DNA from: Thauera terpenica 58Eu
Lineage (GTDB): Bacteria; Pseudomonadota; Gammaproteobacteria; Burkholderiales; Rhodocyclaceae
NCBI RefSeq assembly: GCF_000443165.1
Contig: NZ_ATJV01000103.1
Location: 1 to 64,000 of the forward strand
Direction: 5' to 3'
Length of the DNA stretch: 64,000 nt
The translations under genes and the position numbers were made by a program. The notes beneath the pieces were generated by a model. The model was not told the origin of the DNA. It did no database searches and saw nothing but the letters and a program-made list of their open reading frames with translations. Shown here one piece after another: positions 1 to 64,000 of the stretch; the stretch's first letter is position 1; each line of letters begins with the position of its first letter.

Positions 1-64
1 GAGCACCGGGACGACTGATCAGTACGAATCGGAACTGGTGATCACGTCGAACTGGACTGACCGG

Positions 65-385
65 TCACGAACGATCGGAATACGCAGCAGGCCGAGCAGA
101 GAGCGCGGAATGCAGGCTTTTCAGGTGCCCGACAAGATCGGCGTACAGGCAGTAGCGAAACGCTGCGAGGCGTTTGTAGAAGGTTGTCGGTCGCCGGGTG
201 GCCGTCATGACTTCGGCCACCCCACCTTCGGCGTAGCGGGCACGCTGCAACAGCGTTCGGCCGAGCTGGCGATAGTCTTGCCTGGTCTTGCTACTCAAGC
301 TGGCAAATTCATCGGCCGGAAGCATGGCTTGCATCTCGCGCCGGCAACTCTCGATGAGCGCAACCATCTCATCCGCGTCGATCAT
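65..385 (-). CDS. Small hypothetical protein of the integrated element
   Basis: A 106-residue ORF that I do not recognise. It begins in a 4-base ATGA overlap with the stop of the upstream 300-residue gene (382-1284), which is the main evidence that it is translated. The product is rich in Arg and Ala and has no membrane segment or signal peptide. Its middle (SSKTRQDYRQLGRTLLQRAR) faintly resembles the N-terminal helical domain of tyrosine recombinases, so it could be a fragment of an integrase-like protein, but no catalytic residues are present. Positions 1-64 beyond it hold nothing I can identify. Confidence 0.5.
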   Translation of the reverse strand: MIDADEMVALIESCRREMQAMLPADEFASLSSKTRQDYRQLGRTLLQRARYAEGGVAEVMTATRRPTTFYKRLAAFRYCLYADLVGHLKSLHSALSARPAAYSDRS

Positions 386-1284
386 TGCTTCCGGCCCTGA
401 AACATCGCTTTCAAATCGGCAATGGCCTTTGCGCGTTCAGCCTTTGCTTTTTGACGCTCGGCTTCTGACTGTTGCACAGTGGGGCGCGATGCCGCTACTT
501 CCATCGCCTCCTGTCGGTTCTTTCGCCAGCGGGCGATACTCGGCGCGAACTCAGGGATGAACTCCCCCGTGACAGCGTTATTCATCACGGCCAATAGCCA
601 TGAGCGGACGGAGCGGATGCCCACATGCTTGCCACTACCGGCTGCCGATAGCACGCCAGCCAATTCGTCAGCGGCAAGCTGTATCTGTTCTGCCGTGAGC
701 GAGGGCCCGAAGCGGCGGGTTACGTCGCCTATGACGCGCAGGTAGGGTAGAAGGGAAGGGTGCGACAAGTCCAAGGGCGCGGAAGCCTCGCCAATTTTCT
801 GAGAGTTATCCACAGCCCCGGTCTGTAGTAGTGGTTTTATATTTTTAACTACTACTTCTTCCTTGTATTCACCTACACCTATATCACCGCCCTGACCGGC
901 GACGGATGTGCCGTCCACGGTTTCTCCGTCGCCGGCCAAGCCGGCCATGGATGTCTGTGGCACCTTTTGCGAAACGGGTGTTAACACGGACTCCCATCGC
1001 CAAAGCCCTTCCTCGTCCTGGAATTTCCTCCGCGCCAGGTAGCCGGCATCTTCAAGTTCGCGCAGGATGCGGCGGCAAAGGTCTCGGCCAAGATGGCCTT
1101 TCGCTCGTGACTGATCGTGCAACACGCGCGGCAGTGCGACAGCGCGCAACTGCCAGTTGCGGCCCAGCGAGAGCAAGTGGCAAGCCACGCCTCGCGCTTC
1201 ATAGCTCAGCCGCGCATCGCGCAGCAGGCTGCAAGGCAGAGACCACCAGTATTCGGCGGAGTCGTCAATGCGGATGCGGCTCAT
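382..1284 (-). CDS. Putative replication/helix-turn-helix protein of the integrated element
   Basis: A 300-residue protein starting in an ATGA overlap with the stop of the AlpA-like gene at 1281; an ATG at 1311 would add nine residues. The first 100 residues read like a winged-helix DNA-binding region (LSYEARGVACHLLSLGRNW, then a CRRILRELEDAGYLARR segment typical of a recognition wing). A low-complexity linker follows. The C-terminal 40 residues form a charged Lys/Arg/Ala helix. Proteins of this layout lie next to AlpA in proteobacterial integrative elements and are often called replication-initiator-like, but the function here is inference. It forms one translationally coupled unit with its neighbours. 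Confidence 0.6.
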   Translation of the reverse strand: MSRIRIDDSAEYWWSLPCSLLRDARLSYEARGVACHLLSLGRNWQLRAVALPRVLHDQSRAKGHLGRDLCRRILRELEDAGYLARRKFQDEEGLWRWESVLTPVSQKVPQTSMAGLAGDGETVDGTSVAGQGGDIGVGEYKEEVVVKNIKPLLQTGAVDNSQKIGEASAPLDLSHPSLLPYLRVIGDVTRRFGPSLTAEQIQLAADELAGVLSAAGSGKHVGIRSVRSWLLAVMNNAVTGEFIPEFAPSIARWRKNRQEAMEVAASRPTVQQSEAERQKAKAERAKAIADLKAMFQGRKQ

Positions 1285-1502
1285 GACTTCGCCCTCTGGC
1301 GAGCCGGACAACCGGCGTGCTCGCGCTCCGCCGCCTGAGTCTCAAGCCACGCGTCGATCTCGTGGGCAAAAAAGCCAATCGAACGGCCGCCAGGGCCTAG
1401 CCGAACTGGCTTTGGAAAATCTTCAGTCTGGCAAAGTCGCCAGAGGGTTGTCCGGCTGACGGCAATTTTGTCGCAGACATCCTGAACCTTTATGACGCGC
1501 AT
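1281..1502 (-). CDS. AlpA-family transcriptional regulator / excisionase
   Basis: A 73-residue protein of the AlpA/excisionase (MerR-like HTH) family. The helix-turn-helix is visible as a VQDVCDKIAVSRTTLWRLC segment (about residues 5-24), followed by the wing signature FPKPVRLGPGGRSIGF and an EIDAWLE helix, which is the classic AlpA order. AlpA proteins in prophages and islands activate or assist the excision function of a nearby tyrosine integrase, here at 2424-3596. The gene heads the ATGA-coupled set 1502 to 65. The short C-terminal tail beyond the conserved domain is unremarkable. Confidence 0.85.
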   Translation of the reverse strand: MRVIKVQDVCDKIAVSRTTLWRLCQTEDFPKPVRLGPGGRSIGFFAHEIDAWLETQAAEREHAGCPARQRAKS

Positions 1503-1638
1503 GAAACACCTCGAATGATCTTGAACACGAGGCCATGCTGCGACTGATTGAAGCCGTGCGCACGGACATTAAATATGCGCAAAACCGCGTCACTTTCTGT
1601 CCGTCGTAAATCCCCTCCAGCGGATGCGAGCTGCCAGA

Positions 1639-2427
1639 TCAATCCGGAGAGTTTGTAGAAACGCCTTGAAAACTGATCCGGTAGCTGATTTCACCGGATA
1701 CGTGTTTGTCACCATGGAGGTAGTACCTTTCCCCCTTACGTATCTTGCGAAGCATAGTTTTAGCACGCTGAATACTGGTTACGGGGTTTTCTCCCCCCTC
1801 GTGAAAGACTGCGGCCAAGCAACGTACCGCGTCGGACTCCAGGATTTGGTCCCCGCGTTTTTCCTCTCTCCCGCTATTTGCAACGCCAAGCGTCCAACCA
1901 GCGATGTGGCAAATCCAAACGAACTCCATCGCGGTATCAAGCTCGGCGGTAAGTGATGGTCTACCTCTTTTGTTAGAAGCGAGTCCTTCTGCAATCATTT
2001 GAAGTGTGTGCAGGTTGTGTCGGATCAGGACGTGCTCATGGCACTGTGCTGGTTCGATATTTAGCTCCGCCCACAACTGCTCGTCATCCGGCTCATTAGC
2101 TGCCGCATCAAGCGTGCCTGACGACAAATATCGATTTTCCTCACTTAGGAGCCGCTCGATTTCATCAGGCTTCAAACCCAGCAATGCTTCCTGCAGTAGG
2201 TGAACGGCTTTGGCGACGGCCTGGTAGCGTTTTTTCCTCTCTTCGTCTCTGAGGGGGTTGACGTGGTCCGCATGCCACGCCGCCAAAGTTTTGAGCTGCT
2301 CGGAAAAAGCAGCGGGGTCTCTGAAAACAGGAAGGCCACAACGGGTTCTGCTGACGAAAATTTCATATTCAATTTGACCGAGGGGGAGAAAGGCATGCCC
2401 ATCGCTTGATGTTTTGATCGGCTTCAT
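1639..2427 (-). CDS. Hypothetical protein downstream of the integrase
   Basis: I do not recognise this 262-residue protein. The ATG at 2427 is chosen because it makes an ATGA overlap with the integrase stop at 2424 and has a GGAAGGGG ribosome-binding site; a start at 2442 is possible. The protein looks soluble and mostly helical, with charged segments at about residues 60-110, no signal peptide and no clear catalytic motif. Translational coupling to the integrase makes it element cargo or a regulator of the element. Base composition here is lower in GC than the flanking core genes, consistent with transfer. Confidence 0.55.
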   Translation of the reverse strand: MKPIKTSSDGHAFLPLGQIEYEIFVSRTRCGLPVFRDPAAFSEQLKTLAAWHADHVNPLRDEERKKRYQAVAKAVHLLQEALLGLKPDEIERLLSEENRYLSSGTLDAAANEPDDEQLWAELNIEPAQCHEHVLIRHNLHTLQMIAEGLASNKRGRPSLTAELDTAMEFVWICHIAGWTLGVANSGREEKRGDQILESDAVRCLAAVFHEGGENPVTSIQRAKTMLRKIRKGERYYLHGDKHVSGEISYRISFQGVSTNSPD

Positions 2428-3596
2428 GCTTGCCCCTTCCATTCATCCAACTTGTCCGCCCATTCCTGCATCATGGTGCGGCGCTCATCGAAATAGGTGG
2501 CGTGGTTGTAGGTACGACGCACATTGTTCTGGTCGGCATGGGCAAGCTGCGCCTCGATGGCATCGGGACGGTAGCCCATCTCGTTAAGGCGGGTACTGCC
2601 GGTGGTCCGCGTGGCGTGTGGGCTATAGGCGCCGCTCCACCCCAAAACCTTGAGCGCCTGGCGAAGCGATGCGGCGGACATGGGAGCGTTGCGATCATCC
2701 CGGCCGGGAAACAGGTGCTTACGGTTGCCGGTAATGGCATGCAGTCTTTTGAGCATGTCCACTGCCTGACGTGGTAGAGGCATGAGGTGCTCCTTGCGCG
2801 CTTTCATGCGCTGCGCAGGGATACGCCAAACAGCCTTCTCAAGGTCAAACTCATCCCAAGCCGCCTCGGCCACTTCGCTCGGTCGCGCCAAGGTCCACCA
2901 CATCAGTTGCATGCAATGACTTACCTGAAAGCTGCAGCGGTGGTTTGCGAAGTCACTCAGCAGTTTGCCGATCTGCTCTTTACTCAGCGCCGGTTTGTGC
3001 TGGGTCTTGTTTGCTGGTAGCGCCTTGCGTACCGGCCAAACCGGGTCGCTGTCCGCTCGCAGGGTGGCGACGGCGAACTCGAATACGGCGGACATGGTGC
3101 GCCGCGCCTCGGCGGCGACCGTGGGGGCGCCACGCTTTGCTGTTTTCTGCAGGATGTCCAGGACATGGGTTGGCGTTATTTCGCGAACCGGCATGCTGCC
3201 GATACTGGGGAATACCACGCGCTCCAGCATATCCAGACGCCGGTTCTTGGTGACATCTTCCCAGTCCTTTGTCTGCAGCCACTCCTTGGCGACGATCTCG
3301 AAGGTGTTCTTTGCTTCGCTGGCTTTCCGGATGCGGTCGAGCTGCCTTTGCTGGGCGGGATTGATGCCTTGCTTGACCAGTTTGCGTGCGGCCTCGCTGC
3401 GTTCCCTGGCTTCAGAGAGCGTAACAGCAGGGTATTCGCCAAGCGCAAACATGCTGGCCTTGCCATCCAGTGTGAAGCGGTATCGCCAAGCCTTGACTCC
3501 GTTGGGCTTGACTTCGAGGTAGAGCCCGCGCTGGTCATTCAAGCGGTAGAGCTTCTCCCTGGGCTTGGCGTTGCGGCAGTGCGTATCGGTAAGCAT
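2424..3596 (-). CDS. Tyrosine site-specific integrase (DUF4102 N-terminal arm)
   Basis: A 390-residue integrase of the P4/CP4-57 type. The N-terminal about 90 residues match the DUF4102 arm-binding domain (RLNDQRGLYLEVKPNGVKAW, then KASMFALGEYPAVTLSEAR), followed by a SAM-like core-binding domain and the catalytic domain. Visible catalytic elements are the first Arg in WWTLARPSEV, the H-x-x-R box in SPHATRTTGSTRLNEMG, and the His and Tyr of LAHADQNNVRRTYNHATY. It catalyses integration and excision of the element. It lies at the element edge, oriented away from the core gene ychF, so the attachment site is probably in the 217-base gap 3597-3813. Confidence 0.93.
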   Translation of the reverse strand: MLTDTHCRNAKPREKLYRLNDQRGLYLEVKPNGVKAWRYRFTLDGKASMFALGEYPAVTLSEARERSEAARKLVKQGINPAQQRQLDRIRKASEAKNTFEIVAKEWLQTKDWEDVTKNRRLDMLERVVFPSIGSMPVREITPTHVLDILQKTAKRGAPTVAAEARRTMSAVFEFAVATLRADSDPVWPVRKALPANKTQHKPALSKEQIGKLLSDFANHRCSFQVSHCMQLMWWTLARPSEVAEAAWDEFDLEKAVWRIPAQRMKARKEHLMPLPRQAVDMLKRLHAITGNRKHLFPGRDDRNAPMSAASLRQALKVLGWSGAYSPHATRTTGSTRLNEMGYRPDAIEAQLAHADQNNVRRTYNHATYFDERRTMMQEWADKLDEWKGQA

Positions 3597-3727
3597 GGTG
3601 GCTGACTCCTTGTCATGGCGACAGCGGCACTATACTCACTTATTCGCACATGCTCCAAGAGCTGTACTCGCTAGTGTACTCAGGCATGCATTGACTGCTC
3701 GGGAAACTTGAAGCAGTGCTATGAAAC

Positions 3728-3757
3728 AATAAAACCGCGCAAATGCTCGGTTTTATT
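3728..3757 (-). terminator. Hairpin downstream of ychF
   Basis: A perfect 10-base inverted repeat AATAAAACCG / CGGTTTTATT with a 10-base loop, 57 bases after the ychF stop. Read on the minus strand the right arm ends in TTTTATT, so it is a plausible intrinsic terminator for ychF. It may also mark the core side of the element junction. Confidence 0.6.
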
Positions 3758-3770
3758 GGGATTTTCATGC

Positions 3771-3800
3771 TTTCCTGGTGTTTCATGAAACATCAGGAAA
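3771..3800. repeat. 30-base near-perfect palindrome near the element edge
   Basis: TTTCCTGGTGTTTCATGAAA followed by CATCAGGAAA is self-complementary except for one pair (15-base arms, no loop). It sits 14 bases from the ychF stop and 175 bases from the integrase start codon. Recombinase core sites and dimeric repressor operators have this form; which applies here is not visible. Confidence 0.55.
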
Positions 3801-3813
3801 ACGGCTTAGCGAC

Positions 3814-4905
3814 TCAGACGTTGAACAAAAAGTTCAACACATCCCCATCCTTGACCACGTATTCCTTGCCTTCGGCGCGCATCTTGCCGGCTTCCTTGGC
3901 GCCGGCTTCGCCCTTGTACTGGATGAAGTCGTCGAAGGCGATGGTCTGGGCGCGGATGAAGCCGCGTTCGAAGTCGGTGTGGATCACGCCTGCGGCCTGC
4001 GGGGCGGTGTCGCCGGCGTGGATGGTCCACGCGCGCACTTCCTTCACCCCGGCGGTGAAGTAGGTCTGCAGGCCGAGCAGCTTGTAGCCGGTGCGGATCA
4101 GGCGGTTGAGGCCGGGTTCTTCCAGGCCCATGGAGGCGAGGAAATCCGTTTTGTCGACGTCGTCGAGATCGGCAATCTCGGCCTCGATCGCGGCGCATAG
4201 GGCGACCACCTGCGCGCCCTCGGCGGCAGCGTGGGCACGCACGAGTTCGAGCTGGGGGTTATTGTCGAAGCCATCCTCGGCGACGTTGGCGGCATACAGC
4301 ACCGGTTTGGCGGTGATCAGGCAGAAGGGCTTGATGCTCGCCCATTCTTCCTTGGCCAGGTCCAGGGCGCGGATGCCCTTGCCCTGGTCGAGCTGGGCGA
4401 AGCATTTTTCCAGCACCGACACCAGGATCTTGGCTTCCTTGTCGCCGGAGGAGGCCGGGCGGCGGTAGCGTGCGAGCGCCTTCTCCACGGTCGCCATGTC
4501 GGCCAGGGCGAGCTCGGTGTCGATGATCTCGATGTCGCGCAGCGGGTCCACGCTGCCCGAGACGTGAATCACGTTGTCGTCGGTGAAGCAGCGCACCACG
4601 TGCACGATGGCGTCGGTTTCGCGGATGTTGGCGAGGAACTGGTTGCCCAGACCTTCGCCCTTGGAGGCGCCGGCGACCAGGCCGGCGATGTCGACAAACT
4701 CGACGATCGCCGGCTGCACCTTCTGCGGCTTGACGATGGCAGATAGCGCGTCCAGGCGGGCGTCGGGCACTTCAACGATGCCCACGTTGGGCTCGATGGT
4801 GCAGAAGGGATAGTTCTCGGCCTGGATGCCGGCCTTGGTGAGGGCGTTGAACAAGGTGGACTTGCCGACGTTGGGCAGGCCGACGATTCCGCATTTCAGG
4901 CTCAT
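3814..4905 (-). CDS. ychF: Ribosome-binding ATPase YchF (OLA1 family)
   Basis: A 363-residue OLA1/YchF protein, the usual family length. The start at 4905 gives [17 protein letters not shown] at the N-terminus; an in-frame ATG at 5001 would add an unconserved extension. G1 is GLPNVGKS, the G3 region reads DIAGLVAGA, and the C-terminal TGS domain ends in the conserved [11 protein letters not shown]. The family binds ribosomes, prefers ATP over GTP, and affects translation and the oxidative stress response. It normally lies beside pth, as here apart from the intervening gene at 5095. It borders the integrated element on its 3' side. Confidence 0.96.
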
Positions 4906-5094
4906 TTGAATCCTTGTCGTTCCGGGGCGCTGCGGGCGGGCTACAGCCTTGATCCGGTGTGGAAAGCCGTGAATTGTACCGTGTCGGAGGCGGGGCTTCA
5001 AAAGGCCGCGCCAGACCTCGGCTACAAAAGCTCGGCGCTACGCCTACAATCTGCGCTCTGTCTTGCCAGAAAGCCCATTCCAGAAGGAGACGAC

Positions 5095-5973
5095 ATGACG
5101 AGCAATTGGATGAAGATGATCGATGCGTGCAGCGCGGCTGCGCTCGCGTCCGGGGCACTGCAGCCGGTGCAGGTCGAGCAGACCGAGATGGAAGACGGCG
5201 GCATGCGCTTCATCGTGCGCTGGGTGTCCTCGCTGGCGGTGAAGGATGCCGCCGCAAAGGCGGCGATTCCGGGTGGCCCGCGCGATCCGGACTTTAACCC
5301 CTTCCTCAAGCCCGATCCGGAGCTGACGGTCGGCCCCATCGGCGACGAGCACGTCGTGATCCTGAACAAGTTTCCGCTCTGCGAGCGCCATCTGGTGCTG
5401 GCCAGGCGCGAGTTCGAGGAGCAGTTGCTGCCGCTGGTGCGCAGCGACTTTGCCGCACTCGCAATCATCATGGCCGAGGCCGGCGGCATCGGACTTTACA
5501 ACGGTGGCACCGCCGCCGGCGCGAGCCAGCGCCACAAGCATGTGCAGTGGATGCCGGAGGCAGAAGGCAACGCCAGCCTGCAGCTGTTTGCCCCCGGGCT
5601 GCCGGCGGACCTGCCCGAGCAGGGGGTGGCGACGCATCCGGCATTGGCGATGAAGCACTGTTTCGTGCGCGTGCACTGTGGCAAGGGGGTGGCGGTGGAC
5701 CTGGCTGCCGACAGCATGGCGGCGGGTTTTGCGCGTGCCTGCGATGAGCTTGATCTGAAGCCGGGTGCCGATGGTCTGCTGCCACCCTTCAATCTGCTCG
5801 TGGGGGATGGCTGCCTGTTGGTGCTGCCGCGCAGCCAGGAGCACTTCGAGGGCATCTCGATGAGCGCGGTGTGCTTTGCGGGAACGCTGTACACGCGCAC
5901 GTCCGAGCAGATCGAGGCGGTTCGTCGGGTCGGGCCACTGCAGGCCATGGCCGCGGTGGGCTACGCGGCCTGA
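5095..5973 (+). CDS. ATP adenylyltransferase / Ap4A phosphorylase-like HIT protein
   Basis: A 292-residue protein of the Apa1/Apa2 (HIT superfamily) type, which phosphorolyses diadenosine tetraphosphate to ATP and ADP. The nucleotidyl-transfer HIT triad is visible as RHKHVQW (His147, His149, Gln151). Before it come the family segments DPDFNPFLKPDPEL and VILNKFPLCERHLVL. The ATG at 5095 is preceded by AGAAGGAGACG, a strong ribosome-binding site; upstream in-frame starts overlap the ychF promoter region and are rejected. It is cytosolic and is transcribed divergently from ychF and convergently to pth. Assignment to the phosphorylase rather than another HIT transferase rests on length and these motifs. 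Confidence 0.85.
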   Translation: MTSNWMKMIDACSAAALASGALQPVQVEQTEMEDGGMRFIVRWVSSLAVKDAAAKAAIPGGPRDPDFNPFLKPDPELTVGPIGDEHVVILNKFPLCERHLVLARREFEEQLLPLVRSDFAALAIIMAEAGGIGLYNGGTAAGASQRHKHVQWMPEAEGNASLQLFAPGLPADLPEQGVATHPALAMKHCFVRVHCGKGVAVDLAADSMAAGFARACDELDLKPGADGLLPPFNLLVGDGCLLVLPRSQEHFEGISMSAVCFAGTLYTRTSEQIEAVRRVGPLQAMAAVGYAA

Positions 5974-5992
5974 GTCGGGTCGGGTGCCGCCG

Positions 5993-6649
5993 TCAGGCGG
6001 GCTTGTCGTCTCGCGCCGGATCGGATGAAGGATCTGGCGCGGAGGCGGCCTGCTTGGCGGCCTTGGGTCGCGCATTGAGCTTGGTCGCGGTGGCGTTGAG
6101 CTCGCCGCGTGCCAGCTGTGGCCACAGCGCCAGCGCCTTGTCGATCGCCTCGTCGATATCGCGCTGCTCTTCGCGACGCGCGGGCTTGAGCACGAAGTTA
6201 ACCACTTCGCTGCGCTCGCCGGGGTGGCCGATGCCGATGCGCAAGCGCCAGTAATCGTGGGTGTTGAGATGGGCCGAGGTGTCCTTCAGCCCATTGTGAC
6301 CGCCCAATCCGCCGCCGAACTTCAGCCGCAGCTGGCCCGGGGGGATGTCGAGCTCGTCATGGACGATGAGGATTTCAGCGGGCTCGATGCGGTAGAAACG
6401 CGCCAGCGCGCCCACTGCCTGACCCGAGCGGTTCATGAAGGTCTGTGGCATCAGCAACCAGACGCCAGCCTCGCGTGCATTGGCGACCAGACCGTGAAAG
6501 CGGGATTCGTGCGAGAAGCGCACGCCGAGCTGATCGGCGAGCCGCTCACAAAACCGAAACCCGGCGTTGTGCCGGGTTTCGGAGTATTCGGCCCCCGGAT
6601 TGCCGAGGCCGACGATGAGACGCAAGGGGCGCGCAGGCGGCGTGGTCAT
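5993..6649 (-). CDS. pth: Peptidyl-tRNA hydrolase
   Basis: A 218-residue Pth that cleaves the ester bond of peptidyl-tRNA released from stalled ribosomes. The family signature GLGNPGAEYSETRHNAGF is at residues 14-31 with the catalytic His, and the later blocks PQTFMNRSG, VHDELDIPPGQ and GGLGGHNGLK are all present. The C-terminal 25 residues are a Lys/Ala/Asp-rich tail longer than the E. coli protein (194 residues). It is 47 bases downstream of rplY on the same strand, a widespread pairing, and is probably co-transcribed with it. Confidence 0.97.
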   Translation of the reverse strand: MTTPPARPLRLIVGLGNPGAEYSETRHNAGFRFCERLADQLGVRFSHESRFHGLVANAREAGVWLLMPQTFMNRSGQAVGALARFYRIEPAEILIVHDELDIPPGQLRLKFGGGLGGHNGLKDTSAHLNTHDYWRLRIGIGHPGERSEVVNFVLKPARREEQRDIDEAIDKALALWPQLARGELNATATKLNARPKAAKQAASAPDPSSDPARDDKPA

Positions 6650-6696
6650 CGTTGTTCGGTCCAGGGCATCCGGATGGGCAGCGGGCGATGCGTGGC

Positions 6697-7302
6697 TTAC
6701 GCCTCTTCGCCTTCGTCTTCGGTGTCGGCTGCAGCGCCGCGCACCTTCAGCGCGGTGGCAACGACGGCGTCGCCTTCACCACGTACGACCAGCTCGACAC
6801 CGGCCGGCAGCGTCAGCTCCGAGACGTGCACCGAATGACCGGCATCCAGGGCCGAAAGGTCGACCTTGATGAATTCCGGGAGGTTGCCCGGCAGGCACAC
6901 GACATCGATGTCGTTGATGACGGCCGAAACGATGCAGCCACCGAGCTTGACGGCAGGGCTGTCGTCACCGCCGATGAAGTGCAGCGGCACCTTGACGTGA
7001 ATCTTCTCGTCGGCTGCGACGCGCTGGAAGTCGATGTGCAGCACTTGCTGCTTGAAGGGATGCCACTGGGTGTCACGCAGGATGACGGTTTCTTTCTCGC
7101 CGTCGACTTCGACGCTGAGCAGGGAGGAGTGGAAAACTTCCTTCTTCAGCAGGTGGTACAGCTCGTTGTGGTCGAGCGTGATCGGCTGGGGGTCCTTGGT
7201 GCCGCCGTAGACGATGCCCGGCAGCTGGCCGGCACGACGCTGGCGGCGGCTCGCACCCGTACCCTGAGCGTCACGCTTGGTGGCCTGGAATTGAATTTGC
7301 AT
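6697..7302 (-). CDS. rplY: 50S ribosomal protein L25, general stress (CTC) form
   Basis: A 201-residue bL25 of the long CTC form, which binds 5S rRNA. The N-terminal L25 domain (about 1-95) carries [20 protein letters not shown] and LPGIVYGG. The beta C-terminal domain follows ([18 protein letters not shown]). The C-terminus is acidic ([11 protein letters not shown]), common in the CTC form. It lies between prs and pth, a conserved proteobacterial order. Confidence 0.97.
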
Positions 7303-7353
7303 GGTGTTGCTCCTGGTGATGTAAGTCTTCGCCCGCGACCAGACGAAAACGGT

Positions 7354-7380
7354 AAAAACCCGCGCCGCGCATGAAGCGGG
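7354..7380 (-). terminator. Candidate terminator between prs and rplY
   Basis: On the minus strand a CCCGC / GCGGG stem with a 12-base loop is followed by TTTTT. It lies 16 bases after the prs stop and 52 bases before rplY. The stem is short, so read-through into rplY is likely. Confidence 0.45.
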
Positions 7381-7395
7381 CTGCGGGCAGAAAGC

Positions 7396-8346
7396 TTATT
7401 CCATGAACAGCGAGGACACGGACTCCTCGTTGCTGATGCGCAAAATGGTGTCAGCGAGCAAGGAGGCCACCGAGACCTGGCGGATGCGCGTGCTCGCCTT
7501 GGCGTCCTCGCGCAGCGGAATGGTGTCGGTGACGACCAGCTCGTCGAGCTCGGAGTTGTCGATGCGTGACACCGCAGAACCCGACAGTACCGCGTGCGTG
7601 CAGTAGGACAGCACACGCTTGGCGCCATGCTCCTTGAGCGCGGCAGCGGCCTTGCACAAGGTGCCGGCGGTGTCGACGATGTCGTCCATGATCACGCAGG
7701 TGCGACCTTCGACCTCGCCGATGATGTTCATGACTTCGGAGACGTTGGCCTTGGGGCGGCGCTTGTCGATGATCGCGAGGTCGCATTCCATGCGCTTGGC
7801 GAAGGCGCGCGCACGCACCACGCCGCCGACGTCTGGCGACACCACCAGCAGGTCGTCATGCCTTTGCTTGTCCAGGTCGTTGAGCAGCACCGGGGCGGCA
7901 TAGACGTTGTCGACGGCGATGTCGAAGAAGCCCTGGATCTGGTCGGCGTGCAGGTCCATCGTGAGCAGGCGCTGGACGCCCACGGCCTGCAACATGTTGG
8001 CGACGACCTTGGCGGTGATCGGGACGCGCGCCGAGCGCGGGCGACGATCCTGACGGGCATAGCCGAAATAAGGGATGGCAGCGGTGATGCGGCCGGCGGA
8101 AGCACGCTTCAACGCATCGACCAGCACCAGCAGTTCCATCAGGTTGTCGTTGGTCGGCGAACACGTCGGCTGCAGCACGAAGACGTCCTTGCCACGCACG
8201 TTCTCGAGCAACTCGACGTTGACCTCACCATCCGAAAATCGACCTACGGTCGCCGAGCCGAGGGAGATGCCCAGGCGTCGGGTGACATCGGCGCCGAGCT
8301 TGGGGTTGGCGTTGCCAGTGAAGACCATCAGGCTGCCGTGGGGCAT
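7396..8346 (-). CDS. prs: Ribose-phosphate pyrophosphokinase (PRPP synthetase)
   Basis: A 316-residue class I PRPP synthetase that makes PRPP from ribose 5-phosphate and ATP for nucleotide, His, Trp and NAD synthesis. Visible motifs are the flexible-loop segment [18 protein letters not shown], the metal-binding [12 protein letters not shown], and the PRPP loop [13 protein letters not shown]. Length matches the bacterial family. It is the canonical copy; a divergent paralogue lies at 36039-36929. The upstream ispE and tRNA-Gln are on the same strand, but a hairpin at 8422-8454 separates them from prs. Confidence 0.97.
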
Positions 8347-8421
8347 GACTGCTACTCCGATGCCGTAAAAATTGTGTGCGTGATGACGCTGTACGTAACG
8401 ACGCTGTGCGTGAAAACGACT

Positions 8422-8454
8422 CGGGCAGGCTCCCGGATAACCTGGGCCTGCCCG
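8422..8454 (-). terminator. Terminator downstream of tRNA-Gln
   Basis: A perfect 9-base stem CGGGCAGGC / GCCTGCCCG with a 15-base loop, followed on the minus strand by GTCGTTTTC. It starts 8 bases beyond the tRNA CCA end, so it likely ends the tRNA transcript. Confidence 0.6.
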
Positions 8455-8462
8455 TCATTGTG

Positions 8463-8539
8463 TGGCTGGGGAGGAAGGATTCGAACCCTCGAATGCCGGA
8501 ATCAAAATCCGGTGCCTTAACCGACTTGGCGACTCCCCA
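8463..8539 (-). tRNA. tRNA-Gln (anticodon TTG)
   Basis: Read on the minus strand, a full cloverleaf of 77 bases is visible. It has acceptor TGGGGAG pairing with CTCCCCA, the anticodon stem CCGGA/TCCGG holding loop TTTTGAT with anticodon TTG, the T arm loop GTTCGAATCC, discriminator G and an encoded CCA. The sequence is close to the E. coli tRNA-Gln. It lies between ispE and prs, its standard place in many beta- and gammaproteobacteria. Confidence 0.97.
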
Positions 8540-8585
8540 ATAAACTGGTTTCGCTAGCTTTGCGTATCGACTGACGAAGCGGCCG

Positions 8586-9464
8586 CTATTCTAGCCATTC
8601 AAACAGCGGATGGCGAGAGCTGCTGCGCACTTTCCATGCTGTCCAGGCGGGCGGGCACTGTGCTGCGACCCAATCTGCGTGCTGTGCCGAAGCGACTTCA
8701 GCAAAAACGCAACTCCCCGATCCTGTCATCCGTGCCGGTGCATGCTGCCCCAGCCAGTCGATCGCGCTTTGCACTTGCGGATAACGCTTGCAGGCCACTG
8801 CTTGCAGATCGTTTCGCGTCGTGCTCACTGCGAAGTCCGGCATTCTGATCAGCGGCGTGTTTCTCGTCAAGTCCCCGGCGCCAAAAATTTCTGCAGTGGG
8901 GATGGAAACGCCCGGTGACACGAGGACATACCAGGCCGGCGCCAGCTCCAGTGGCTGGAGCGCTTCGCCCACGCCTTCGGCAAAGGCGTCACGGCCGAAG
9001 ATGAAAACGGGGACGTCGGCGCCGAGCTGCAAACCCAGCGTCTGCAGTTCGGCACGCCCCAGGCCGGTTTGCCACAGGCGGTTGAGGGCGATGAGCGTGG
9101 TGGCCGCGTCCGAGCTGCCGCCGCCGATGCCGGCGCCCATCGGCAGCACCTTGTGCACGGCGATGTCGGCGCCGAGCTGGCAGCCCGTATGGGCCTGCAG
9201 CAGACGCGCTGCGCGCACGACCAGGTCGTGTTCGGGGGCGATGCCGGCGATGTCGGTGGTGCGCCGGATCACGCCATCGTCACGGCGGGTGAAGTCCAGG
9301 GTGTCGCCCCAGTCGAGCAGGCGGAAGGCGGTTTGCAGCAGATGGTAGCCGTCGGCGCGACGGCCGACGACATGCAGGAAGAGGTTGAGCTTGGCCGGGG
9401 CGGGGCAGCCCAGCAGGCGCTGCGGATCGGAGGTGTCAGGCGGGGTCAGGGCAGGGTGGTCCAT
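8586..9464 (-). CDS. ispE: 4-diphosphocytidyl-2-C-methyl-D-erythritol kinase
   Basis: A 292-residue GHMP kinase that phosphorylates CDP-methylerythritol in the MEP isoprenoid pathway. The N-terminal block is [20 protein letters not shown] and the GHMP ATP-binding motif is [14 protein letters not shown]. The third motif is near [13 protein letters not shown]. The start overlaps the end of lolB by 19 bases, showing translational coupling, and the tRNA-Gln follows. The product is cytosolic. Confidence 0.97.
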
Positions 9465-10045
9465 GAATCGATGACGAGGCGGATGCGGGCGTCGCCGCGG
9501 GAGATGTCGAGCCGGGCCGGGGGTGAGTCGGCGGCAGTGCTGAGGTAGGCGAGGTATTCGATGCGCCAGCCCTGATCGATGACGAGTGCGGGCCGGCCGG
9601 CGCTGTCACGATTGCGCACCTCGGCCGCGGCGTCGGGCGCAGCCTGCACCCAGCGTCCAAGGCTGGCGACGGGGATGTCGATGCCGAGCACATGCGGCAG
9701 CAGGGTCTCGGCGCTGTCGGCGCTGAGCTCCTGGCCGTCGGCGGTGCGCAGGTGCGCGCCGACGGCGCTGGCCTCGAGCTGGGCGGCGATCTGGCCCAGG
9801 GGCGTGAGCAGGGTGAAGCTATCCGTGCCGTGGGCATGACGCCAGTCGATGCTGCCGCTTGCCGCCTGCTCCCCGGCGCTGGCCGAGATGCGGCCCTGGA
9901 GTTCGAAAGCCGGTGCGAAGGTGCGTGCCGCGATCAGCGCCGGTGCAGCGCTGGGCAGGGGCGCACAGGCGGACAGGCCGAGCGTGGCCACAGCCAGGAT
10001 CGCTACCACCGCAGTGTTCAGGAGAGGGTGGCTAGCCACCCTCAT
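9446..10045 (-). CDS. lolB: Outer-membrane lipoprotein insertion factor LolB
   Basis: A 199-residue lipoprotein. The start at 10045 gives a signal peptide [16 protein letters not shown] ending in the lipobox LSAC, so it is probably lipidated at about Cys26. The remainder has the LolB order: [22 protein letters not shown], then [15 protein letters not shown], and a DSWTTLP end. LolB accepts lipoproteins from LolA and inserts them in the outer membrane. It begins in an ATGA overlap with the upstream TPR gene and overlaps ispE downstream, forming a TPR-lolB-ispE operon typical of betaproteobacteria. Confidence 0.93.
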
Positions 10046-11748
10046 TCGGCGCGCAGGCGACGCACGGTGTCGGCCAGCACCTTGCTCGAAGGGTGGGCCT
10101 TGAGGGCCTCGTCGAAGAGGCGGTTGGCGTCCTCGCGGCGCTCCACCGACCACAGCACTTCGCCCAGATGGGCGGCAATCTCGGCGTCCGCGCGGATGGC
10201 GTAGGCGCGTTCGAGGTACTTCAGCGCCGCCGGCACGTCGCCGCGACGGAAGCGGACCCAGCCCATGCTGTCGAGGATGAAGGGGTCGTCGGGAGAGAGC
10301 TCGAGCGCGCGCGCGACCAGGGTCTCGGCTTCGTCCAGGCGCAGCTTGCGGTCGGCCAGTGAATAGCCGAGTGCGTTGTAGGCATGGGCGTGGTCGGGCT
10401 TGAGTTCGATCACGCGACGCAAGCGGCTTTCCATCAGCTCAAGGTCGTTGAGACGTTCGGCCAGCATCGCGGTTTCATAAAGCAGATCGCTGTCGTCCGG
10501 TGCGGCGCGCAAGGCTTGCTCGAGCACGGCAAGCGCTTCTGCGCTGCGATCGGCTTCGCGCAGGAGCTGGGCTTCGGCCATCAGATAGCGCTGCTTGAGT
10601 GCTGCGTTGCCGTCCTGGGCCTTGAGCAGGGCGCGCGCCTCGTCGATACGGCCTTCGGCGGCGATGCTGTGTGCGCTGCGGATCATGGCTTCGGCTTGAT
10701 GTTGTTCGTCGCGCACCTCACTGAACCACTTGCGTGCCAGCGTGCCCTCACCGCGGCGCTCGGCCAGCTGGCCCAGTTGCAGGCGAATCAGGTCGGGCTG
10801 TGCATAGCCGACTTCGAGCGCTTTCAGGTAGTGGGCTTCGGCGGTCTGGCTGTCGTTGAGCTGCATCGACAGCAGGCCGACGGCGTAGAGCAGTTCGGCG
10901 TCCTCCGGGTTGGCGGCGAGCAGGTGCTTGAATTGCGTGCGCGCATCCTCGAAGCGCTGTGCACTGACCAGCGCCCTGGCGTAGGTGAGGCGCAGCGTTG
11001 TGCTGTCAGGGTTGCGCTCGAGTTCAGCCTCGAGCTGGCGCGCAGCCTCGGCAGAGGCCCCGGTATGTTGCAGGATCTGTGCCTTCAGCTGCAGCGCTGC
11101 TTCCCAGCCCGGCTTGAGCTGCAAGGCGGCATCGACCGCGCCCAGCGCCTGCATCGGCTCCTCGGCCACCATGGCTGCGTGCGCCCGTGCGACCTGCGCC
11201 TCGGGCAGCTCAAGATAGGGCTCGGTGAGGCGTTGCACGATGCGCTGCACCGCATCCTTGTCGGGTATGCCCGCCAGCGCCCGATTCAGGCCGAGCAGGT
11301 TCTGGCCGAGACGAGCACTGGATTGCGCCAGCGCGCGTGCAAGCTGGGCCTGGACCTGTTCGAGGTTGCGCGCGCCACCGCCCACGCCGGCGAGCACGCG
11401 GCGCGCCTCCTCGGAGTCGGGTGCGGTTTCCGACCACAGCTGCGCGGCCTCGCCGGCCATCTGCGGGTTGCGCGAGTACATCGCGACCTCGGTTGCGCGG
11501 CGCGCGATGCGGGGGTCGCGCGTCGTGCGCGCCAGATCGAGATACAGCTGCGCCGACAGGCTGATCTGACCGCGCGCACCTGCAATTTCCGCGAGCAGGA
11601 ACTGGTAGATCGTTCGCGGCGTCAGCTCTTGCGCTGGCAGCGGGCCGCCCACGACGTCCTTGTCGGCCGCCCCGGCAAGGCAGGCGGTAGTGCCAAGGCT
11701 GATGGCCAGGCACAAGGTGCGAAGGGTGCGGGAGGAGCGAATTTTCAT
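10042..11748 (-). CDS. TPR-repeat periplasmic protein
   Basis: A 568-residue protein with a signal peptide (MKIRSSRTLRTLCLAISLG, cleavage near AGAADKD) followed by tetratricopeptide repeats over almost its whole length. Examples are the PEDAELLYAVGLLSMQLNDS and DHAHAYNALGYSLADRKLRL units, with a terminal YLERAYAIRADAEIAAHLGE unit. The start at 11748 is chosen for the signal peptide; an upstream in-frame ATG lengthens it without support. TPR proteins are scaffolds, and this one sits in front of lolB in many betaproteobacteria. That suggests a role at the cell envelope, but its partner is unknown. Confidence 0.85.
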   Translation of the reverse strand: MKIRSSRTLRTLCLAISLGTTACLAGAADKDVVGGPLPAQELTPRTIYQFLLAEIAGARGQISLSAQLYLDLARTTRDPRIARRATEVAMYSRNPQMAGEAAQLWSETAPDSEEARRVLAGVGGGARNLEQVQAQLARALAQSSARLGQNLLGLNRALAGIPDKDAVQRIVQRLTEPYLELPEAQVARAHAAMVAEEPMQALGAVDAALQLKPGWEAALQLKAQILQHTGASAEAARQLEAELERNPDSTTLRLTYARALVSAQRFEDARTQFKHLLAANPEDAELLYAVGLLSMQLNDSQTAEAHYLKALEVGYAQPDLIRLQLGQLAERRGEGTLARKWFSEVRDEQHQAEAMIRSAHSIAAEGRIDEARALLKAQDGNAALKQRYLMAEAQLLREADRSAEALAVLEQALRAAPDDSDLLYETAMLAERLNDLELMESRLRRVIELKPDHAHAYNALGYSLADRKLRLDEAETLVARALELSPDDPFILDSMGWVRFRRGDVPAALKYLERAYAIRADAEIAAHLGEVLWSVERREDANRLFDEALKAHPSSKVLADTVRRLRAE

Positions 11749-12011
11749 GGCAATGGTCCGGCGGGCTGCAGCGGTTCGGCGGTTCGCGCACGCCGGTCTG
11801 GCGCCGCGCAAGCAATCGGCGGCGGACGACAAACGGCCGCGCGACGATGTCTTGGGAGGGGATTTTACGGCTTCCAGGCGCACCGCGCCGTTGCAGCTTG
11901 GAGCCCTGGACTAGAATTCGGTTCGCTCCATGGTATGCAGTTCGGCGCCCTGCCCGCAAGACGGACGAGCCGGCGCTGCCGCTACAAGTCCTTCCGTCGT
12001 GTACCCGCCTG

Positions 12012-12830
12012 ATGCCCGAACTGCCTGAAGTCGAGACCATCTGCCGCGGCGTGCGGCCTCATGTAGAAGGCCGCGTGCTCAGCGCCCTGGTTGTGCGCAA
12101 CGCCCGCCTGCGCCAGCCGGTGCCGCCCGATCTGGCGCACGAGATCGAGGGGCGGGTGCTGCTTGGGGTGTCGCGCCGGGCAAAATATCTGCTGTTCGAC
12201 TTTGGCCACGGTAGCTTGATCGTGCATCTTGGCATGTCGGGCAGCTTGCGCGTGGTCGACTCCACGCAGGCGCCCGGGGTGCACGACCATGTGGATCTGG
12301 TGTTCGGTGCGCAGGCCCTGCGCCTGCGTGACCCGCGCCGTTTTGGCCTGGTGGTGTGGCAAGCAGGTGAGGCCGCGCAACATGCCTTGCTGGCACGACT
12401 GGGGCCGGAGCCGCTTGACGAGGCGTTCACGGCTGACTGGCTGCACCGGGTCACGCGTGGGCTGCGAGCGCCCATCAAGCACGTGCTGATGGACAGCCAT
12501 CGTGTCGTCGGCGTGGGTAACATCTATGCGTCGGAGAGCCTGTTCCGTGCCCGCATCCATCCGCTGCAGGCGGCCGGAGCGCTCGGGCCGCGGCGTTGCG
12601 CGCGCCTGGTGCAGACCGTGCGCGAGACGCTTCACGCCGCCATTGCCGCCGGCGGCAGCAGCTTGCGCGACTTCGTCGGCGGCGACGGCCAGCCCGGCTA
12701 CTTCCAGCAGCAGTACTTCGTCTACGGCCGCGACGGCCAGGCCTGTCGGCAGTGCGGCACGCTGGTGCGACGGCTGGTCAGCGCCCAGCGTGCGAGCTAT
12801 TTCTGTCCGCGCTGTCAGCGCCGCAGTTGA
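12012..12830 (+). CDS. mutM: Formamidopyrimidine-DNA glycosylase
   Basis: A 272-residue Fpg that excises 8-oxoguanine and formamidopyrimidines and nicks the abasic site. After Met removal the catalytic Pro is the N-terminus (MPELPEVETICRGVRPH). The H2TH region holds VGVGNIYASESLFRA, and the C-terminal zinc finger has four Cys in CRQCGTLVRRL and YFCPRCQRR. The start at 12012 is fixed by the catalytic Pro2. The gene is divergent from the TPR-lolB operon. Confidence 0.97.
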   Translation: MPELPEVETICRGVRPHVEGRVLSALVVRNARLRQPVPPDLAHEIEGRVLLGVSRRAKYLLFDFGHGSLIVHLGMSGSLRVVDSTQAPGVHDHVDLVFGAQALRLRDPRRFGLVVWQAGEAAQHALLARLGPEPLDEAFTADWLHRVTRGLRAPIKHVLMDSHRVVGVGNIYASESLFRARIHPLQAAGALGPRRCARLVQTVRETLHAAIAAGGSSLRDFVGGDGQPGYFQQQYFVYGRDGQACRQCGTLVRRLVSAQRASYFCPRCQRRS

Positions 12831-12963
12831 GCCCTCTGCGCTGGTCGGGCGAAGGCGGCCGCTGGTCCTGCGCCTGCGATTGCGCGTGGCAGCACTTCGA
12901 GTTCGCCGCTATGCTGGCGTTATGATGTAGTCCATCCTCGCGCACCTGCGCGGTGTCATCCCG

Positions 12964-14940
12964 ATGAGCGAACCGATGACCCAATTGATCGATCAGTTTT
13001 CTGCCTACGCCAAGTGGCGGGCCTCCGCCGCCGAGTCGGTGATGCGTTTGCGTACGTGGCTGGCGCGCAACGAGGTGGGCGACGCGCAGTGCGACCTGCG
13101 CCTGCAGTATCTGCTCGAGCGCCTGCGCGACGACAAGCTGACGGTTGCCTTCGTCGCCGAGTTCTCGCGCGGCAAGTCGGAACTGATCAACGCCATTTTC
13201 TTTGCCGACTACGGCGACCGCGTCCTGCCCTCGAGCGCGGGGCGTACCACGATGTGTCCCACCGAGTTGCAGTGGAGCAAGGGTGACAAGCCCGAGTTGC
13301 GCCTGCTGCCGATCCGCTCCCGTGAGCGTCAGGCCGCGGTGAGTGAACTCAAGCGCTACCCCGAGGAGTGGCGGGTGCTGCCGCTGCGAACCCTCGATGT
13401 GATCAGCCTGCAGTCGGCTTTGGCGCGCGTGGGCGAGACCGAGCGCGTGAGCGAGGAGGAGGCCGTCCGCCTCGGCTTCGTCGTCGACCCCAAGGGTGAA
13501 GAGGGGCTCAAACCCGGCGCCGACGGCCTCATCGAGATCCCGAGCTGGCGCCACGCGGTGATTCAGTTTCCACATCCGCTGCTCGAGCAGGGCCTGGTCG
13601 TGCTCGACACGCCGGGTCTGAACGCCATCGGCGCCGAACCCGAGCTCACCCTGTCCATGCTGCCGAGCGCGCACGCGGTGCTGTTCATCCTCGCCGCCGA
13701 TACCGGCGTCACGCACAGCGACCTCGTCGTATGGCGCGACTATGTGCAAGGTGGCGGTAGCCGCCAGCGCGGTCGGCTGGTGGTGTTGAACAAGATCGAT
13801 GGCCTGTGGGACGGTCTGCGCGACGAAGCGAAAATCGAGGCTGAGATCGCCAAACAATGCGCCTCCGTGGCGGACACGCTGGAGGTCGAGCGCGCGGCGG
13901 TGTTCCCGGTGTCGGCGCAGAAGGGCCTGGTGGCGCGCATCACCGATGATGCGGCGCTGCTCGAGCGCAGCCGCATGCCGGCGCTGGAGAAGGCGTTGAC
14001 CAACGATCTGTTGCCGGCCAAGCAGGACATCGTGCGCGATGACACTCTGGCCGAAACCGGCGATGTCACGGCGCAGACGCGCGCCTTGCTCGAGGCGCGG
14101 TTGACGGGCTTGCGCGAGCAGTTGCAGGAACTCACCGATCTGCGCGGCAAGAACCAGAGCGTCATCGAATACATGATGCGCAAGATCCGCATGGAGAAGG
14201 ATGACTTCGAGCAGGGGCTGCAGAAGTACTACGCGGTGCGCTCGGTATTTTCCAGCCTCACCAACAGCTTGCTCGCCAACATCGGCATGGACGCGCTGCG
14301 CGATGAAACCCGGCGCACACGCGAGGCGATGCTGGAGTCCACCTTCACCAAGGGGCTGCGCGATGCGATGAAGGGCTTCTTTCAGCACCTGCGCGCGAAT
14401 CTTGAGCGCTCGACCGCAGAGATTGGCGAGATCACCCGGATGCTCGAGGTGATGTACAAACGCTTCTGCGTCGAGCACGGGCTCAAGCTGAGCCAGCCCG
14501 AGAGCTTTTCAACCCTGCGCTACGAGAAGGAAATCGACCGCCTGGAGGCGGCCTTCAACCGCCAGATCAACACCACGCTGACCTTGGTGACGACCGAAAA
14601 GCATGCGCTGACGCAACGCTTCTTCGAGACGGTTGCGGTGCAGGCGCGCAGCACTTTCGAGCTCGCGAACCGGGATGTGGAGCAGTGGCTGCGCGCCGTG
14701 ATGTCACCGCTCGAGACCCAGGTGCGCGAATATCAGATCCAGCTCAAGCGCCGGCTCGAAAGCGTCAAGCGCATCCACCAGGCAACCGATACGCTGGAGG
14801 ACAGGGTGGAAGAGCTCAAGCACAGCGAAGACGGCGTGATGGCGATGCTCGAGCAGCTCGCCGCGCTGCAGCGTGAAATCGCCGAGACGCTTGGGGTGGA
14901 AGTGAATTCCATGCCTGGCGAGGTTCGCGCCGCCGCGTGA
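12964..14940 (+). CDS. Dynamin-family large GTPase
   Basis: A 658-residue bacterial dynamin-like protein. The P-loop is FVAEFSRGKSELINA (about residues 63-77), a switch Thr is in AGRTTMCPTEL, G3 is DTPGLNAIGAEPELTL and G4 is NKID. Beyond the GTPase domain (about 1-330) the rest is predicted helical with long charged segments, as expected for the stalk and neck that bend membranes. Bacterial dynamins remodel or protect membranes; the specific role here is unknown. It stands alone, with no second dynamin gene next to it, between mutM and a convergent ferredoxin gene. An in-frame ATG lies four codons in. Confidence 0.85.
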   Translation: MSEPMTQLIDQFSAYAKWRASAAESVMRLRTWLARNEVGDAQCDLRLQYLLERLRDDKLTVAFVAEFSRGKSELINAIFFADYGDRVLPSSAGRTTMCPTELQWSKGDKPELRLLPIRSRERQAAVSELKRYPEEWRVLPLRTLDVISLQSALARVGETERVSEEEAVRLGFVVDPKGEEGLKPGADGLIEIPSWRHAVIQFPHPLLEQGLVVLDTPGLNAIGAEPELTLSMLPSAHAVLFILAADTGVTHSDLVVWRDYVQGGGSRQRGRLVVLNKIDGLWDGLRDEAKIEAEIAKQCASVADTLEVERAAVFPVSAQKGLVARITDDAALLERSRMPALEKALTNDLLPAKQDIVRDDTLAETGDVTAQTRALLEARLTGLREQLQELTDLRGKNQSVIEYMMRKIRMEKDDFEQGLQKYYAVRSVFSSLTNSLLANIGMDALRDETRRTREAMLESTFTKGLRDAMKGFFQHLRANLERSTAEIGEITRMLEVMYKRFCVEHGLKLSQPESFSTLRYEKEIDRLEAAFNRQINTTLTLVTTEKHALTQRFFETVAVQARSTFELANRDVEQWLRAVMSPLETQVREYQIQLKRRLESVKRIHQATDTLEDRVEELKHSEDGVMAMLEQLAALQREIAETLGVEVNSMPGEVRAAA

Positions 14941-14988
14941 CCCGGCTCAGCTCCGCGCCCCCGGCAGCCGGAGCCGCAAAAAGCAAGA

Positions 14989-15021
14989 AACCCACCCGCA
15001 GCCTGGAGCGGCGGGTGGGTT
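14989..15021 (-). terminator. Terminator downstream of the ferredoxin gene
   Basis: A perfect 11-base stem AACCCACCCGC / GCGGGTGGGTT with an 11-base loop. On the minus strand it is followed by TCTTGCTTTTT, fitting termination of the ferredoxin-coaD-rsmD strand. It may also stop the convergent dynamin transcript. Confidence 0.75.
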
Positions 15022-15057
15022 CGTCCTCATCGTCCTGCGAGATCCAAACTCGGTTGC

Positions 15058-16349
<1,292 letters not shown>

Positions 16350-16353
<4 letters not shown>

Positions 16354-17720
16354 TGCGCGGCGGGGGCGGCTGCCGCTGCGGGGGTGGACGGCGCTGCGTG
16401 GTCGCCGTCGCCGCCGGCGATCACGGTGACGAGTTGTTCGCCGCGAATGCGGCGTGCGAAGGCGTCGCGCACCTGTTCGACGCTGACCGCTGCGACCTGA
16501 CGCGGATAGCTGTCCAGCCAGTCCAGGGGCAGGCGGTAAAAGCCGATCATCGCCACGTAGTCGAGAATCTTGGCGTTCGAGTCCAGACGCAGGCCGAAGC
16601 CATTGATGAGGTTGTCTTTGGCTGCTTGCAACTCGGCCGCAGTCGGTCCTTCGGTGATGAAGCCGACCAGGGTGTCACGCACCACCGCCAGCGCCTCTGC
16701 GGACTGGCTGCCGCGGGTCTGCAGGCCGATCTGGAAGGGGCCGGCGACCTGCTGCGGCGCGAAGTAGCTGTAGATGCTGTAGGCGAAGCCACGCTTCTCG
16801 CGCACCTCCTTGGTCAGGCGCGACACGAAGCCGCCGCCACCGAGCACGTAGTTGCCCACCAGCAAGGGGAAGTAGTCTGCGTCCTCACGTGCCATGCCGG
16901 GCTGACCGATGAGGATGTGGGCCTGCGCCGAAGGGTTCGCAATGTGCAGGGTTTGCGCCTGCGTGGCCGCTGGGGTGGGTAGGGCGGCGGCAGGCTCGGC
17001 GGGCGGCAGGTTTTCGCTCAGGCGGGTGGCGATGTGCTCGGCGGTGGCGCGGTTGAGGTCGCCAACGATGGCGATCGAGGCGCGCAGGGCGCCGAAGTGC
17101 TGGCGGTGAAAGTCGACCAGGTCGTCACGCGTTATGGTCTGCAGCGATTCGGGTGTGGTGCTGGTGCCGTAGGGGTGGCCGGCGTAGAGCAGCTCATTGA
17201 AACGGCGTGCGGCCAGAGTTGCGGGCTTGGTCAGGGCTTCGCGCAGGCCGGCGATGGCGCGCGTGCGCTCACGTTCGAGAATGTCGGCGGGAAAGCTCGG
17301 CTGCGCAAGCAGACCGACAGCGAGTTCGATCGCGGCGTCGCGCTCAGCCGCCGACGACAGCGTGCGGATGGACAGCGCACTGCGGTCGTTGTCGGTGCTG
17401 CCACCGATCTGGGCGCCAATGTCGGCGATGCGGTCGGCGATCTGCTGCTCGTCGAGTTCGCTCGTGCCGGCGTCGAGCAGACTGCGGGTGAGGCTGGCGA
17501 GGCCGGCCTTGTCAGCCGGCTCGTAGGCTGCGCCAGCGGCGAAATCGATCTGGATGTCGATCAGCGGCAGGGCGCGGCTCTCGACATAGAGCACGCGGGC
17601 GCCGGTGGGCGCCGTCCATTGTTCGATCTTGGGGCCGGCGAGCGCCGGGCCCGCCGCCGCTTGCGCGAGCAGGGCGAAGCCGGCGAGGACGGGGGTGAGG
17701 GAGCGTAGAAAATGAGGCAT
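16350..17720 (-). CDS. M16 peptidase-like protein, catalytically inactive subunit
   Basis: A 456-residue periplasmic protein with a signal peptide (MPHFLRSLTPVLAGFALLAQ, cleavage near AGPALA). It has the two-domain M16 fold (RVLYVESRALPLIDIQIDFA, then a C-terminal region with ALFARRIRGEQLVTVIAG-like spacing). The zinc-binding HxxEH is missing: the equivalent stretch reads GLASLTRSLLDAGT. Such proteins pair with an active M16 partner, here the gene at 17795-19165. The pair resembles PqqL-like or mitochondrial-processing-type heterodimers. It is probably transcribed from the same promoter 75 bases downstream of its partner. Confidence 0.9.
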
Positions 17721-17770
17721 GGCGAGAGGGGTTTCCGTCGGTTCGCGAGGGCGCCCGGAGGCGCTCAAGG

Positions 17771-17803
17771 GCGTTCAGTGGCGCTCAGTGGCGCTCAGTG
17801 GCG
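17771..17803. repeat. Three tandem copies of a 10-base unit
   Basis: GCGTTCAGTG GCGCTCAGTG is followed by a third GCGCTCAGTG and a partial GCG. The array spans the stop codon of the active M16 peptidase gene, so copy-number change could alter its last residues or the gap to the partner gene. Confidence 0.7.
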
Positions 17804-19165
17804 TGTAGGGACAAGGGGCGGGCGCGGGCGCGCGCTTTCGAGCGGCTGCGGATCGAGGCGGGCGATGTTCAGGCTGTCATCGCTGAAGTAGCGCCGGGCG
17901 ACGTCCTGCACCTCGGCCACGGTGACGCTGCGCAGGCCCTCGAGCAGGCGCTCCTCGTCCTGCCAGGACAGCCCGGCCGATTCCAGGTAGCCGATCTCCA
18001 TCGCCTGCCCCATCAGTGAGTCGCGCTTGTAGACCCGGCTCGCGACGGCCTGGGTCTTGACGCGGGCGAGCTCGGCGGCGCTCACGCCCTCGTCGGCGAT
18101 GGCTTGCAGTTCGGCGCGCAGCGCGGCCTGCAGGGTTTCGACCGAATGGCCGGCAGCGGGCACGCCGTCCAGGTAGAACAGCGCCGGGCCGCGGCCGCTG
18201 CCGTCGTAGCTGGCGCCGGCGGAGAGGGCGAGGCCGCTGTCGCGCACCAGATGGCGGGTGAGGCGGGCGCCATCGTAGCCGTCGAGCAGGGCGGCCAGCA
18301 CCTGCAAGGCATAGGCCTCGCGGTCGGTGGCGGGGTCGCGCAGCGCCGGCACATGCCAGGCCATGCTCAGGTAAGGGAGCTCGGCGGGGGCTTTGACCAC
18401 GGCCTGACGCGGACCCTGCTGCTGCGGTTCGGCGCTGATGCGGCGCTCGGGCAGTGCGCGTGCCACGATCGGGCCGTAGTGACGTTCGGCGTCGCGGAAC
18501 ACGCGGCGGTGGTCGACGTCGCCCACCACCACAAGGTAGGCATTGGCCGGGGTGTACCAACGTCGGTACCAGTCACGTGCGTCCGCAGGCTGCATGGCCT
18601 CAAGGTCAGGCATCCAGCCGATCACCGGGCGACGGTAGGGGTGGGCCTTGAAGGCGGTGGCCATCAGTTGTTCGTACACCAGCGCGCGTGGTTGGTCGTC
18701 GGTGCGCAGGCGGCGTTCTTCCTTGACCACCTCGAGCTCGCGGCGGAAGGCGTCGTCGTCCAGCACCAGGTGCTGCATGCGGTCGGCTTCGAGCGCCATC
18801 ATCTCGCTCAGGCGGTCGGGCGGAATCTGCTGGAAGTAGGCGGTGTAGTCCTTGCCGGTGAAGGCGTTGTCGCGCCCGCCGACAGCGGCCACGCGCTTGT
18901 TGAACTCGCCGGGGCCGACGTTTTTCGTGCCCTTGAACATCATGTGCTCGAGCACGTGGGCGACGCCGGAGACGCCGTCCATTTCGTCCATTGCGCCGCT
19001 GCGATACCACACCATGTGCACTGCGGAGGGTGCGCGGCGGTCTTCCTTGACAATCACCTTCATGCCGTTGGTGAGTGTGGTCTCGTACGGATTGGCCAGG
19101 GCGGCCAGTGGAGTCGCGAGCGCGCTGCCAAGGAGGAGGGCGCGGGCAAACGTCTGGAGAAACAT
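17795..19165 (-). CDS. M16 zinc metallopeptidase, active subunit
   Basis: A 456-residue periplasmic M16 peptidase. The inverted zinc motif is HVLEH in VSGVAHVLEHMMFKGT (about residues 68-72), with the third ligand region further on in the ELEVVKEERRLRTDD helix. The signal peptide is MFLQTFARALLLGSALATPL. The start at 19165 is preferred because AGGA lies eight bases upstream; an ATG at 19180 adds five residues. It precedes the inactive partner at 16350-17720, so a heterodimer is likely. Substrates are probably periplasmic peptides; the exact substrate is unknown. Confidence 0.92.
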   Translation of the reverse strand: MFLQTFARALLLGSALATPLAALANPYETTLTNGMKVIVKEDRRAPSAVHMVWYRSGAMDEMDGVSGVAHVLEHMMFKGTKNVGPGEFNKRVAAVGGRDNAFTGKDYTAYFQQIPPDRLSEMMALEADRMQHLVLDDDAFRRELEVVKEERRLRTDDQPRALVYEQLMATAFKAHPYRRPVIGWMPDLEAMQPADARDWYRRWYTPANAYLVVVGDVDHRRVFRDAERHYGPIVARALPERRISAEPQQQGPRQAVVKAPAELPYLSMAWHVPALRDPATDREAYALQVLAALLDGYDGARLTRHLVRDSGLALSAGASYDGSGRGPALFYLDGVPAAGHSVETLQAALRAELQAIADEGVSAAELARVKTQAVASRVYKRDSLMGQAMEIGYLESAGLSWQDEERLLEGLRSVTVAEVQDVARRYFSDDSLNIARLDPQPLESARPRPPLVPTRH

Positions 19166-19327
19166 GGGGATGTCCTGCATCTGTTAGAATTCGCGGCGCT
19201 CCGCGGGGGTCGGTGCACCGTGCACCAGTCGAACGGGGAGCCGCATATTAACGCGATCGGCCACGGCTGCCCACGCTTGGCGTGAAGCCCTGTCGACGCG
19301 AAATTCACCCTCTGACCCGAGCGTTTC

Positions 19328-20614
19328 ATGTTTGGTTTCCTGAAGAAGAAGTTCGGCAAGACCGAACAGGCTGAATCCGGCCAGCCAGCGAGCGCCGATG
19401 GTGTCGATCAGGACTTGCGCGCCGACGCGCCTGCTGCGGTGGATGAAGCGCCTGCCACCGAATCCCCTGTCACCGCGCCAGCAGCTACCACGCCAGCAGC
19501 CCCTGCCGCGCCCGCGGCGACGGTCAGCGTGCCCGTGCCCGTGGCCGCAGCGCAGGTGCCTGACCAGCTTGCGGCCGAGGTCCCTGTGCCTGAGGTCACT
19601 GTGCCTGAGGTCGAGCAGCCCGCAGCGCTTGCGCTCGAGACCGAGGCGCCAGCGCCCAGGCGCTCCTGGGGGGATAGGCTCAAGGCGGGCCTGGCGCGTA
19701 CGCGCCAGCAGCTGGGGGGCGGTCTGGCGAGCCTGTTCGGTCGGCGCAAGATCGACGAAGACCTGCTCGAAGAGCTCGAATCCACCTTGTTGATGGCCGA
19801 TTGTGGCGTCGATGCCACCCAGCACCTGATCGATGACCTGCGCCGGCGCTGGAAGCGCGACCGGCTTGAAACCGCGGACCAGTTGCAGAAGGCGCTGGCC
19901 GACGGGTTGCACGCCATCCTCACCCCGCTCGAGCAGCCGCTGGTGATCGGCACGCAGCGCCCCTTCATCATCATGATTGCGGGCGTCAACGGCGCAGGCA
20001 AGACGACGTCGATCGGCAAGCTGGCGAAGTATTTCCAGAACCAGGGCAAGAGCGTCCTGCTCGCTGCGGGCGACACCTTCCGCGCCGCAGCGCGCGAGCA
20101 GTTGATGACCTGGGGGGCGCGCAACAACGTCGCCGTGGTGGCGCAGGATGGCGGTGATGCCGCAGCGGTGATCTTTGATGCGATCAGCGCCGCACGCGCA
20201 CGCAATATCGACATCGTGCTGGCCGATACCGCGGGGCGACTGCCTACCCAGCTCCACCTCATGGAAGAGATCGCCAAGGTGAGGCGGGTCATCGTCAAGG
20301 CTGACCCCAGCGGTCCGCATGAAGTCTTGCTCGTGCTCGACGCCAATATCGGCCAGAACGCGCTCGCCCAGGTGAAGGCCTTCGACAAGACCATAGGTGT
20401 CACCGGCCTGGTGGTGACCAAGCTCGATGGCACGGCCAAGGGTGGGGTGCTGGCGGCGATCGCGCGCCAGTGCCCGAAACCGCTGCGCTTCATCGGTGTG
20501 GGCGAAGGCATCGACGACTTGCAGCCGTTCAAGGCGCGTGAATTTGTCGATGCGCTGTTCGAGCCCGCTGTGGGCTCGGCGCGCAAGGGCAAGGACGCAG
20601 GCGAGCACGCATGA
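19328..20614 (+). CDS. ftsY: Signal recognition particle receptor FtsY
   Basis: A 428-residue FtsY. The N-terminal about 115 residues are an acidic, Ala/Pro/Val-rich A domain with short imperfect repeats (VPVPEVTVPEVEQP region). The NG domain follows with the P-loop GVNGAGKTT at 219-227, DTAGR at 300-304 and TKLDG at 364-368. It docks SRP-ribosome complexes at the membrane and hydrolyses GTP together with Ffh. It heads ftsY-ftsE-ftsX with 4-base overlaps, the classical cluster. It is divergent from the M16 peptidases. Confidence 0.98.
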   Translation: MFGFLKKKFGKTEQAESGQPASADGVDQDLRADAPAAVDEAPATESPVTAPAATTPAAPAAPAATVSVPVPVAAAQVPDQLAAEVPVPEVTVPEVEQPAALALETEAPAPRRSWGDRLKAGLARTRQQLGGGLASLFGRRKIDEDLLEELESTLLMADCGVDATQHLIDDLRRRWKRDRLETADQLQKALADGLHAILTPLEQPLVIGTQRPFIIMIAGVNGAGKTTSIGKLAKYFQNQGKSVLLAAGDTFRAAAREQLMTWGARNNVAVVAQDGGDAAAVIFDAISAARARNIDIVLADTAGRLPTQLHLMEEIAKVRRVIVKADPSGPHEVLLVLDANIGQNALAQVKAFDKTIGVTGLVVTKLDGTAKGGVLAAIARQCPKPLRFIGVGEGIDDLQPFKAREFVDALFEPAVGSARKGKDAGEHA

Positions 20615-21306
20615 TCGTGTTTGACGAGGTGGCCAAGCGCTATGCGGGCGGCTATACCGCGCTGGCGGGTGTCAGCTGCGAGATCCGCCACGGTGAACTG
20701 GTGGTGCTGTCCGGCCACTCCGGTGCCGGCAAGAGCACCTTGCTGAAGCTGATTGCGGTCATCGAGCGCCCGAGCGCCGGGCGTGTGCTGATCAACGGCG
20801 AGGACGTGTCGCGCCTGCCCAGGTCGGCGATCCCCTATCTGCGCCGCAATCTTGGGCTGGTGTTGCAGGAAAGCCGGCTGTTGTTCGATCGCAATGTGTT
20901 CGACAACGTCATGCTGCCCTTGGTGATCACCGGCCATCCGCCGCGCGATGCCGGCCGGCGTGTGGCGGCGGCGCTGGAGCGTGTCGGCCTCGAGGGCCGT
21001 GGCAAGGAATTGCCGGCAGGGCTGTCGGGCGGCGAGCAGCAGCGCGTGGCGATTGCGCGCGCGATCGTCAATCGGCCGTCGATCCTGATCGCCGACGAGC
21101 CCACGGCTCACCTCGATCCGGCCTACGCGGCCGACATTGCGGACCTGTTTCGCTCCTTCAACGAAGCAGGCGTCACCGTGCTCGTCACCACCCATGATGG
21201 CGCCTTGTTCGCCGCCAGCCGGCCGCGGCGGCTGGTGCTCGCCGGTGGCCTGCTGATCGAGGACACGCGCCCCGATGGGCGTCCGGCGCAGGAGGTGGCG
21301 GCATGA
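20611..21306 (+). CDS. ftsE: Cell division ATP-binding protein FtsE
   Basis: A 231-residue ABC ATPase. Walker A is GHSGAGKSTLL, the signature is LSGGEQQRVAIARA and Walker B is ILIADEPTAHLDP. With FtsX it forms a membrane complex that activates septal peptidoglycan amidases through EnvC. It begins in an ATGA overlap with ftsY and ends in one with ftsX. Confidence 0.97.
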   Translation: MIVFDEVAKRYAGGYTALAGVSCEIRHGELVVLSGHSGAGKSTLLKLIAVIERPSAGRVLINGEDVSRLPRSAIPYLRRNLGLVLQESRLLFDRNVFDNVMLPLVITGHPPRDAGRRVAAALERVGLEGRGKELPAGLSGGEQQRVAIARAIVNRPSILIADEPTAHLDPAYAADIADLFRSFNEAGVTVLVTTHDGALFAASRPRRLVLAGGLLIEDTRPDGRPAQEVAA

Positions 21307-22199
21307 GGAACTGGCTCTACCTGCATGCGCGCGCCATTGCCCATGCGCTGCGCAGCCTGCTCGGTCAGCCCGTCGGCACCGTGCTGTCGGCGCTGGTGGT
21401 GGGGATCGCGCTGTCGCTACCGGGCGGTGGCTACCTGCTGCTCGACAACGTCGCCGCGCTCGCGCGTGGGGTGTCGGGCACGCCCGAGATCAGCGTCTTT
21501 CTCGATACCGGAGCGAAGAAAGCTGACGCCGAAGCGCTCGAAGCGCGCCTCAAGGCCCTGCCCGAGCTGGCCAGCTACCGCTTCGTCGCGCGTGACGAAG
21601 CCCTGCAGCAGCTCGCCGCCAGCGGTCTTGGCGATGTGCTCGGCGGCATTGGTGACAATCCGCTGCCCGACGCCTTCGTGCTGAGTCCGCGCGGCGAAGA
21701 TCCGGCGCTGTTCGAGCGCATGGCGAGCGAGATCGGCGGCTGGCCCAGGGTGGCTCATGTGCAGGTTGACTCGGCCTGGGTCAAGCGTCTGCACGCGCTG
21801 TTGACGCTGGGGCAGTCGGCAGTGCTGATGCTGGCGGGACTGCTCGGCTTCGCGCTGGTCATCGTCACCTTCAACACCATCCGTCTGCAGATCCTCACCC
21901 AGCGTCAGGAGATCGAGGTCAGCCGCTTGCTCGGTGCCACCGACCCCTTCATCCGGCGACCGTTCTACTGGTTCGGTGGCCTGCAGGGTGCGCTGGGCGG
22001 CCTGGTGGCCTTGGGCACGGTGTGGCTGGGCGTGCAGGCCCTGGGGCCGGCTGTCGCCCACCTCGCCGAGACCTATGGCGCGGTGTTCGTGCTCAGCGGT
22101 CCGGACTGGCGCGCTGCGCTCGCGATCGTCGCCTTCGCGGCCTTGCTGGGCTGGTTGGGGGCGGTCATCTCGGTGCGCCGCCATCTCGCGGGCGCTTGA
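21303..22199 (+). CDS. ftsX: Cell division protein FtsX
   Basis: A 298-residue permease-like protein with four membrane segments: one near residues 28-50 and three in the C-terminal half (starting about LTLGQSAVLMLAGLLGFALV). The large periplasmic loop carries GTPEISVFLDTGAKKADAEA, and the cytoplasmic loop holds TFNTIRLQILTQRQEIEVSR, the FtsX hallmark. It relays FtsE ATP hydrolysis to periplasmic hydrolase activators. Confidence 0.97.
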   Translation: MRNWLYLHARAIAHALRSLLGQPVGTVLSALVVGIALSLPGGGYLLLDNVAALARGVSGTPEISVFLDTGAKKADAEALEARLKALPELASYRFVARDEALQQLAASGLGDVLGGIGDNPLPDAFVLSPRGEDPALFERMASEIGGWPRVAHVQVDSAWVKRLHALLTLGQSAVLMLAGLLGFALVIVTFNTIRLQILTQRQEIEVSRLLGATDPFIRRPFYWFGGLQGALGGLVALGTVWLGVQALGPAVAHLAETYGAVFVLSGPDWRAALAIVAFAALLGWLGAVISVRRHLAGA

Positions 22200-22283
22200 A
22201 TTTCAGGTGTTCGCCCCCACGTGGGTGTGATCGCCTGTCGCGATGTCGTGTCGCTGACGGGGTCTTGGCTGAAATGGCTGGTG

Positions 22284-22320
22284 ATAGCAATTTACAATCA
22301 AGAGTATCTTGATTATCAAT
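22284..22320 (+). promoter_or_regulatory. OxyR-type operator upstream of ahpC
   Basis: Four tetranucleotides occur at exact 11-base spacing: ATAG (22284), CAAT (22295), ATCT (22306) and CAAT (22317). This fits the OxyR arrangement of ATAG/CTAT-like elements on one DNA face. It lies 84 bases before the ahpC start, in a locally AT-rich stretch. Peroxide induction by OxyR is the inference. Confidence 0.6.
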
Positions 22321-22403
22321 TAGAGCAATCTTTCCATCCGCTCTAAACTCCAATCCATCGAGTTTCAACTCGCTGTTTCATCAACCCGCCCGGAGGACTA
22401 CAG

Positions 22404-22967
22404 ATGTCATTGATCAATACCCAGGTTCAAGCGTTCAAGGCCCAAGCGTTCAAGAACGGCAAGTTCATCGAAGTGAGTGATGCCGATCTGCAAGGCAAGT
22501 GGTCCGTGCTGATCTTCATGCCGGCCGCCTTCACCTTCAACTGCCCGACCGAAATCGAGGACGCGGCCGATCACTACGCCGAGTTCGAGAAGGCCGGTGC
22601 CGAGGTCTACATCGTCACCACCGACACCCATTTCTCGCACAAGGTGTGGCACGAAACCTCGGCCGCCGTCGGCAAGGCCCGCTTTGCCCTGGTTGGTGAC
22701 CCCACCCACAAGCTGACGCGTGCGTTCGACGTGCATATCGATGAAGAAGGTCTGGCCCTGCGCGGCACCTTCATCATCAACCCGGAAGGCATCATCAAGA
22801 CGATGGAAGTGCACGACAACGCCATCGCTCGTGACGTGACCGAGACCGTGCGCAAGCTCAAGGCTGCCCAGTACGTCGCTTCGCACCCGAACGAAGTGTG
22901 CCCGGCGAAGTGGAAGGAAGGTGAAGCCACGCTGGCACCGTCGATCGACCTCGTCGGCAAGATCTGA
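22404..22967 (+). CDS. ahpC: Alkyl hydroperoxide reductase peroxiredoxin AhpC
   Basis: A 187-residue 2-Cys peroxiredoxin. The peroxidatic Cys47 is in FTFNCPTEIED and the resolving Cys166 in NEVCPAKW, both in the normal positions. It reduces hydrogen peroxide and organic peroxides and is recycled by AhpF, encoded 129 bases downstream. CCGGAGGACTACAG precedes the ATG as a ribosome-binding site. An OxyR-type operator is upstream. Confidence 0.98.
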   Translation: MSLINTQVQAFKAQAFKNGKFIEVSDADLQGKWSVLIFMPAAFTFNCPTEIEDAADHYAEFEKAGAEVYIVTTDTHFSHKVWHETSAAVGKARFALVGDPTHKLTRAFDVHIDEEGLALRGTFIINPEGIIKTMEVHDNAIARDVTETVRKLKAAQYVASHPNEVCPAKWKEGEATLAPSIDLVGKI

Positions 22968-22982
22968 GTCAGTCCTCGCACC

Positions 22983-23037
22983 GCCCGGGCCGCGAAGGCC
23001 CGGGCTGCTTGATCCGCAGCCGGCCATGAGCCGGCTG
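22983..23037 (+). terminator. Two stem-loops between ahpC and ahpF
   Basis: GCCCGGGCC / GGCCCGGGC (9 pairs, loop GCGAA, 22983-23005) and CAGCCGGC / GCCGGCTG (8 pairs, loop CATGA, 23017-23037) lie in series. Neither has a T-run. They may stabilise the ahpC mRNA 3' end or partly terminate so that AhpC exceeds AhpF. Confidence 0.55.
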
Positions 23038-23096
23038 TGTTGTATCCGCAGCGCCGAAAACAGCGGCAATCGCAAACTGGAAAGGGAGAAACCATC

Positions 23097-24674
23097 ATGC
23101 TGGACGCCAATATCAAGGCTCAACTGAAATCTTATCTGGAGCGGGTGACGCAGCCGATCGAGATCGTGGCGTCGCTGGATGAAGGAGCAAAGTCACGCGA
23201 GATGCGGGAGTTGCTGAACGACGTGGTCGAGCAGTCCGCCCTCATCACCCTGAGCGCAAGCACTGATCAGGCCAATACGCGCACACCTTCATTTTCGGTG
23301 GGGCCGAAAGCAGCTGGCAAGGAGGGGCGGGTACGCTTCGCCGGTCTGCCCATGGGCCATGAATTCACCTCGCTCATCCTCGCCTTGCTGCAGTCGGCGG
23401 GCTATCCGCCCAAGGTCGATGCGGACGTGATCGAGCAGATCCAGAGTCTGGAAGGCGAATACAACTTCGAGACCTATATCTCGCTGTCCTGCCACAACTG
23501 CCCCGATGTGGTGCAGGCGCTCAACCTGATGGCGATCCTCAACCCCAACATCCGCCACACCATGATCGATGGCGCCCTGTTCCAGGACGAAGTCGAGCAG
23601 CGCCAGATCATGGCGGTGCCCACGGTGTACCTGAATGGTCAGGAGTTCGGTCAGGGCCGCATGGAACTGGGCGAGATGCTCGCCAAGCTCGACACCGGCG
23701 CCGCGGCGCGCGATGCAAAGAAGCTGTCGGCCAAGGAGGCCTACGACGTGCTGATCGTCGGCGGTGGGCCGGCCGGCGCCGCGGCCGCGATCTATGCAGC
23801 GCGCAAGGGCATCCGCACCGGCATCGTCGCCGAGCGTTTCGGCGGTCAGGTGATGGACACGCTGGCGATCGAGAATTTCATCTCGGTGAAGGCCACTGAA
23901 GGCCCCAAGCTGGTGATGGCGCTCGAAGAGCACGTCAAGGAGTATGAAGTTGATGTGATGAACCTGCAGCGCGTGGTCAAGCTCGTGCCCGGCAGCGAAG
24001 ATGGCAGCCAGCTTGCCGAGGTTCATCTCGAGAACGGCGCCGCGCTCAAGACCAGGACGGTGATCATCGCCACCGGCGCCCGTTGGCGCGAGATGAACGT
24101 ACCCGGCGAGCAGGAATTCCGTGGCAAGGGTGTGGCCTACTGCCCGCACTGCGATGGTCCGCTGTTCAAGGGCAAGCGCGTGGCGGTGATTGGCGGCGGC
24201 AACTCCGGCGTCGAGGCCGCAATCGACCTCGCCGGCATCGTCGGCCATGTGACCTTGCTTGAGTTTGACCACGACTTGCGCGCTGACGCCGTGTTGCAGC
24301 GCAAGCTCTACAGCCTGCCCAATGTCAGCGTCCTCAAGAGCGCGCAGACCACCGAAGTGACCGGCACTGAAAAGGTCAATGGCCTGGTGTACAAGGACCG
24401 GACCTCGGGCGAGGCGCACCGGCTCGAGCTCGAAGGCATCTTCGTGCAGATCGGCCTGCTGCCCAACACCGACTTCCTCAAGGGCACGCTCGACTTGAGC
24501 CGCTTCGGCGAGGTCATCATCGACCCCAGGACGCAGACCTCGGTAGCGGGGGTGTTCGCTGCTGGTGACTGCACCACGGTGCCGTACAAGCAGATCGTGA
24601 TCGCCATGGGCGAAGGCTCGAAGGCAGCGCTGTCGGCCTTCGATCACCTCATCCGCACGTCCGCTCCGGCCTGA
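23097..24674 (+). CDS. ahpF: Alkyl hydroperoxide reductase flavoprotein AhpF
   Basis: A 525-residue flavoprotein that passes NADH electrons to AhpC. The N-terminal double-thioredoxin domain has SCHNCPD (Cys132, Cys135), the FAD motif is [20 protein letters not shown], and the thioredoxin-reductase disulfide is YCPHCDG (Cys349, Cys352). [16 protein letters not shown] motif binds NADH. The start at 23097 follows GGAAAGGGAGAAACC; an upstream in-frame start lies in the stem-loop region. Confidence 0.97.
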
Positions 24675-24699
24675 TGCCCTGAGCTGCTGGCGTGAAAGT

Positions 24700-24731
24700 G
24701 CCCCGCCGGGATCGCCCGTGCGGGGCATTTG
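24700..24731 (+). terminator. Terminator downstream of ahpF
   Basis: An 8-base stem TGCCCCGC / GCGGGGCA with a 13-base loop followed by TTT, 26 bases after the ahpF stop. Confidence 0.65.
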
Positions 24732-24820
24732 CTGTTCAGGCCGTGGACGGCGGCTGAGCTTGGCGCCGATGGCGCTCTCCCCGTCCCTGTGTGTTGCTGT
24801 CTTCGATCCGGAGTCCTGCC

Positions 24821-26707
<1,887 letters not shown>

Positions 26708-26788
26708 GCGCGCGCCGCGCAAGACTTTGTTACCTGAGCACGCGCGCCTTCCGAGTTCTGGCCGGCTGACCTTGGATAGAATGTTGAC

Positions 26789-28588
26789 ATGGCCCCTTCC
26801 CCTGAGCCCTACGTCATGCCGTGCCATGGCGATGCCCGTCATCGACGCAGTGTGGTGCTCGTGTATGTGGTGGCGGCGCTCCTGTGTGGCGGGCTGTTGT
26901 GGGTCGAGTCCCTGCGCGTCGATCGGGCGTCGATGGCGGCCGCACGTGAGCGCGGGGCCGCGCTGTTCAGGCTGATCGAGGTGTCGCGCGACTGGAACGC
27001 GCGCCATGGCGGGGTGTACGTCCCGATCACGGCGGAAACCCAACCCAACCCCTATCTGAGCCATCCGCATCGCGACGTGCTGACCACGGACGGGCAGGCC
27101 CTGACCTTGATCGATCACGCGTGCATGACGCGGCAGATTTCCGAGCTGGCGCAGCAGGTCGAGGGCTTGAGCCTGCACATCACCAGCCTCAGGCCGGTGC
27201 GCCCGGGCAATGCGCCTGATCCCTGGGAGGCCGAGGCCTTGCGCGCGTTCGAACAAGGCGCGCCCGAGATGCTGGTGCTGACGCGCGACGAGCGTGGCCC
27301 GGTGCATCGCTACATGGCGCCGCTGCGCACGACCGAGTCCTGTTTGCAGTGCCATGCGGAAAAAAACTTCAAGGTCGGTGAAGTTCGTGGCGGCATCTCG
27401 ATGACGATGCCGGCCGAGCCGCTGCTGGTGCTGCGCGATGCCCAGCGCTTGCGGGTGGTGGGGCTGTTTCTGGCCGCGTTTGCGCTTGCTTCCGGGCTCT
27501 TTCATTACCTGCTCGTCCTCACCCGACGCCATCTGCGTGCGATCGCCCGCATCAACGCCGAGCAGGAGAGACTCATTGTCCAGCGCACCAGCGAATTGGC
27601 CGCCAGCAACGCCGGGCTGGCGCGCGAGGTCGAGCAGCGGCGGCGCGATCAGCGTCAGCTGGCCACCAGCGAGGCACGCTATCGGGCGATCTTCGACAGC
27701 ACGGCCGAGGGCCTCATGCTGATCGACGAAGAGGCCCGGATTGAGGAGGTCAATCCCGCCTTCACCACCATTACCGGGTACGAGGCAGAGGAGGTGCGTG
27801 GTCATGGCCTGGAGGTGCTGGGTGCGGGGCGTCACGATCAGGCCTTCTTCGACACCATCCGCCGCACCCTGGCCGAGCGCGGGCGCTGGCAGGGCGAAGT
27901 GTGGAACCGGCGCAAGAGCGGCGACGCCTACGTGCAGTGGATGTCGATCACCCGCGCCAGCCTGCCTGATGAGGTCGGCGCCTACGTGGCCACACTGACC
28001 GACATCACCCTGCGCAAGGAAGTGGAGGAGCGCATGCTGTATCGCGCCGACCATGACGCGCTGACCGGCATGCCCAACCGCGGTCTGTTCCAGGACCGGC
28101 TGGCGGCGGCGCTGGCTGCCTCGCACCGCACGCGGCAGCCCTTCGCCGTGCTGTTCGTCGATCTCGACCGCTTCAAGGCCGTCAATGACCGCCTTGGCCA
28201 TCCGGCAGGCGACGCCTTGCTTATCGAGGCCGGGGCCAGGATTGCGGCCTGCGCGCGCGAGTCCGACACCGTGGCGCGCTTTGGCGGCGACGAGTTCGCC
28301 GTGATCCTGACCGAGGTGGGCGGCTTTGCCGAGGCCGAAGAGGTCGCGCAACGCATCTGTGTTGCGCTGGCAGCGCCTTTCATGCTGCCGCAGGGCGAAG
28401 CACAGGTGGCCAGCTCGGTGGGCATCGCACTGTCACCGACGCATGGCAGCGATGCCGCCACCCTGGAAGAGCATGCCGATCAGGCGCTGTACGTGGCCAA
28501 GCGCGGCGGTGGCAACCGCTGGTGCGTGTATTCGCCCACGGTCGCGGCCTCAGCGGCTGACAGGGGAAAAGGCCGCCGCCGGCACTGA
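26789..28588 (+). CDS. Diguanylate cyclase with a DUF3365 heme-type sensor, PAS and GGDEF
   Basis: A 599-residue membrane protein. A membrane segment near residues 21-40 is followed by a periplasmic DUF3365-like domain ending with SCLQCHAEK; Cys185, Cys188 and His189 form a CxxCH motif that could bind covalent heme c. A second membrane segment (about 225-245) leads to a PAS domain (about 295-405) and a GGDEF domain. The GGDEF active site is RFGGDEF (499-503), and the RESD product-inhibition site precedes it by five residues. It makes cyclic di-GMP, presumably in response to redox or gas. No EAL domain is present. The start could also be codon 10. Confidence 0.9.
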   Translation: MAPSPEPYVMPCHGDARHRRSVVLVYVVAALLCGGLLWVESLRVDRASMAAARERGAALFRLIEVSRDWNARHGGVYVPITAETQPNPYLSHPHRDVLTTDGQALTLIDHACMTRQISELAQQVEGLSLHITSLRPVRPGNAPDPWEAEALRAFEQGAPEMLVLTRDERGPVHRYMAPLRTTESCLQCHAEKNFKVGEVRGGISMTMPAEPLLVLRDAQRLRVVGLFLAAFALASGLFHYLLVLTRRHLRAIARINAEQERLIVQRTSELAASNAGLAREVEQRRRDQRQLATSEARYRAIFDSTAEGLMLIDEEARIEEVNPAFTTITGYEAEEVRGHGLEVLGAGRHDQAFFDTIRRTLAERGRWQGEVWNRRKSGDAYVQWMSITRASLPDEVGAYVATLTDITLRKEVEERMLYRADHDALTGMPNRGLFQDRLAAALAASHRTRQPFAVLFVDLDRFKAVNDRLGHPAGDALLIEAGARIAACARESDTVARFGGDEFAVILTEVGGFAEAEEVAQRICVALAAPFMLPQGEAQVASSVGIALSPTHGSDAATLEEHADQALYVAKRGGGNRWCVYSPTVAASAADRGKGRRRH

Positions 28589-28613
28589 GTGTGTACGACG
28601 CAGGCTGCTGCGC

Positions 28614-29270
28614 TCAGGTGCACATGAGGGTGGCAGCCAGGGCCTGCGGGCTGCTCGCCGCGCGCCAGTGCGGGGCCATGTGTGCGGGCTGCAGGCTGCC
28701 ATAGCCCCAGGTGGCGGCGATGAAGGCCAGGCCGTTGGCATCGGCCGATTCGCCGTCTTCGCTGCGGTCGCCGATGTACACCGCGGTCGCGCGCGGGATG
28801 CTGCGCTCGGCAAGCAGGCGCGCGATCATCGTCGCCTTGTCGGGCAGACGCGGGGTGATCATGTCCAGTGCGTACACCGCCTCGAAGTATGCGCTCCAGC
28901 CCAGGTGCTGCAAGATCAACTGCGTCGGATGCAGGCGCTTGTTGGTGGCGATGGCGAGGTGCAGACCGCTGGCGGCCAGTTGCGACAACATGTCACTGAC
29001 GCCCTCGTAGGCCGCCGTCTGCAGGTAGCCGGTGCTGTCATAGCTGGCCTTGAAGTGGCCCGCCAGTTCCTCCATCAGCGCGGGGTCGGTGCTGCCGGTC
29101 AGCAGCTGCAGGGTCTCGGTCAGCGCCGGGCCGACGATCGAGGCGTCGATCGGACGCACCGGCTCGCGCCCGGCTGCAGCGAAACTGTCGCGATAGCTGG
29201 CGAGGATGGCGGGCGCTGAATCGATCAGGGTGCCGTCGAGATCGAACAGGATGTGCCGGTGGGCTGACAT
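28614..29270 (-). CDS. HAD-superfamily hydrolase, phosphoglycolate-phosphatase-like
   Basis: A 218-residue HAD subfamily IA phosphatase. Motif I is FDLDGTLID (Asp10 nucleophile, Asp12), motif II is AIATNKR, motif III Lys is in the LPDKATMIARL region and motif IV is YIGDRSEDGESA. It is cytosolic and resembles Gph/PpaX-type phosphatases. The substrate cannot be assigned. The 3' end converges on the cyclase gene with 25 bases between them. Confidence 0.88.
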   Translation of the reverse strand: MSAHRHILFDLDGTLIDSAPAILASYRDSFAAAGREPVRPIDASIVGPALTETLQLLTGSTDPALMEELAGHFKASYDSTGYLQTAAYEGVSDMLSQLAASGLHLAIATNKRLHPTQLILQHLGWSAYFEAVYALDMITPRLPDKATMIARLLAERSIPRATAVYIGDRSEDGESADANGLAFIAATWGYGSLQPAHMAPHWRAASSPQALAATLMCT

Positions 29271-29413
29271 GGGGGCTCGCGAGTGGTGTTGGAGAACCGC
29301 ATTTTACGGGCTCGCGCATGCTTTTCTGCATGCTGCCACTTTCTCCACGGTGCAAGCTCTCGTGTTCGCGCGAAAATGGGCGCTCTCGGTTTCAAAGTCC
29401 CGGAGCTCCGTCC

Positions 29414-31174
29414 GTGCAGCCCTCGCCCGCCTCGCCTCCCCGCGGCAGTTCGATCAGGCGTTTCCTGCGCCTGGCGATGCCGTACTGGAGTGGTGAGCGC
29501 AGGTGGCAGGCGGGGGCGGCGACCCTGCTGCTGGTGTTGCTGACGCTGGGGCAGGTGGCGCTGGCGGTGTGGATCAGCTACTGGAACCGCGCCCTGTTCG
29601 ATGCCCTGGAGGCACGTGCGATGCGTGCGGTGCTGGTGCAGGGAGGACTGTTCGTGCTCATCTTCGTGCTCACGATCGCCGTCACTGCGCTCCATCTTCA
29701 CGTCAAGCGCTGGTTGCAGCTGGATTGGCGGCGGTGGCTGAGCCGACGTCTGCTCGACACCTGGTTGACCGAGCATCGTTTGTATCAGCTCGGTTTTGCC
29801 GCGGGCGACCACGACAATCCGGACGCACGCATCGCCGAGGACATCCGGATTGCCACCGAGTCAGCGATTGGTCTTGCACATTCCTTGCTGTTTTCGTTAC
29901 TCATCCTCGGCAGCTTCACCGACATCCTGCTCCAGGTCTCCGGCAGCCTGAGCTTGCCGGGGACCGGAATCGTGGTGCCGGGCTATCTGGTCTGGCTTGC
30001 CGTGCTTTATGCCGGCATCGGCACCGTATTGGGGACCTTGCTCGGACGCCCCCTGGTGAAGGCCACCAATCGCCTGCAAACCTTCGAGGCCAACCTGCGC
30101 TACGGTCTGGCACGCGAGCGCGAACACGCCGAGTCGATCGCGCTCTTGCGCGGTGAGGCGGTCGAACGCCACCGCGCCGAGGCGCTGTTCGACGATGTGG
30201 GCCGGGGCTGGAATCGGCAGACCCTGAGCTATCTTGGCATCGTGTCCTTCTCCACTGCCTATGGCACCTTGCTGCCGGTGTTTCCGATCCTGATCGCGGC
30301 GCCGCAGTACATCGCCGGCGTGATGACGCTAGGCGTGCTGATGCAGGCGGCGCAGGCCTTCCAGCGCCTGACTTCGGCCTTGTCGTGGCCGATCGACAAC
30401 CTGGGTGAGCTGGCTCGCTGTCGCGCGTCTACGGACCGCATCCTGAGTCTGTACGAGGACCTGCAGGCGCTAGAGCTCGAGCAGCGCACGCCTTCGCATA
30501 GCCGCATCGAAGTGCATAGCGACAGTGAACGCAAGCTCGTGCTGCGCGCACTGCGTCTTGCCGATCCCAGCGGACGCGTGCTGGCCGAGGACATCGACTT
30601 CGTGGTCCGCTGCGGCGAACGGGTGCTCATTGAGGGTGACCCCTCGGTCGCGCTTTGTCTCTTCAGGGCGGTCGCGGGCATGTGGCCGTGGGGGCAGGGT
30701 GAGATCGCGTTGCCGGCCGGACAGGAGATCGTCTTCCTGCCCCAGCGGCCGTATTTCCCGGACGGCAGCCTGAAGGCGGCGTTGAGCTATCCGCATGACG
30801 AGGCTGGATTTTCCCCTGCCGCAATGCGCCACGTGCTCGAATGTGTCGGTGCGGCCTGGCTCGCACCGCGTCTGGACGAGCGCGACAGTTGGGATCACGT
30901 CCTGCCGCTGCGGGCGCGTCAACGCCTGGCCATTGCGCGCGTGTTGCTGCAAGGGCCTTCCTGGGTGTTTCTGGAGGAGGCGACCAACGCCCTCGATCCG
31001 GAGGCCGAGCGCTTGCTGATCGAGCTCCTCCTGCGTGAGTTGCCCGACGCCACGGTCCTGCTGATCAGCTTTCGCAGCGACATGTCGCGTCACTTCACGC
31101 GCAGCCTGCGCTTGCAGCGTGTGCGCAACGAGCGTGCGCGCGACCTGTCACCGCATGCGTCAGCTGAAGCTTGA
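29414..31174 (+). CDS. SbmA/YddA-like ABC transporter with a degenerate ATPase domain
   Basis: A 586-residue protein with an intact SbmA/BacA-type membrane domain (RFLRLAMPYWSGERRWQAG, then LQLDWRRWLSRRLLDTWLTE, NPDARIAEDIR and an EFxFRYGLxRxRE-like block). The C-terminal ATPase domain is damaged. The P-loop position reads EGDPSVALCLFRA (407-419) and lacks the Lys and Gly residues, the signature is LPLRARQR (497-504) instead of LSxGxxQR, and Walker B has Glu521 where Asp is required. The flanking fold (AGMWPWGQGEI, FLPQRPYFPDGSL) is kept, so the frame is not lost. The GTG start at 29414 has GGAG upstream. Uptake may be proton-driven, as in SbmA. Confidence 0.85.
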   Translation: MQPSPASPPRGSSIRRFLRLAMPYWSGERRWQAGAATLLLVLLTLGQVALAVWISYWNRALFDALEARAMRAVLVQGGLFVLIFVLTIAVTALHLHVKRWLQLDWRRWLSRRLLDTWLTEHRLYQLGFAAGDHDNPDARIAEDIRIATESAIGLAHSLLFSLLILGSFTDILLQVSGSLSLPGTGIVVPGYLVWLAVLYAGIGTVLGTLLGRPLVKATNRLQTFEANLRYGLAREREHAESIALLRGEAVERHRAEALFDDVGRGWNRQTLSYLGIVSFSTAYGTLLPVFPILIAAPQYIAGVMTLGVLMQAAQAFQRLTSALSWPIDNLGELARCRASTDRILSLYEDLQALELEQRTPSHSRIEVHSDSERKLVLRALRLADPSGRVLAEDIDFVVRCGERVLIEGDPSVALCLFRAVAGMWPWGQGEIALPAGQEIVFLPQRPYFPDGSLKAALSYPHDEAGFSPAAMRHVLECVGAAWLAPRLDERDSWDHVLPLRARQRLAIARVLLQGPSWVFLEEATNALDPEAERLLIELLLRELPDATVLLISFRSDMSRHFTRSLRLQRVRNERARDLSPHASAEA

Positions 31175-32266
31175 CGGCAGCCAGCCGCGTTCGACGCAGG
31201 AGCGCAGGCTCCAGGCGGGTGTGGTCTCGGTGCGGTAGCTCCAGAAGAACCAGCCCTGGTACTTCTCGAAAGTCAGCAGCTGCGCGGCTGCATAGCCGCG
31301 GCTGGCGACATCTTGCTGGAAGCCGTCCATCTTCTCGAGGGCGTGATTGAATGGCCCCTCGGCCCACAGCGACACCACCTTCAGGTCCAGGCCCAGGCTC
31401 CATTCGCCGCACACGGTGGGCAGGCCGAGCTCGGTGATGATTGCATCGGCCTCGTCCTTCCACTCGCCGGCCGCTTTGCGCAAGTGGTCGTGGATGTCGG
31501 CATCGATGTCGCCGCGCTCGAAGCACTGATAGCGGTGGATGTCGAAGATGACGTTGCGGAAGGCCGGTGGCTGCATGAAGCCGAGAAATTCGCGAAACGA
31601 GCGGAAACCATCATGAAAGATCACCGCCACGCGCTCGGCTGGGCAGTGACGACGGATGCGTGCGTAGGCGTCAAGGTAGTAGGCCTTGATGTACTCGGTC
31701 GGCACATCCCAGCGCGGTTCGTTGAGGACCTCGATGGCGTGCAGGGCAGGATGGGCGCGATAGCGCTCGGCCAGGCGCTCGAGCACGGTGAGCGAGTGTG
31801 CGCGGTACTCCGGCCGGGTGTGCCACTCGCACACGTCCTTGATGCCGCCATTGTCGAAGCCGTTCTGGCAGCCGGGGGCGGCGTGCAGGTCAAGCACCAC
31901 CCGTAGACCGCACTCGGCCGCCCACTCCATCGCCCTGTCGAGCACCTCGATGCCACCGCTGACGAAGGGGTGGCGCTGCTCGCCGTACTTGGGGTGGTAG
32001 GGGTAGTCCGGGCCGAAGATCCAGTGCCCGACCGGGATGCGCACTGCATCAAGACCGTGCTCGGCAATCCAGCAAAAGTCCTCACGAGTGATGAAGCTGT
32101 CCCAATGCGCGCGCAGGCGTTCGGCGGCACGGGGGCCCATCTCGGCACACCAGGTGGTCTCGTCGGTCGCCTGCAGGCCCTCGAACAGGCTAGGCACCAT
32201 CCACTTCTCCAGCACCAGCCAGCTGCCCAGGTTGACGCCGCGCAGCTTAATTCCTGAATCGCTCAT
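31160..32266 (-). CDS. GH5 glucan 1,3-beta-glucosidase-like enzyme (EXG1 type)
   Basis: A 368-residue glycoside hydrolase. It opens with IKLRGVNLGSWLVLEKWM, the hallmark of yeast-type exo-beta-1,3-glucanases (GH5_9). The catalytic acid/base is Glu183 in VLNEPRW and the nucleophile Glu288 in VCGEWSLGLD. The YRAHPALHAIEVLNE and FWSYRTE blocks also fit. There is no signal peptide, so it is predicted cytosolic, which is odd for a polysaccharide hydrolase. A GGGAGG ribosome-binding site precedes the ATG. The last 15 bases overlap the convergent transporter gene. Confidence 0.88.
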   Translation of the reverse strand: MSDSGIKLRGVNLGSWLVLEKWMVPSLFEGLQATDETTWCAEMGPRAAERLRAHWDSFITREDFCWIAEHGLDAVRIPVGHWIFGPDYPYHPKYGEQRHPFVSGGIEVLDRAMEWAAECGLRVVLDLHAAPGCQNGFDNGGIKDVCEWHTRPEYRAHSLTVLERLAERYRAHPALHAIEVLNEPRWDVPTEYIKAYYLDAYARIRRHCPAERVAVIFHDGFRSFREFLGFMQPPAFRNVIFDIHRYQCFERGDIDADIHDHLRKAAGEWKDEADAIITELGLPTVCGEWSLGLDLKVVSLWAEGPFNHALEKMDGFQQDVASRGYAAAQLLTFEKYQGWFFWSYRTETTPAWSLRSCVERGWLPSSFS

Positions 32267-32533
32267 TTCTGCCTCCCGGGATCGGCCTCTTCATGCGCTT
32301 CATTGTGCGCTCCTCAACGCCTCCGTGTCGTGCTCACAGGGCTTGTTCGAGGCGATGGCGAGCTTGAGGCTGGGGTGGAGAATGGCAAGAGTTTCTGACC
32401 CGCGTGCGCGGGAGGCGGGGCATGCTGTATTTTCTGCTCCCGGCTGCCAGTGTCGTCCAGCGTGGCGCACGCTTGCTGCCCATGTGCGCTCTTCGAACCG
32501 GCTTCCATCCCCTTTGCACGAGTTCCCTTCACC

Positions 32534-33565
32534 ATGCTCCCCCTCGAGGCCCGTTTAAAGTGGCTCATTGCCCAGGTCCAGCGCTATCCGGGCGTGGTCG
32601 CTGTGTTTGGTTTCGCGTCTGGCCTTGCAAGCTTCTTTCTGGTGGAGCGGCACGAGGCTTCTGCCCGCATCATCGCGCTGCTGATGTTGCTCGGTTGGCT
32701 GTGGCTGGTGCTGGAGCCGGTGTTGAGCGGCGTGCTGGCCAGACGCTTCGGCCTGCGCCTGCCGCCGGCGCTGCTGCGCTATGCGACGCAGATGATTCAC
32801 CAGGAAAGCCTGTTCTTCACGCTGCCCTTCTTTCTTGCGAGCACCTCCTGGAACAGCGGGCAGGCACTGTTTACCGGCGGCTTGATCGTGGCGGCGCTGG
32901 TGGTGTTGATTGACCCCATCTATTACCAGCGCCTTGCGCCGCGGCGCTGGTTGTTCCTGACCTTTCACACCCTGACCCTGTTCGTGGTCCTGTTGGTGGC
33001 CCTGCCGCTGATCCTGCACGTGCCCACCGGCCGCAGCTACGAACTGGCGCTGGCCCTCGCCGTCGTGCTGGCCTTCCCCAGTCTGCTGGGGTCGATCACG
33101 GTGCCGCGGTGGTGGCGCGGGCTGCTGGTCGTGGGGCTGATGCTGATGCTGGCCGGGGTGGGCTGGCTGGCGCGGCTATGGGTGCCGCCGGCCACCCTGA
33201 GATTGACCGAGGTCGCGATTGCGACGGTGATCGACGATGACAATCGTGCGCCGCGCAACCGGCTGGAGGAAATAGATGCCGCGCAATTGGTCGAGCGCGG
33301 GCTATACGCCTACACCGCCATCAAGGCGCCGCTCGGGCTGCAGGAGCGCATCGAGCATGTGTGGCTTCACGAAGGGCGGGAGCTTGACCGCATCGCACTC
33401 GATATTCGCGGGGGGCGCGAGGAGGGCTATCGAGCGTGGACATCGAAGAAAAACTTCCCGCCGGCGCCCGGGGGGCGCTGGCAGGTCAGGGTGCTGACGG
33501 GTGATGGACGGATGATCGGCACGCTGCGTTTCCGCGTGCGTGAGACCGCTGCTGCTGCGCCCTGA
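32534..33565 (+). CDS. DUF5924/DUF2914 membrane protein
   Basis: A 343-residue protein. About seven hydrophobic segments fill residues 15-210 (DUF5924-like), and a C-terminal soluble domain (about 240-338; RIEHVWLHEGRELDRIALDI, then RAWTSKKNFPPAPGGRWQVR) matches DUF2914. DUF2914 domains have been seen next to peptidase and envelope genes, but no function is established. The ATG at 32534 is chosen because the conserved YPGVVAVFGFASGLASFFLV segment follows closely. No operon partner is present. Confidence 0.75.
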   Translation: MLPLEARLKWLIAQVQRYPGVVAVFGFASGLASFFLVERHEASARIIALLMLLGWLWLVLEPVLSGVLARRFGLRLPPALLRYATQMIHQESLFFTLPFFLASTSWNSGQALFTGGLIVAALVVLIDPIYYQRLAPRRWLFLTFHTLTLFVVLLVALPLILHVPTGRSYELALALAVVLAFPSLLGSITVPRWWRGLLVVGLMLMLAGVGWLARLWVPPATLRLTEVAIATVIDDDNRAPRNRLEEIDAAQLVERGLYAYTAIKAPLGLQERIEHVWLHEGRELDRIALDIRGGREEGYRAWTSKKNFPPAPGGRWQVRVLTGDGRMIGTLRFRVRETAAAAP

Positions 33566-33584
33566 GTCAGCTGGCTCAGGGCGC
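33557..33584. terminator. Bidirectional hairpin between convergent genes
   Basis: A perfect 10-base stem GCGCCCTGAG / CTCAGGGCGC with loop TCAGCTGG overlaps the end of the DUF5924 gene and lies 20 bases from the end of the CBS gene. It has no T-run. Confidence 0.5.
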
Positions 33585-33603
33585 AGGCGTCTGGCTCAGC
33601 GTG

Positions 33604-34032
33604 TCAGCAGATGCGTTCCCACAGGCTCTGGCGGTCTTCGAACTTGTCCAGCTCGAGGCCCTTGAAGTCGCGCCGCGACAAAACGCCGACAACCTTGCCG
33701 TCCTCGATCACCGGCAGATGCCGATAGCCGCCATCGCACATCATGTGCAGTGCCTCGACAGCCTGCTGGTCGGGGGCGACGGTGTCAGGGTTGCGCGTCA
33801 TCGCGTCTTCGAGCAGTGTTTCGGCGGGGTTGTTTCCGGTGCTGATCAACCTTACCGCGTCGCGTCCGGTGAAAATTCCCTTCAGATGACGCAGGCTGTC
33901 GGTGACCAGCACGGCGCCGACTCCTTGCTCGCACATGCGCAGGCAAGCGGCCTGCACGGTGTCGGTGGGGCGCAGCTTGACCAGGTACTGATCCTTCACG
34001 ATGGTGGAGATCTTGCGGTTATGGCCGTTCAT
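33604..34032 (-). CDS. CBS-domain-pair protein
   Basis: A 142-residue protein consisting of two CBS domains: KLRPTDTVQAACLRMCEQGVG with KGIFTGRDAVR, and VAPDQQAVEALHMMCDGGYR with VVGVLSRRDFKG. Such pairs bind adenine nucleotides or SAM and act as energy sensors or redox regulators. It has no output domain, so it works alone or with a partner in trans. AAAGGAG precedes the ATG. It is divergent from the AMP-phosphorylase gene, whose product uses an adenine nucleotide. Confidence 0.9.
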   Translation of the reverse strand: MNGHNRKISTIVKDQYLVKLRPTDTVQAACLRMCEQGVGAVLVTDSLRHLKGIFTGRDAVRLISTGNNPAETLLEDAMTRNPDTVAPDQQAVEALHMMCDGGYRHLPVIEDGKVVGVLSRRDFKGLELDKFEDRQSLWERIC

Positions 34033-34443
34033 GGCACGCTCCTTTGATGAAGTCGGTTGATGAAGTCGGGGTAGCTGTCCACAGTGTGCGACAGACTGCG
34101 GTACTTGTCCTTGACATTCGTTAAGGGCTTGTCATTGAGCAGCTCAGCTGCGGGTCTCATCGTTGATTCAGGGCAGCAGGGCGGGCTCTTCCACGTCGGC
34201 TTTTTCGGTGCGGGAGTTCGCTGCGGGTTCGGCGCTGAGGGCGTGGCTGTGCTCACCCGTGTGGCGGTGTGTCCGGGTGGCGCCGGACGACATCTTTTGC
34301 AAGGCCCTGATGACTGTGCCCACGGCACCATTGGCAATGCCGTTGAGGGCTTGTTTTGTGGACGCTCCCTGAGTGTGGCGTGCTTCTCGTCCGCGCCCAG
34401 ATCGGGCTTCAAACCCGCGTCTGGCGGGGGTAGGCTGTCGAGG
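34033..34443. other. 411-base divergent intergenic region
   Basis: The gap separates the CBS gene and the AMP-phosphorylase gene, so promoters for both must lie here. I see no convincing -35/-10 pair. A 41-residue ORF at 34168-34293 on the minus strand starts at ATG but lacks a good ribosome-binding site, so it is not called as a gene. There is no repeat or RNA gene that I can identify. Confidence 0.5.
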
Positions 34444-36039
34444 ATGAAACAGATCGACGCTTCGCCCGCTACCATTACCACGCCCCCGCCTGGCGCAGAG
34501 CAGTTCCCGCTCGCGCTGCGCCGGGTGGCGATCGACACCTACCGCGAGAACGTCGCCTATCTGCATCGCGACTGCGCCATCTACCGTGCCGAAGGTTTCC
34601 AGGCGCTGGCCAAGGTGGAGGTACGCGCCAATGGACGGCAGGTGCTGGCGACCTTGAACGTGGTCGATGATCCGCGCATCGTGCGCTGCGACGAGATCGG
34701 TCTGAGCATGGATGCGTTTGCCCAGCTTGGCGTGGGGAACGGTCATCCGGCGCAGGTATCGCAGGCCGAGCCGCCCAGCTCCATTCCCGCCCTGCATCGC
34801 AAGATTGCCGGCGAGCGCCTGACGCGCGAGGATTTTCGCGCTGTCGTGCGTGACATCGCCGAGCGCCGCTACTCGAAGATCGAGCTCACCGCCTTTGTCG
34901 TCGCCTCCAACCAGGGCGAGCTCGATCGCGAGGAGGTCTACTTCCTCACCGAGGCGATGGCGGAAGTCGGTCAGCGCCTGGACTGGCACGAGCGCGTGGT
35001 GGTCGACAAGCACTGCATCGGCGGCATCCCCGGTAACCGCACGTCGATGCTGGTGGTGCCCATCGTGGCCGCGCATGGCATGTTGTGCCCGAAGACCTCC
35101 TCGCGTGCGATCACCTCGCCGGCCGGCACCGCCGACACCATGGAGGTGCTGACCGAGGTCGAGCTGCCGGTCGAGCGTCTGCTCGAGATCGTGCGCGAAC
35201 ACCGTGGCTGCATTGCCTGGGGGGGCACGGCGCAGTTGTCCCCGGCCGACGATGTGCTGATCTCGGTCGAGCGCCCGCTGTCGATCGACTCGCCCGGGCA
35301 GATGGTCGCCTCCATCCTGTCCAAGAAGGTGGCCGCAGGCTCCACCCACCTGCTGCTCGACATTCCGCTCGGTCCCACCGCCAAGGTGCGCTCCATGCCG
35401 GAGGCGCAGCGCCTGCGCAAGCTGTTCGAGTTCGTGGCGCGGCGCATGAACCTGAGCATCGACGTCGTCATCACCGATGGTCGTCAACCCATCGGCGCCG
35501 GCATTGGTCCGGCGCTGGAGGCACGCGATGTGATGCGCGTGCTGGAAAATGACCCGCGGGCGCCGAACGACCTGCGCCAGAAGGCGCTGCGCCTGGCCGG
35601 ACGCATGCTGGAGTTCGACCCCGACGTGCGTGGCGGCGACGGTTTCGCGATCGCGCGCGACATCCTCGATTCGGGTCGTGCATTGGCCAAGATGGACGCC
35701 ATCATCCGCGCCCAGGGCGAAAAGCCCTTCGATCACAACGCGCCGCAACTTGCACGTCTGAGCTTCGAAGTGCTGGCCGATGCCCACGGCGTGGTGACCG
35801 CGATCGATAACCACCAGCTCGCCCGCATTGCGCGCATCGCCGGTGCGCCCAAGGTGCAGGGCGCGGGCGTGGACCTGATGCGCAAGCTGGGTGACGCGGT
35901 GGAGCGGGGCGGCGTGCTGTACCGGGTCCATGCCGACTACGCGGCCGATCTGGAGTTTGCCCGTCAGGCCTGCATGCGCGCCTCGGCTTACAGCATTGGC
36001 AGTGCGGACGAAGTGCCGCGTTTGTTTGTGGAGTTCTGA
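34444..36039 (+). CDS. AMP phosphorylase / thymidine-phosphorylase family protein
   Basis: A 531-residue protein matching the archaeal-type AMP phosphorylase branch of the thymidine phosphorylase family, which is longer than the 440-residue DeoA. The N-terminal about 85 residues form the extra domain ([20 protein letters not shown]). The catalytic part has [14 protein letters not shown] and [20 protein letters not shown], plus [20 protein letters not shown]. In archaea the enzyme converts NMP and phosphate to base and ribose 1,5-bisphosphate. The downstream PRPP-synthetase-like gene starts in a TGATG junction, so the two products probably share a pathway. Specificity (AMP versus thymidine) cannot be settled by eye. 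Confidence 0.87.
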
Positions 36040-36929
36040 TGAATACCCTGGTCTTGCACTTCGACGATGAAACGCAGGAGGCGGAGCGACTTGCGCGTGC
36101 CGCCGGTGTCGAGTGCGCAGTGATCGAGCGTCACCGCTTTCCTGATGATGAGCTGCACCTGCGCCTGCCGGCAAACTTGCCCGCGCGCGTCATCATCTAT
36201 CGCAGCCTGCATCGTCCCAACGAAAAACTGCTCGAACTGCTGCTGGTGGCGCGTACTGCCGGGCGGCTGGGGGCACAGCACCTGACCCTGGTCGCGCCCT
36301 ATCTGGCCTATATGCGGCAGGACGCCGAATTCACTCCCGGCGAGGCCATCAGCCAGCGCGTCGTCGGCGAGTTTCTCGCCGGCCTGTTCGACGCCGTCAT
36401 TACCGTGGACCCCCACCTGCACCGCGTGTCTTCGCTCGCCGAGGCGGTGCCGGTGGCGCATGCACTGGCGCTGTCGGGCGCGCCCTTGCTCGCCGACCTT
36501 GTTGCCAGCCATCGCCCGGGAGCCTTGCTGCTGGGGCCCGATGCCGAGTCCGCGCAATGGGTCGAGCTTGCCGCGGCGCGCCATGGGTTTGACTTCGGCG
36601 TGTGCCGCAAGACGCGTCATGGCGACCGCGATGTCGCCATCGTGCTGCCTGAAGGGCTGGCGGTGGCCGGGCGCAGCGTCGTGCTGCTCGATGACGTGGC
36701 CAGCTCCGGCCACACCCTGGCGCAGGCGGCAAGGCTGCTGCTGGCGGCGGGTGCGGCAAGCGTGGACGCGGCGGTCACGCATGCCCTTTTTGCCCCTGGT
36801 GCGCTCGCCTTGATGAAGGACGCGGGGGTGGGCGAAGTGTGGAGTACCGACTGCATCATTCATCCAAGCAACGCGGTGAGCGTTGCCCCTGAGCTGGCAG
36901 CGGCCCTGCGCACCATCACGTCGCACTGA
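36039..36929 (+). CDS. PRPP-synthetase-like protein, divergent paralogue
   Basis: A 296-residue protein of the ribose-phosphate diphosphokinase family. It has DDELHLRLPANLPARVIIYR, the flexible loop YLAYMRQDAEFTPGEAISQR, the metal site TVDPHLHR and a PRPP loop VLLDDVASSGHTL, all diverged from the canonical Prs at 7396-8346. It resembles archaeal-type PRPP synthetases. The start overlaps the upstream stop by one base (TGATG), so the genes are coupled. It may make PRPP from ribose 5-phosphate, or act on the ribose bisphosphate that the upstream enzyme would release. Confidence 0.85.
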   Translation: MNTLVLHFDDETQEAERLARAAGVECAVIERHRFPDDELHLRLPANLPARVIIYRSLHRPNEKLLELLLVARTAGRLGAQHLTLVAPYLAYMRQDAEFTPGEAISQRVVGEFLAGLFDAVITVDPHLHRVSSLAEAVPVAHALALSGAPLLADLVASHRPGALLLGPDAESAQWVELAAARHGFDFGVCRKTRHGDRDVAIVLPEGLAVAGRSVVLLDDVASSGHTLAQAARLLLAAGAASVDAAVTHALFAPGALALMKDAGVGEVWSTDCIIHPSNAVSVAPELAAALRTITSH

Positions 36930-37114
36930 GCACCCCCGGCGGCGGTCTTTTCAGGCCTTGCGCACGCTCCGACCGGAATGCGAGCGTTCTCGCCGATGAC
37001 TATCAGCGATCTTGATGCTAGCATCCTGAATCCGGCCCTGGCGGGAGCGCTTCTCGTGTCGACGCAGAACGCCTCCGCCGCGCACGGATTTCATGATCCA
37101 GAGCGAGGAGTAGC

Positions 37115-38029
37115 GTGAAGCAATCGGTGAGGACCGTGGTATTTGCCGACCTGACGGGTAGCACCGGTTTGTTCGAAACGGCGGGCAATGTCGTTGCCAC
37201 GCGCATCATTACCCGCTGTACGCATACCCTGGGCCGTCACCTCGTGCTCGCGGGCGGGCAGTTGGTGAAATATCTTGGCGATGGCGTGCTGGTCCTGTTC
37301 GACAATACCCTTGCCGCGGTGGAAGCGGCTTCGCGCATGCAGCAGGTGCTGGCGGAGCAGGTTCCCGGCCTGCCGCAAGGTGGCGGGCTGGGCATCAAGA
37401 CCGGCGTCGAGCGTGGCCCGATTGTCGAGCATGACGGTGACTGCTACGGCGACGCGGTCAATGTCGCCGCCCGCCTCAGTGATCGCGCCCAGGGCGGGGA
37501 GACGCTGATCGGCGAGGGCGCTTTCGATTGTCTGCCCGAGGCGCAACGGCTGGCCTGTCACAGCCTGGATCGCATCACCATCAAGGGCAAGGCTGAGCCG
37601 ATGCCGGTGTGGCTGGTGGATTGGGCGCGTACCGCCGAGTCCACGGTGACCGCGCTGTTTGACTTCAATCAGTTGATCGAAGGCAATCATTGTGTGCAGC
37701 GCCTCGATATCCGCCGCATGGACCAGCATGTCGAGCTGCATCCGGGTGACGGGCCGCTCATCATCGGTCGCGGCGACAGCGTGGGTTTTGCGGTCGATGA
37801 TCAGCGTGTGTCGCGGCGTCATGCACGTATCGAATGGACGGGCGGACAATGCACCTTTACCGATTTTAGCAGCAACGGCAGCTGGGTGCGTTTCGCCGGG
37901 TCGGCGGCGCCGGTGATTCTGCGCCGCGACAGCTGCGCCCTGTATGGCGAAGGTGAGATCGGTCTGGGTGCCCAGCTCGATGATTTCACCGCGCCCACGC
38001 TCAGCTTTCAGGTGATTGACGAAGCCTGA
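37115..38029 (+). CDS. Class III nucleotide cyclase fused to an FHA domain
   Basis: A 304-residue protein. Residues 1-180 form a class III adenylate/guanylate cyclase domain: VVFADLTGSTGLFE carries the first metal Asp, KYLGDGVLVLF the second, and GDAVNVAARLSD the Asn/Arg. Residues 215-300 form an FHA domain (LIIGRGDSVGFAVDDQRVSR with RRHARIEW and SSNGSWV). FHA binds phosphothreonine, so a Ser/Thr kinase partner is expected but none is in the window. The GTG start follows GAGGAG. The product is cytosolic. Confidence 0.88.
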   Translation: MKQSVRTVVFADLTGSTGLFETAGNVVATRIITRCTHTLGRHLVLAGGQLVKYLGDGVLVLFDNTLAAVEAASRMQQVLAEQVPGLPQGGGLGIKTGVERGPIVEHDGDCYGDAVNVAARLSDRAQGGETLIGEGAFDCLPEAQRLACHSLDRITIKGKAEPMPVWLVDWARTAESTVTALFDFNQLIEGNHCVQRLDIRRMDQHVELHPGDGPLIIGRGDSVGFAVDDQRVSRRHARIEWTGGQCTFTDFSSNGSWVRFAGSAAPVILRRDSCALYGEGEIGLGAQLDDFTAPTLSFQVIDEA

Positions 38030-38094
38030 GTCTGCCAATCTACCCCATGCCGTGTGCTCGACCGCGCGTGCAAACCAAACCGCGGTAGTCCCCG

Positions 38095-39069
38095 ATGCAA
38101 CTTCTCCTCGCCTTGATCCTCATCTGGCCGCTGGCGCTGCAGGCGGCCGAGTGGACCAGTCGCCCCTTGCAGGAGCTGGCCGTTTTCGCCGAATTCCGTG
38201 CGCCGGCGGCAGTGGTCGCCGCCGATGAGGCGCGACTGGCGGCCGAGGTCGGCGCCCGCATTCTCGCCATGCCGGTACGTGCGGGTGAGGCGGTGGCGCA
38301 CGGTGCCGAACTGGTGCGTCTGGACGACGCCAGTTACCGCCTTGAGCTCCAGCGCACTCAGGCCCAGCTGCGCCTCATCGAGGGGCGCATTGCGCTTGCC
38401 CGCGCCCAGCTCGAGCAGTCGCGCGCGCTCGCGCAGCGCGGCTTCATCAGCGCCGATGGCCTGCGCATCCGTGAAACCGAGCTCGAAGTGTTCATCGCCG
38501 AGCGCGATGCGGCCCAGGCGGCGCGGGCTGCCGCCGAACTGGCCCTGACCCGCTGCGTGATTCGTGCGCCTTTCGCTGGCGTGGTGCGTGAGCGCCACGC
38601 CGCGGTGGGTGAGCTGGCGGTACCCGGCACCGCCTTGCTCAGTTTTGCCGCCAGCGCCAATGCCGAGGTGCGCGCACAGGTGCCCGCTGCACAGGTCGCC
38701 AGTCTGCAGGCTGCAGCCGAGCTTGTGCTGCACGCCGGCGGTGATGCGCATGCCTTGCGCCTGCGTCGGGTCTCGCCCCTGCTCGATGCCGCCGGCCAGG
38801 TGCGCGAGGCGGTGCTCGACCCGCTTTCCCCGCTGCCGCCCGGCCTGGGCGGCGAGTTGCGCTGGCGCAGCGTGAGGCCACAGTTGCCGCCCGCTTACGT
38901 GCAGCAACGCGATGATGTGCTCGGGGCCTGGGTCGAGCGTGAGGGCGCGCCGGTGTTCGTCGTGCTGCCACAGGCCCAGGCCGGGCGCGCGGTGACGGTC
39001 GATTGGCCGCTGGCGACCCGCGTCATCGACGAAGGGCGCTTCACCCTGTCGCCGCAGGCGGCGCGATGA
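38095..39069 (+). CDS. RND-pump periplasmic adaptor (membrane fusion protein)
   Basis: A 324-residue HlyD/AcrA-type adaptor. A signal peptide (MQLLLALILIWPLALQAAE) is followed by a lipoyl-like half domain (ARILAMPVRAGEAVAHGAEL), a helical hairpin (LQRTQAQLRLIEGRIALARA) and a beta-barrel (VIRAPFAGVVRERHAAVGEL). It bridges an RND pump to an outer-membrane channel. The stop overlaps the pump start in ATGA. No TolC-type gene is adjacent. Confidence 0.9.
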   Translation: MQLLLALILIWPLALQAAEWTSRPLQELAVFAEFRAPAAVVAADEARLAAEVGARILAMPVRAGEAVAHGAELVRLDDASYRLELQRTQAQLRLIEGRIALARAQLEQSRALAQRGFISADGLRIRETELEVFIAERDAAQAARAAAELALTRCVIRAPFAGVVRERHAAVGELAVPGTALLSFAASANAEVRAQVPAAQVASLQAAAELVLHAGGDAHALRLRRVSPLLDAAGQVREAVLDPLSPLPPGLGGELRWRSVRPQLPPAYVQQRDDVLGAWVEREGAPVFVVLPQAQAGRAVTVDWPLATRVIDEGRFTLSPQAAR

Positions 39070-42000
39070 AGGGGCTCTACGGGCGGCTGATCGACAACCA
39101 CCCGCTCGCCAACATCGCCTTCCTGATCGTGCTGCTGGGCGGCATCGCCAGCTACCTGAGCCTGCCGCGCGCGCAGGACCCGGAGATCAACTTCAATTGG
39201 GTGAGCATCGTCACCGCGCTGCCGGGTGCATCCGCCGAGGACGTCGAGCGCGAACTGACCGGCCCGCTCGAAGATGCGATCAAGCAGGTGAAGGACATCC
39301 GCTTCGTGTCTTCCTCCAGTCGCGAAGCGGTGTCATCGATCCTGGTGCGCTTCGAGGAGATTTCCGAGCGCCAGTTCGACAAGCGCGCCAACGATCTGCG
39401 CCGCGAGATCCAGAACAAGGCCTCGGCTGAATTGCCTCCCGATGCAACCGATCCGCAAGTAGTTGAAATCACCAGCTCGAATGGCTTCCCGACCGCCATC
39501 CTCGTGCTCCACGGTGCGGCGGGCGAGGCGCTGCGTGCGCAGGCTTTTGCGCTGAAGCGCGAGATCGAGGGCCTGGCGGGGGTGGATCAGGTGATTGCAG
39601 CCGGCTTCGACGAGCCGGAGCTGCATGTCGACTTCGACCCGGGGCAACTGGCGGCGACCGGGCTATCGCCAATGCAGCTCGCTGATGGCGTCGCGGCCTG
39701 GTTTCGCAACACGCTGGGCGGACGTATCCGCGTGCAGGACCGCGAATGGCTGGCGCGCCTCGAAGGCAAGACGCCAGACCCGGAACAGCTCGCGCAGGCG
39801 GCCATCATCACGCCGCAGGGGCGGGTGGCGCTGGACGAAGTGGCGCAAGTGGCGCGCGGCCACGAGCGCTCCGGACAGCTCGTGAGCTACAACGGCGAGC
39901 CCGCGGTGATGCTGTCGATCACCAAGCAGGCGCGCACCAATACCTTGCAGCTGGTCGAACGCCTGCAGGCGCATGCGGTGCAGCGCAATACCTTGCTCGC
40001 TGCGCAAGGCATGCGTCTGACCCTGGTCGACGACCAGACGCATGCGACGCGCAGCGCGATCTCCATCATGGAGTCGAACGCGGTGTTCGGCCTGCTCGCG
40101 GTGCTGGCGACGTGCTGGCTGTTCCTGGGCTCGCGCCTGGCCGTGCTGATCGGCCTGGGTGTGCCTTTTGCGCTGGCGGGCACCTTCATCGCCGTCGACC
40201 TGGTGGGCAACACGCTCAACCTGACGGTGCTGCTGGGGGTGGTGATCGCGCTCGGCATGCTGGTCGACGACGCGGTGGTGATCGTCGAGTCCATCTACTA
40301 CCGTCTGCAGCGCGGTGAGCCGCCGCGCAGCGCGGTGATCAACGGCATCAGCGAAGTGGGTCTGCCGGTGCTGGCCTCGGTGCTGACCACGATCGCCGCC
40401 TTTCTGCCCTTGATGCTGCTGCCGGGCATCCTCGGTGACTTCATGTTCATCGTGCCCTTTGTGGTCACCGTCGGCCTGCTGGTGAGCCTGCTCGAGGCCT
40501 ACTGGATCATGCCCACGCACATCCTGATCCTGGGTCTGGACAGTCGCCGCAGTCGCCTGCAGCCCTGGCGCGAGCGCTTCACCCGCAGCGTACGGGTCAA
40601 GTATGCGCGCCTGCTTGTTACCGTGATGCGCCGCCCCAAGGCGGGCATGGCGGTGCTGGTGCTGGTGATGGCCGCCGCCGGTGGGGCGCTGGCTTCGGGC
40701 ATGGTGCGCCTGGAGTTCTTCGCCTTCGACCCCATACGCCTGTTCTATGTCAGCGTTGATATGCCTGCAGGCGTCACCCTCGAGCGTAGCCTGGACGAAG
40801 CCCAGCGCGCGGTACGTGTGGTGGAGGACGCGTTGCCGGCCAGTGAACTGCGTGCGGTCGCCGCCTACTCCGGATTGAAATTCTCCGACACCGAACCAGT
40901 GTACGGCGACCAGTACGCGCAGGTGCTGGTGTCGCTGCTGCCGCGCGGCGATGGCATGCGCGACACCGGCGACATCATCGCTGCGCTGCGCCCGCACATC
41001 GAAGCCCTGAATGGCGAGGGGCGTTTTTCCTTTCTCGAGCTCAAGGGCGGGCCGCCGACGGCACGGCCGGTCAGCGTCAAGGTGAAGTCCGACGACTACC
41101 CGCAGCTGCGCGCGGCCGCCGATGCGATGCTGGCCGAGGTGGCGCGCCTGCCCGGGGCGAAGGACATCACCGACGACGACGTGCCCGGGCGCAACGAGCT
41201 GCGTCTGCTGTTGAACCGCGAGAAGCTCGCCCGCGCCGGGGTCGCGCCGGGTGAGGTGTCGCGTCTGCTGCGCTTGTATGGCGAGGGCGAGATCGTGGCC
41301 ACCACGCGCGCGGCGGGCGAAAAGATCGAAGTCGTGGTGCGCGCACGGCCGGAGAACTTTGTCGATGTCACCGAGCTGCTGCAGCGCACGGTGGCGCTGG
41401 CCGACGGCCGTCAGGTGCAGCTCGGTGAGCTGGTCGACCATGAGCTGCGCCTGTCCAAAGGCTACATCCGCCACTATCAGCTCACGCGTGCGATCACCGT
41501 CGAAGCCGAGCTCGATCGCACGCTCATCGACACGGTGAGCGCCAACGATCGTCTGAAAGCAGCCTGGGCCGCGCTGCAGCCACAGTTCCCGGGCGTGGAG
41601 CTGGACTTTTCCGGTGAGTTGGAGGACATCAACGAAAGCCTGAATGCGATGGGGCGCCTGTTCGCGCTCGGGCTCGGCCTTATCTACCTCATCCTCGCGG
41701 CGCAGTTTCGCAGCTACTGGCAGCCGGTGATGATCCTGGTCACGGTGCCCCTGGCCTTCACTGGCGTGGTGTTCGGCTTGCTGCTGTCGGGCAATCCGCT
41801 GTCGCTGTACACCTTGTATGGGGTGATCGCGCTCACCGGCATTGCGGTCAATTCGGCGATCGTGCTGATCGATGCCGCCAATGAGCGCCGCGCCGTGGGC
41901 ATGAGCGTGCAGCACGCCATCATCTATGCGGCGCGGCGGCGCGTGGTGCCCATCCTGATCACGTCCACGACGACGATCGGTGGCCTGTTCTCGCTCGCGG

Positions 42001-42134
42001 TGGGCCTGGGAGGCAAGTCCTTGATGTGGGGGCCGGTGGCGGCGAGCATCGTGTGGGGCCTGGGTTTCTCCACCGTGCTCACCCTGTTTGCGATTCCGCT
42101 GGTGTATCGCCTGGCCTTGCAACGCAGGACTTGA
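39066..42134 (+). CDS. RND-family efflux transporter
   Basis: A 1022-residue HAE1-like RND pump, close to the AcrB length. It has the first membrane segment NIAFLIVLLGGIASYLSLP, the porter domains, the proton-relay Asp pair in GMLVDDAVVIVESI and a TM10 Lys/Asn region in NSAIVLIDAANERR. It is coupled with the adaptor at 38095. It differs from AcrB in its N-terminus (GLYGRLIDNHPLA), like the AcrB/AcrD/AcrF-family homologues of unknown substrate in betaproteobacteria. Substrate cannot be deduced. Confidence 0.94.
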   Translation: MKGLYGRLIDNHPLANIAFLIVLLGGIASYLSLPRAQDPEINFNWVSIVTALPGASAEDVERELTGPLEDAIKQVKDIRFVSSSSREAVSSILVRFEEISERQFDKRANDLRREIQNKASAELPPDATDPQVVEITSSNGFPTAILVLHGAAGEALRAQAFALKREIEGLAGVDQVIAAGFDEPELHVDFDPGQLAATGLSPMQLADGVAAWFRNTLGGRIRVQDREWLARLEGKTPDPEQLAQAAIITPQGRVALDEVAQVARGHERSGQLVSYNGEPAVMLSITKQARTNTLQLVERLQAHAVQRNTLLAAQGMRLTLVDDQTHATRSAISIMESNAVFGLLAVLATCWLFLGSRLAVLIGLGVPFALAGTFIAVDLVGNTLNLTVLLGVVIALGMLVDDAVVIVESIYYRLQRGEPPRSAVINGISEVGLPVLASVLTTIAAFLPLMLLPGILGDFMFIVPFVVTVGLLVSLLEAYWIMPTHILILGLDSRRSRLQPWRERFTRSVRVKYARLLVTVMRRPKAGMAVLVLVMAAAGGALASGMVRLEFFAFDPIRLFYVSVDMPAGVTLERSLDEAQRAVRVVEDALPASELRAVAAYSGLKFSDTEPVYGDQYAQVLVSLLPRGDGMRDTGDIIAALRPHIEALNGEGRFSFLELKGGPPTARPVSVKVKSDDYPQLRAAADAMLAEVARLPGAKDITDDDVPGRNELRLLLNREKLARAGVAPGEVSRLLRLYGEGEIVATTRAAGEKIEVVVRARPENFVDVTELLQRTVALADGRQVQLGELVDHELRLSKGYIRHYQLTRAITVEAELDRTLIDTVSANDRLKAAWAALQPQFPGVELDFSGELEDINESLNAMGRLFALGLGLIYLILAAQFRSYWQPVMILVTVPLAFTGVVFGLLLSGNPLSLYTLYGVIALTGIAVNSAIVLIDAANERRAVGMSVQHAIIYAARRRVVPILITSTTTIGGLFSLAVGLGGKSLMWGPVAASIVWGLGFSTVLTLFAIPLVYRLALQRRT

Positions 42135-42200
42135 GCACGCGCCGGCTTGCCGCGGCTGGGCCTGTGTCGCTATGCTTGGCGGCTTTGGTGGCGGTAGCCA

Positions 42201-42905
42201 ATGGAATCTGCTTTCCGCCGCGGCGCCCGCGAGGGCGTGCGCGACTTCCTGCCGATCTCGGTCGGTCTCCTGCCCTGGGCCGTGGTGACCGGCATCGCCA
42301 TGCGCTCGATCGGTCTGACCGAGCTCGAGGCGCTGGGCATGAACCTGCTGGTGTACGCCGGCACCGCCCAGCTCGGCGCCTTGCCGCTGATCGCCGCGGG
42401 CGCGCCGCTGTGGCTGATCATGCTCACCGCGCTCGCCCTCAATCTGCGCTTCGTCATCTTCAGCGCGGCGATCGCGCCGCTCTTTGCCGGGCGGCGCTGG
42501 AGCACGCGACTGCTGTCGAGCTATCTGCTCGTCGATGGCGTGTTCGCGATCTGTGCCGACAAGGCCGTCACCAGCGATGACCCGCAATGGCGCTGGGGCT
42601 ATTACATCGCGCCCTCGGTGTTCAACTGGCTGGTGTGGCAGCTGTTCGTGGCCGGAGGTGTGTTCGGCGCCGAGTTCGTGCCCAGTGACTGGTCGCTGGA
42701 GTTCATGGTGACGATCGCGCTCATGGTGCTGGTGCTGCCCATGTTGCGCAGCCGACCGATGCTGGTCGCGGCGCTGGCGGGGGGACTGGGGGCGGTGTTG
42801 CTGCGCGGGCTGCCCTTGCGCCTGGGCGTGGTGGCGGGCATCGCCATCGGCATTGCCGCCGGGTTTGCGGCCGAGCACTGGCAGCAGCGTCGGGAGGCAG
42901 CATGA
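42201..42905 (+). CDS. azlC: AzlC-family branched-chain amino acid exporter subunit
   Basis: A 234-residue membrane protein with the AzlC blocks FRRGAREGVRDFLPISVGLL, LVYAGTAQLGALPLIAAGA and ALNLRFVIFSAAIAPLF. About six membrane segments are visible. With AzlD it exports branched-chain amino acids and analogues. The stop overlaps the azlD start in ATGA. Confidence 0.93.
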   Translation: MESAFRRGAREGVRDFLPISVGLLPWAVVTGIAMRSIGLTELEALGMNLLVYAGTAQLGALPLIAAGAPLWLIMLTALALNLRFVIFSAAIAPLFAGRRWSTRLLSSYLLVDGVFAICADKAVTSDDPQWRWGYYIAPSVFNWLVWQLFVAGGVFGAEFVPSDWSLEFMVTIALMVLVLPMLRSRPMLVAALAGGLGAVLLRGLPLRLGVVAGIAIGIAAGFAAEHWQQRREAA

Positions 42906-43228
42906 CCGAAGGTCTGTGGCTATGGCTGGCGTTTGTGCTGATGTCGATGACGACGATAGGCACCCGCGGCAGCTTCATCCTGCTCGGTGAGAAAGGACGC
43001 CTGCCCTCTGCCCTGCAGCGCGCCTTGCGCTATGCACCTGCGGCGGCGCTGTCGGCGCTGGTGTTGCCCGACCTGCTGCTCGACGGCGCGACGGTGTCGC
43101 CCTTCAACCCCAAGTTTGCCGCCGGTGTGGTGGTGGTGGTGGTGGCGCTGCGCTGGCGCAATCCGTGGCTGCCCTTCGTGCTCGGTATGGGCGCGCTGTT
43201 GATGATGAGAAAAGGGCTGGGCTGGTAG
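42902..43228 (+). CDS. azlD: AzlD-family transporter subunit
   Basis: A 108-residue protein with four membrane segments and the AzlD signature FVLMSMTTIGTRGSFILLG near the N-terminus, followed by LRYAPAAALSALVLPDLLL. It is the small partner of AzlC. A stem of nine pairs (43214-43222 with 43241-43249) overlaps the stop and may end the transcript. Confidence 0.93.
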   Translation: MTEGLWLWLAFVLMSMTTIGTRGSFILLGEKGRLPSALQRALRYAPAAALSALVLPDLLLDGATVSPFNPKFAAGVVVVVVALRWRNPWLPFVLGMGALLMMRKGLGW

Positions 43229-43315
43229 CTTTCGCGACCTGCCCAGCCCCTGGCGGCTGCGTACCGCGAGGCCGGGCCCAATCGGGCGTGCGGGCTCGCG
43301 GTGGGAGCGCAAGGC

Positions 43316-44737
43316 TCAGCTTTTCTTCGCTACGCCGTGCTCGTCGCCGGCTTCGATGGCGGCGGTGTTGTCACTGATGATGGACAGGTCGCGCTGGCCA
43401 CGCTGGGCGGCGTTCGGGCGCTCGATCAGCCAGTACAGCACCAGGCCGATCACCACCGCATAGACGGTGGCTTTCGGGTCTGGCATCGCCAGGGTGACCG
43501 CAACGATGCCGGCCACGCCGCGCTCGGTCGAGCCCTTCAACTCTTCCATGCCCACCATGATGCAGATGTAGGCGGTCAGCACCAGGGTCAGTGACAGCGC
43601 GATCGGCAGCACGGGCTTGAACACCGACACCAGCGGCAGAATGAAGATCGCGATCAGGCCGGTGATCCAGAACGTGCCGCCACCGGAGTAGATCGAGTCC
43701 ATCGCCTTGCGACCGAGGGCGTAGCGCTCGGCCACGGTGGCGTGCGCAGCGGTCCACAGCGGACCGGCAAGACCGGGCCAGGGTGCGAGCAAGGCGTGCA
43801 GGCCATTGCGCAGAGCGGTCACGAGGTGAACGCGGGTGACGTCGAGCTCGATCTTTTCATCCTGACGCAGGTGGTCGACGCGCTTGCACAGGGTGAAGCC
43901 GACGACGATGTCGCCGAAGGCAATGACGTAGGCAATGATCGCGGTGGGGATCGCGAGCAGGAACATGTCCATGCTGGGCATGCCCACGTTGAACACGAGG
44001 TAGTTCATCATCAAGCCGAAGTCGGGCTGGGTGATGCCCCACTGGACGTCGGGCAGCGGATACTCACCGATTGCCCAGCCCACCATCATGGCAATGAGCA
44101 TGCCGGGAATCATGCCGAAGTTCGAGATCATCTTGGCGATGCGGTTGTGCTCGACGATGTGCTTGAACGACAGCGAGAACAGGATGTAGGCCGACACAAT
44201 CGAGCCGATGAGCAGTGAGATCGGGGTGTTGTCGATGCGACCGCCGGTTTTCAGCTCACCCATCATGGCCGCGATGCCCGCGCCGATGATGATGCCGCTC
44301 TTGAGCGAGTTCGGGATGATGGTGACCAGCCTGTTGCCCAGGCCGGTCAGGCCAAGGAAGAGGAAGATGATGAACACCTCGAGCTGGAGGGCGAACATCG
44401 CCTTCACCGCCTCAGGGCCGGGCTCGAAACCCTGCAGGTAGAGCAGCACGACCGGGATGGCGGGTGTGATCCAGCCCGGCACCAGGGGAACGCCGAGCAG
44501 GGCCGGCAGCAGGTAACCGACGCCAGCGATGACGCAGAAGGCCAGCGCAGCCTCATAGGGCATGCCCAGGTACTTCATCAACAGCGGAATCATGCCCAGG
44601 CTGACGACGAACATGAACAGGCCCTGCATCATCTCCGGGAATTCCCAGCGGTAATGGATGAAGGGCAGGCGGATCTTCAGCGGGCCGAGCGGCCAGTAGG
44701 GATGCTCGGCACCGTATTGGCGTTCAATTGCCATCAT
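43316..44737 (-). CDS. NCS2-family xanthine/uracil-type permease
   Basis: A 473-residue permease with about twelve membrane segments. Blocks such as SLGMIPLLMKYLGMPYEAAL, NSLKSGIIIGAGIAAMMGEL and IAYVIAFGDIVVGFTLCKRV place it with the NCS2/SLC23 nucleobase-ascorbate family, though it lacks the clearest purine-binding motif. It imports a nucleobase-like or organic anion solute; the substrate is unassigned. It is divergent from a hybrid sensor kinase and a response regulator that could control it. Confidence 0.75.
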   Translation of the reverse strand: MMAIERQYGAEHPYWPLGPLKIRLPFIHYRWEFPEMMQGLFMFVVSLGMIPLLMKYLGMPYEAALAFCVIAGVGYLLPALLGVPLVPGWITPAIPVVLLYLQGFEPGPEAVKAMFALQLEVFIIFLFLGLTGLGNRLVTIIPNSLKSGIIIGAGIAAMMGELKTGGRIDNTPISLLIGSIVSAYILFSLSFKHIVEHNRIAKMISNFGMIPGMLIAMMVGWAIGEYPLPDVQWGITQPDFGLMMNYLVFNVGMPSMDMFLLAIPTAIIAYVIAFGDIVVGFTLCKRVDHLRQDEKIELDVTRVHLVTALRNGLHALLAPWPGLAGPLWTAAHATVAERYALGRKAMDSIYSGGGTFWITGLIAIFILPLVSVFKPVLPIALSLTLVLTAYICIMVGMEELKGSTERGVAGIVAVTLAMPDPKATVYAVVIGLVLYWLIERPNAAQRGQRDLSIISDNTAAIEAGDEHGVAKKS

Positions 44738-44964
44738 TGACTCCAGGTGTTGTTGTTTTGGACACAGGGCTTGCCCAGGGCAGAACAGCAGCCGGCAGGG
44801 CGGCTAGGGCACGGCTTTGGCCCGGCGCGGAGAATGACAAAACATCGTGTCGCCAATTGCGCCGCAATGTACTCAATCTTGTCCGGCGCTTGCGGGCGCT
44901 GGAGGGCGCTCTAGAATGGCGCGCTTGTGCCCGTCGCCGACGGGTGGGGCAGGAGCGCGCAGGC

Positions 44965-46524
44965 ATGAGTTCGGAACAGCAAACGGCGGGCGCGACCGGG
45001 CTGAGTCATGGTGAGCTGCGCTTGCGCCAGATCACCGACACCATTCCCGCCCATGTCGGCTACTTCGACCGCGACTGGATGTTTCGCTACGGCAACAAGC
45101 GCTATGCGCAGTGGTTCGGTACCAGCAGTGAAGGCATGAAGGACAGGCCCATCCTCGAGGTCATCGGCCAGCACGTGTTCGATCAGGTCGAGAGCGCGGT
45201 GCGGCGAGCCCTCGGTGGAGACGAAGTGACCTACGAATACAGCATGCCGGGCCGTGGTGGCGAGCTGCTGCATGCGCGCAGCACGCTGGTGCCCGATTTC
45301 AACGCGGCCGGCGAGGTCGTGGGGTGCTATGTGCATGCGGTGGACATCACTGAACAGCGGCGCACGCAGAGCGCGCTGGCGCAGGCACAGAAAATGGAAG
45401 CGATCGGCCAGCTCACCGGCGGCCTCGCGCACGACTTCAACAACATGTTGACGGTGGTGATGGGCAATCTGCAGGGTCTGGTCGAAGTCCTCGCCGAGCA
45501 TCCCGCCGCCGCCGCTGCCGCTGCCGACTATGTCGAGCCTGCGTTGGCCGCGGCCGAAGGCGGTGCGGGCCTGGTTCGGCGCCTGCTGGCCTTTTCGCGT
45601 CAGCAACCGGTTGCGCCCGTGGTCGTCGACGTCAATGCGCTGGTGCTGGGCATGGCGCGCCTGATCCGGCGTTCGCTGCCCGACACCATCAGCATTGCCA
45701 CCGCAGCGCGTGACGTCGAGCTGCACGCGCTGGTCGACCCCGGGCAGCTCGAAAGCGCACTCCTCAACCTCGCCTTCAATGCGCGTGACGCCATGCCCAA
45801 TGGCGGCGAGTTGCGTATCGAGTGCTCGCTCGACTGCATCGAGGGCAGGGCCGCGGCTGATCTCGAACTGTCACCGAGCTGTTACGTGCAGATCGCCGTC
45901 AGCGACAACGGCACCGGTATGGACAGCAGCATCCTGAGCCATCTCTTCGAGCCCTTCTTCACCACCAAGAAGTTCGGCTTTGGCAGCGGCCTGGGCATGG
46001 CCATGGTGTATGGCTTCATCAAGCAGTCGGGCGGCGGCGTGCGGGTGCGCAGCCGCCAGGCGGTGGGCACCACGGTGTCCTTGCTGCTGCCGCATGCACC
46101 GCGTACCACCGCAGCGGCGCAGCCGGTGCCACGTGTGCCCACCGAGATGGTGGCCAAGCTCCTCGACGCTCGTCTGGTCCTGCTCGTCGAGGACGATGAC
46201 AAGGTGCGCGGCGTGGTGCGCAAGCAGTTGTCGGCGCTGGGCTGTGCGGTGCTTGAAGCCGAAAGTGGCCACGAAGCGGCCGACATGGTCGAGAATATCC
46301 CCGCGATTGCATTGGTGCTGACGGACATCGTCATGCCGGGCGGCATGGATGGACGCGCGTTGGCGCGCTTCGTGCGGCGCTTCCGGCCCGAACTGCCAGT
46401 GGTGCTGATGAGCGGCTACGCGGAGACGCGCGGCGCGACACGCGAGGATGGCGAGCTGCCGATGCTCGACAAGCCCTTCACCCTCGAACGTCTGGTGGAG
46501 GTTGTGCGCGCCGCAATGGCCTGA
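44965..46524 (+). CDS. Hybrid sensor histidine kinase (PAS-HisKA-HATPase-REC)
   Basis: A 519-residue cytosolic kinase. The PAS domain (about 20-140; ITDTIPAHVGYFDRDWMFRY) is followed by the phospho-accepting His156 in GGLAHDFNNMLTVV, an HATPase domain with AFNARDAMPNGGEL, SDNGTGMD and GFGSGLGMAM, and a receiver domain with Asp454 in VLTDIVMPGGMDG. No membrane segment is seen, so the signal is internal. A 237-residue response regulator follows after 18 bases. The ATG at 44965 is preceded by AGGAGCGCGCAGGC. Confidence 0.93.
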   Translation: MSSEQQTAGATGLSHGELRLRQITDTIPAHVGYFDRDWMFRYGNKRYAQWFGTSSEGMKDRPILEVIGQHVFDQVESAVRRALGGDEVTYEYSMPGRGGELLHARSTLVPDFNAAGEVVGCYVHAVDITEQRRTQSALAQAQKMEAIGQLTGGLAHDFNNMLTVVMGNLQGLVEVLAEHPAAAAAAADYVEPALAAAEGGAGLVRRLLAFSRQQPVAPVVVDVNALVLGMARLIRRSLPDTISIATAARDVELHALVDPGQLESALLNLAFNARDAMPNGGELRIECSLDCIEGRAAADLELSPSCYVQIAVSDNGTGMDSSILSHLFEPFFTTKKFGFGSGLGMAMVYGFIKQSGGGVRVRSRQAVGTTVSLLLPHAPRTTAAAQPVPRVPTEMVAKLLDARLVLLVEDDDKVRGVVRKQLSALGCAVLEAESGHEAADMVENIPAIALVLTDIVMPGGMDGRALARFVRRFRPELPVVLMSGYAETRGATREDGELPMLDKPFTLERLVEVVRAAMA

Positions 46525-46542
46525 TCAGGCGGAGGGGGAGGC

Positions 46543-47256
46543 TTGAACGATAAAGCGCAGGCTCTGATTCATGTGGTCGAGGACGATGTCAATGTGGCAG
46601 GCCTGATCATCGCCACGTTGGAGCGCTTCGGTTATCAGCACGCGGTGTTCCCCTCCGGCGGCGAGTTCCTGCGCCAGCTGCGGGTGCAGTCACCCGATCT
46701 CGCCATCCTCGATCTCGGCCTGCCCGACATGGACGGCATGGACGTGCTGCAGCAGCTGCGCAAGCGCCACCGCTTCGGCCTGCTCATCGCCACCGGCCGG
46801 GTCGACACCCATGACCGCGTGCTGGGGCTGGAGCTGGGCGCCGACGACTACGTGGTGAAACCCTTCGAGCCGCGTGAACTGATCGCGCGCGTGCGCAGCA
46901 TCCTGCGCCGCTATCAGCCCGAGCCACAGCCTGCGGACCTGGCGTTGCGCGTCGCTCACTTTGCGGGCTGGCGTTTCGAGCATGCGAGCCACCGCCTGAT
47001 CTCGCCCGAGGGCATCGAGGACACCCTGAGCCTGGCGGAGTCGCAGCTGCTGAGCGCCTTTCTCGAGCGCCCCAATCAGGTCCTGTCGCGTGAGCAATTG
47101 CTCTCGGGGCGCGATGTCAGCGCGCTTGACCGCAGCATCGACCTGCGCGTGTCGCGTCTGCGCAAACGTTTCGAGCAGGGCGGACACAGTGGCAAGTTCA
47201 TCAAGACGGTGTATGGCGCCGGCTATCTGCTGGCCACGCCGGTGAGCTGGAGCTGA
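46543..47256 (+). CDS. OmpR-type response regulator
   Basis: A 237-residue regulator. The receiver (about 8-120) has DD in HVVEDDVN, Asp57 in LAILDLGLPDMDG, and Lys in DDYVVKPFEPREL. A winged-helix domain follows (ESQLLSAFLERPNQVLSREQ and RLRKRFE with YGAGYLL). The TTG start at 46543 has GGAGGGGG at a spacing of seven. It is the partner of the hybrid kinase just upstream. Its targets may include the divergent NCS2 permease. Confidence 0.93.
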   Translation: MNDKAQALIHVVEDDVNVAGLIIATLERFGYQHAVFPSGGEFLRQLRVQSPDLAILDLGLPDMDGMDVLQQLRKRHRFGLLIATGRVDTHDRVLGLELGADDYVVKPFEPRELIARVRSILRRYQPEPQPADLALRVAHFAGWRFEHASHRLISPEGIEDTLSLAESQLLSAFLERPNQVLSREQLLSGRDVSALDRSIDLRVSRLRKRFEQGGHSGKFIKTVYGAGYLLATPVSWS

Positions 47257-47289
47257 GCGAGCGCAGCTGGGGTGTCGCGCTGGCGGTGT

Positions 47290-47544
47290 TTACGCCGGCT
47301 CGACCCAGACGTGGCGCGCCACCTCGTGCTCGATGGCGAGTTCGACGTGCTCGCACAGCAGCACCGTGAGCGGGTGCTGTTGCAGCACCTTCACCGCGTG
47401 CGCCGCCGACAGGCCGTAGGCGTGCAGTTGTTCGCGCTGCAGGGGGTCGATCTCGTCGCCGAAATCGACCACGCGCACCATGCGTCCCACCGGGGTGCCG
47501 ATCAGGCGGATGCGCTCATGCAAGGGGCGGGGTGTGGCGTTCAT
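47290..47544 (-). CDS. feoA: Ferrous iron transport protein FeoA
   Basis: An 84-residue SH3-like protein of the FeoA family (RIRLIGTPVGRMVRVVDFGD, then QLHAYGLSAAHAVKVLQQHP). FeoA is a small cytosolic partner of FeoB. Here it follows feoB after a 13-base gap, the reverse of the common feoA-feoB order. It converges on the response regulator gene. Confidence 0.88.
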   Translation of the reverse strand: MNATPRPLHERIRLIGTPVGRMVRVVDFGDEIDPLQREQLHAYGLSAAHAVKVLQQHPLTVLLCEHVELAIEHEVARHVWVEPA

Positions 47545-47557
47545 GATGTGAGTGCCC

Positions 47558-49519
47558 TCAAAAGATCAGCCGCAGGCCGTGGTTGAGCACGCCACCGATG
47601 AAGAAGGCGGTGGGGATGATCATCGCCAGCATCAGCGCTGCGACCCTCAGGCCCTGCTCCTTGACGATCATCATCAGACTGGCGATGCAGGGCACGAACA
47701 GGGTGATGGTCACCATGCCGACCACCGCCTGTACCATGTCGAGCTGGCTTTGCAGCGCAAACAGTCCGCTGGCGCCAAAGTCGCGGCGCAGAAAGCCCAT
47801 CACGAAGGCGGCGCTGGCCTCCGGCGGCAGACCCAGCCAGCCCACCACCAGCGGCTTGCCGGCTTCGATGATCCACGGCAGCGCGCCGCTGCGGTCGAGC
47901 CCGAACATGATCAGCGTGCCGATCAGGAACAGCGGGATGACCTCGATCAGATACCACTTCAGGCGGCCGCCGGTTTTCTTCAGCACATTGCCCAGCACCG
48001 GCATGCGCATCGGCGGCAGCTCGGTGATCAGCGGCACGCGCCGGCCGGGCACGACCTTGCTCGCCAGCCAGCCGGTAAACAGCAGCACCAGCACGATGGA
48101 CGCCACCCAGATCACCGTGGCGGTGAAGGAGATGCCACCGAGCAGGCCCAGCACCACGCCCAGTTGCGCCGAGCAGGGGATGGCCAGTGCCATCAGGTAG
48201 ATGGTGATCAGGCGTTCGCGCGGAGTGTGCAGGATGCGGGTGGTCAGCGTGGCCATGGTGACGCAGCCCAGACCCAGCACCATGGGCAGCACGGCACGAC
48301 CATTGAGGCCGATGACGGCGAACATGCGGTTGGCGATCACCGACAGGCGGGAGAAGTAGCCCGAGTCCTCGAGCACGCCGAAGGCGAGGAAGAAGGTGGT
48401 GACGATGGGCAGGATGAGCGCCAGCGCGTAAGTCATGCCCATCGTCCACAAGCCGTATTCGCCGACGAAGAGGTCGGCGAGCCAGGGTGTGGAGATGTGG
48501 CCGTGGACGAAGTCGACGATGGCCGGGTTGAGCACGCCGCCGAAGAAGTCTTCTTCCAGCAGCCCGACCAGGGTGCTGGCGCCGAAATCACCGACGAACA
48601 GATAGACCAGATAGAGCACGCCCAGCAGCATCGGCCAGCCCCACACGCGGTGCACCGCCACACGCCCGACCAGCATCGACAGCGTGCGGTCCTTGGCGCC
48701 GGCCTGCTGGGTGACCGTGCGCGCGAGGGCCTCGGCCGCGGCGCTGCGCTGGCGTGCCAGCCGCGCGGGCAAGGTGTCGCGACCGGTGGGCGCGGTGAGT
48801 GCGGCGAGCGCCTCACGCACCGGGGCGCCGCCGGGCTGGGCAGCGAGCCAGGCATCGACCTCGGCGTCGCGGCCGATGCCCAGAATGGCCAGGCCGCGCG
48901 CGGCCAGCAGCGGATGCGGGCAGTGCGTGAGGATCAAGTCTTCGACTGCCGTGATCCGGGACTCCAGCGCCTCGTCATAGCGCAGCAGCGGCGCGGGGAT
49001 GGCCGCGTGCGCCAGCGCGTCGGTGAGCGCGCCCATGCCTTCACCGCCGGTCGCCACCGTCGCCACCACTGGAAGGGCAAGGGCCTCGGCCAGGGTGGCG
49101 GTATCTACGCTGACACCGCGCGCCCTGGCTTCGTCGCTCATGTTCAGCGCCAGCACCATCGGCACGCCGAGTTCGGCCAGCAGCGCGGTGAGGTTGAGCG
49201 TGCGGCGCAGGTTCTTGGCATCGCCGACCTGGATCAGGGTGCGCATGTTCTCGTTGAGCAGCGCGCGCATGGTGGCGCGCTCGTCGTCACTGCGCGAGGG
49301 CAGAGCCAGCACTCCGGGGGTGTCGAGCAGCGAGACCTCACGGTCAAAGCGCGGCGTGGCGCGCGACACCTCAACCGTGGTGCCGGGGTAGTTCGACACC
49401 GTGACGTAGGTGCCGGTGAGGCGATGGAAGAGCACGGACTTGCCGACGTTGGGGTGGCCGACGAGCGCGAGGGTGCGCATTGGATTGGAGAAGGTGGACA
49501 GTGAGGCGGCGTGGCTCAT
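47558..49519 (-). CDS. feoB: Ferrous iron transporter FeoB
   Basis: A 653-residue FeoB, at the short end of the family. The N-terminal G domain has GHPNVGKS (21-28), DTPGV and NMSD. It is followed by a membrane domain with two Gate regions and the GLGCVTMATLTTRILHTPRE block. It imports ferrous iron at the inner membrane under low oxygen. The start at 49519 lies 13 codons before an alternative Met at the G1 strand; family starts vary. An FNR-like site and -10 lie upstream. Confidence 0.96.
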   Translation of the reverse strand: MSHAASLSTFSNPMRTLALVGHPNVGKSVLFHRLTGTYVTVSNYPGTTVEVSRATPRFDREVSLLDTPGVLALPSRSDDERATMRALLNENMRTLIQVGDAKNLRRTLNLTALLAELGVPMVLALNMSDEARARGVSVDTATLAEALALPVVATVATGGEGMGALTDALAHAAIPAPLLRYDEALESRITAVEDLILTHCPHPLLAARGLAILGIGRDAEVDAWLAAQPGGAPVREALAALTAPTGRDTLPARLARQRSAAAEALARTVTQQAGAKDRTLSMLVGRVAVHRVWGWPMLLGVLYLVYLFVGDFGASTLVGLLEEDFFGGVLNPAIVDFVHGHISTPWLADLFVGEYGLWTMGMTYALALILPIVTTFFLAFGVLEDSGYFSRLSVIANRMFAVIGLNGRAVLPMVLGLGCVTMATLTTRILHTPRERLITIYLMALAIPCSAQLGVVLGLLGGISFTATVIWVASIVLVLLFTGWLASKVVPGRRVPLITELPPMRMPVLGNVLKKTGGRLKWYLIEVIPLFLIGTLIMFGLDRSGALPWIIEAGKPLVVGWLGLPPEASAAFVMGFLRRDFGASGLFALQSQLDMVQAVVGMVTITLFVPCIASLMMIVKEQGLRVAALMLAMIIPTAFFIGGVLNHGLRLIF

Positions 49520-49557
49520 GGATCAGCTTGGGCGCATGTGCGGGGATGTGCGTCGAA

Positions 49558-49598
49558 ATGATACGCGCTCGCATTAACAGTCAACTGATCCAGCTCAA
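49558..49598 (-). promoter_or_regulatory. FNR-like site and -10 upstream of feoB
   Basis: On the minus strand TTGAGCTGGATCAG (49598-49585) matches the FNR consensus TTGAT-N4-ATCAA at eight of ten positions. TATCAT (49563-49558) lies 31 bases downstream centre to centre, as at class II FNR promoters (-41.5). This suggests anaerobic activation of feoBA, as known for E. coli feo. Confidence 0.5.
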
Positions 49599-49833
49599 AT
49601 TCCGGCGAAATTTTGCGCTGCAGCACTCCGCGCTCTGCCAACCGGGTGCTGCACGCAGGTTTGTCCGGCGCTGCGGCCAGTCGTGAGCGCGCACGAATTC
49701 GTGCATGGACGGTTCGTGCCGAGCACCAGGGTGCTTGGTGAGCCCTGTTGCGGCGGGATTCCGCTGCGCGGTGGCGGGGCGAAAGTGTGCTGTGCTTGAG
49801 CTTCGTTGCGGGAGCGCTCGGAATCAAAAAACC

Positions 49834-49862
49834 TTGACACGGCTCTCGCCTTGATTGATATT
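49834..49862 (+). promoter_or_regulatory. Promoter of the small peptide gene
   Basis: A consensus -35 TTGACA (49834-49839), a 17-base spacer and GATATT (49857-49862) as -10. The Fur-like palindrome starts inside the -10. Confidence 0.6.
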
Positions 49863-49878
49863 GCGAATCGTTCGCAAT
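49860..49878. promoter_or_regulatory. Fur-like palindrome
   Basis: ATTGCGAA TCG TTCGCAAT has two perfect 8-base arms. Together with flanking GAT it resembles Fur boxes of betaproteobacteria, and it overlaps the -10 of the promoter above, a position that would block RNA polymerase. Confidence 0.55.
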
Positions 49879-49903
49879 TGAGCCTCGCCCTCGGAGCACA
49901 CAG

Positions 49904-49972
49904 ATGAGCAAGAAATGTTGCAAGAAGGACAAGCCCTGCAAGGGCTGTCCGAAGTTGAAGAAAAAGAAGTAG
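49904..49972 (+). CDS. 22-residue Cys/Lys-rich peptide
   Basis: A complete ORF of 23 codons. The product begins MSKKCCKKDKPCKGCPK and ends in five further residues, four of them Lys. It has four Cys (5, 6, 12, 15) in the pattern CC-x5-C-x2-C and about ten Lys, so it could bind a metal or nucleic acid. GGAG lies eight bases before the ATG. A consensus promoter overlapped by a Fur-like palindrome lies just upstream, and the TonB receptor gene follows after 142 bases. I do not know a characterised family for it. The codon use fits the host. Confidence 0.65.
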   Translation: MSKKCCKKDKPCKGCPKLKKKK

Positions 49973-50013
49973 TCGCGGAGCTGAGCGCGGGGCAGATTTG
50001 ATCGATATTAAAA

Positions 50014-50066
50014 CGTAATGATTCGTATTTGTTTATCGTGCCGCTCCTTGAATCAGAATCATTCCG
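50014..50066 (+). promoter_or_regulatory. Two Fur-like boxes before the TonB receptor gene
   Basis: CGTAATGATTCGTATTTGT (50014-50032) and TTGAATCAGAATCATTCCG (50048-50066) match the 19-base Fur consensus GATAATGATAATCATTATC at about 10 and 11 positions. They lie 49-101 bases before the start, suggesting iron repression. Confidence 0.45.
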
Positions 50067-50114
50067 AGCAAGCCAGCCGCCGCCAGCCAGCTCATCGTCA
50101 CCATGGAGTCGCAG

Positions 50115-52175
50115 ATGAATTTGCACCCGTGCGCGCTGGCCCTCGCCCTTGTGGGCCTGGTTGGCGTTCCGTTTTCCAGCGCTCAGGCCGAGACGCTGCT
50201 CAATGCCCAGATCGTCACCGCCAATGGCTATGCCGCCGATGCGCAGGACACGCCACAGGCAGTGGAGGTGTTGCAGCCTGCAGGCGCTGATGCTGCGCTC
50301 GTGGGTGACTTGATGCGCTCAAAGCCGGGGCTGGCGGTGCAATCCGATGGCGCCTGGGGGCAGAACCCGGTGTTGCGCGGATTGAAGAAGGAAAGCGTGG
50401 TGGTGATGGTTGACGGCCTGCGCCTCAACTCCGCGCAACCGCAGGGCGCGATCGCCTCCTTCATGGATCTCGGCCTGCTCGAGCGGGTGGAGGTGGTGAA
50501 GGGGCCGGGTTCGGTGCTGTACGGCAGCGGCGCCATCGGCGGCGTGGTCAATCTGATCACGCCCGAGGCGCGCTTCACCACCGCAGACGAGCTTGGCGGT
50601 CGCGTCGGCGCGCGCTTCTCCAGCGTGGATAAAGGTGTGGCGGGCGCGCTGCTGGTGCAGCGCTCGAACGCCGATCACGCCCTGGTGCTGGGCGTGGCCG
50701 GGCGCGATGTGGATGACTATCGCAGCCCGGATGGACGCGAGGCGCGCACCGGCTACCAGTCGAACACCCTGCTGGCCAAGTACCGCCAGCGCCTCAACGA
50801 GGACATCAGCCTGCGCCTGAACTTGCAGCGCCACGCCGATGAAGACGTGTGGTACCCGGGCTCGGCGCGCAGCGGCGCCGGCATTCCGCGCCCGCTCGGG
50901 GTGGCGACCATCCATTCGCCCAAGCAGCGCCGCGAGCTCTATGAGGTGGGGATCGACGCCGCGATCGGCGAGGGCCAGTTGTCGGCTGAAGTCTATCGAC
51001 AGGAAGTGTTCCGCCAGATCCGCGCCCACGCATCGAACCTGGGCCGCGACTATGTGCGCAACGACGTCAGCTTCGTCACCGACGGCGCGCGTGCCAAGTA
51101 CATGTTTGCGTTCGGCGGCGGCCATCTGCTCAGCGTCGGTGCCGACACCTGGCGCATGAAGGGCGACCCCGAGCGCTATATGGACAACAACGCGCCCCTG
51201 TTCAACAACAATATGCGCAACGACCCGTTCTCCAGGGGCGAGATCGAAGCCGTCGGTGTCTTTGTGCAGGACGAATTCGAGCTCGGCCGCAGCCGCATCG
51301 TCGCTGGTGCGCGCTACGACCGCGTCAGTGGCGATGCAGCACAGAAAGGCCAGGGGCCGTCGGCGCAGACCACCGGCCTCGACCATAGCGACAACAATCT
51401 GTCGTGGTCGCTGGGGGTGATTCATCCGCTGACCGACAGCCTGAGTGCCTACGCCAATCTCGGCCGTGCCTACCGTGCCGCCGACATGCGCGAGCGCTTC
51501 GAGGATTCGGCGCGCGGCGATGGCTATTACCACGTCGGCAATCCGCAGCTCGATCCCGAAGTGTCGAGCAGCTTCGAGCTCGGCCTGAAGGCGGCGGGCA
51601 GCGGCCTGCAATACCGTCTGGCCGCCTTCTACACACGTATCGACGACTACGTGGCCGGTCGCATCACCGGGGCCACGCATGCGGGTAGCGGGCTGCCGCT
51701 CAAGCGCACCGAGAACCTCGACAAGGTGACGATCTACGGCCTCGAAGGCAGCGCCAGCCTGCCGCTGGGGGTTTTCGTGACCGACGCCAGCTTCACCTGG
51801 CTGCGCGGCAAGAATCACCAGGACGACGAAGCCCTGTATCAGATGCCCGCCCCTGAGCTCACGCTCGGCATCGGCCAGCCGGCACAGCGCGGCTTCTATT
51901 GGCGTGCGCAGCTGCGCGCGGTGGCCGAGCAGGACCGTGTCGCCACGCGCTTCTCCAATGGCACGGAAGACGCCACCGCCGGCTTCGTCACCGCCGACGC
52001 CGAGCTCGGCTGGCGCTTCGGTGCGCTCGCTGCCTTCGATGCCACCACGCTTGCAGTGGGTGTGCACAACCTGGCCGACAAGCGCTACCACGAGCATCTG
52101 AGCGAGGGCGTCTCCGGCCGCGAGCTGGCTGCGCCCGGTCGGGGCATCACGCTGAGCCTTTCCGGGAGTTTCTGA
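50115..52175 (+). CDS. TonB-dependent outer-membrane receptor
   Basis: A 686-residue receptor. A signal peptide (MNLHPCALALALVGLVGVPF, cleavage near SAQAE) precedes a plug domain (PGLAVQSDGAWGQNPVLRGL, RVEVVKGPGSVLYGSGAIGG) and a 22-strand-type barrel ending LSLSGSF with a C-terminal Phe. The start at 50115 has GGAG five bases upstream; an ATG four codons earlier is possible. It looks closest to heme/siderophore or cobalamin-type receptors. It is followed with one base between stop and start by an ABC importer, so they likely handle the same ligand. Confidence 0.93.
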   Translation: MNLHPCALALALVGLVGVPFSSAQAETLLNAQIVTANGYAADAQDTPQAVEVLQPAGADAALVGDLMRSKPGLAVQSDGAWGQNPVLRGLKKESVVVMVDGLRLNSAQPQGAIASFMDLGLLERVEVVKGPGSVLYGSGAIGGVVNLITPEARFTTADELGGRVGARFSSVDKGVAGALLVQRSNADHALVLGVAGRDVDDYRSPDGREARTGYQSNTLLAKYRQRLNEDISLRLNLQRHADEDVWYPGSARSGAGIPRPLGVATIHSPKQRRELYEVGIDAAIGEGQLSAEVYRQEVFRQIRAHASNLGRDYVRNDVSFVTDGARAKYMFAFGGGHLLSVGADTWRMKGDPERYMDNNAPLFNNNMRNDPFSRGEIEAVGVFVQDEFELGRSRIVAGARYDRVSGDAAQKGQGPSAQTTGLDHSDNNLSWSLGVIHPLTDSLSAYANLGRAYRAADMRERFEDSARGDGYYHVGNPQLDPEVSSSFELGLKAAGSGLQYRLAAFYTRIDDYVAGRITGATHAGSGLPLKRTENLDKVTIYGLEGSASLPLGVFVTDASFTWLRGKNHQDDEALYQMPAPELTLGIGQPAQRGFYWRAQLRAVAEQDRVATRFSNGTEDATAGFVTADAELGWRFGALAAFDATTLAVGVHNLADKRYHEHLSEGVSGRELAAPGRGITLSLSGSF

Positions 52176-52176
52176 C

Positions 52177-53208
52177 ATGCAATCACCACGTCCGCCCCTG
52201 CCGAGCTGGAGCCGCTTCGTCCTGCATGCGTGCGTGGTGCTGGCGTTTCTGATCGTCACCGGCACCGCCGACGCACAGAAGCTGCCCAAGCTGACGCTGG
52301 CCGGTCCGCCGGCCTCGGTGTCGAACCCGCTCATTCACATGGTCGATTCCGGCGCGCTGGCCGATGTCGCCGAGCGCGTCGAGTTCGTGCTCTGGCGCGA
52401 CCCTGACCAGCTGCGGGTGATGGCGCTCGATGGCCGTGCCGACGTGCTGGCGATGCCGACCAATGTCGCCGCCAACCTCCATAACCGCGGCGCAAAGTTG
52501 CAGCTGCTCAATGTGTCGACCTGGGGCGTGTTGTGGCTGGTGTCGCGCGACCCGACGCTGAAGTCGCTCGCTGATCTGCGTGGCAAGGAGCTGGCGGTGC
52601 CTTTCCGCGGCGACATGCCCGACATCGTGTTTCAGCTCCTGGCGGAGCAGCAAGGCGTCGACCTGCGCAAGGACGTGCAGCTGCGCTACGTGGCTAGCCC
52701 GATCGACGCCATGCAGCTGCTGGTGATGCGCCGCGTCGATCATGCCTTGCTGGCCGAACCGGCGGTGTCGATGGCCTTGCGCAAGACCGGCTCCTTTCCG
52801 CTCAGTGTGATTGCGCCCGAACTGCATCGCAGCGTGGACCTGCAGCAGGAGTGGGGGCGGGTGTTCGCGCGTAGCGCCCGTATCCCGCAGGCGGGCATTG
52901 CGGTGATGGGAGCCTTGCGTGAGCGCCCCGATGTGGTCGCTCGCATCGAAGCCGAATATGCGCGCTCGCTGGCCTGGTGCCGCGACCACGCCGAGGCCTG
53001 CGGCCAGGGTGTGGCCGCCCGCATCGACATGCTCAGCGCCGAGGCGGTGGCCGATTCGATCGCGGTGAGTCAGATGGACGCGGTGCCGGCACATGCTGCG
53101 CGCGCCGAGCTCGAGTTCATGTTCGGCCAGCTGATGAAGAAGAGCCCGGCGCTGATCGGCGGCAAGCTGCCCGACGACGGCTTCTATGGCGGAGCCGGCG
53201 CGCAATGA
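52177..53208 (+). CDS. NitT/TauT-type ABC substrate-binding protein
   Basis: A 343-residue periplasmic protein with signal peptide (about 34 residues, ending GTADAQK) and an NMT1/SsuA-like fold (KLTLAGPPASVSNPLIHMVD, then LRGKELAVPFRGDMPDIVFQ and YVASPIDAMQLLVMRRVDHA). The family normally delivers nitrate, sulfonates or thiamine precursors. Here it follows a TonB receptor by one base and precedes its permease, so the ligand may be a metal chelate. No specificity residue can be read. Confidence 0.87.
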   Translation: MQSPRPPLPSWSRFVLHACVVLAFLIVTGTADAQKLPKLTLAGPPASVSNPLIHMVDSGALADVAERVEFVLWRDPDQLRVMALDGRADVLAMPTNVAANLHNRGAKLQLLNVSTWGVLWLVSRDPTLKSLADLRGKELAVPFRGDMPDIVFQLLAEQQGVDLRKDVQLRYVASPIDAMQLLVMRRVDHALLAEPAVSMALRKTGSFPLSVIAPELHRSVDLQQEWGRVFARSARIPQAGIAVMGALRERPDVVARIEAEYARSLAWCRDHAEACGQGVAARIDMLSAEAVADSIAVSQMDAVPAHAARAELEFMFGQLMKKSPALIGGKLPDDGFYGGAGAQ

Positions 53209-53996
53209 GCCTGCTGCGCGCCTGGCTGGCCGGTCTGCCCGCCTACCTGTGGAGTGGCTGGGGGGCGATCGCCAGCCTGTTCCTGCTGCTCGCCGCATGG
53301 GAGACGGTGAGCCTGCTCTACGGCCCCTTGGTGATGCCCGCTCCACGCGCGGCGTTCGCGACCCTGCTCGGTCTGATCGACAGCGGCGCCGCCTGGCCGG
53401 AGCTGGCGATTACCGCGCGTCGCGCCATGAGCGGCTATGCGCTGGCGGTGATCGCCGGCAGCGTGCTGGGTTTGCTGGCCGGGCTGTCGATGACGGCGTC
53501 GATGATGTCGCGTCCGCTCGTCACCGTGCTCATGGGCACGCCGCCCATCGCCTGGCTGGTGCTGGCCATGTTGTGGTTTGGCGCCAGCGACGGCACGCCG
53601 GTATTTACCGTGTTCGTCGCCGCCTTTCCGGTGATCTTCATCGGTGCGCTGCAGGGCACGCGCACGCTCGACAACCAGCTCTTCGGCATGGCCGAGGCCT
53701 TCCGCCTGCCGCGGCGCATGATGCTCACCGACGTCTATCTGCCGCATGTGGTTTCCTATCTGTTCCCAGCCTGGATTGCTGCGCTTGGCACCGCGTGGAA
53801 GGTGGTGGTGATGGCCGAGCTGCTCGCCACCCAGGATGGGGTGGGGGCGGCTCTGGCAGTGTCGCGCTCGCATCTGGACACCGCAGCGACGATGGCCTGG
53901 ATCGTGGCCCTGGTGGGCTTGTTGCTGGCGGTGGAGTATCTGCTGCTGGAGCCGATCAAGCGTGAGGTCGAGCGCTGGCGGGAGCATGCGGCATGA
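53205..53996 (+). CDS. NitT/TauT-type ABC permease
   Basis: A 263-residue permease with about six membrane segments and the EAA-type loop (GMAEAFRLPRRMMLTDVYLP). It belongs to the BPD_transp_1/SsuC family. It begins in an ATGA overlap with the binding-protein gene and ends in one with the ATPase gene. Confidence 0.92.
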   Translation: MSLLRAWLAGLPAYLWSGWGAIASLFLLLAAWETVSLLYGPLVMPAPRAAFATLLGLIDSGAAWPELAITARRAMSGYALAVIAGSVLGLLAGLSMTASMMSRPLVTVLMGTPPIAWLVLAMLWFGASDGTPVFTVFVAAFPVIFIGALQGTRTLDNQLFGMAEAFRLPRRMMLTDVYLPHVVSYLFPAWIAALGTAWKVVVMAELLATQDGVGAALAVSRSHLDTAATMAWIVALVGLLLAVEYLLLEPIKREVERWREHAA

Positions 53997-54871
53997 CACG
54001 CAGCGAACTGCGGGTGAGCGCGCTCAACCATGCTTTCGGCCGCGATGAGGTGCTCGCGGGCATCGACTTTCGTGTGCGTGCCGGCGAAGTGCTTGCCCTG
54101 GTCGGGCCCTCGGGTTGCGGCAAGACCACGCTGCTGCATCTGGCGGCGGGCTTGCTGACGGTGCAGCAGGGGCAGGTTGCCAATGGCTTTGCCAGCACCG
54201 CCTTCATGTTTCAGCAAGCGCGCCTGCTGCCGTGGAAGAGCGCGCTCGACAACATCGCGCTCGGTCTCAAGGCGGCAGGCCTGAAGCGCGACGAGCGCCA
54301 CTTTCGCGCCCGTGAGCTCGCCTTGCGCCTCGGACTGTCGCATCGCGACCTCGACAAGTTTCCGCACCAGCTCTCGGGCGGCATGCAAAGCCGGGTGGCC
54401 CTGGCGCGTGCGCTGGTGCTGGAGCCGGAACTGTTGCTACTCGACGAGCCGTTCTCGGCGCTCGATGTCGGCCTCAAGGAAGAGCTCTACCGCCTGCTGC
54501 TCGAGCAGCAGGCGGCGCGCAGCATGGGTGTGTTGATGATCACCCATGACCTCATGGAAGCGGTGCGGCTGTCGGACGCCATTCTCGTCATGGCCGCCGA
54601 ACCGGGGCGCATCGTGTGTCGATTCGAACTCGGCGTGCCCGCGGCGCAGCGTGACGAGCTGTGGGTCTACCAGCATACCGCCGAGCTGCTGCAAAGCGCC
54701 GCGGTGCGCGCCAGCTTCGGCCTGCCGCCCGTGGTGCAGGGCGCAGGCAGACGCGTCGCAGCCGGCACGAACAGCGTCAGCATGAACCTGATGGGGACGA
54801 ACCCCGGGCTGCGCCTGGTGGTGCCAGCCCAGCCCGCACTGACGGCCCGCACGGGCCCGCGCTGCGGCTGA
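53993..54871 (+). CDS. NitT/TauT-type ABC ATPase
   Basis: A 292-residue ATPase with Walker A GPSGCGKTTLL, signature LSGGMQSRVALARA, Walker B LLLLDEPFSALD and H-loop MITHDLMEAV. The C-terminal about 50 residues (after PVVQGAGRR) are not part of the ABC fold and are low complexity. The stop shares a base with the nnrS start (TGATG). The ATPase drives the importer encoded by the two preceding genes. Confidence 0.93.
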   Translation: MTRSELRVSALNHAFGRDEVLAGIDFRVRAGEVLALVGPSGCGKTTLLHLAAGLLTVQQGQVANGFASTAFMFQQARLLPWKSALDNIALGLKAAGLKRDERHFRARELALRLGLSHRDLDKFPHQLSGGMQSRVALARALVLEPELLLLDEPFSALDVGLKEELYRLLLEQQAARSMGVLMITHDLMEAVRLSDAILVMAAEPGRIVCRFELGVPAAQRDELWVYQHTAELLQSAAVRASFGLPPVVQGAGRRVAAGTNSVSMNLMGTNPGLRLVVPAQPALTARTGPRCG

Positions 54872-56157
54872 TGAGGATGGAGATGAGGACGCTCGACCGG
54901 CTCGCCGCCAGGCCGCTTTTCATGTGCTGCTTTCGTCCCTTCTTTCTGGCGACGGCGGTTTATGGCGTGCTGGTGCTGCTCGTCTGGCTTGCCTTTCTCG
55001 GCGCCGGGCAAGGAGTGCCCGCGGTGCCCGGTGGCCCTTTCGTATGGCATGCCCATGAGCTGATGTTCGGCTTCGGTCTGGCTGCGGCCGCCGGCTTCGT
55101 GCTCACCGCGCTGCCCGAATTCACCGCGACTGCAGCTTTCGGGCGGCGCGTGGCGCTGGCGATGGTGCTGCTGTGGGCGGCGGGGCGGCTTGCGTTCTGG
55201 TCGTCGGGGTGGCTGGGCGCGGCAGGCGTGGTGCTTTCCGCACTGCTCAACGTCGGCTTCATGGGCGCGCTGGTGGTGCTGGTTGCGCCGCGCCTGTGGC
55301 GCGATCCCGAGCGCCCTCACTTGTCTTTCCTGTGGGGCCTGGTGGCGATGGGGCTGGCCGTGGCGGGCTTTCAGGCTGACGTGCTGCGCGGGCTGTACCC
55401 GATGCGCTGGGTGTTGGTGGGCGTGGGGGTGATGATGGCGCTGATCCTCATCGTGCTCGGCCGGGTGTCGATGCGTATCGTCAATGACGCCCTGGACGCC
55501 GAGCGTGTGCGCCACCGTGCGGAAGAGCCGCTCCTGCGGCGCGAGGACGACGAGATCGTCGATTACCGCGCTCGTCCGCCGCGGCGCAATCTGGCGATTT
55601 TCGGCATTGCGCTGTACACCGCCGCTGATTTTCTGTGGCCGGGATCGGTCGTCTCGGGCTGGCTGGCGCTGGCCGCCGCCGCCGCCATCTTCAATGTGCT
55701 CAACGACTGGCATGTCGGGCGCGCGCTGTTCTCGCGCTGGGCCTTGATGCTCTATGCGGTGTATTGGCTGATGGCGCTGGGCTATGCGCTGATCGGTGTG
55801 GCGGCGCTGGGCGCGCCGCTCGCTCCCTCAGCCGGCCTGCATCTGCTGACGGTGGGTGCGATGGGGGTGTCGATCTTCGCCGTGCTGTGCATTGCCGGAC
55901 GCACCCATGCCGGATTCGAGCTCGACCTGCGGCCGTGGGTGCAGGTGGCGGCTATTGCGCTCTGCAGTGCTGCGCTGGCGCGCGCTGCCTCCGGCTTCCC
56001 CGGCCTGCCGGTGGCGGCGCTGCGGGCCTTGAGCGGTGCTGCCTGGGTGCTGGGCTATGGGCTTGCGGCCATTTATCTGGGCGCGGTGTTCATGCGCGCG
56101 CGCCCGGATGCGGGCACAGGCTGTGAAGAAGTGTTGAACGAGCCCGGTGTGGCTTGA
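54871..56157 (+). CDS. nnrS: NnrS family heme-copper membrane protein
   Basis: A 428-residue integral membrane protein with about twelve hydrophobic segments. NnrS blocks are visible: LFMCCFRPFFLATAVYGVLV, FVWHAHELMFGFGLAAAAGF and LHLLTVGAMGVSIFAVLCIA, with the conserved histidines of WHAHE. NnrS protects against nitrosative stress and is normally regulated with denitrification genes. The start could be 54871 or 54883. It is coupled to the ABC importer operon, which is unusual and implies a joint role. Confidence 0.9.
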   Translation: MRMEMRTLDRLAARPLFMCCFRPFFLATAVYGVLVLLVWLAFLGAGQGVPAVPGGPFVWHAHELMFGFGLAAAAGFVLTALPEFTATAAFGRRVALAMVLLWAAGRLAFWSSGWLGAAGVVLSALLNVGFMGALVVLVAPRLWRDPERPHLSFLWGLVAMGLAVAGFQADVLRGLYPMRWVLVGVGVMMALILIVLGRVSMRIVNDALDAERVRHRAEEPLLRREDDEIVDYRARPPRRNLAIFGIALYTAADFLWPGSVVSGWLALAAAAAIFNVLNDWHVGRALFSRWALMLYAVYWLMALGYALIGVAALGAPLAPSAGLHLLTVGAMGVSIFAVLCIAGRTHAGFELDLRPWVQVAAIALCSAALARAASGFPGLPVAALRALSGAAWVLGYGLAAIYLGAVFMRARPDAGTGCEEVLNEPGVA

Positions 56158-56224
56158 AAGGGCGGGTCGTCCGGGAGGCGGCGTGTCTGTTTGTTGTTTA
56201 TCTCCCCTTTTTTGGAGTTGACTG

Positions 56225-56907
56225 ATGCAGAACAGGAAAACATGCGTGCGGCTGACGGTGCTGGCCGGGCTGCTCGCGCTTGCGGCCAGCCCGGCGCTCG
56301 CCGAGCGTCCGATGGCGGTCGATGATGCCGGAACGCTGGAGCGCGGTGGAGCCAAGCTCGAGTTCGGCTGGAGCAAGGACGATAGCGTGCGCGGGCTGGA
56401 AGGCGGGGGGGCTTCGGGCCCATCGACAACGTGGAGCTCGAGCTCGGGTTCGGGCGCGCGAAAGATCGTGAGCCTTCGCCACATGTGAACGTGCGCGGCC
56501 TGGGTGCGGCGGTGAAATGGGTGCCGCTGCAGGCCGAGACCGGGCTCTCTGCGGGGCTGAAATACGAATACGGCCGCGAGCGCGTCAGCGGCGACCGTGC
56601 CGAGCATGCCAATGCGCTCGCCGGCCTCGCCACCTGGACCTTTCCTGCCGGACCGCGGCTGCATGTCAATCTCGGGCGTGAATGGGTGCGTGACGGCGAC
56701 AACGCCAACTTCTGGGGCGTGGCGATGGATTTCCCGATCACCGAGCAGCTCGACTTCGCGGTGGAAACCTTCGGCGAGGAGCATTCCGGCCCGGACCGCC
56801 AGCTCGGCGTGCGCTACGAGATTGCCGAGGGGCTGAAGTTGTCGGCTGCAGCCGGGCGTGGCAACGACCGCAACATCGCCAATGTGGGTGTGGCCTGGGA
56901 GTTCTGA
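56225..56907 (+). pseudogene. Frameshifted outer-membrane-type gene with a poly-G tract
   Basis: The first part reads from ATG 56225 with a signal peptide (MQNRKTCVRLTVLAGLLALA, cleavage near ALAERP) and stops at 56488 after 87 residues. The rest lies in another frame to 56907 and looks like a small beta-barrel with alternating strands and a C-terminal Phe (VNVGVAWEF-type end). The frame breaks at seven Gs (56405-56411); eight would restore a 227-residue protein with GGFGPIDNVELELGFG. It may be a sequencing error, a real mutation or a phase-variable tract. It lies between nnrS and ftrA. Confidence 0.8.
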
Positions 56908-56961
56908 GTTGGATAAGCGTATGTCAATGAGAAGCACCACTTTTAATACTGGAGATTGTTC

Positions 56962-57498
56962 ATGATTCGTTCCTTGCTTGTTGCCCTCGCTGGCGTGGGG
57001 CTGGCTACCTCCGCGCTTGCCGCCGAATACCCGATCGGTCAGCCGCAGGACCTCAACGGCCTGGAAGTCGCCGCCGTGTACCTGCAGCCGGTGGAGATGG
57101 AGCCGGGCGGCATGATGCGTGCGGCCAAGGACTCCGACATTCATCTGGAGGCTGACATTCACGCCACCGCTGATAACACCAACGGCCTGCCCGAAGGTGC
57201 GTGGGCGCCCTATCTGAACATCCAGTACGCATTGCAGAAAAAAGGTAGTGACACGGTCATCAAAGGCGAGCTCATGCCCATGGTGGCCAATGACGGTCCG
57301 CACTACGGCGACAACGTCAAGCTCGAGGGCCCGGGGAAATATGAGCTCACCTTTGTGATCGGCTCGCCAGAGAGCGCTGCGGGCAACCACTTCGGCCGCC
57401 ACGTGGACAAGGAAACGGGCGTCGCGCCGTGGTTCAAGACCTTCGAGCTGAAGTACGAGTTCGTCTATGCCGGCACCGGCAAGAAAGGTGGGTATTGA
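56962..57498 (+). CDS. ftrA: P19-type periplasmic iron-binding protein (FtrA)
   Basis: A 178-residue periplasmic protein with signal peptide (MIRSLLVALAGVGLATSALA) and the P19/Tp34 fold: GLEVAAVYLQPVEMEPGGMM, DIHLEADIHATADNTNGLPE and MVANDGPHYGDNVKL carry the conserved Met, Glu and His metal ligands. It binds copper and ferrous iron as the partner of an FTR1 permease. The ATG at 56962 follows GGAG; an upstream TTG is rejected. FtrB, C and D follow. Confidence 0.92.
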   Translation: MIRSLLVALAGVGLATSALAAEYPIGQPQDLNGLEVAAVYLQPVEMEPGGMMRAAKDSDIHLEADIHATADNTNGLPEGAWAPYLNIQYALQKKGSDTVIKGELMPMVANDGPHYGDNVKLEGPGKYELTFVIGSPESAAGNHFGRHVDKETGVAPWFKTFELKYEFVYAGTGKKGGY

Positions 57499-57499
57499 G

Positions 57500-57844
57500 G
57501 TGCGTATCGGGCTAGGACTGGCTCTGTGCGTGTTGGCGGGCGGCTTCGGTCCGGTGTCGGCAGCATCTGCCGACACGCCCACCTGCACCCTGACTTTCAG
57601 GGCAGACGGGACTTTCGAGCCAACACGGCTGGAGGTCCCGGCCGGGCGCTTCAAGATCGTGCTGGTGAACGAGAGCAGCGAGGCGGTGGAGTTCGAAAGC
57701 CTGCCGCTGCGCAAGGAAAAGGTCCTGGGCCCGGGCGTGACTTCATTTGTGGTGCTGTCGCTGTCACGGCCGGGTGAATACCCCTTCTTTGACGACTTTC
57801 ACCCGCAGGTGAAGGGCACGCTGGTCGTGCTGCCCAAGCCGTAG
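57500..57844 (+). CDS. ftrB: Cupredoxin-domain iron uptake protein (FtrB)
   Basis: A 114-residue periplasmic protein with signal peptide (about 25 residues) and a cupredoxin-like domain (CTLTFRADGTFEPTRLEVPA, then GEYPFFDDFHPQVKGTLVV). In the Bordetella/Brucella FtrABCD system FtrB oxidises ferrous iron before uptake by FtrC. The GTG start at 57500 lies two bases after the ftrA stop, behind AAAGGTGGG. The expected copper His/Cys set is only partly visible. Confidence 0.85.
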   Translation: MRIGLGLALCVLAGGFGPVSAASADTPTCTLTFRADGTFEPTRLEVPAGRFKIVLVNESSEAVEFESLPLRKEKVLGPGVTSFVVLSLSRPGEYPFFDDFHPQVKGTLVVLPKP

Positions 57845-57882
57845 ATCCCCGAACCATAAACCCCCAAATCGTCGGATTCACC

Positions 57883-58746
57883 ATGGAACAAGTCGCCTTC
57901 ATTGTCTGGCGCGAAAGTATCGAGGCCCTGCTGGTGGTGGGCATCCTGTTTACGTGGTTGCGCGCCTCGCCCGAGGGGCGTCGTGGTCTGCCATGGCTGT
58001 GGGGCGGAGTGGGGGCCGGTCTGCTGCTGGCCGGCGCCTTGGGGCTGGTGCTGCTCGGGCTTGCGTCGTGGTTGAGCGATACCGGACAGGAGTGGTTTCA
58101 GGCCGTGATGGCGCTGGCCGCGTGCGCGCTGGTGGTGCACATGGTGCTCTGGATGCGCCAGCGTGGCCGCAGCCTCAGGCGTGAGCTGGAAACGGGGGCC
58201 TCGGAGCAGATACACCAGCAGCGTTGGTGGGGGCTGTTCGCGCTGGTCATGATTGCCGTGGCACGCGAGGGGAGTGAAACAGTGGTCTTTCTGTATGGCA
58301 CTGTGCTCTCGTCGCGGACTGAGGGCAGCGCCGCGGCCATGGGTCTTGCCGGCCTTGGCGGCTTCGCGCTGGCGCTGCTGAGCTTCTGGCTGCTGCAGCT
58401 GGGGGGGCGCTTCATCACCTGGCGGCGTTTTTTCCGGATCACTGAAACCTTACTGTTGCTGCTCGCCGGGGCGCTGCTGGTGCTGGCGACCGACAGGCTG
58501 ATTTCGCTCGAGGTTTTGCCGACGCTGATCGACCCGGTGTGGGATAGCGCGTGGCTGATGGGCACTGAGCAAGGTTTGGGCAAGCTGCTGGCGGATTTTG
58601 CCGGCTATCGCGCCATGCCGGCACTGTCGCAGGTGCTGGTCTGGTTCGCATATTGGGCGGCGGTGATCGTCTTGCTGCGCAGCTCCGCGCGCAAGCTGGT
58701 GCAGCCTCCCGCGGCGAACCCGGACCATGGCGCGCTTGCAGCGTGA
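57883..58746 (+). CDS. ftrC: FTR1-family iron permease (FtrC)
   Basis: A 287-residue permease with seven membrane segments and two REXXE iron-binding motifs, R10-E11-S-I-E14 in IVWRESIEALL and R128-E129-G-S-E132 in AREGSETVV. It moves iron delivered by FtrA and FtrB across the inner membrane. It lies in the order A-B-C-D, the usual one. Confidence 0.96.
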   Translation: MEQVAFIVWRESIEALLVVGILFTWLRASPEGRRGLPWLWGGVGAGLLLAGALGLVLLGLASWLSDTGQEWFQAVMALAACALVVHMVLWMRQRGRSLRRELETGASEQIHQQRWWGLFALVMIAVAREGSETVVFLYGTVLSSRTEGSAAAMGLAGLGGFALALLSFWLLQLGGRFITWRRFFRITETLLLLLAGALLVLATDRLISLEVLPTLIDPVWDSAWLMGTEQGLGKLLADFAGYRAMPALSQVLVWFAYWAAVIVLLRSSARKLVQPPAANPDHGALAA

Positions 58747-58775
58747 TGCCGCGACTCTCCGCTCACTGCTGACCC

Positions 58776-60200
58776 ATGTCCGCCATGACCCCCTCTACCT
58801 TTCGTGCCCGCCTTGCCCGCGCGGGTGATTTCCTGCGTGACCATCAGCTGGCGATCCAGCGTATGCAGTGGGCGATCGTGATCGTCTATGTGGCGCTGCT
58901 GGTGCTCCCGGCGCTCCTGCCCCTGCCAGATCGTACGGCGTCCGTGTTCAACAACCTGAGCATCGTGGCGCAGTTCGCCTTCTGGGGTATCTGGTGGCCC
59001 TTCGTGCTGCTGTCCATGCCGCTGTTTGGTCGCGCCTGGTGCGGCTTGTTCTGCCCCGAAGGCGCGCTCACGGAATGGGCCAGTCGCCATGGCCGCGGCG
59101 GTGCGATTCCACGCTGGATGCGCTGGGGAGGATGGCCTTTCGTGGCCTTTGCGCTCACCACGGTGTATGGGCAGTTGGTGAGTGTGTACCAGTATCCGTG
59201 GGCCGTCGCAGTCGTGCTCGGCGGCTCCACCGTGGCGGCGATCATCGTCGGTTGGCTGTATGGCAAGGACAAACGCGTCTGGTGCAAATACCTGTGCCCG
59301 GTGAGCGGCGTCTTCAACCTGCTCGCCAAGCTCTCGCCCTGGCACTATCGCGTGGATGCGGAGGCCTGGCGTGCGCCGTTGCGCCGCACCGAAGCCATCA
59401 ACTGTGCGCCCCTGCTGCCGCTGCGCACGATGCAGGGCGCAGCGGACTGTCACATGTGCGGGCGTTGCAGTGATTATCGTGGCGCCATAGCGCCCAGCCC
59501 GCGCTCACCCGAGGCTGAGATCGTTGATGTGGCCGGCGGCAACGCCTGGCAGACGGTGCTGATCGTTTTTGGCTTGATGGGGCTGGCGGTGGGGGCCTTC
59601 CTGTGGAGCGCGAGCCCCTGGTATGTAACGCTCAAGCAGAGCATTGCGACCTGGCTCGTCAATCATGATGTCTATTGGCCGCTGGCCGAAAATGCACCCT
59701 GGTTCATCCTGACGCATTACCCGCAGGTCAACGACAGCTTCAGCTGGCTCGATGGCGCGGTGATCCTGCTGTTTATCGCTGCCACGGCTCTCGTCGTGGG
59801 GGGCGCCGTGTTGCTCGGGCTGTGGCTCGCTGATTACGCCTTGCCGGCGATGAGGCGCCCTGGGATGAGGGGTGCAGCCGGCGAGCGCGTGCGCAGTCGA
59901 TTTGACGGCGTGCACAATCTCGCCCAGGGCTTGATACCGGCGGCGGGCAGCGGGGTGTTCCTGGGGCTGTCGGCCACTACCCTGACCCTCTTGCAGCACG
60001 AGGGGGTCGCCATCGGCTGGGCCAATCCGGTGCGCTTTGCGCTGCTGGCGCTGGCCCTGGCCTGGAGTCTGCGCTTCCAGTGGCGCCTGGCGGGCCTGCG
60101 CACGTCCAACGCCTGGCGCCGCGCAACGGCGGTGGTGCTGGTGGCGTTGGGCTTGTTGCCCTTTGTCTGGAGCTGGGTGCTGTTTTTCATCCTGTGGTAG
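58776..60200 (+). CDS. ftrD: Polyferredoxin-type membrane protein (FtrD)
   Basis: A 474-residue membrane protein with ferredoxin-like Cys motifs in CGLFCPEGALTEW, CKYLCPVSGVFN and CHMCGRCSDYRGA, and about ten membrane segments. FtrD is proposed to pass electrons from the FtrB oxidation step to the quinone pool or vice versa. It is the last gene of the operon and converges on the DUF1513 gene. The start could also be 58785. Confidence 0.92.
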   Translation: MSAMTPSTFRARLARAGDFLRDHQLAIQRMQWAIVIVYVALLVLPALLPLPDRTASVFNNLSIVAQFAFWGIWWPFVLLSMPLFGRAWCGLFCPEGALTEWASRHGRGGAIPRWMRWGGWPFVAFALTTVYGQLVSVYQYPWAVAVVLGGSTVAAIIVGWLYGKDKRVWCKYLCPVSGVFNLLAKLSPWHYRVDAEAWRAPLRRTEAINCAPLLPLRTMQGAADCHMCGRCSDYRGAIAPSPRSPEAEIVDVAGGNAWQTVLIVFGLMGLAVGAFLWSASPWYVTLKQSIATWLVNHDVYWPLAENAPWFILTHYPQVNDSFSWLDGAVILLFIAATALVVGGAVLLGLWLADYALPAMRRPGMRGAAGERVRSRFDGVHNLAQGLIPAAGSGVFLGLSATTLTLLQHEGVAIGWANPVRFALLALALAWSLRFQWRLAGLRTSNAWRRATAVVLVALGLLPFVWSWVLFFILW

Positions 60201-60203
60201 ATG

Positions 60204-60240
60204 CCAAAAAACTGCGGACCCGCAGACCCTGCCGGTCCGC
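60204..60240 (-). terminator. Terminator downstream of the DUF1513 gene
   Basis: A 7-base stem GCGGACC / GGTCCGC with a 13-base loop is followed on the minus strand by AGTTTTTT. It lies 8 bases beyond the DUF1513 stop and also separates it from ftrD. Confidence 0.7.
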
Positions 60241-60247
60241 GTGAAGC

Positions 60248-61423
60248 TCAGGCCTCGCTGATCACGATCCAGTGGTTGTCGAGCGCCATGGCTTCGGGCC
60301 AGGGCAATATATTCGGCGGCGTGCTCGGATGCCAGCTGCCGAGCCCGTAGGCGGTGGCGACCACTATTCCGCCACCGTCCTGCGCGCCATGCCAACCGCT
60401 CAGCGCATAAGGCGCCTTGAGCTCGATGATGGGGCGCATGCGCTCGGGCAGGCCGGGATGCCACAGGTTGGCGACGTCGGCCTGATGGCTCGATAGCGCA
60501 AAGCCGTCGTGCAGCGCGGGCGCGATGTCGCCGGCGTAGCCGATGCCGTCGTTCTCCTGAGTGGGAATGCTCAGGCTGTTGCCGTCGAACACCGCGAGGA
60601 TAGGGGCGCGACGGCGCTCGGCTTCGAGATCGTGTTCGGCCTGCATGGCGATGCCGAGCAGTGCGTCGGGGTCTTGCGGGGCGCGGCTCCAGGCCATGTG
60701 GCGCAGGCTCAGGCGCGCGTCGTCCACCTTCCACTTGCCCAGCAGGCTGCCGTTCGAGGTGTCGATGTGCACCAGCGAGGCGTCCATGCGGTGGATGTCG
60801 AACTTGCGGTCGCTGGGCGTGCGCGGGATGCCGCCGTTGGCGACGAACAGATGGCCGTGGGCATCGAGCAGCAGTTGGTGCGGGTCCAGGCCGTGGGTGT
60901 CCCACTCGGCGATCTTGCGCAGGCTGCGGCGCTCGCGCACGCCGATCTTGCCCTTGCCGGTGCTGAAATCGGTTTCGGTCGTGTACAGCTGCTCGCCGTC
61001 GGCGGAGGCGATGATATGGCCGCCGAGGCGGCACTCGCCTTCACCCTGAACGTCGATGCGTGTGACCACCTTGCCCTGCCCGTCGCAGCGCAGCATCCAG
61101 GTGCCGGGGCGGGCAGAGCACACCAGCAAGCCGCCGTCGGCTTCGGCCATCAGGCCGTGTGGCCGGCTGGGTAGGGGGACGGTGTAGCCGAAGCTGAGCG
61201 TGCGTGCCGCCCAGTCGGCGACCAGGGTGCCGGCGAAGTTGGGGTCGCTGGCGCGCGGACCGCGCCAGGCGGCGCCGATCACCGCACGAGTGGCGTTCGC
61301 TGCGGCGCGCGCCTGGGTGGGAAGGGTGGTGGCGGCGAGCGCGGCGGCCATGGCCTGCAGAGTGCGACGGCGGCTGATCGAAGCCGGCGCGGGGGAGGCA
61401 GGGGGAGGGAATAAGCTGTGCAT
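60248..61423 (-). CDS. DUF1513-family exported protein
   Basis: A 391-residue protein with an N-terminal twin-arginine-like signal (SISRRRTLQAMAAALAATT) and a DUF1513 body rich in beta-propeller-like repeats (GECRLGGHIIASADGEQLYT, then GLDPHQLLLDAHGHLFVANG). DUF1513 genes often accompany imelysin-like and di-heme peroxidase genes in iron-regulated clusters; those partners are absent here. The function is unknown. It is probably exported in folded form and is likely downstream of, and co-oriented with, the TonB receptor gene at 61573. Confidence 0.85.
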   Translation of the reverse strand: MHSLFPPPASPAPASISRRRTLQAMAAALAATTLPTQARAAANATRAVIGAAWRGPRASDPNFAGTLVADWAARTLSFGYTVPLPSRPHGLMAEADGGLLVCSARPGTWMLRCDGQGKVVTRIDVQGEGECRLGGHIIASADGEQLYTTETDFSTGKGKIGVRERRSLRKIAEWDTHGLDPHQLLLDAHGHLFVANGGIPRTPSDRKFDIHRMDASLVHIDTSNGSLLGKWKVDDARLSLRHMAWSRAPQDPDALLGIAMQAEHDLEAERRRAPILAVFDGNSLSIPTQENDGIGYAGDIAPALHDGFALSSHQADVANLWHPGLPERMRPIIELKAPYALSGWHGAQDGGGIVVATAYGLGSWHPSTPPNILPWPEAMALDNHWIVISEA

Positions 61424-61572
61424 GGATGGTGTGCTCAGTAAGTGCGCGACCCGCAGCGCTCCTGGGCGGCTGAATGCCGAACAAGGCGAGTGCTCGGGAA
61501 AGACGAAGGAATGACCAGGAGGCCGCGCCGAGTCGCACCTTGCAGCGCGAACCCGGCACGGCTCACCCGGAC

Positions 61573-63942
61573 TCAGAAGTCGTAGTTGAGCGTGACGCGC
61601 GCATTGCGGGCGTCGCCCATGTACAGGAAGGAGCCGGAGCGGTAGGCCGCCAGGTAGTAGTCCTTGTCGGTCACGTTGCCCACGTTCAGCCTCACGTCCA
61701 TGTTCTTGTTGACGCGATAGCTCGCGAACAGGTCGAGCACGGTGTAGGACGGTACGGGCTGGGTGTACAGTCCGTCGGCATTGAAGCCCGCGGCCGAGTC
61801 GGGCTGGCCGGCGTACTTCCTGCCTTCGTATTTGGCCGCCGCGCCGAGGGCAAACTTGTCAGTGGCCTGGTACTTGAGCTGGGCGAAGGCGCTGTTGTCG
61901 GCGAAGTTGCTCAGCGTCTTGCCTTCGTTTGCGGCCACGTTCGACTCGAGCACCTTGGACTTCATGAAGGCCACGCCGGCCTGGGCGGTGAGCTGGGGCG
62001 TGATCAGGCCGGTGAGCGCCAGCTCCAGACCGTGGACACGGTTCTTGCCGGTGTTGAGCGCGCCGCTGGACTCATAGCCCGAGCCCGACGGCGCCGACTC
62101 CATGACGTCAGACTTGGTGATCTGGAACAGCGCGGCCGATAGCAGCAGCTTCTCGCCCATCAGGTTCCACTTCGTGCCCAGTTCGATGCTCTGTGTCTTT
62201 TCCGGCTTGCTGTCGGCGATGGCGACACCATTGCTGTCATCGACGCAGATGCCGCCGTAGCCGCAGCTCGAGCCGACGTCGGATTCGCCGCCGTTGATGT
62301 CGCTGGCGGTGGCGTAGCTGAAGTACACGTTGGCGTCGGGCCTGATCTTGTAGCTCAGGCCGAGGTGACCATTCCACATGCTGTCGGAGTACTCGTAGCG
62401 TTTGGTGAGGCCGCGTGAGATGGTGGTGGTGTCGAATTCGTAACGGTCCCAGCGCAGGCCGCCGAAGGCGGTCCATTTGTCGTTGAGGTCCACCGTATCC
62501 ATCGCCGACAGGGACACCGTCTTCACGTTCCAGTCGATGTCCCAGGCGCCGCGGCTGATCTGACGGTTCATCAGGCTGTTGAGACCGTTGACGGTAGCGC
62601 CGCCCGCGCCGCTGGCGCACCAGGCGTTGTTGGCCGTGGCGGTGTTGCCGGTGATGCAGTTCTGGCCCGAGTTTGCGACGTTGTAGACCCCGTTCAGCAC
62701 GCTGTGATCCGAATACTCCAGGCCGAAGATGAACTCGTGCTTGAGCCCGCCCAGGACGCGGTCCAGATGCAGGTTGGTCTGGTTGACGAAGTACTCGACC
62801 TCCTGCCAGCCCTGGTGCGTGCTCAGGGTGATGGTCGAGGCGCCGGCGCGTGGGTCGTTGGCGCCGAAGCTGGCTGCACGTGCGCCGGTGACGACGTAGC
62901 CGTTGTCGGCCTGGCCCACGCGGGTCAGGTTGGTGATGCGCGTGTCCTGGTCGAACTGATAGCGCAGACGGGCGCTGACGATGTCGACGTCGGAACTGAG
63001 GAAATCATTGTCCTGCGCGTACACCGGTACGTCTTTGGCCGGCTTGCGCTTCGGCACGGTGCCGACCAGAAAGCCGCCCATGTCGGGATTGTCGTCGGCC
63101 TCGAGACCGTAGTAGTCGAGCGTGACATCGAGCTTGTCGGTCGCCGCCCAGAAGCCGGACAGCGCCAGGCCCTTGCGCTCGCGGTCGGTGGGGCTGCGAT
63201 CAGGGATCTCTTCGTAGCCATACAGCAGGTTGGCGCGCACGGCGAGGTCTGCGTTGACGACCTGGTTGGTGTCCAGCGTCAGGCGAGTGTGCTTGTCGGT
63301 GCCAAAGCCGGTCGACAGGCGAGTGTAGGAGTAATCGGTGCTGGCCTGCTTGGTCACCGAGTTGACCGCTCCGCCCGAGGTGCCGCGCCCGGCGAAGCTG
63401 GAGTTCGGGCCTTTGGAGATCTCGATCTGTTCGGTGGCAAAGCTCTCGCGAATGCTCATGCCGGGGTCGCGCAAGCCGTCGACGAAGACGTCGCTGCGCG
63501 CTTCCTGGCCGCGGATGATGTAGCGGTCGCCAAAGGCGTTGCCGTTCTCGCCGGTGCCCAGGGTGATGCCGGGCTGGGCATCGAGGATCTCGCGCAGGTC
63601 GGTGTAGCCCGAGTCTTCGATCTGGGCCTTGGTCAGCACCTGGATGTTTTGCGCGGTGTCGGCCAGCGCGCGCTTGTGGCGCTCATCCCCCGAGTACTTG
63701 GCCTTGTAGGGCACGCCGGGTTCGGCGTTCGGGTTGGCTTCGAGCGCGGTGCTGATGACCTTGACGGTTTCCAACTGGGATTCGGCGGCGGGTTTCTGTT
63801 CCTGGGCGTGGGCCGCCATGGGTGCCAGCGCGAGGGAGGCCAGGCTGACGGCCATTGCCGTGGAGGCGGAGGTGTTGAGAAGGGTGCTCGGTCGCTTGCG
63901 CAGCGCTGCGGCTTGCCGGGGGTGAGGCTTGTTCACGGACAT
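61573..63942 (-). CDS. Catecholate siderophore-type TonB receptor
   Basis: A 789-residue TonB-dependent receptor. After a long signal region (cleavage near AHAQEQ) a TonB-box-like ETVKVIS precedes the plug (ALADTAQNIQVLTKAQIEDS, with RYIIRGQEARSDVFVDGLRD and IEISKGPNSSFAGRGTSGGA) and a barrel ending VTLNYDF. The plug blocks resemble Fiu/BfrA catecholate receptors. The 58 bases upstream within the window show no clear Fur box, as the promoter is probably cut off by the window edge. The DUF1513 gene follows 149 bases downstream. Confidence 0.93.
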   Translation of the reverse strand: MSVNKPHPRQAAALRKRPSTLLNTSASTAMAVSLASLALAPMAAHAQEQKPAAESQLETVKVISTALEANPNAEPGVPYKAKYSGDERHKRALADTAQNIQVLTKAQIEDSGYTDLREILDAQPGITLGTGENGNAFGDRYIIRGQEARSDVFVDGLRDPGMSIRESFATEQIEISKGPNSSFAGRGTSGGAVNSVTKQASTDYSYTRLSTGFGTDKHTRLTLDTNQVVNADLAVRANLLYGYEEIPDRSPTDRERKGLALSGFWAATDKLDVTLDYYGLEADDNPDMGGFLVGTVPKRKPAKDVPVYAQDNDFLSSDVDIVSARLRYQFDQDTRITNLTRVGQADNGYVVTGARAASFGANDPRAGASTITLSTHQGWQEVEYFVNQTNLHLDRVLGGLKHEFIFGLEYSDHSVLNGVYNVANSGQNCITGNTATANNAWCASGAGGATVNGLNSLMNRQISRGAWDIDWNVKTVSLSAMDTVDLNDKWTAFGGLRWDRYEFDTTTISRGLTKRYEYSDSMWNGHLGLSYKIRPDANVYFSYATASDINGGESDVGSSCGYGGICVDDSNGVAIADSKPEKTQSIELGTKWNLMGEKLLLSAALFQITKSDVMESAPSGSGYESSGALNTGKNRVHGLELALTGLITPQLTAQAGVAFMKSKVLESNVAANEGKTLSNFADNSAFAQLKYQATDKFALGAAAKYEGRKYAGQPDSAAGFNADGLYTQPVPSYTVLDLFASYRVNKNMDVRLNVGNVTDKDYYLAAYRSGSFLYMGDARNARVTLNYDF

Positions 63943-64000
63943 CGGGGTTTCCTGATCACGGTGGTTCGGGGCGTGGGGGTGATCAGCCCTGGCTTGGGGG

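Follow-up and report, generated by a model that had tools for sequence, protein, structure and literature searches.

A conserved 22-codon Cys/Lys-rich gene behind a Fur-type operator in Thauera and its association with a motif-free uS4 paralogue

A 22-codon open reading frame in the window, the 64,000-nucleotide stretch of Thauera DNA analysed here, is, on its codon pattern among relatives, a genuine conserved gene, and to judge from the sequence its expression is probably induced by iron scarcity. Comparison with relatives is what marks the frame as more than a chance ORF. The micropeptide family to which it belongs is real and is absent from the family libraries searched, and its recognition in the initial annotation was a good catch. 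It adds a family of roughly 20-residue genes, conserved at the codon level, to the probable Thauera iron regulon.

The peptide gene and its setting in the window

The initial annotation had described a complete tiny ORF with the pattern CC-x5-C-x2-C and about ten Lys, equipped with a ribosome-binding site, a TTGACA-N17-GATATT promoter and a Fur-like palindrome on the -10, and located between feoB and a TonB receptor. All of these elements were recovered, the Lys count being 11, at the following positions.

47558-49519, - strand: feoB, ferrous iron transporter (Pfam-confirmed), part of the context of the peptide ORF
49557-49575, - strand: Fur-type site 5' of the divergent feoB (consensus scan)
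49834-49839, + strand: -35 element TTGACA; all 11 Thauera promoters in the alignment share TTGAC
49854-49878, + strand: putative Fur-type operator covering the -10 (consensus scan, promoter alignment)
49857-49862, + strand: -10 element GATATT, N17 after the -35, sharing 4 of 6 bases with TATAAT
49893-49896, + strand: GGAG ribosome-binding site, 7 nt 5' of the peptide ATG
49904-49972, + strand: peptide ORF, 22 codons (direct reading and ORF list; orthologues; purifying selection)
50011-50029, + strand: second Fur-type site, between the peptide and the TonB receptor
50103-52175, + strand: TonB-dependent receptor (Pfam-confirmed), part of the context of the peptide ORF

The encoded product, MSKKCCKKDKPCKGCPKLKKKK, contains 11 Lys, 4 Cys and a single acidic residue among its 22 residues, with the Cys arranged as C5-C6-x5-C12-x2-C15. 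It had no match in Pfam or NCBIfam at E<=1, and five peptides from relatives had none in Pfam at E<=10. Searches of PDB sequences with the peptide and of plasmids by tblastn with a consensus-like peptide gave no match at E<=10, and an Rfam scan of 49400-50300 gave none at E<=1. Titles and abstracts of the literature, in which subscription journals are thinly covered, yielded nothing on this peptide or on Fur control of uS4.

Operators were scored against assumed Fur and Zur-like consensus strings. The operator over the -10 includes a perfect palindrome with 8-bp arms, ATTGCGAA-TCG-TTCGCAAT, at 49860-49878, and its best-scoring register against the Fur consensus is 49854-49872. Because 13 inverted repeats with 8-bp arms and spacers of <=4 are listed in the 64 kb (several overlapping, and the one at 49860 among them), the palindrome on its own is weak evidence; what counts for a Fur operator is its match to the Fur consensus together with its conservation. 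Sites scoring >=12 against this consensus numbered 5 in the 64-kb window versus 1.4 expected from 20 Markov simulations, and three of the top five (49557, 49854 and 50011) sit within 475 bp. The site between the peptide and the TonB receptor is present in all five aligned loci where that receptor comes next. Control by Zur in place of Fur was considered and rejected, the Zur-like consensus scoring below the Fur consensus in both window regions. The other two of the top five sites overlap one another within 22280-22320 (22296 and 22302), and one of them is an inverted repeat with 8-bp arms.

Matches to the peptide occur in 13 of 29 Thauera genomes, the window's own included; since 16 lack a match, the peptide is dispensable. 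The codon test covered a 14-codon core in 14 Thauera copies (9 distinct haplotypes) and gave a pS of 0.40 and a pN of 0.030, hence a pN/pS of 0.075; widening the comparison to all 21 copies read (16 distinct) gives 0.22. The initial annotation had held that its reading would fall if a synonymous/nonsynonymous comparison showed no conservation, and in this comparison conservation was seen. Variable sites in the Thauera core number 2, 1 and 8 at codon positions 1, 2 and 3 (p=0.009), or 0, 1 and 8 (p=0.001) when the second G011 copy is left out. Pairwise identity averages 0.93 within the core versus 0.41 upstream and 0.40 downstream (60-nt flanks), GGAG precedes 14 of 14 Thauera copies read, and the stop codon differs among copies (TAG, TGA, TAA). 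Within the genome_contigs collection, 11 records, every one from Thauera, carry the core signature C-x-x-DKPCKGCP in exact form, a count that possibly does not include the window's own record. T. aminoaromatica S2 and T. linaloolentis are among the carriers of the gene. An accidental frame within a Fur-regulated leader would suit the very short ORF and its lack of a library match; set against the pN/pS, the third-position bias, a ribosome-binding site in all 14 Thauera copies, the diverged flanks, and the recurrence of the exact core signature, such an origin is hardly credible, and the codon pattern in effect refutes a non-coding reading.

Only three Cys are invariant across the 21 copies, since one copy from G011 (G011b) has Arg at the leading position of the CC pair. 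This genome carries two copies about 1 kb apart (L080:201-1331), one 5' of a gene that is DUF6746-like by likeness and the other 5' of a TonB receptor.

Promoter history and the uS4 paralogue

Turning to other Thauera, ten genomes carry a TTGAC...GATATTGCGAATCATTCGCA-like element 1.06-1.31 kb 5' of the peptide ATG, and TTGAC with a Fur-type operator is present in all 11 aligned promoters, the window row included. Behind the promoter, the cluster usually runs from ORF1 through a motif-free uS4 paralogue (S4') and an ORF3-like frame to the peptide, all co-directional, and we infer that the peptide is probably co-transcribed with the cluster in these relatives. ORF1 was read in at least seven of the ten cluster-bearing Thauera; judged from its spacing, with the operator 112 bp 5' of S4', G008 is without it. 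ORF3 was read in part of the ten. Neither frame has a Pfam match (L083:2927-3217; frame after S4' in L082, 98 aa). A further Fur-type site lies 3' of the peptide, ahead of a TonB receptor or a DUF6746-type gene, the latter identified by Pfam in G004. An ORF3-like frame is also found 3' of S4' in G001 and G041.

Alignment of the window with G017 returned three collinear blocks, namely the feoB start, a 22-bp operator block (95%), and the peptide with its downstream region; the gap from operator to peptide is 25 bp in the window versus 1,278 in G017. The ORF1/S4'/ORF3 cluster is absent from the window, so that the promoter directly adjoins the peptide, and searches for remnants of the three genes gave best E values of 0.10-0.52, with none between feoB and the peptide. 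The window's genome has no S4 besides the canonical one. The wide occurrence of S4' in the family, 72 of 249 genomes at E<=1e-60, makes deletion of the cluster in the window lineage the simplest account of these comparisons, the alternative being an insertion in the other Thauera. G001 is the mirror image of the window, with the S4' cluster and promoter and no peptide, so peptide and S4' are not obligate partners. In G020, about 17.6 kb of a shared contig separates the two.

Among the 29 Thauera, 11 genomes hold both peptide and S4', 2 the peptide only (the window genome and G011, which is 68% complete), 2 S4' only (G001 and G023) and 14 neither (Fisher p=1.5e-4, kinship ignored). The S4' of G023 (G023:C87:25998-26605) was matched in two overlapping pieces, in a frameshift-like manner, in an assembly with a listed contamination of 8%. 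Across the family draw, S4' occurs in 10 of 12 peptide genomes versus 62 of 237 others (p=9.8e-5, kinship ignored; G468 counted among the 237, and both 249-genome draws taken as one set from their listed handles). S4' is present in six of the seven non-Thauera peptide genomes, either on a different contig from the peptide or at a distance of 1.6 Mb.

The assignment of S4' to the uS4 family is illustrated by the G014 copy, which matches NF003717 (E 7.6e-73) and TIGR01017 (E 5.9e-71), both above cut-off. The canonical S4 of the window genome (G000) bears an N-terminal C-x2-C-x13-C-x4-C; canonical copies of other genomes were matched by search, the four-Cys motif being read in G000 only. The S4' loci scanned were L064-L071, L087, L088 and L090-L115, and removal of two of these 36 loci, whose N-terminus was not recovered by pattern, left a set of 34. 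All 34 copies, read at the N-terminus, are without the four-cysteine motif and have 0-2 Cys in total; the ten Thauera copies among them have zero, and the G004 copy, outside that set, has one. In 31 of the 34 loci, the best Fur-type site within 700 bp upstream was equalled by <=2 of 100 Markov shuffles, a span that may take in the operator of a neighbouring gene, an example being the sites around -500 in three Thauera close to feoB. The Fur-type score was >=14 in 27 of the loci, and L103, L106 and L114 had no Fur-type site in the 700 bp 5' of S4'. Zur control was again rejected, the Zur-like consensus giving the lower of the two scores in 31 of 34 upstream regions. One genome from a different family within the order likewise has a Fur-type site 5' of S4' (L089, ~4421-4440).

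In its passages on uS4, PMC3087516 distinguishes C+ (zinc) from C- (non-zinc) paralogues and reports no Zur sites near S4 paralogues. The S4' copies resemble such C-/C+ pairs, in that a motif-free copy accompanies a canonical four-Cys uS4 encoded at another place in the same genome; whereas that paper looked for Zur sites near S4 paralogues and found none, the sites seen here look Fur-type. In PMC6555806, the uS4 zinc finger of the Thermus ribosome is reported to carry an Fe4S4 cluster. Fur control of the motif-free uS4 would fit both this cluster and the missing Zur sites (PMC6555806, PMC3087516), and the upstream Fur-type sites point to an answer to the question, dating from 2009, of what controls motif-free uS4 paralogues (PMC3087516, as far as its uS4 passages go), one that agrees with the later Thermus report (PMC6555806, in the part on uS4). 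The Fur-boxed motif-free uS4 may be a larger finding than the peptide itself.

Members outside Thauera

Of 249 genomes drawn from the family, presumably Rhodocyclaceae in GTDB, 13 matched the peptide at E<=0.01, comprising 5 Thauera and 8 others. Reading of the DNA confirmed the peptide, as diverged members, in seven of the eight; the eighth, G468, was dropped because the Cys pattern was not recovered there. The confirmed forms are MSKKCCEKRKPCKGCPRQAGKGKEKKK, MSKKCCEKRKPCKRCPRQHKR, MSKKCCEKRKRCKACPRRRGRKGY and MSKKCCKSRKPCKNCPRQGK, two further forms of the type MAGKKKCCKK..KPCKDCPRRNK, and one of 51 residues that begins MAKKCCRSDPPCKHCPKR...

The peptide is divergent from a flavodoxin gene (Pfam) in G586 and from a flavodoxin look-alike (by likeness), with a TonB receptor nearby, in G608. 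In G558 it has a KatG-like peroxidase gene on one side and a ferritin/Dps-like gene on the other; it stands between a catalase and a redoxin in G343, and lies 3' of a TonB receptor and a 142-residue gene without a match in G524. In G574 it is 3' of genes for a zinc-type dehydrogenase and a LysR protein, and its neighbours in G545 look, by likeness, like those of G574. Judged by neighbour families, five of the seven loci appear to be iron or peroxide settings, and peroxide-defence genes adjoin the family in two genera; the initial annotation's account holds neither these neighbours nor the S4' cluster of ten other Thauera. A comparison of ORF1 with the small gene beside the flavodoxin in G586 and G608 gave no likeness worth claiming (E 0.57).

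The initial annotation had called for a search for small ORFs with this Cys pattern beside Fur sites in relatives. In Thauera such sites were found at all 11 promoters aligned; outside the genus the link to Fur is weak, a site scoring >=12 within 1.8 kb upstream being found for only one of seven copies (G586, 12.8 at -141). The sole Fur-type site of G608 lies inside or after the ORF (11.6 at +63) and that of G343 at -1739 (11.6), and G524, G574, G558 and G545 had no Fur-type site >=10.5 anywhere in the scanned span. Outside Thauera, the peptide may therefore be controlled from some other location or by a different regulator.

Wider draws produced no convincing member beyond the family in the class, order or phylum. 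In the class, 3 of 369 genomes matched at E<=0.01, namely the window's own and two partial matches (E 0.005 and 0.008) that were rejected, the Cys pattern being absent on both strands of each locus. In the phylum, the one match among 299 was the window's own genome. In the order, 10 of 399 matched at E<=0.1, of which its own and G343 were confirmed; the other eight, partial matches, were read on the plus strand alone.

Possible roles of the peptide

We favour, with some reserve and on the strength of comparative data, a genuine micro-gene whose product is a Fur-repressed, trans-acting tetrathiolate peptide of an iron-sparing response. The initial annotation had proposed a metal-binding or regulatory peptide made in iron starvation; it is borne out in part, for the short gene itself, its conserved promoter with a Fur-type operator and its place among iron-uptake genes. 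With sufficient iron, Fe-Fur would cover the -10 and block transcription; in iron starvation, the sigma-70 promoter would fire and a 22-residue cytosolic peptide would be translated. Its four thiols could form one tetrathiolate metal site per peptide, for Zn2+ or Fe2+, and the Lys-rich ends could tether it to an acidic partner (RNA, ribosome or protein), which would support the cell under iron starvation or peroxide stress. The peptide is the last gene of a Fur-boxed cluster with S4' in most peptide-bearing Thauera, and in the window strain, with those genes gone, it would be driven directly. Action in trans is most likely, because neighbours vary with no single downstream gene common to the loci, because a separate Fur-type site precedes the receptor, and because the two G011 copies stand in different contexts. 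A peptide of 22 residues may, on the other hand, bind metal too weakly to matter. Metallothioneins are likewise Cys-Lys-rich peptides with CC and CxxC, a likeness that rests on composition; unlike them, the window peptide has four Cys only, enough for at most one mononuclear site, and matches no metallothionein model in Pfam or NCBIfam.

Bacillus, which belongs to a different phylum from Thauera, has small basic proteins under Fur control. Among them, FbpB, of 48 aa, takes part in the iron-sparing response, and the mode of action of these proteins is itself described as unproven in the passages of PMC7430163 that deal with them. The window peptide may work somewhat like them, being very small and strongly basic (11 Lys and 1 acidic residue in 22), although membership is not claimed; as to Fur repression, a Fur-type operator covers the conserved promoter in Thauera and was not seen near six of seven other copies. 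The likeness is one of description, and the passages on FbpB in PMC7430163 mention no Cys motif, unlike what is seen here. A basic Cys knuckle that binds rRNA or an sRNA/mRNA, acting in this manner or accompanying ribosomes with the motif-free uS4, is possible if somewhat unlikely: 11 of 22 residues are Lys, the uS4 paralogue and the peptide share a strand and lie within ~1 kb of each other in 10 of 11 Thauera with both, and S4' is also present, unlinked, in six of seven non-Thauera peptide genomes, but S4' is missing from two carriers of the peptide, the window strain and G558, and members adjoin catalase, peroxidase/ferritin-like and alcohol dehydrogenase genes. A wider scheme, which we regard as rather doubtful, is a Fur-controlled iron-sparing ribosome programme in which an Fe4S4-type uS4 would be swapped for the motif-free uS4 in starvation, the peptide taking up released metal or cluster or sitting on the remodelled ribosome, and the window strain keeping the peptide part only.

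Two further alternatives are improbable, to a similar degree. The ORF could be a cis-acting, metal-sensing leader whose translation governs read-through into the TonB receptor, in the way that CruR acts on bfrG with copper; a short Cys-rich ORF with CxxC immediately 5' of a TonB receptor and this Bordetella precedent speak for it (PMC9426467, in its passages on CruR). As described there, CruR has 145 aa, is predicted to be exported, carries a CXXC and a C-terminal RAPP arrest motif, and responds to copper (PMC9426467). The resemblance lies in a Cys-containing ORF 5' of a TonB-dependent transporter gene and in the metal theme, and the window peptide has the CXXC (C12-K-G-C15); it departs from the other three of four features compared, having 22 aa with no Pfam match at E<=1 in place of a DUF2946 domain and ~145 aa, lacking RAPP, as do the 20 other copies, and not being overall the first gene of a controlled operon, though in the window it does precede the receptor first (PMC9426467, same passages). 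Also unlike CruR, it has a Fur-type promoter and varied neighbours, following S4' in ten other Thauera and peroxidase or catalase genes elsewhere. Such variation in downstream genes, the separate Fur-type site before the receptor in 5 of 5 aligned loci, and the conservation across contexts of residues rather than of a mere ORF all weigh against a leader. A peptide that served thiol redox chemistry or buffered peroxide, and bound metal only incidentally, would account for the peroxidase, ferritin-like, catalase and redoxin Pfam domains among neighbours in two genera; against it, the Thauera setting is one of iron uptake with Fur-type operators, and peroxide-type neighbours occur at only two of seven non-Thauera loci.

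As to the receptor next to the peptide in the window, its top NCBIfam match is a heme/hemoglobin receptor subfamily, with a score under the cut-off of that model. The region 3' of it (52177-54871) encodes a phosphonate/NMT1/SsuA-like substrate-binding protein followed by permease-like and ATPase-like ORFs, the latter two assigned by eye; judged in the same way, it would be an ABC transporter, to which no substrate is assigned.
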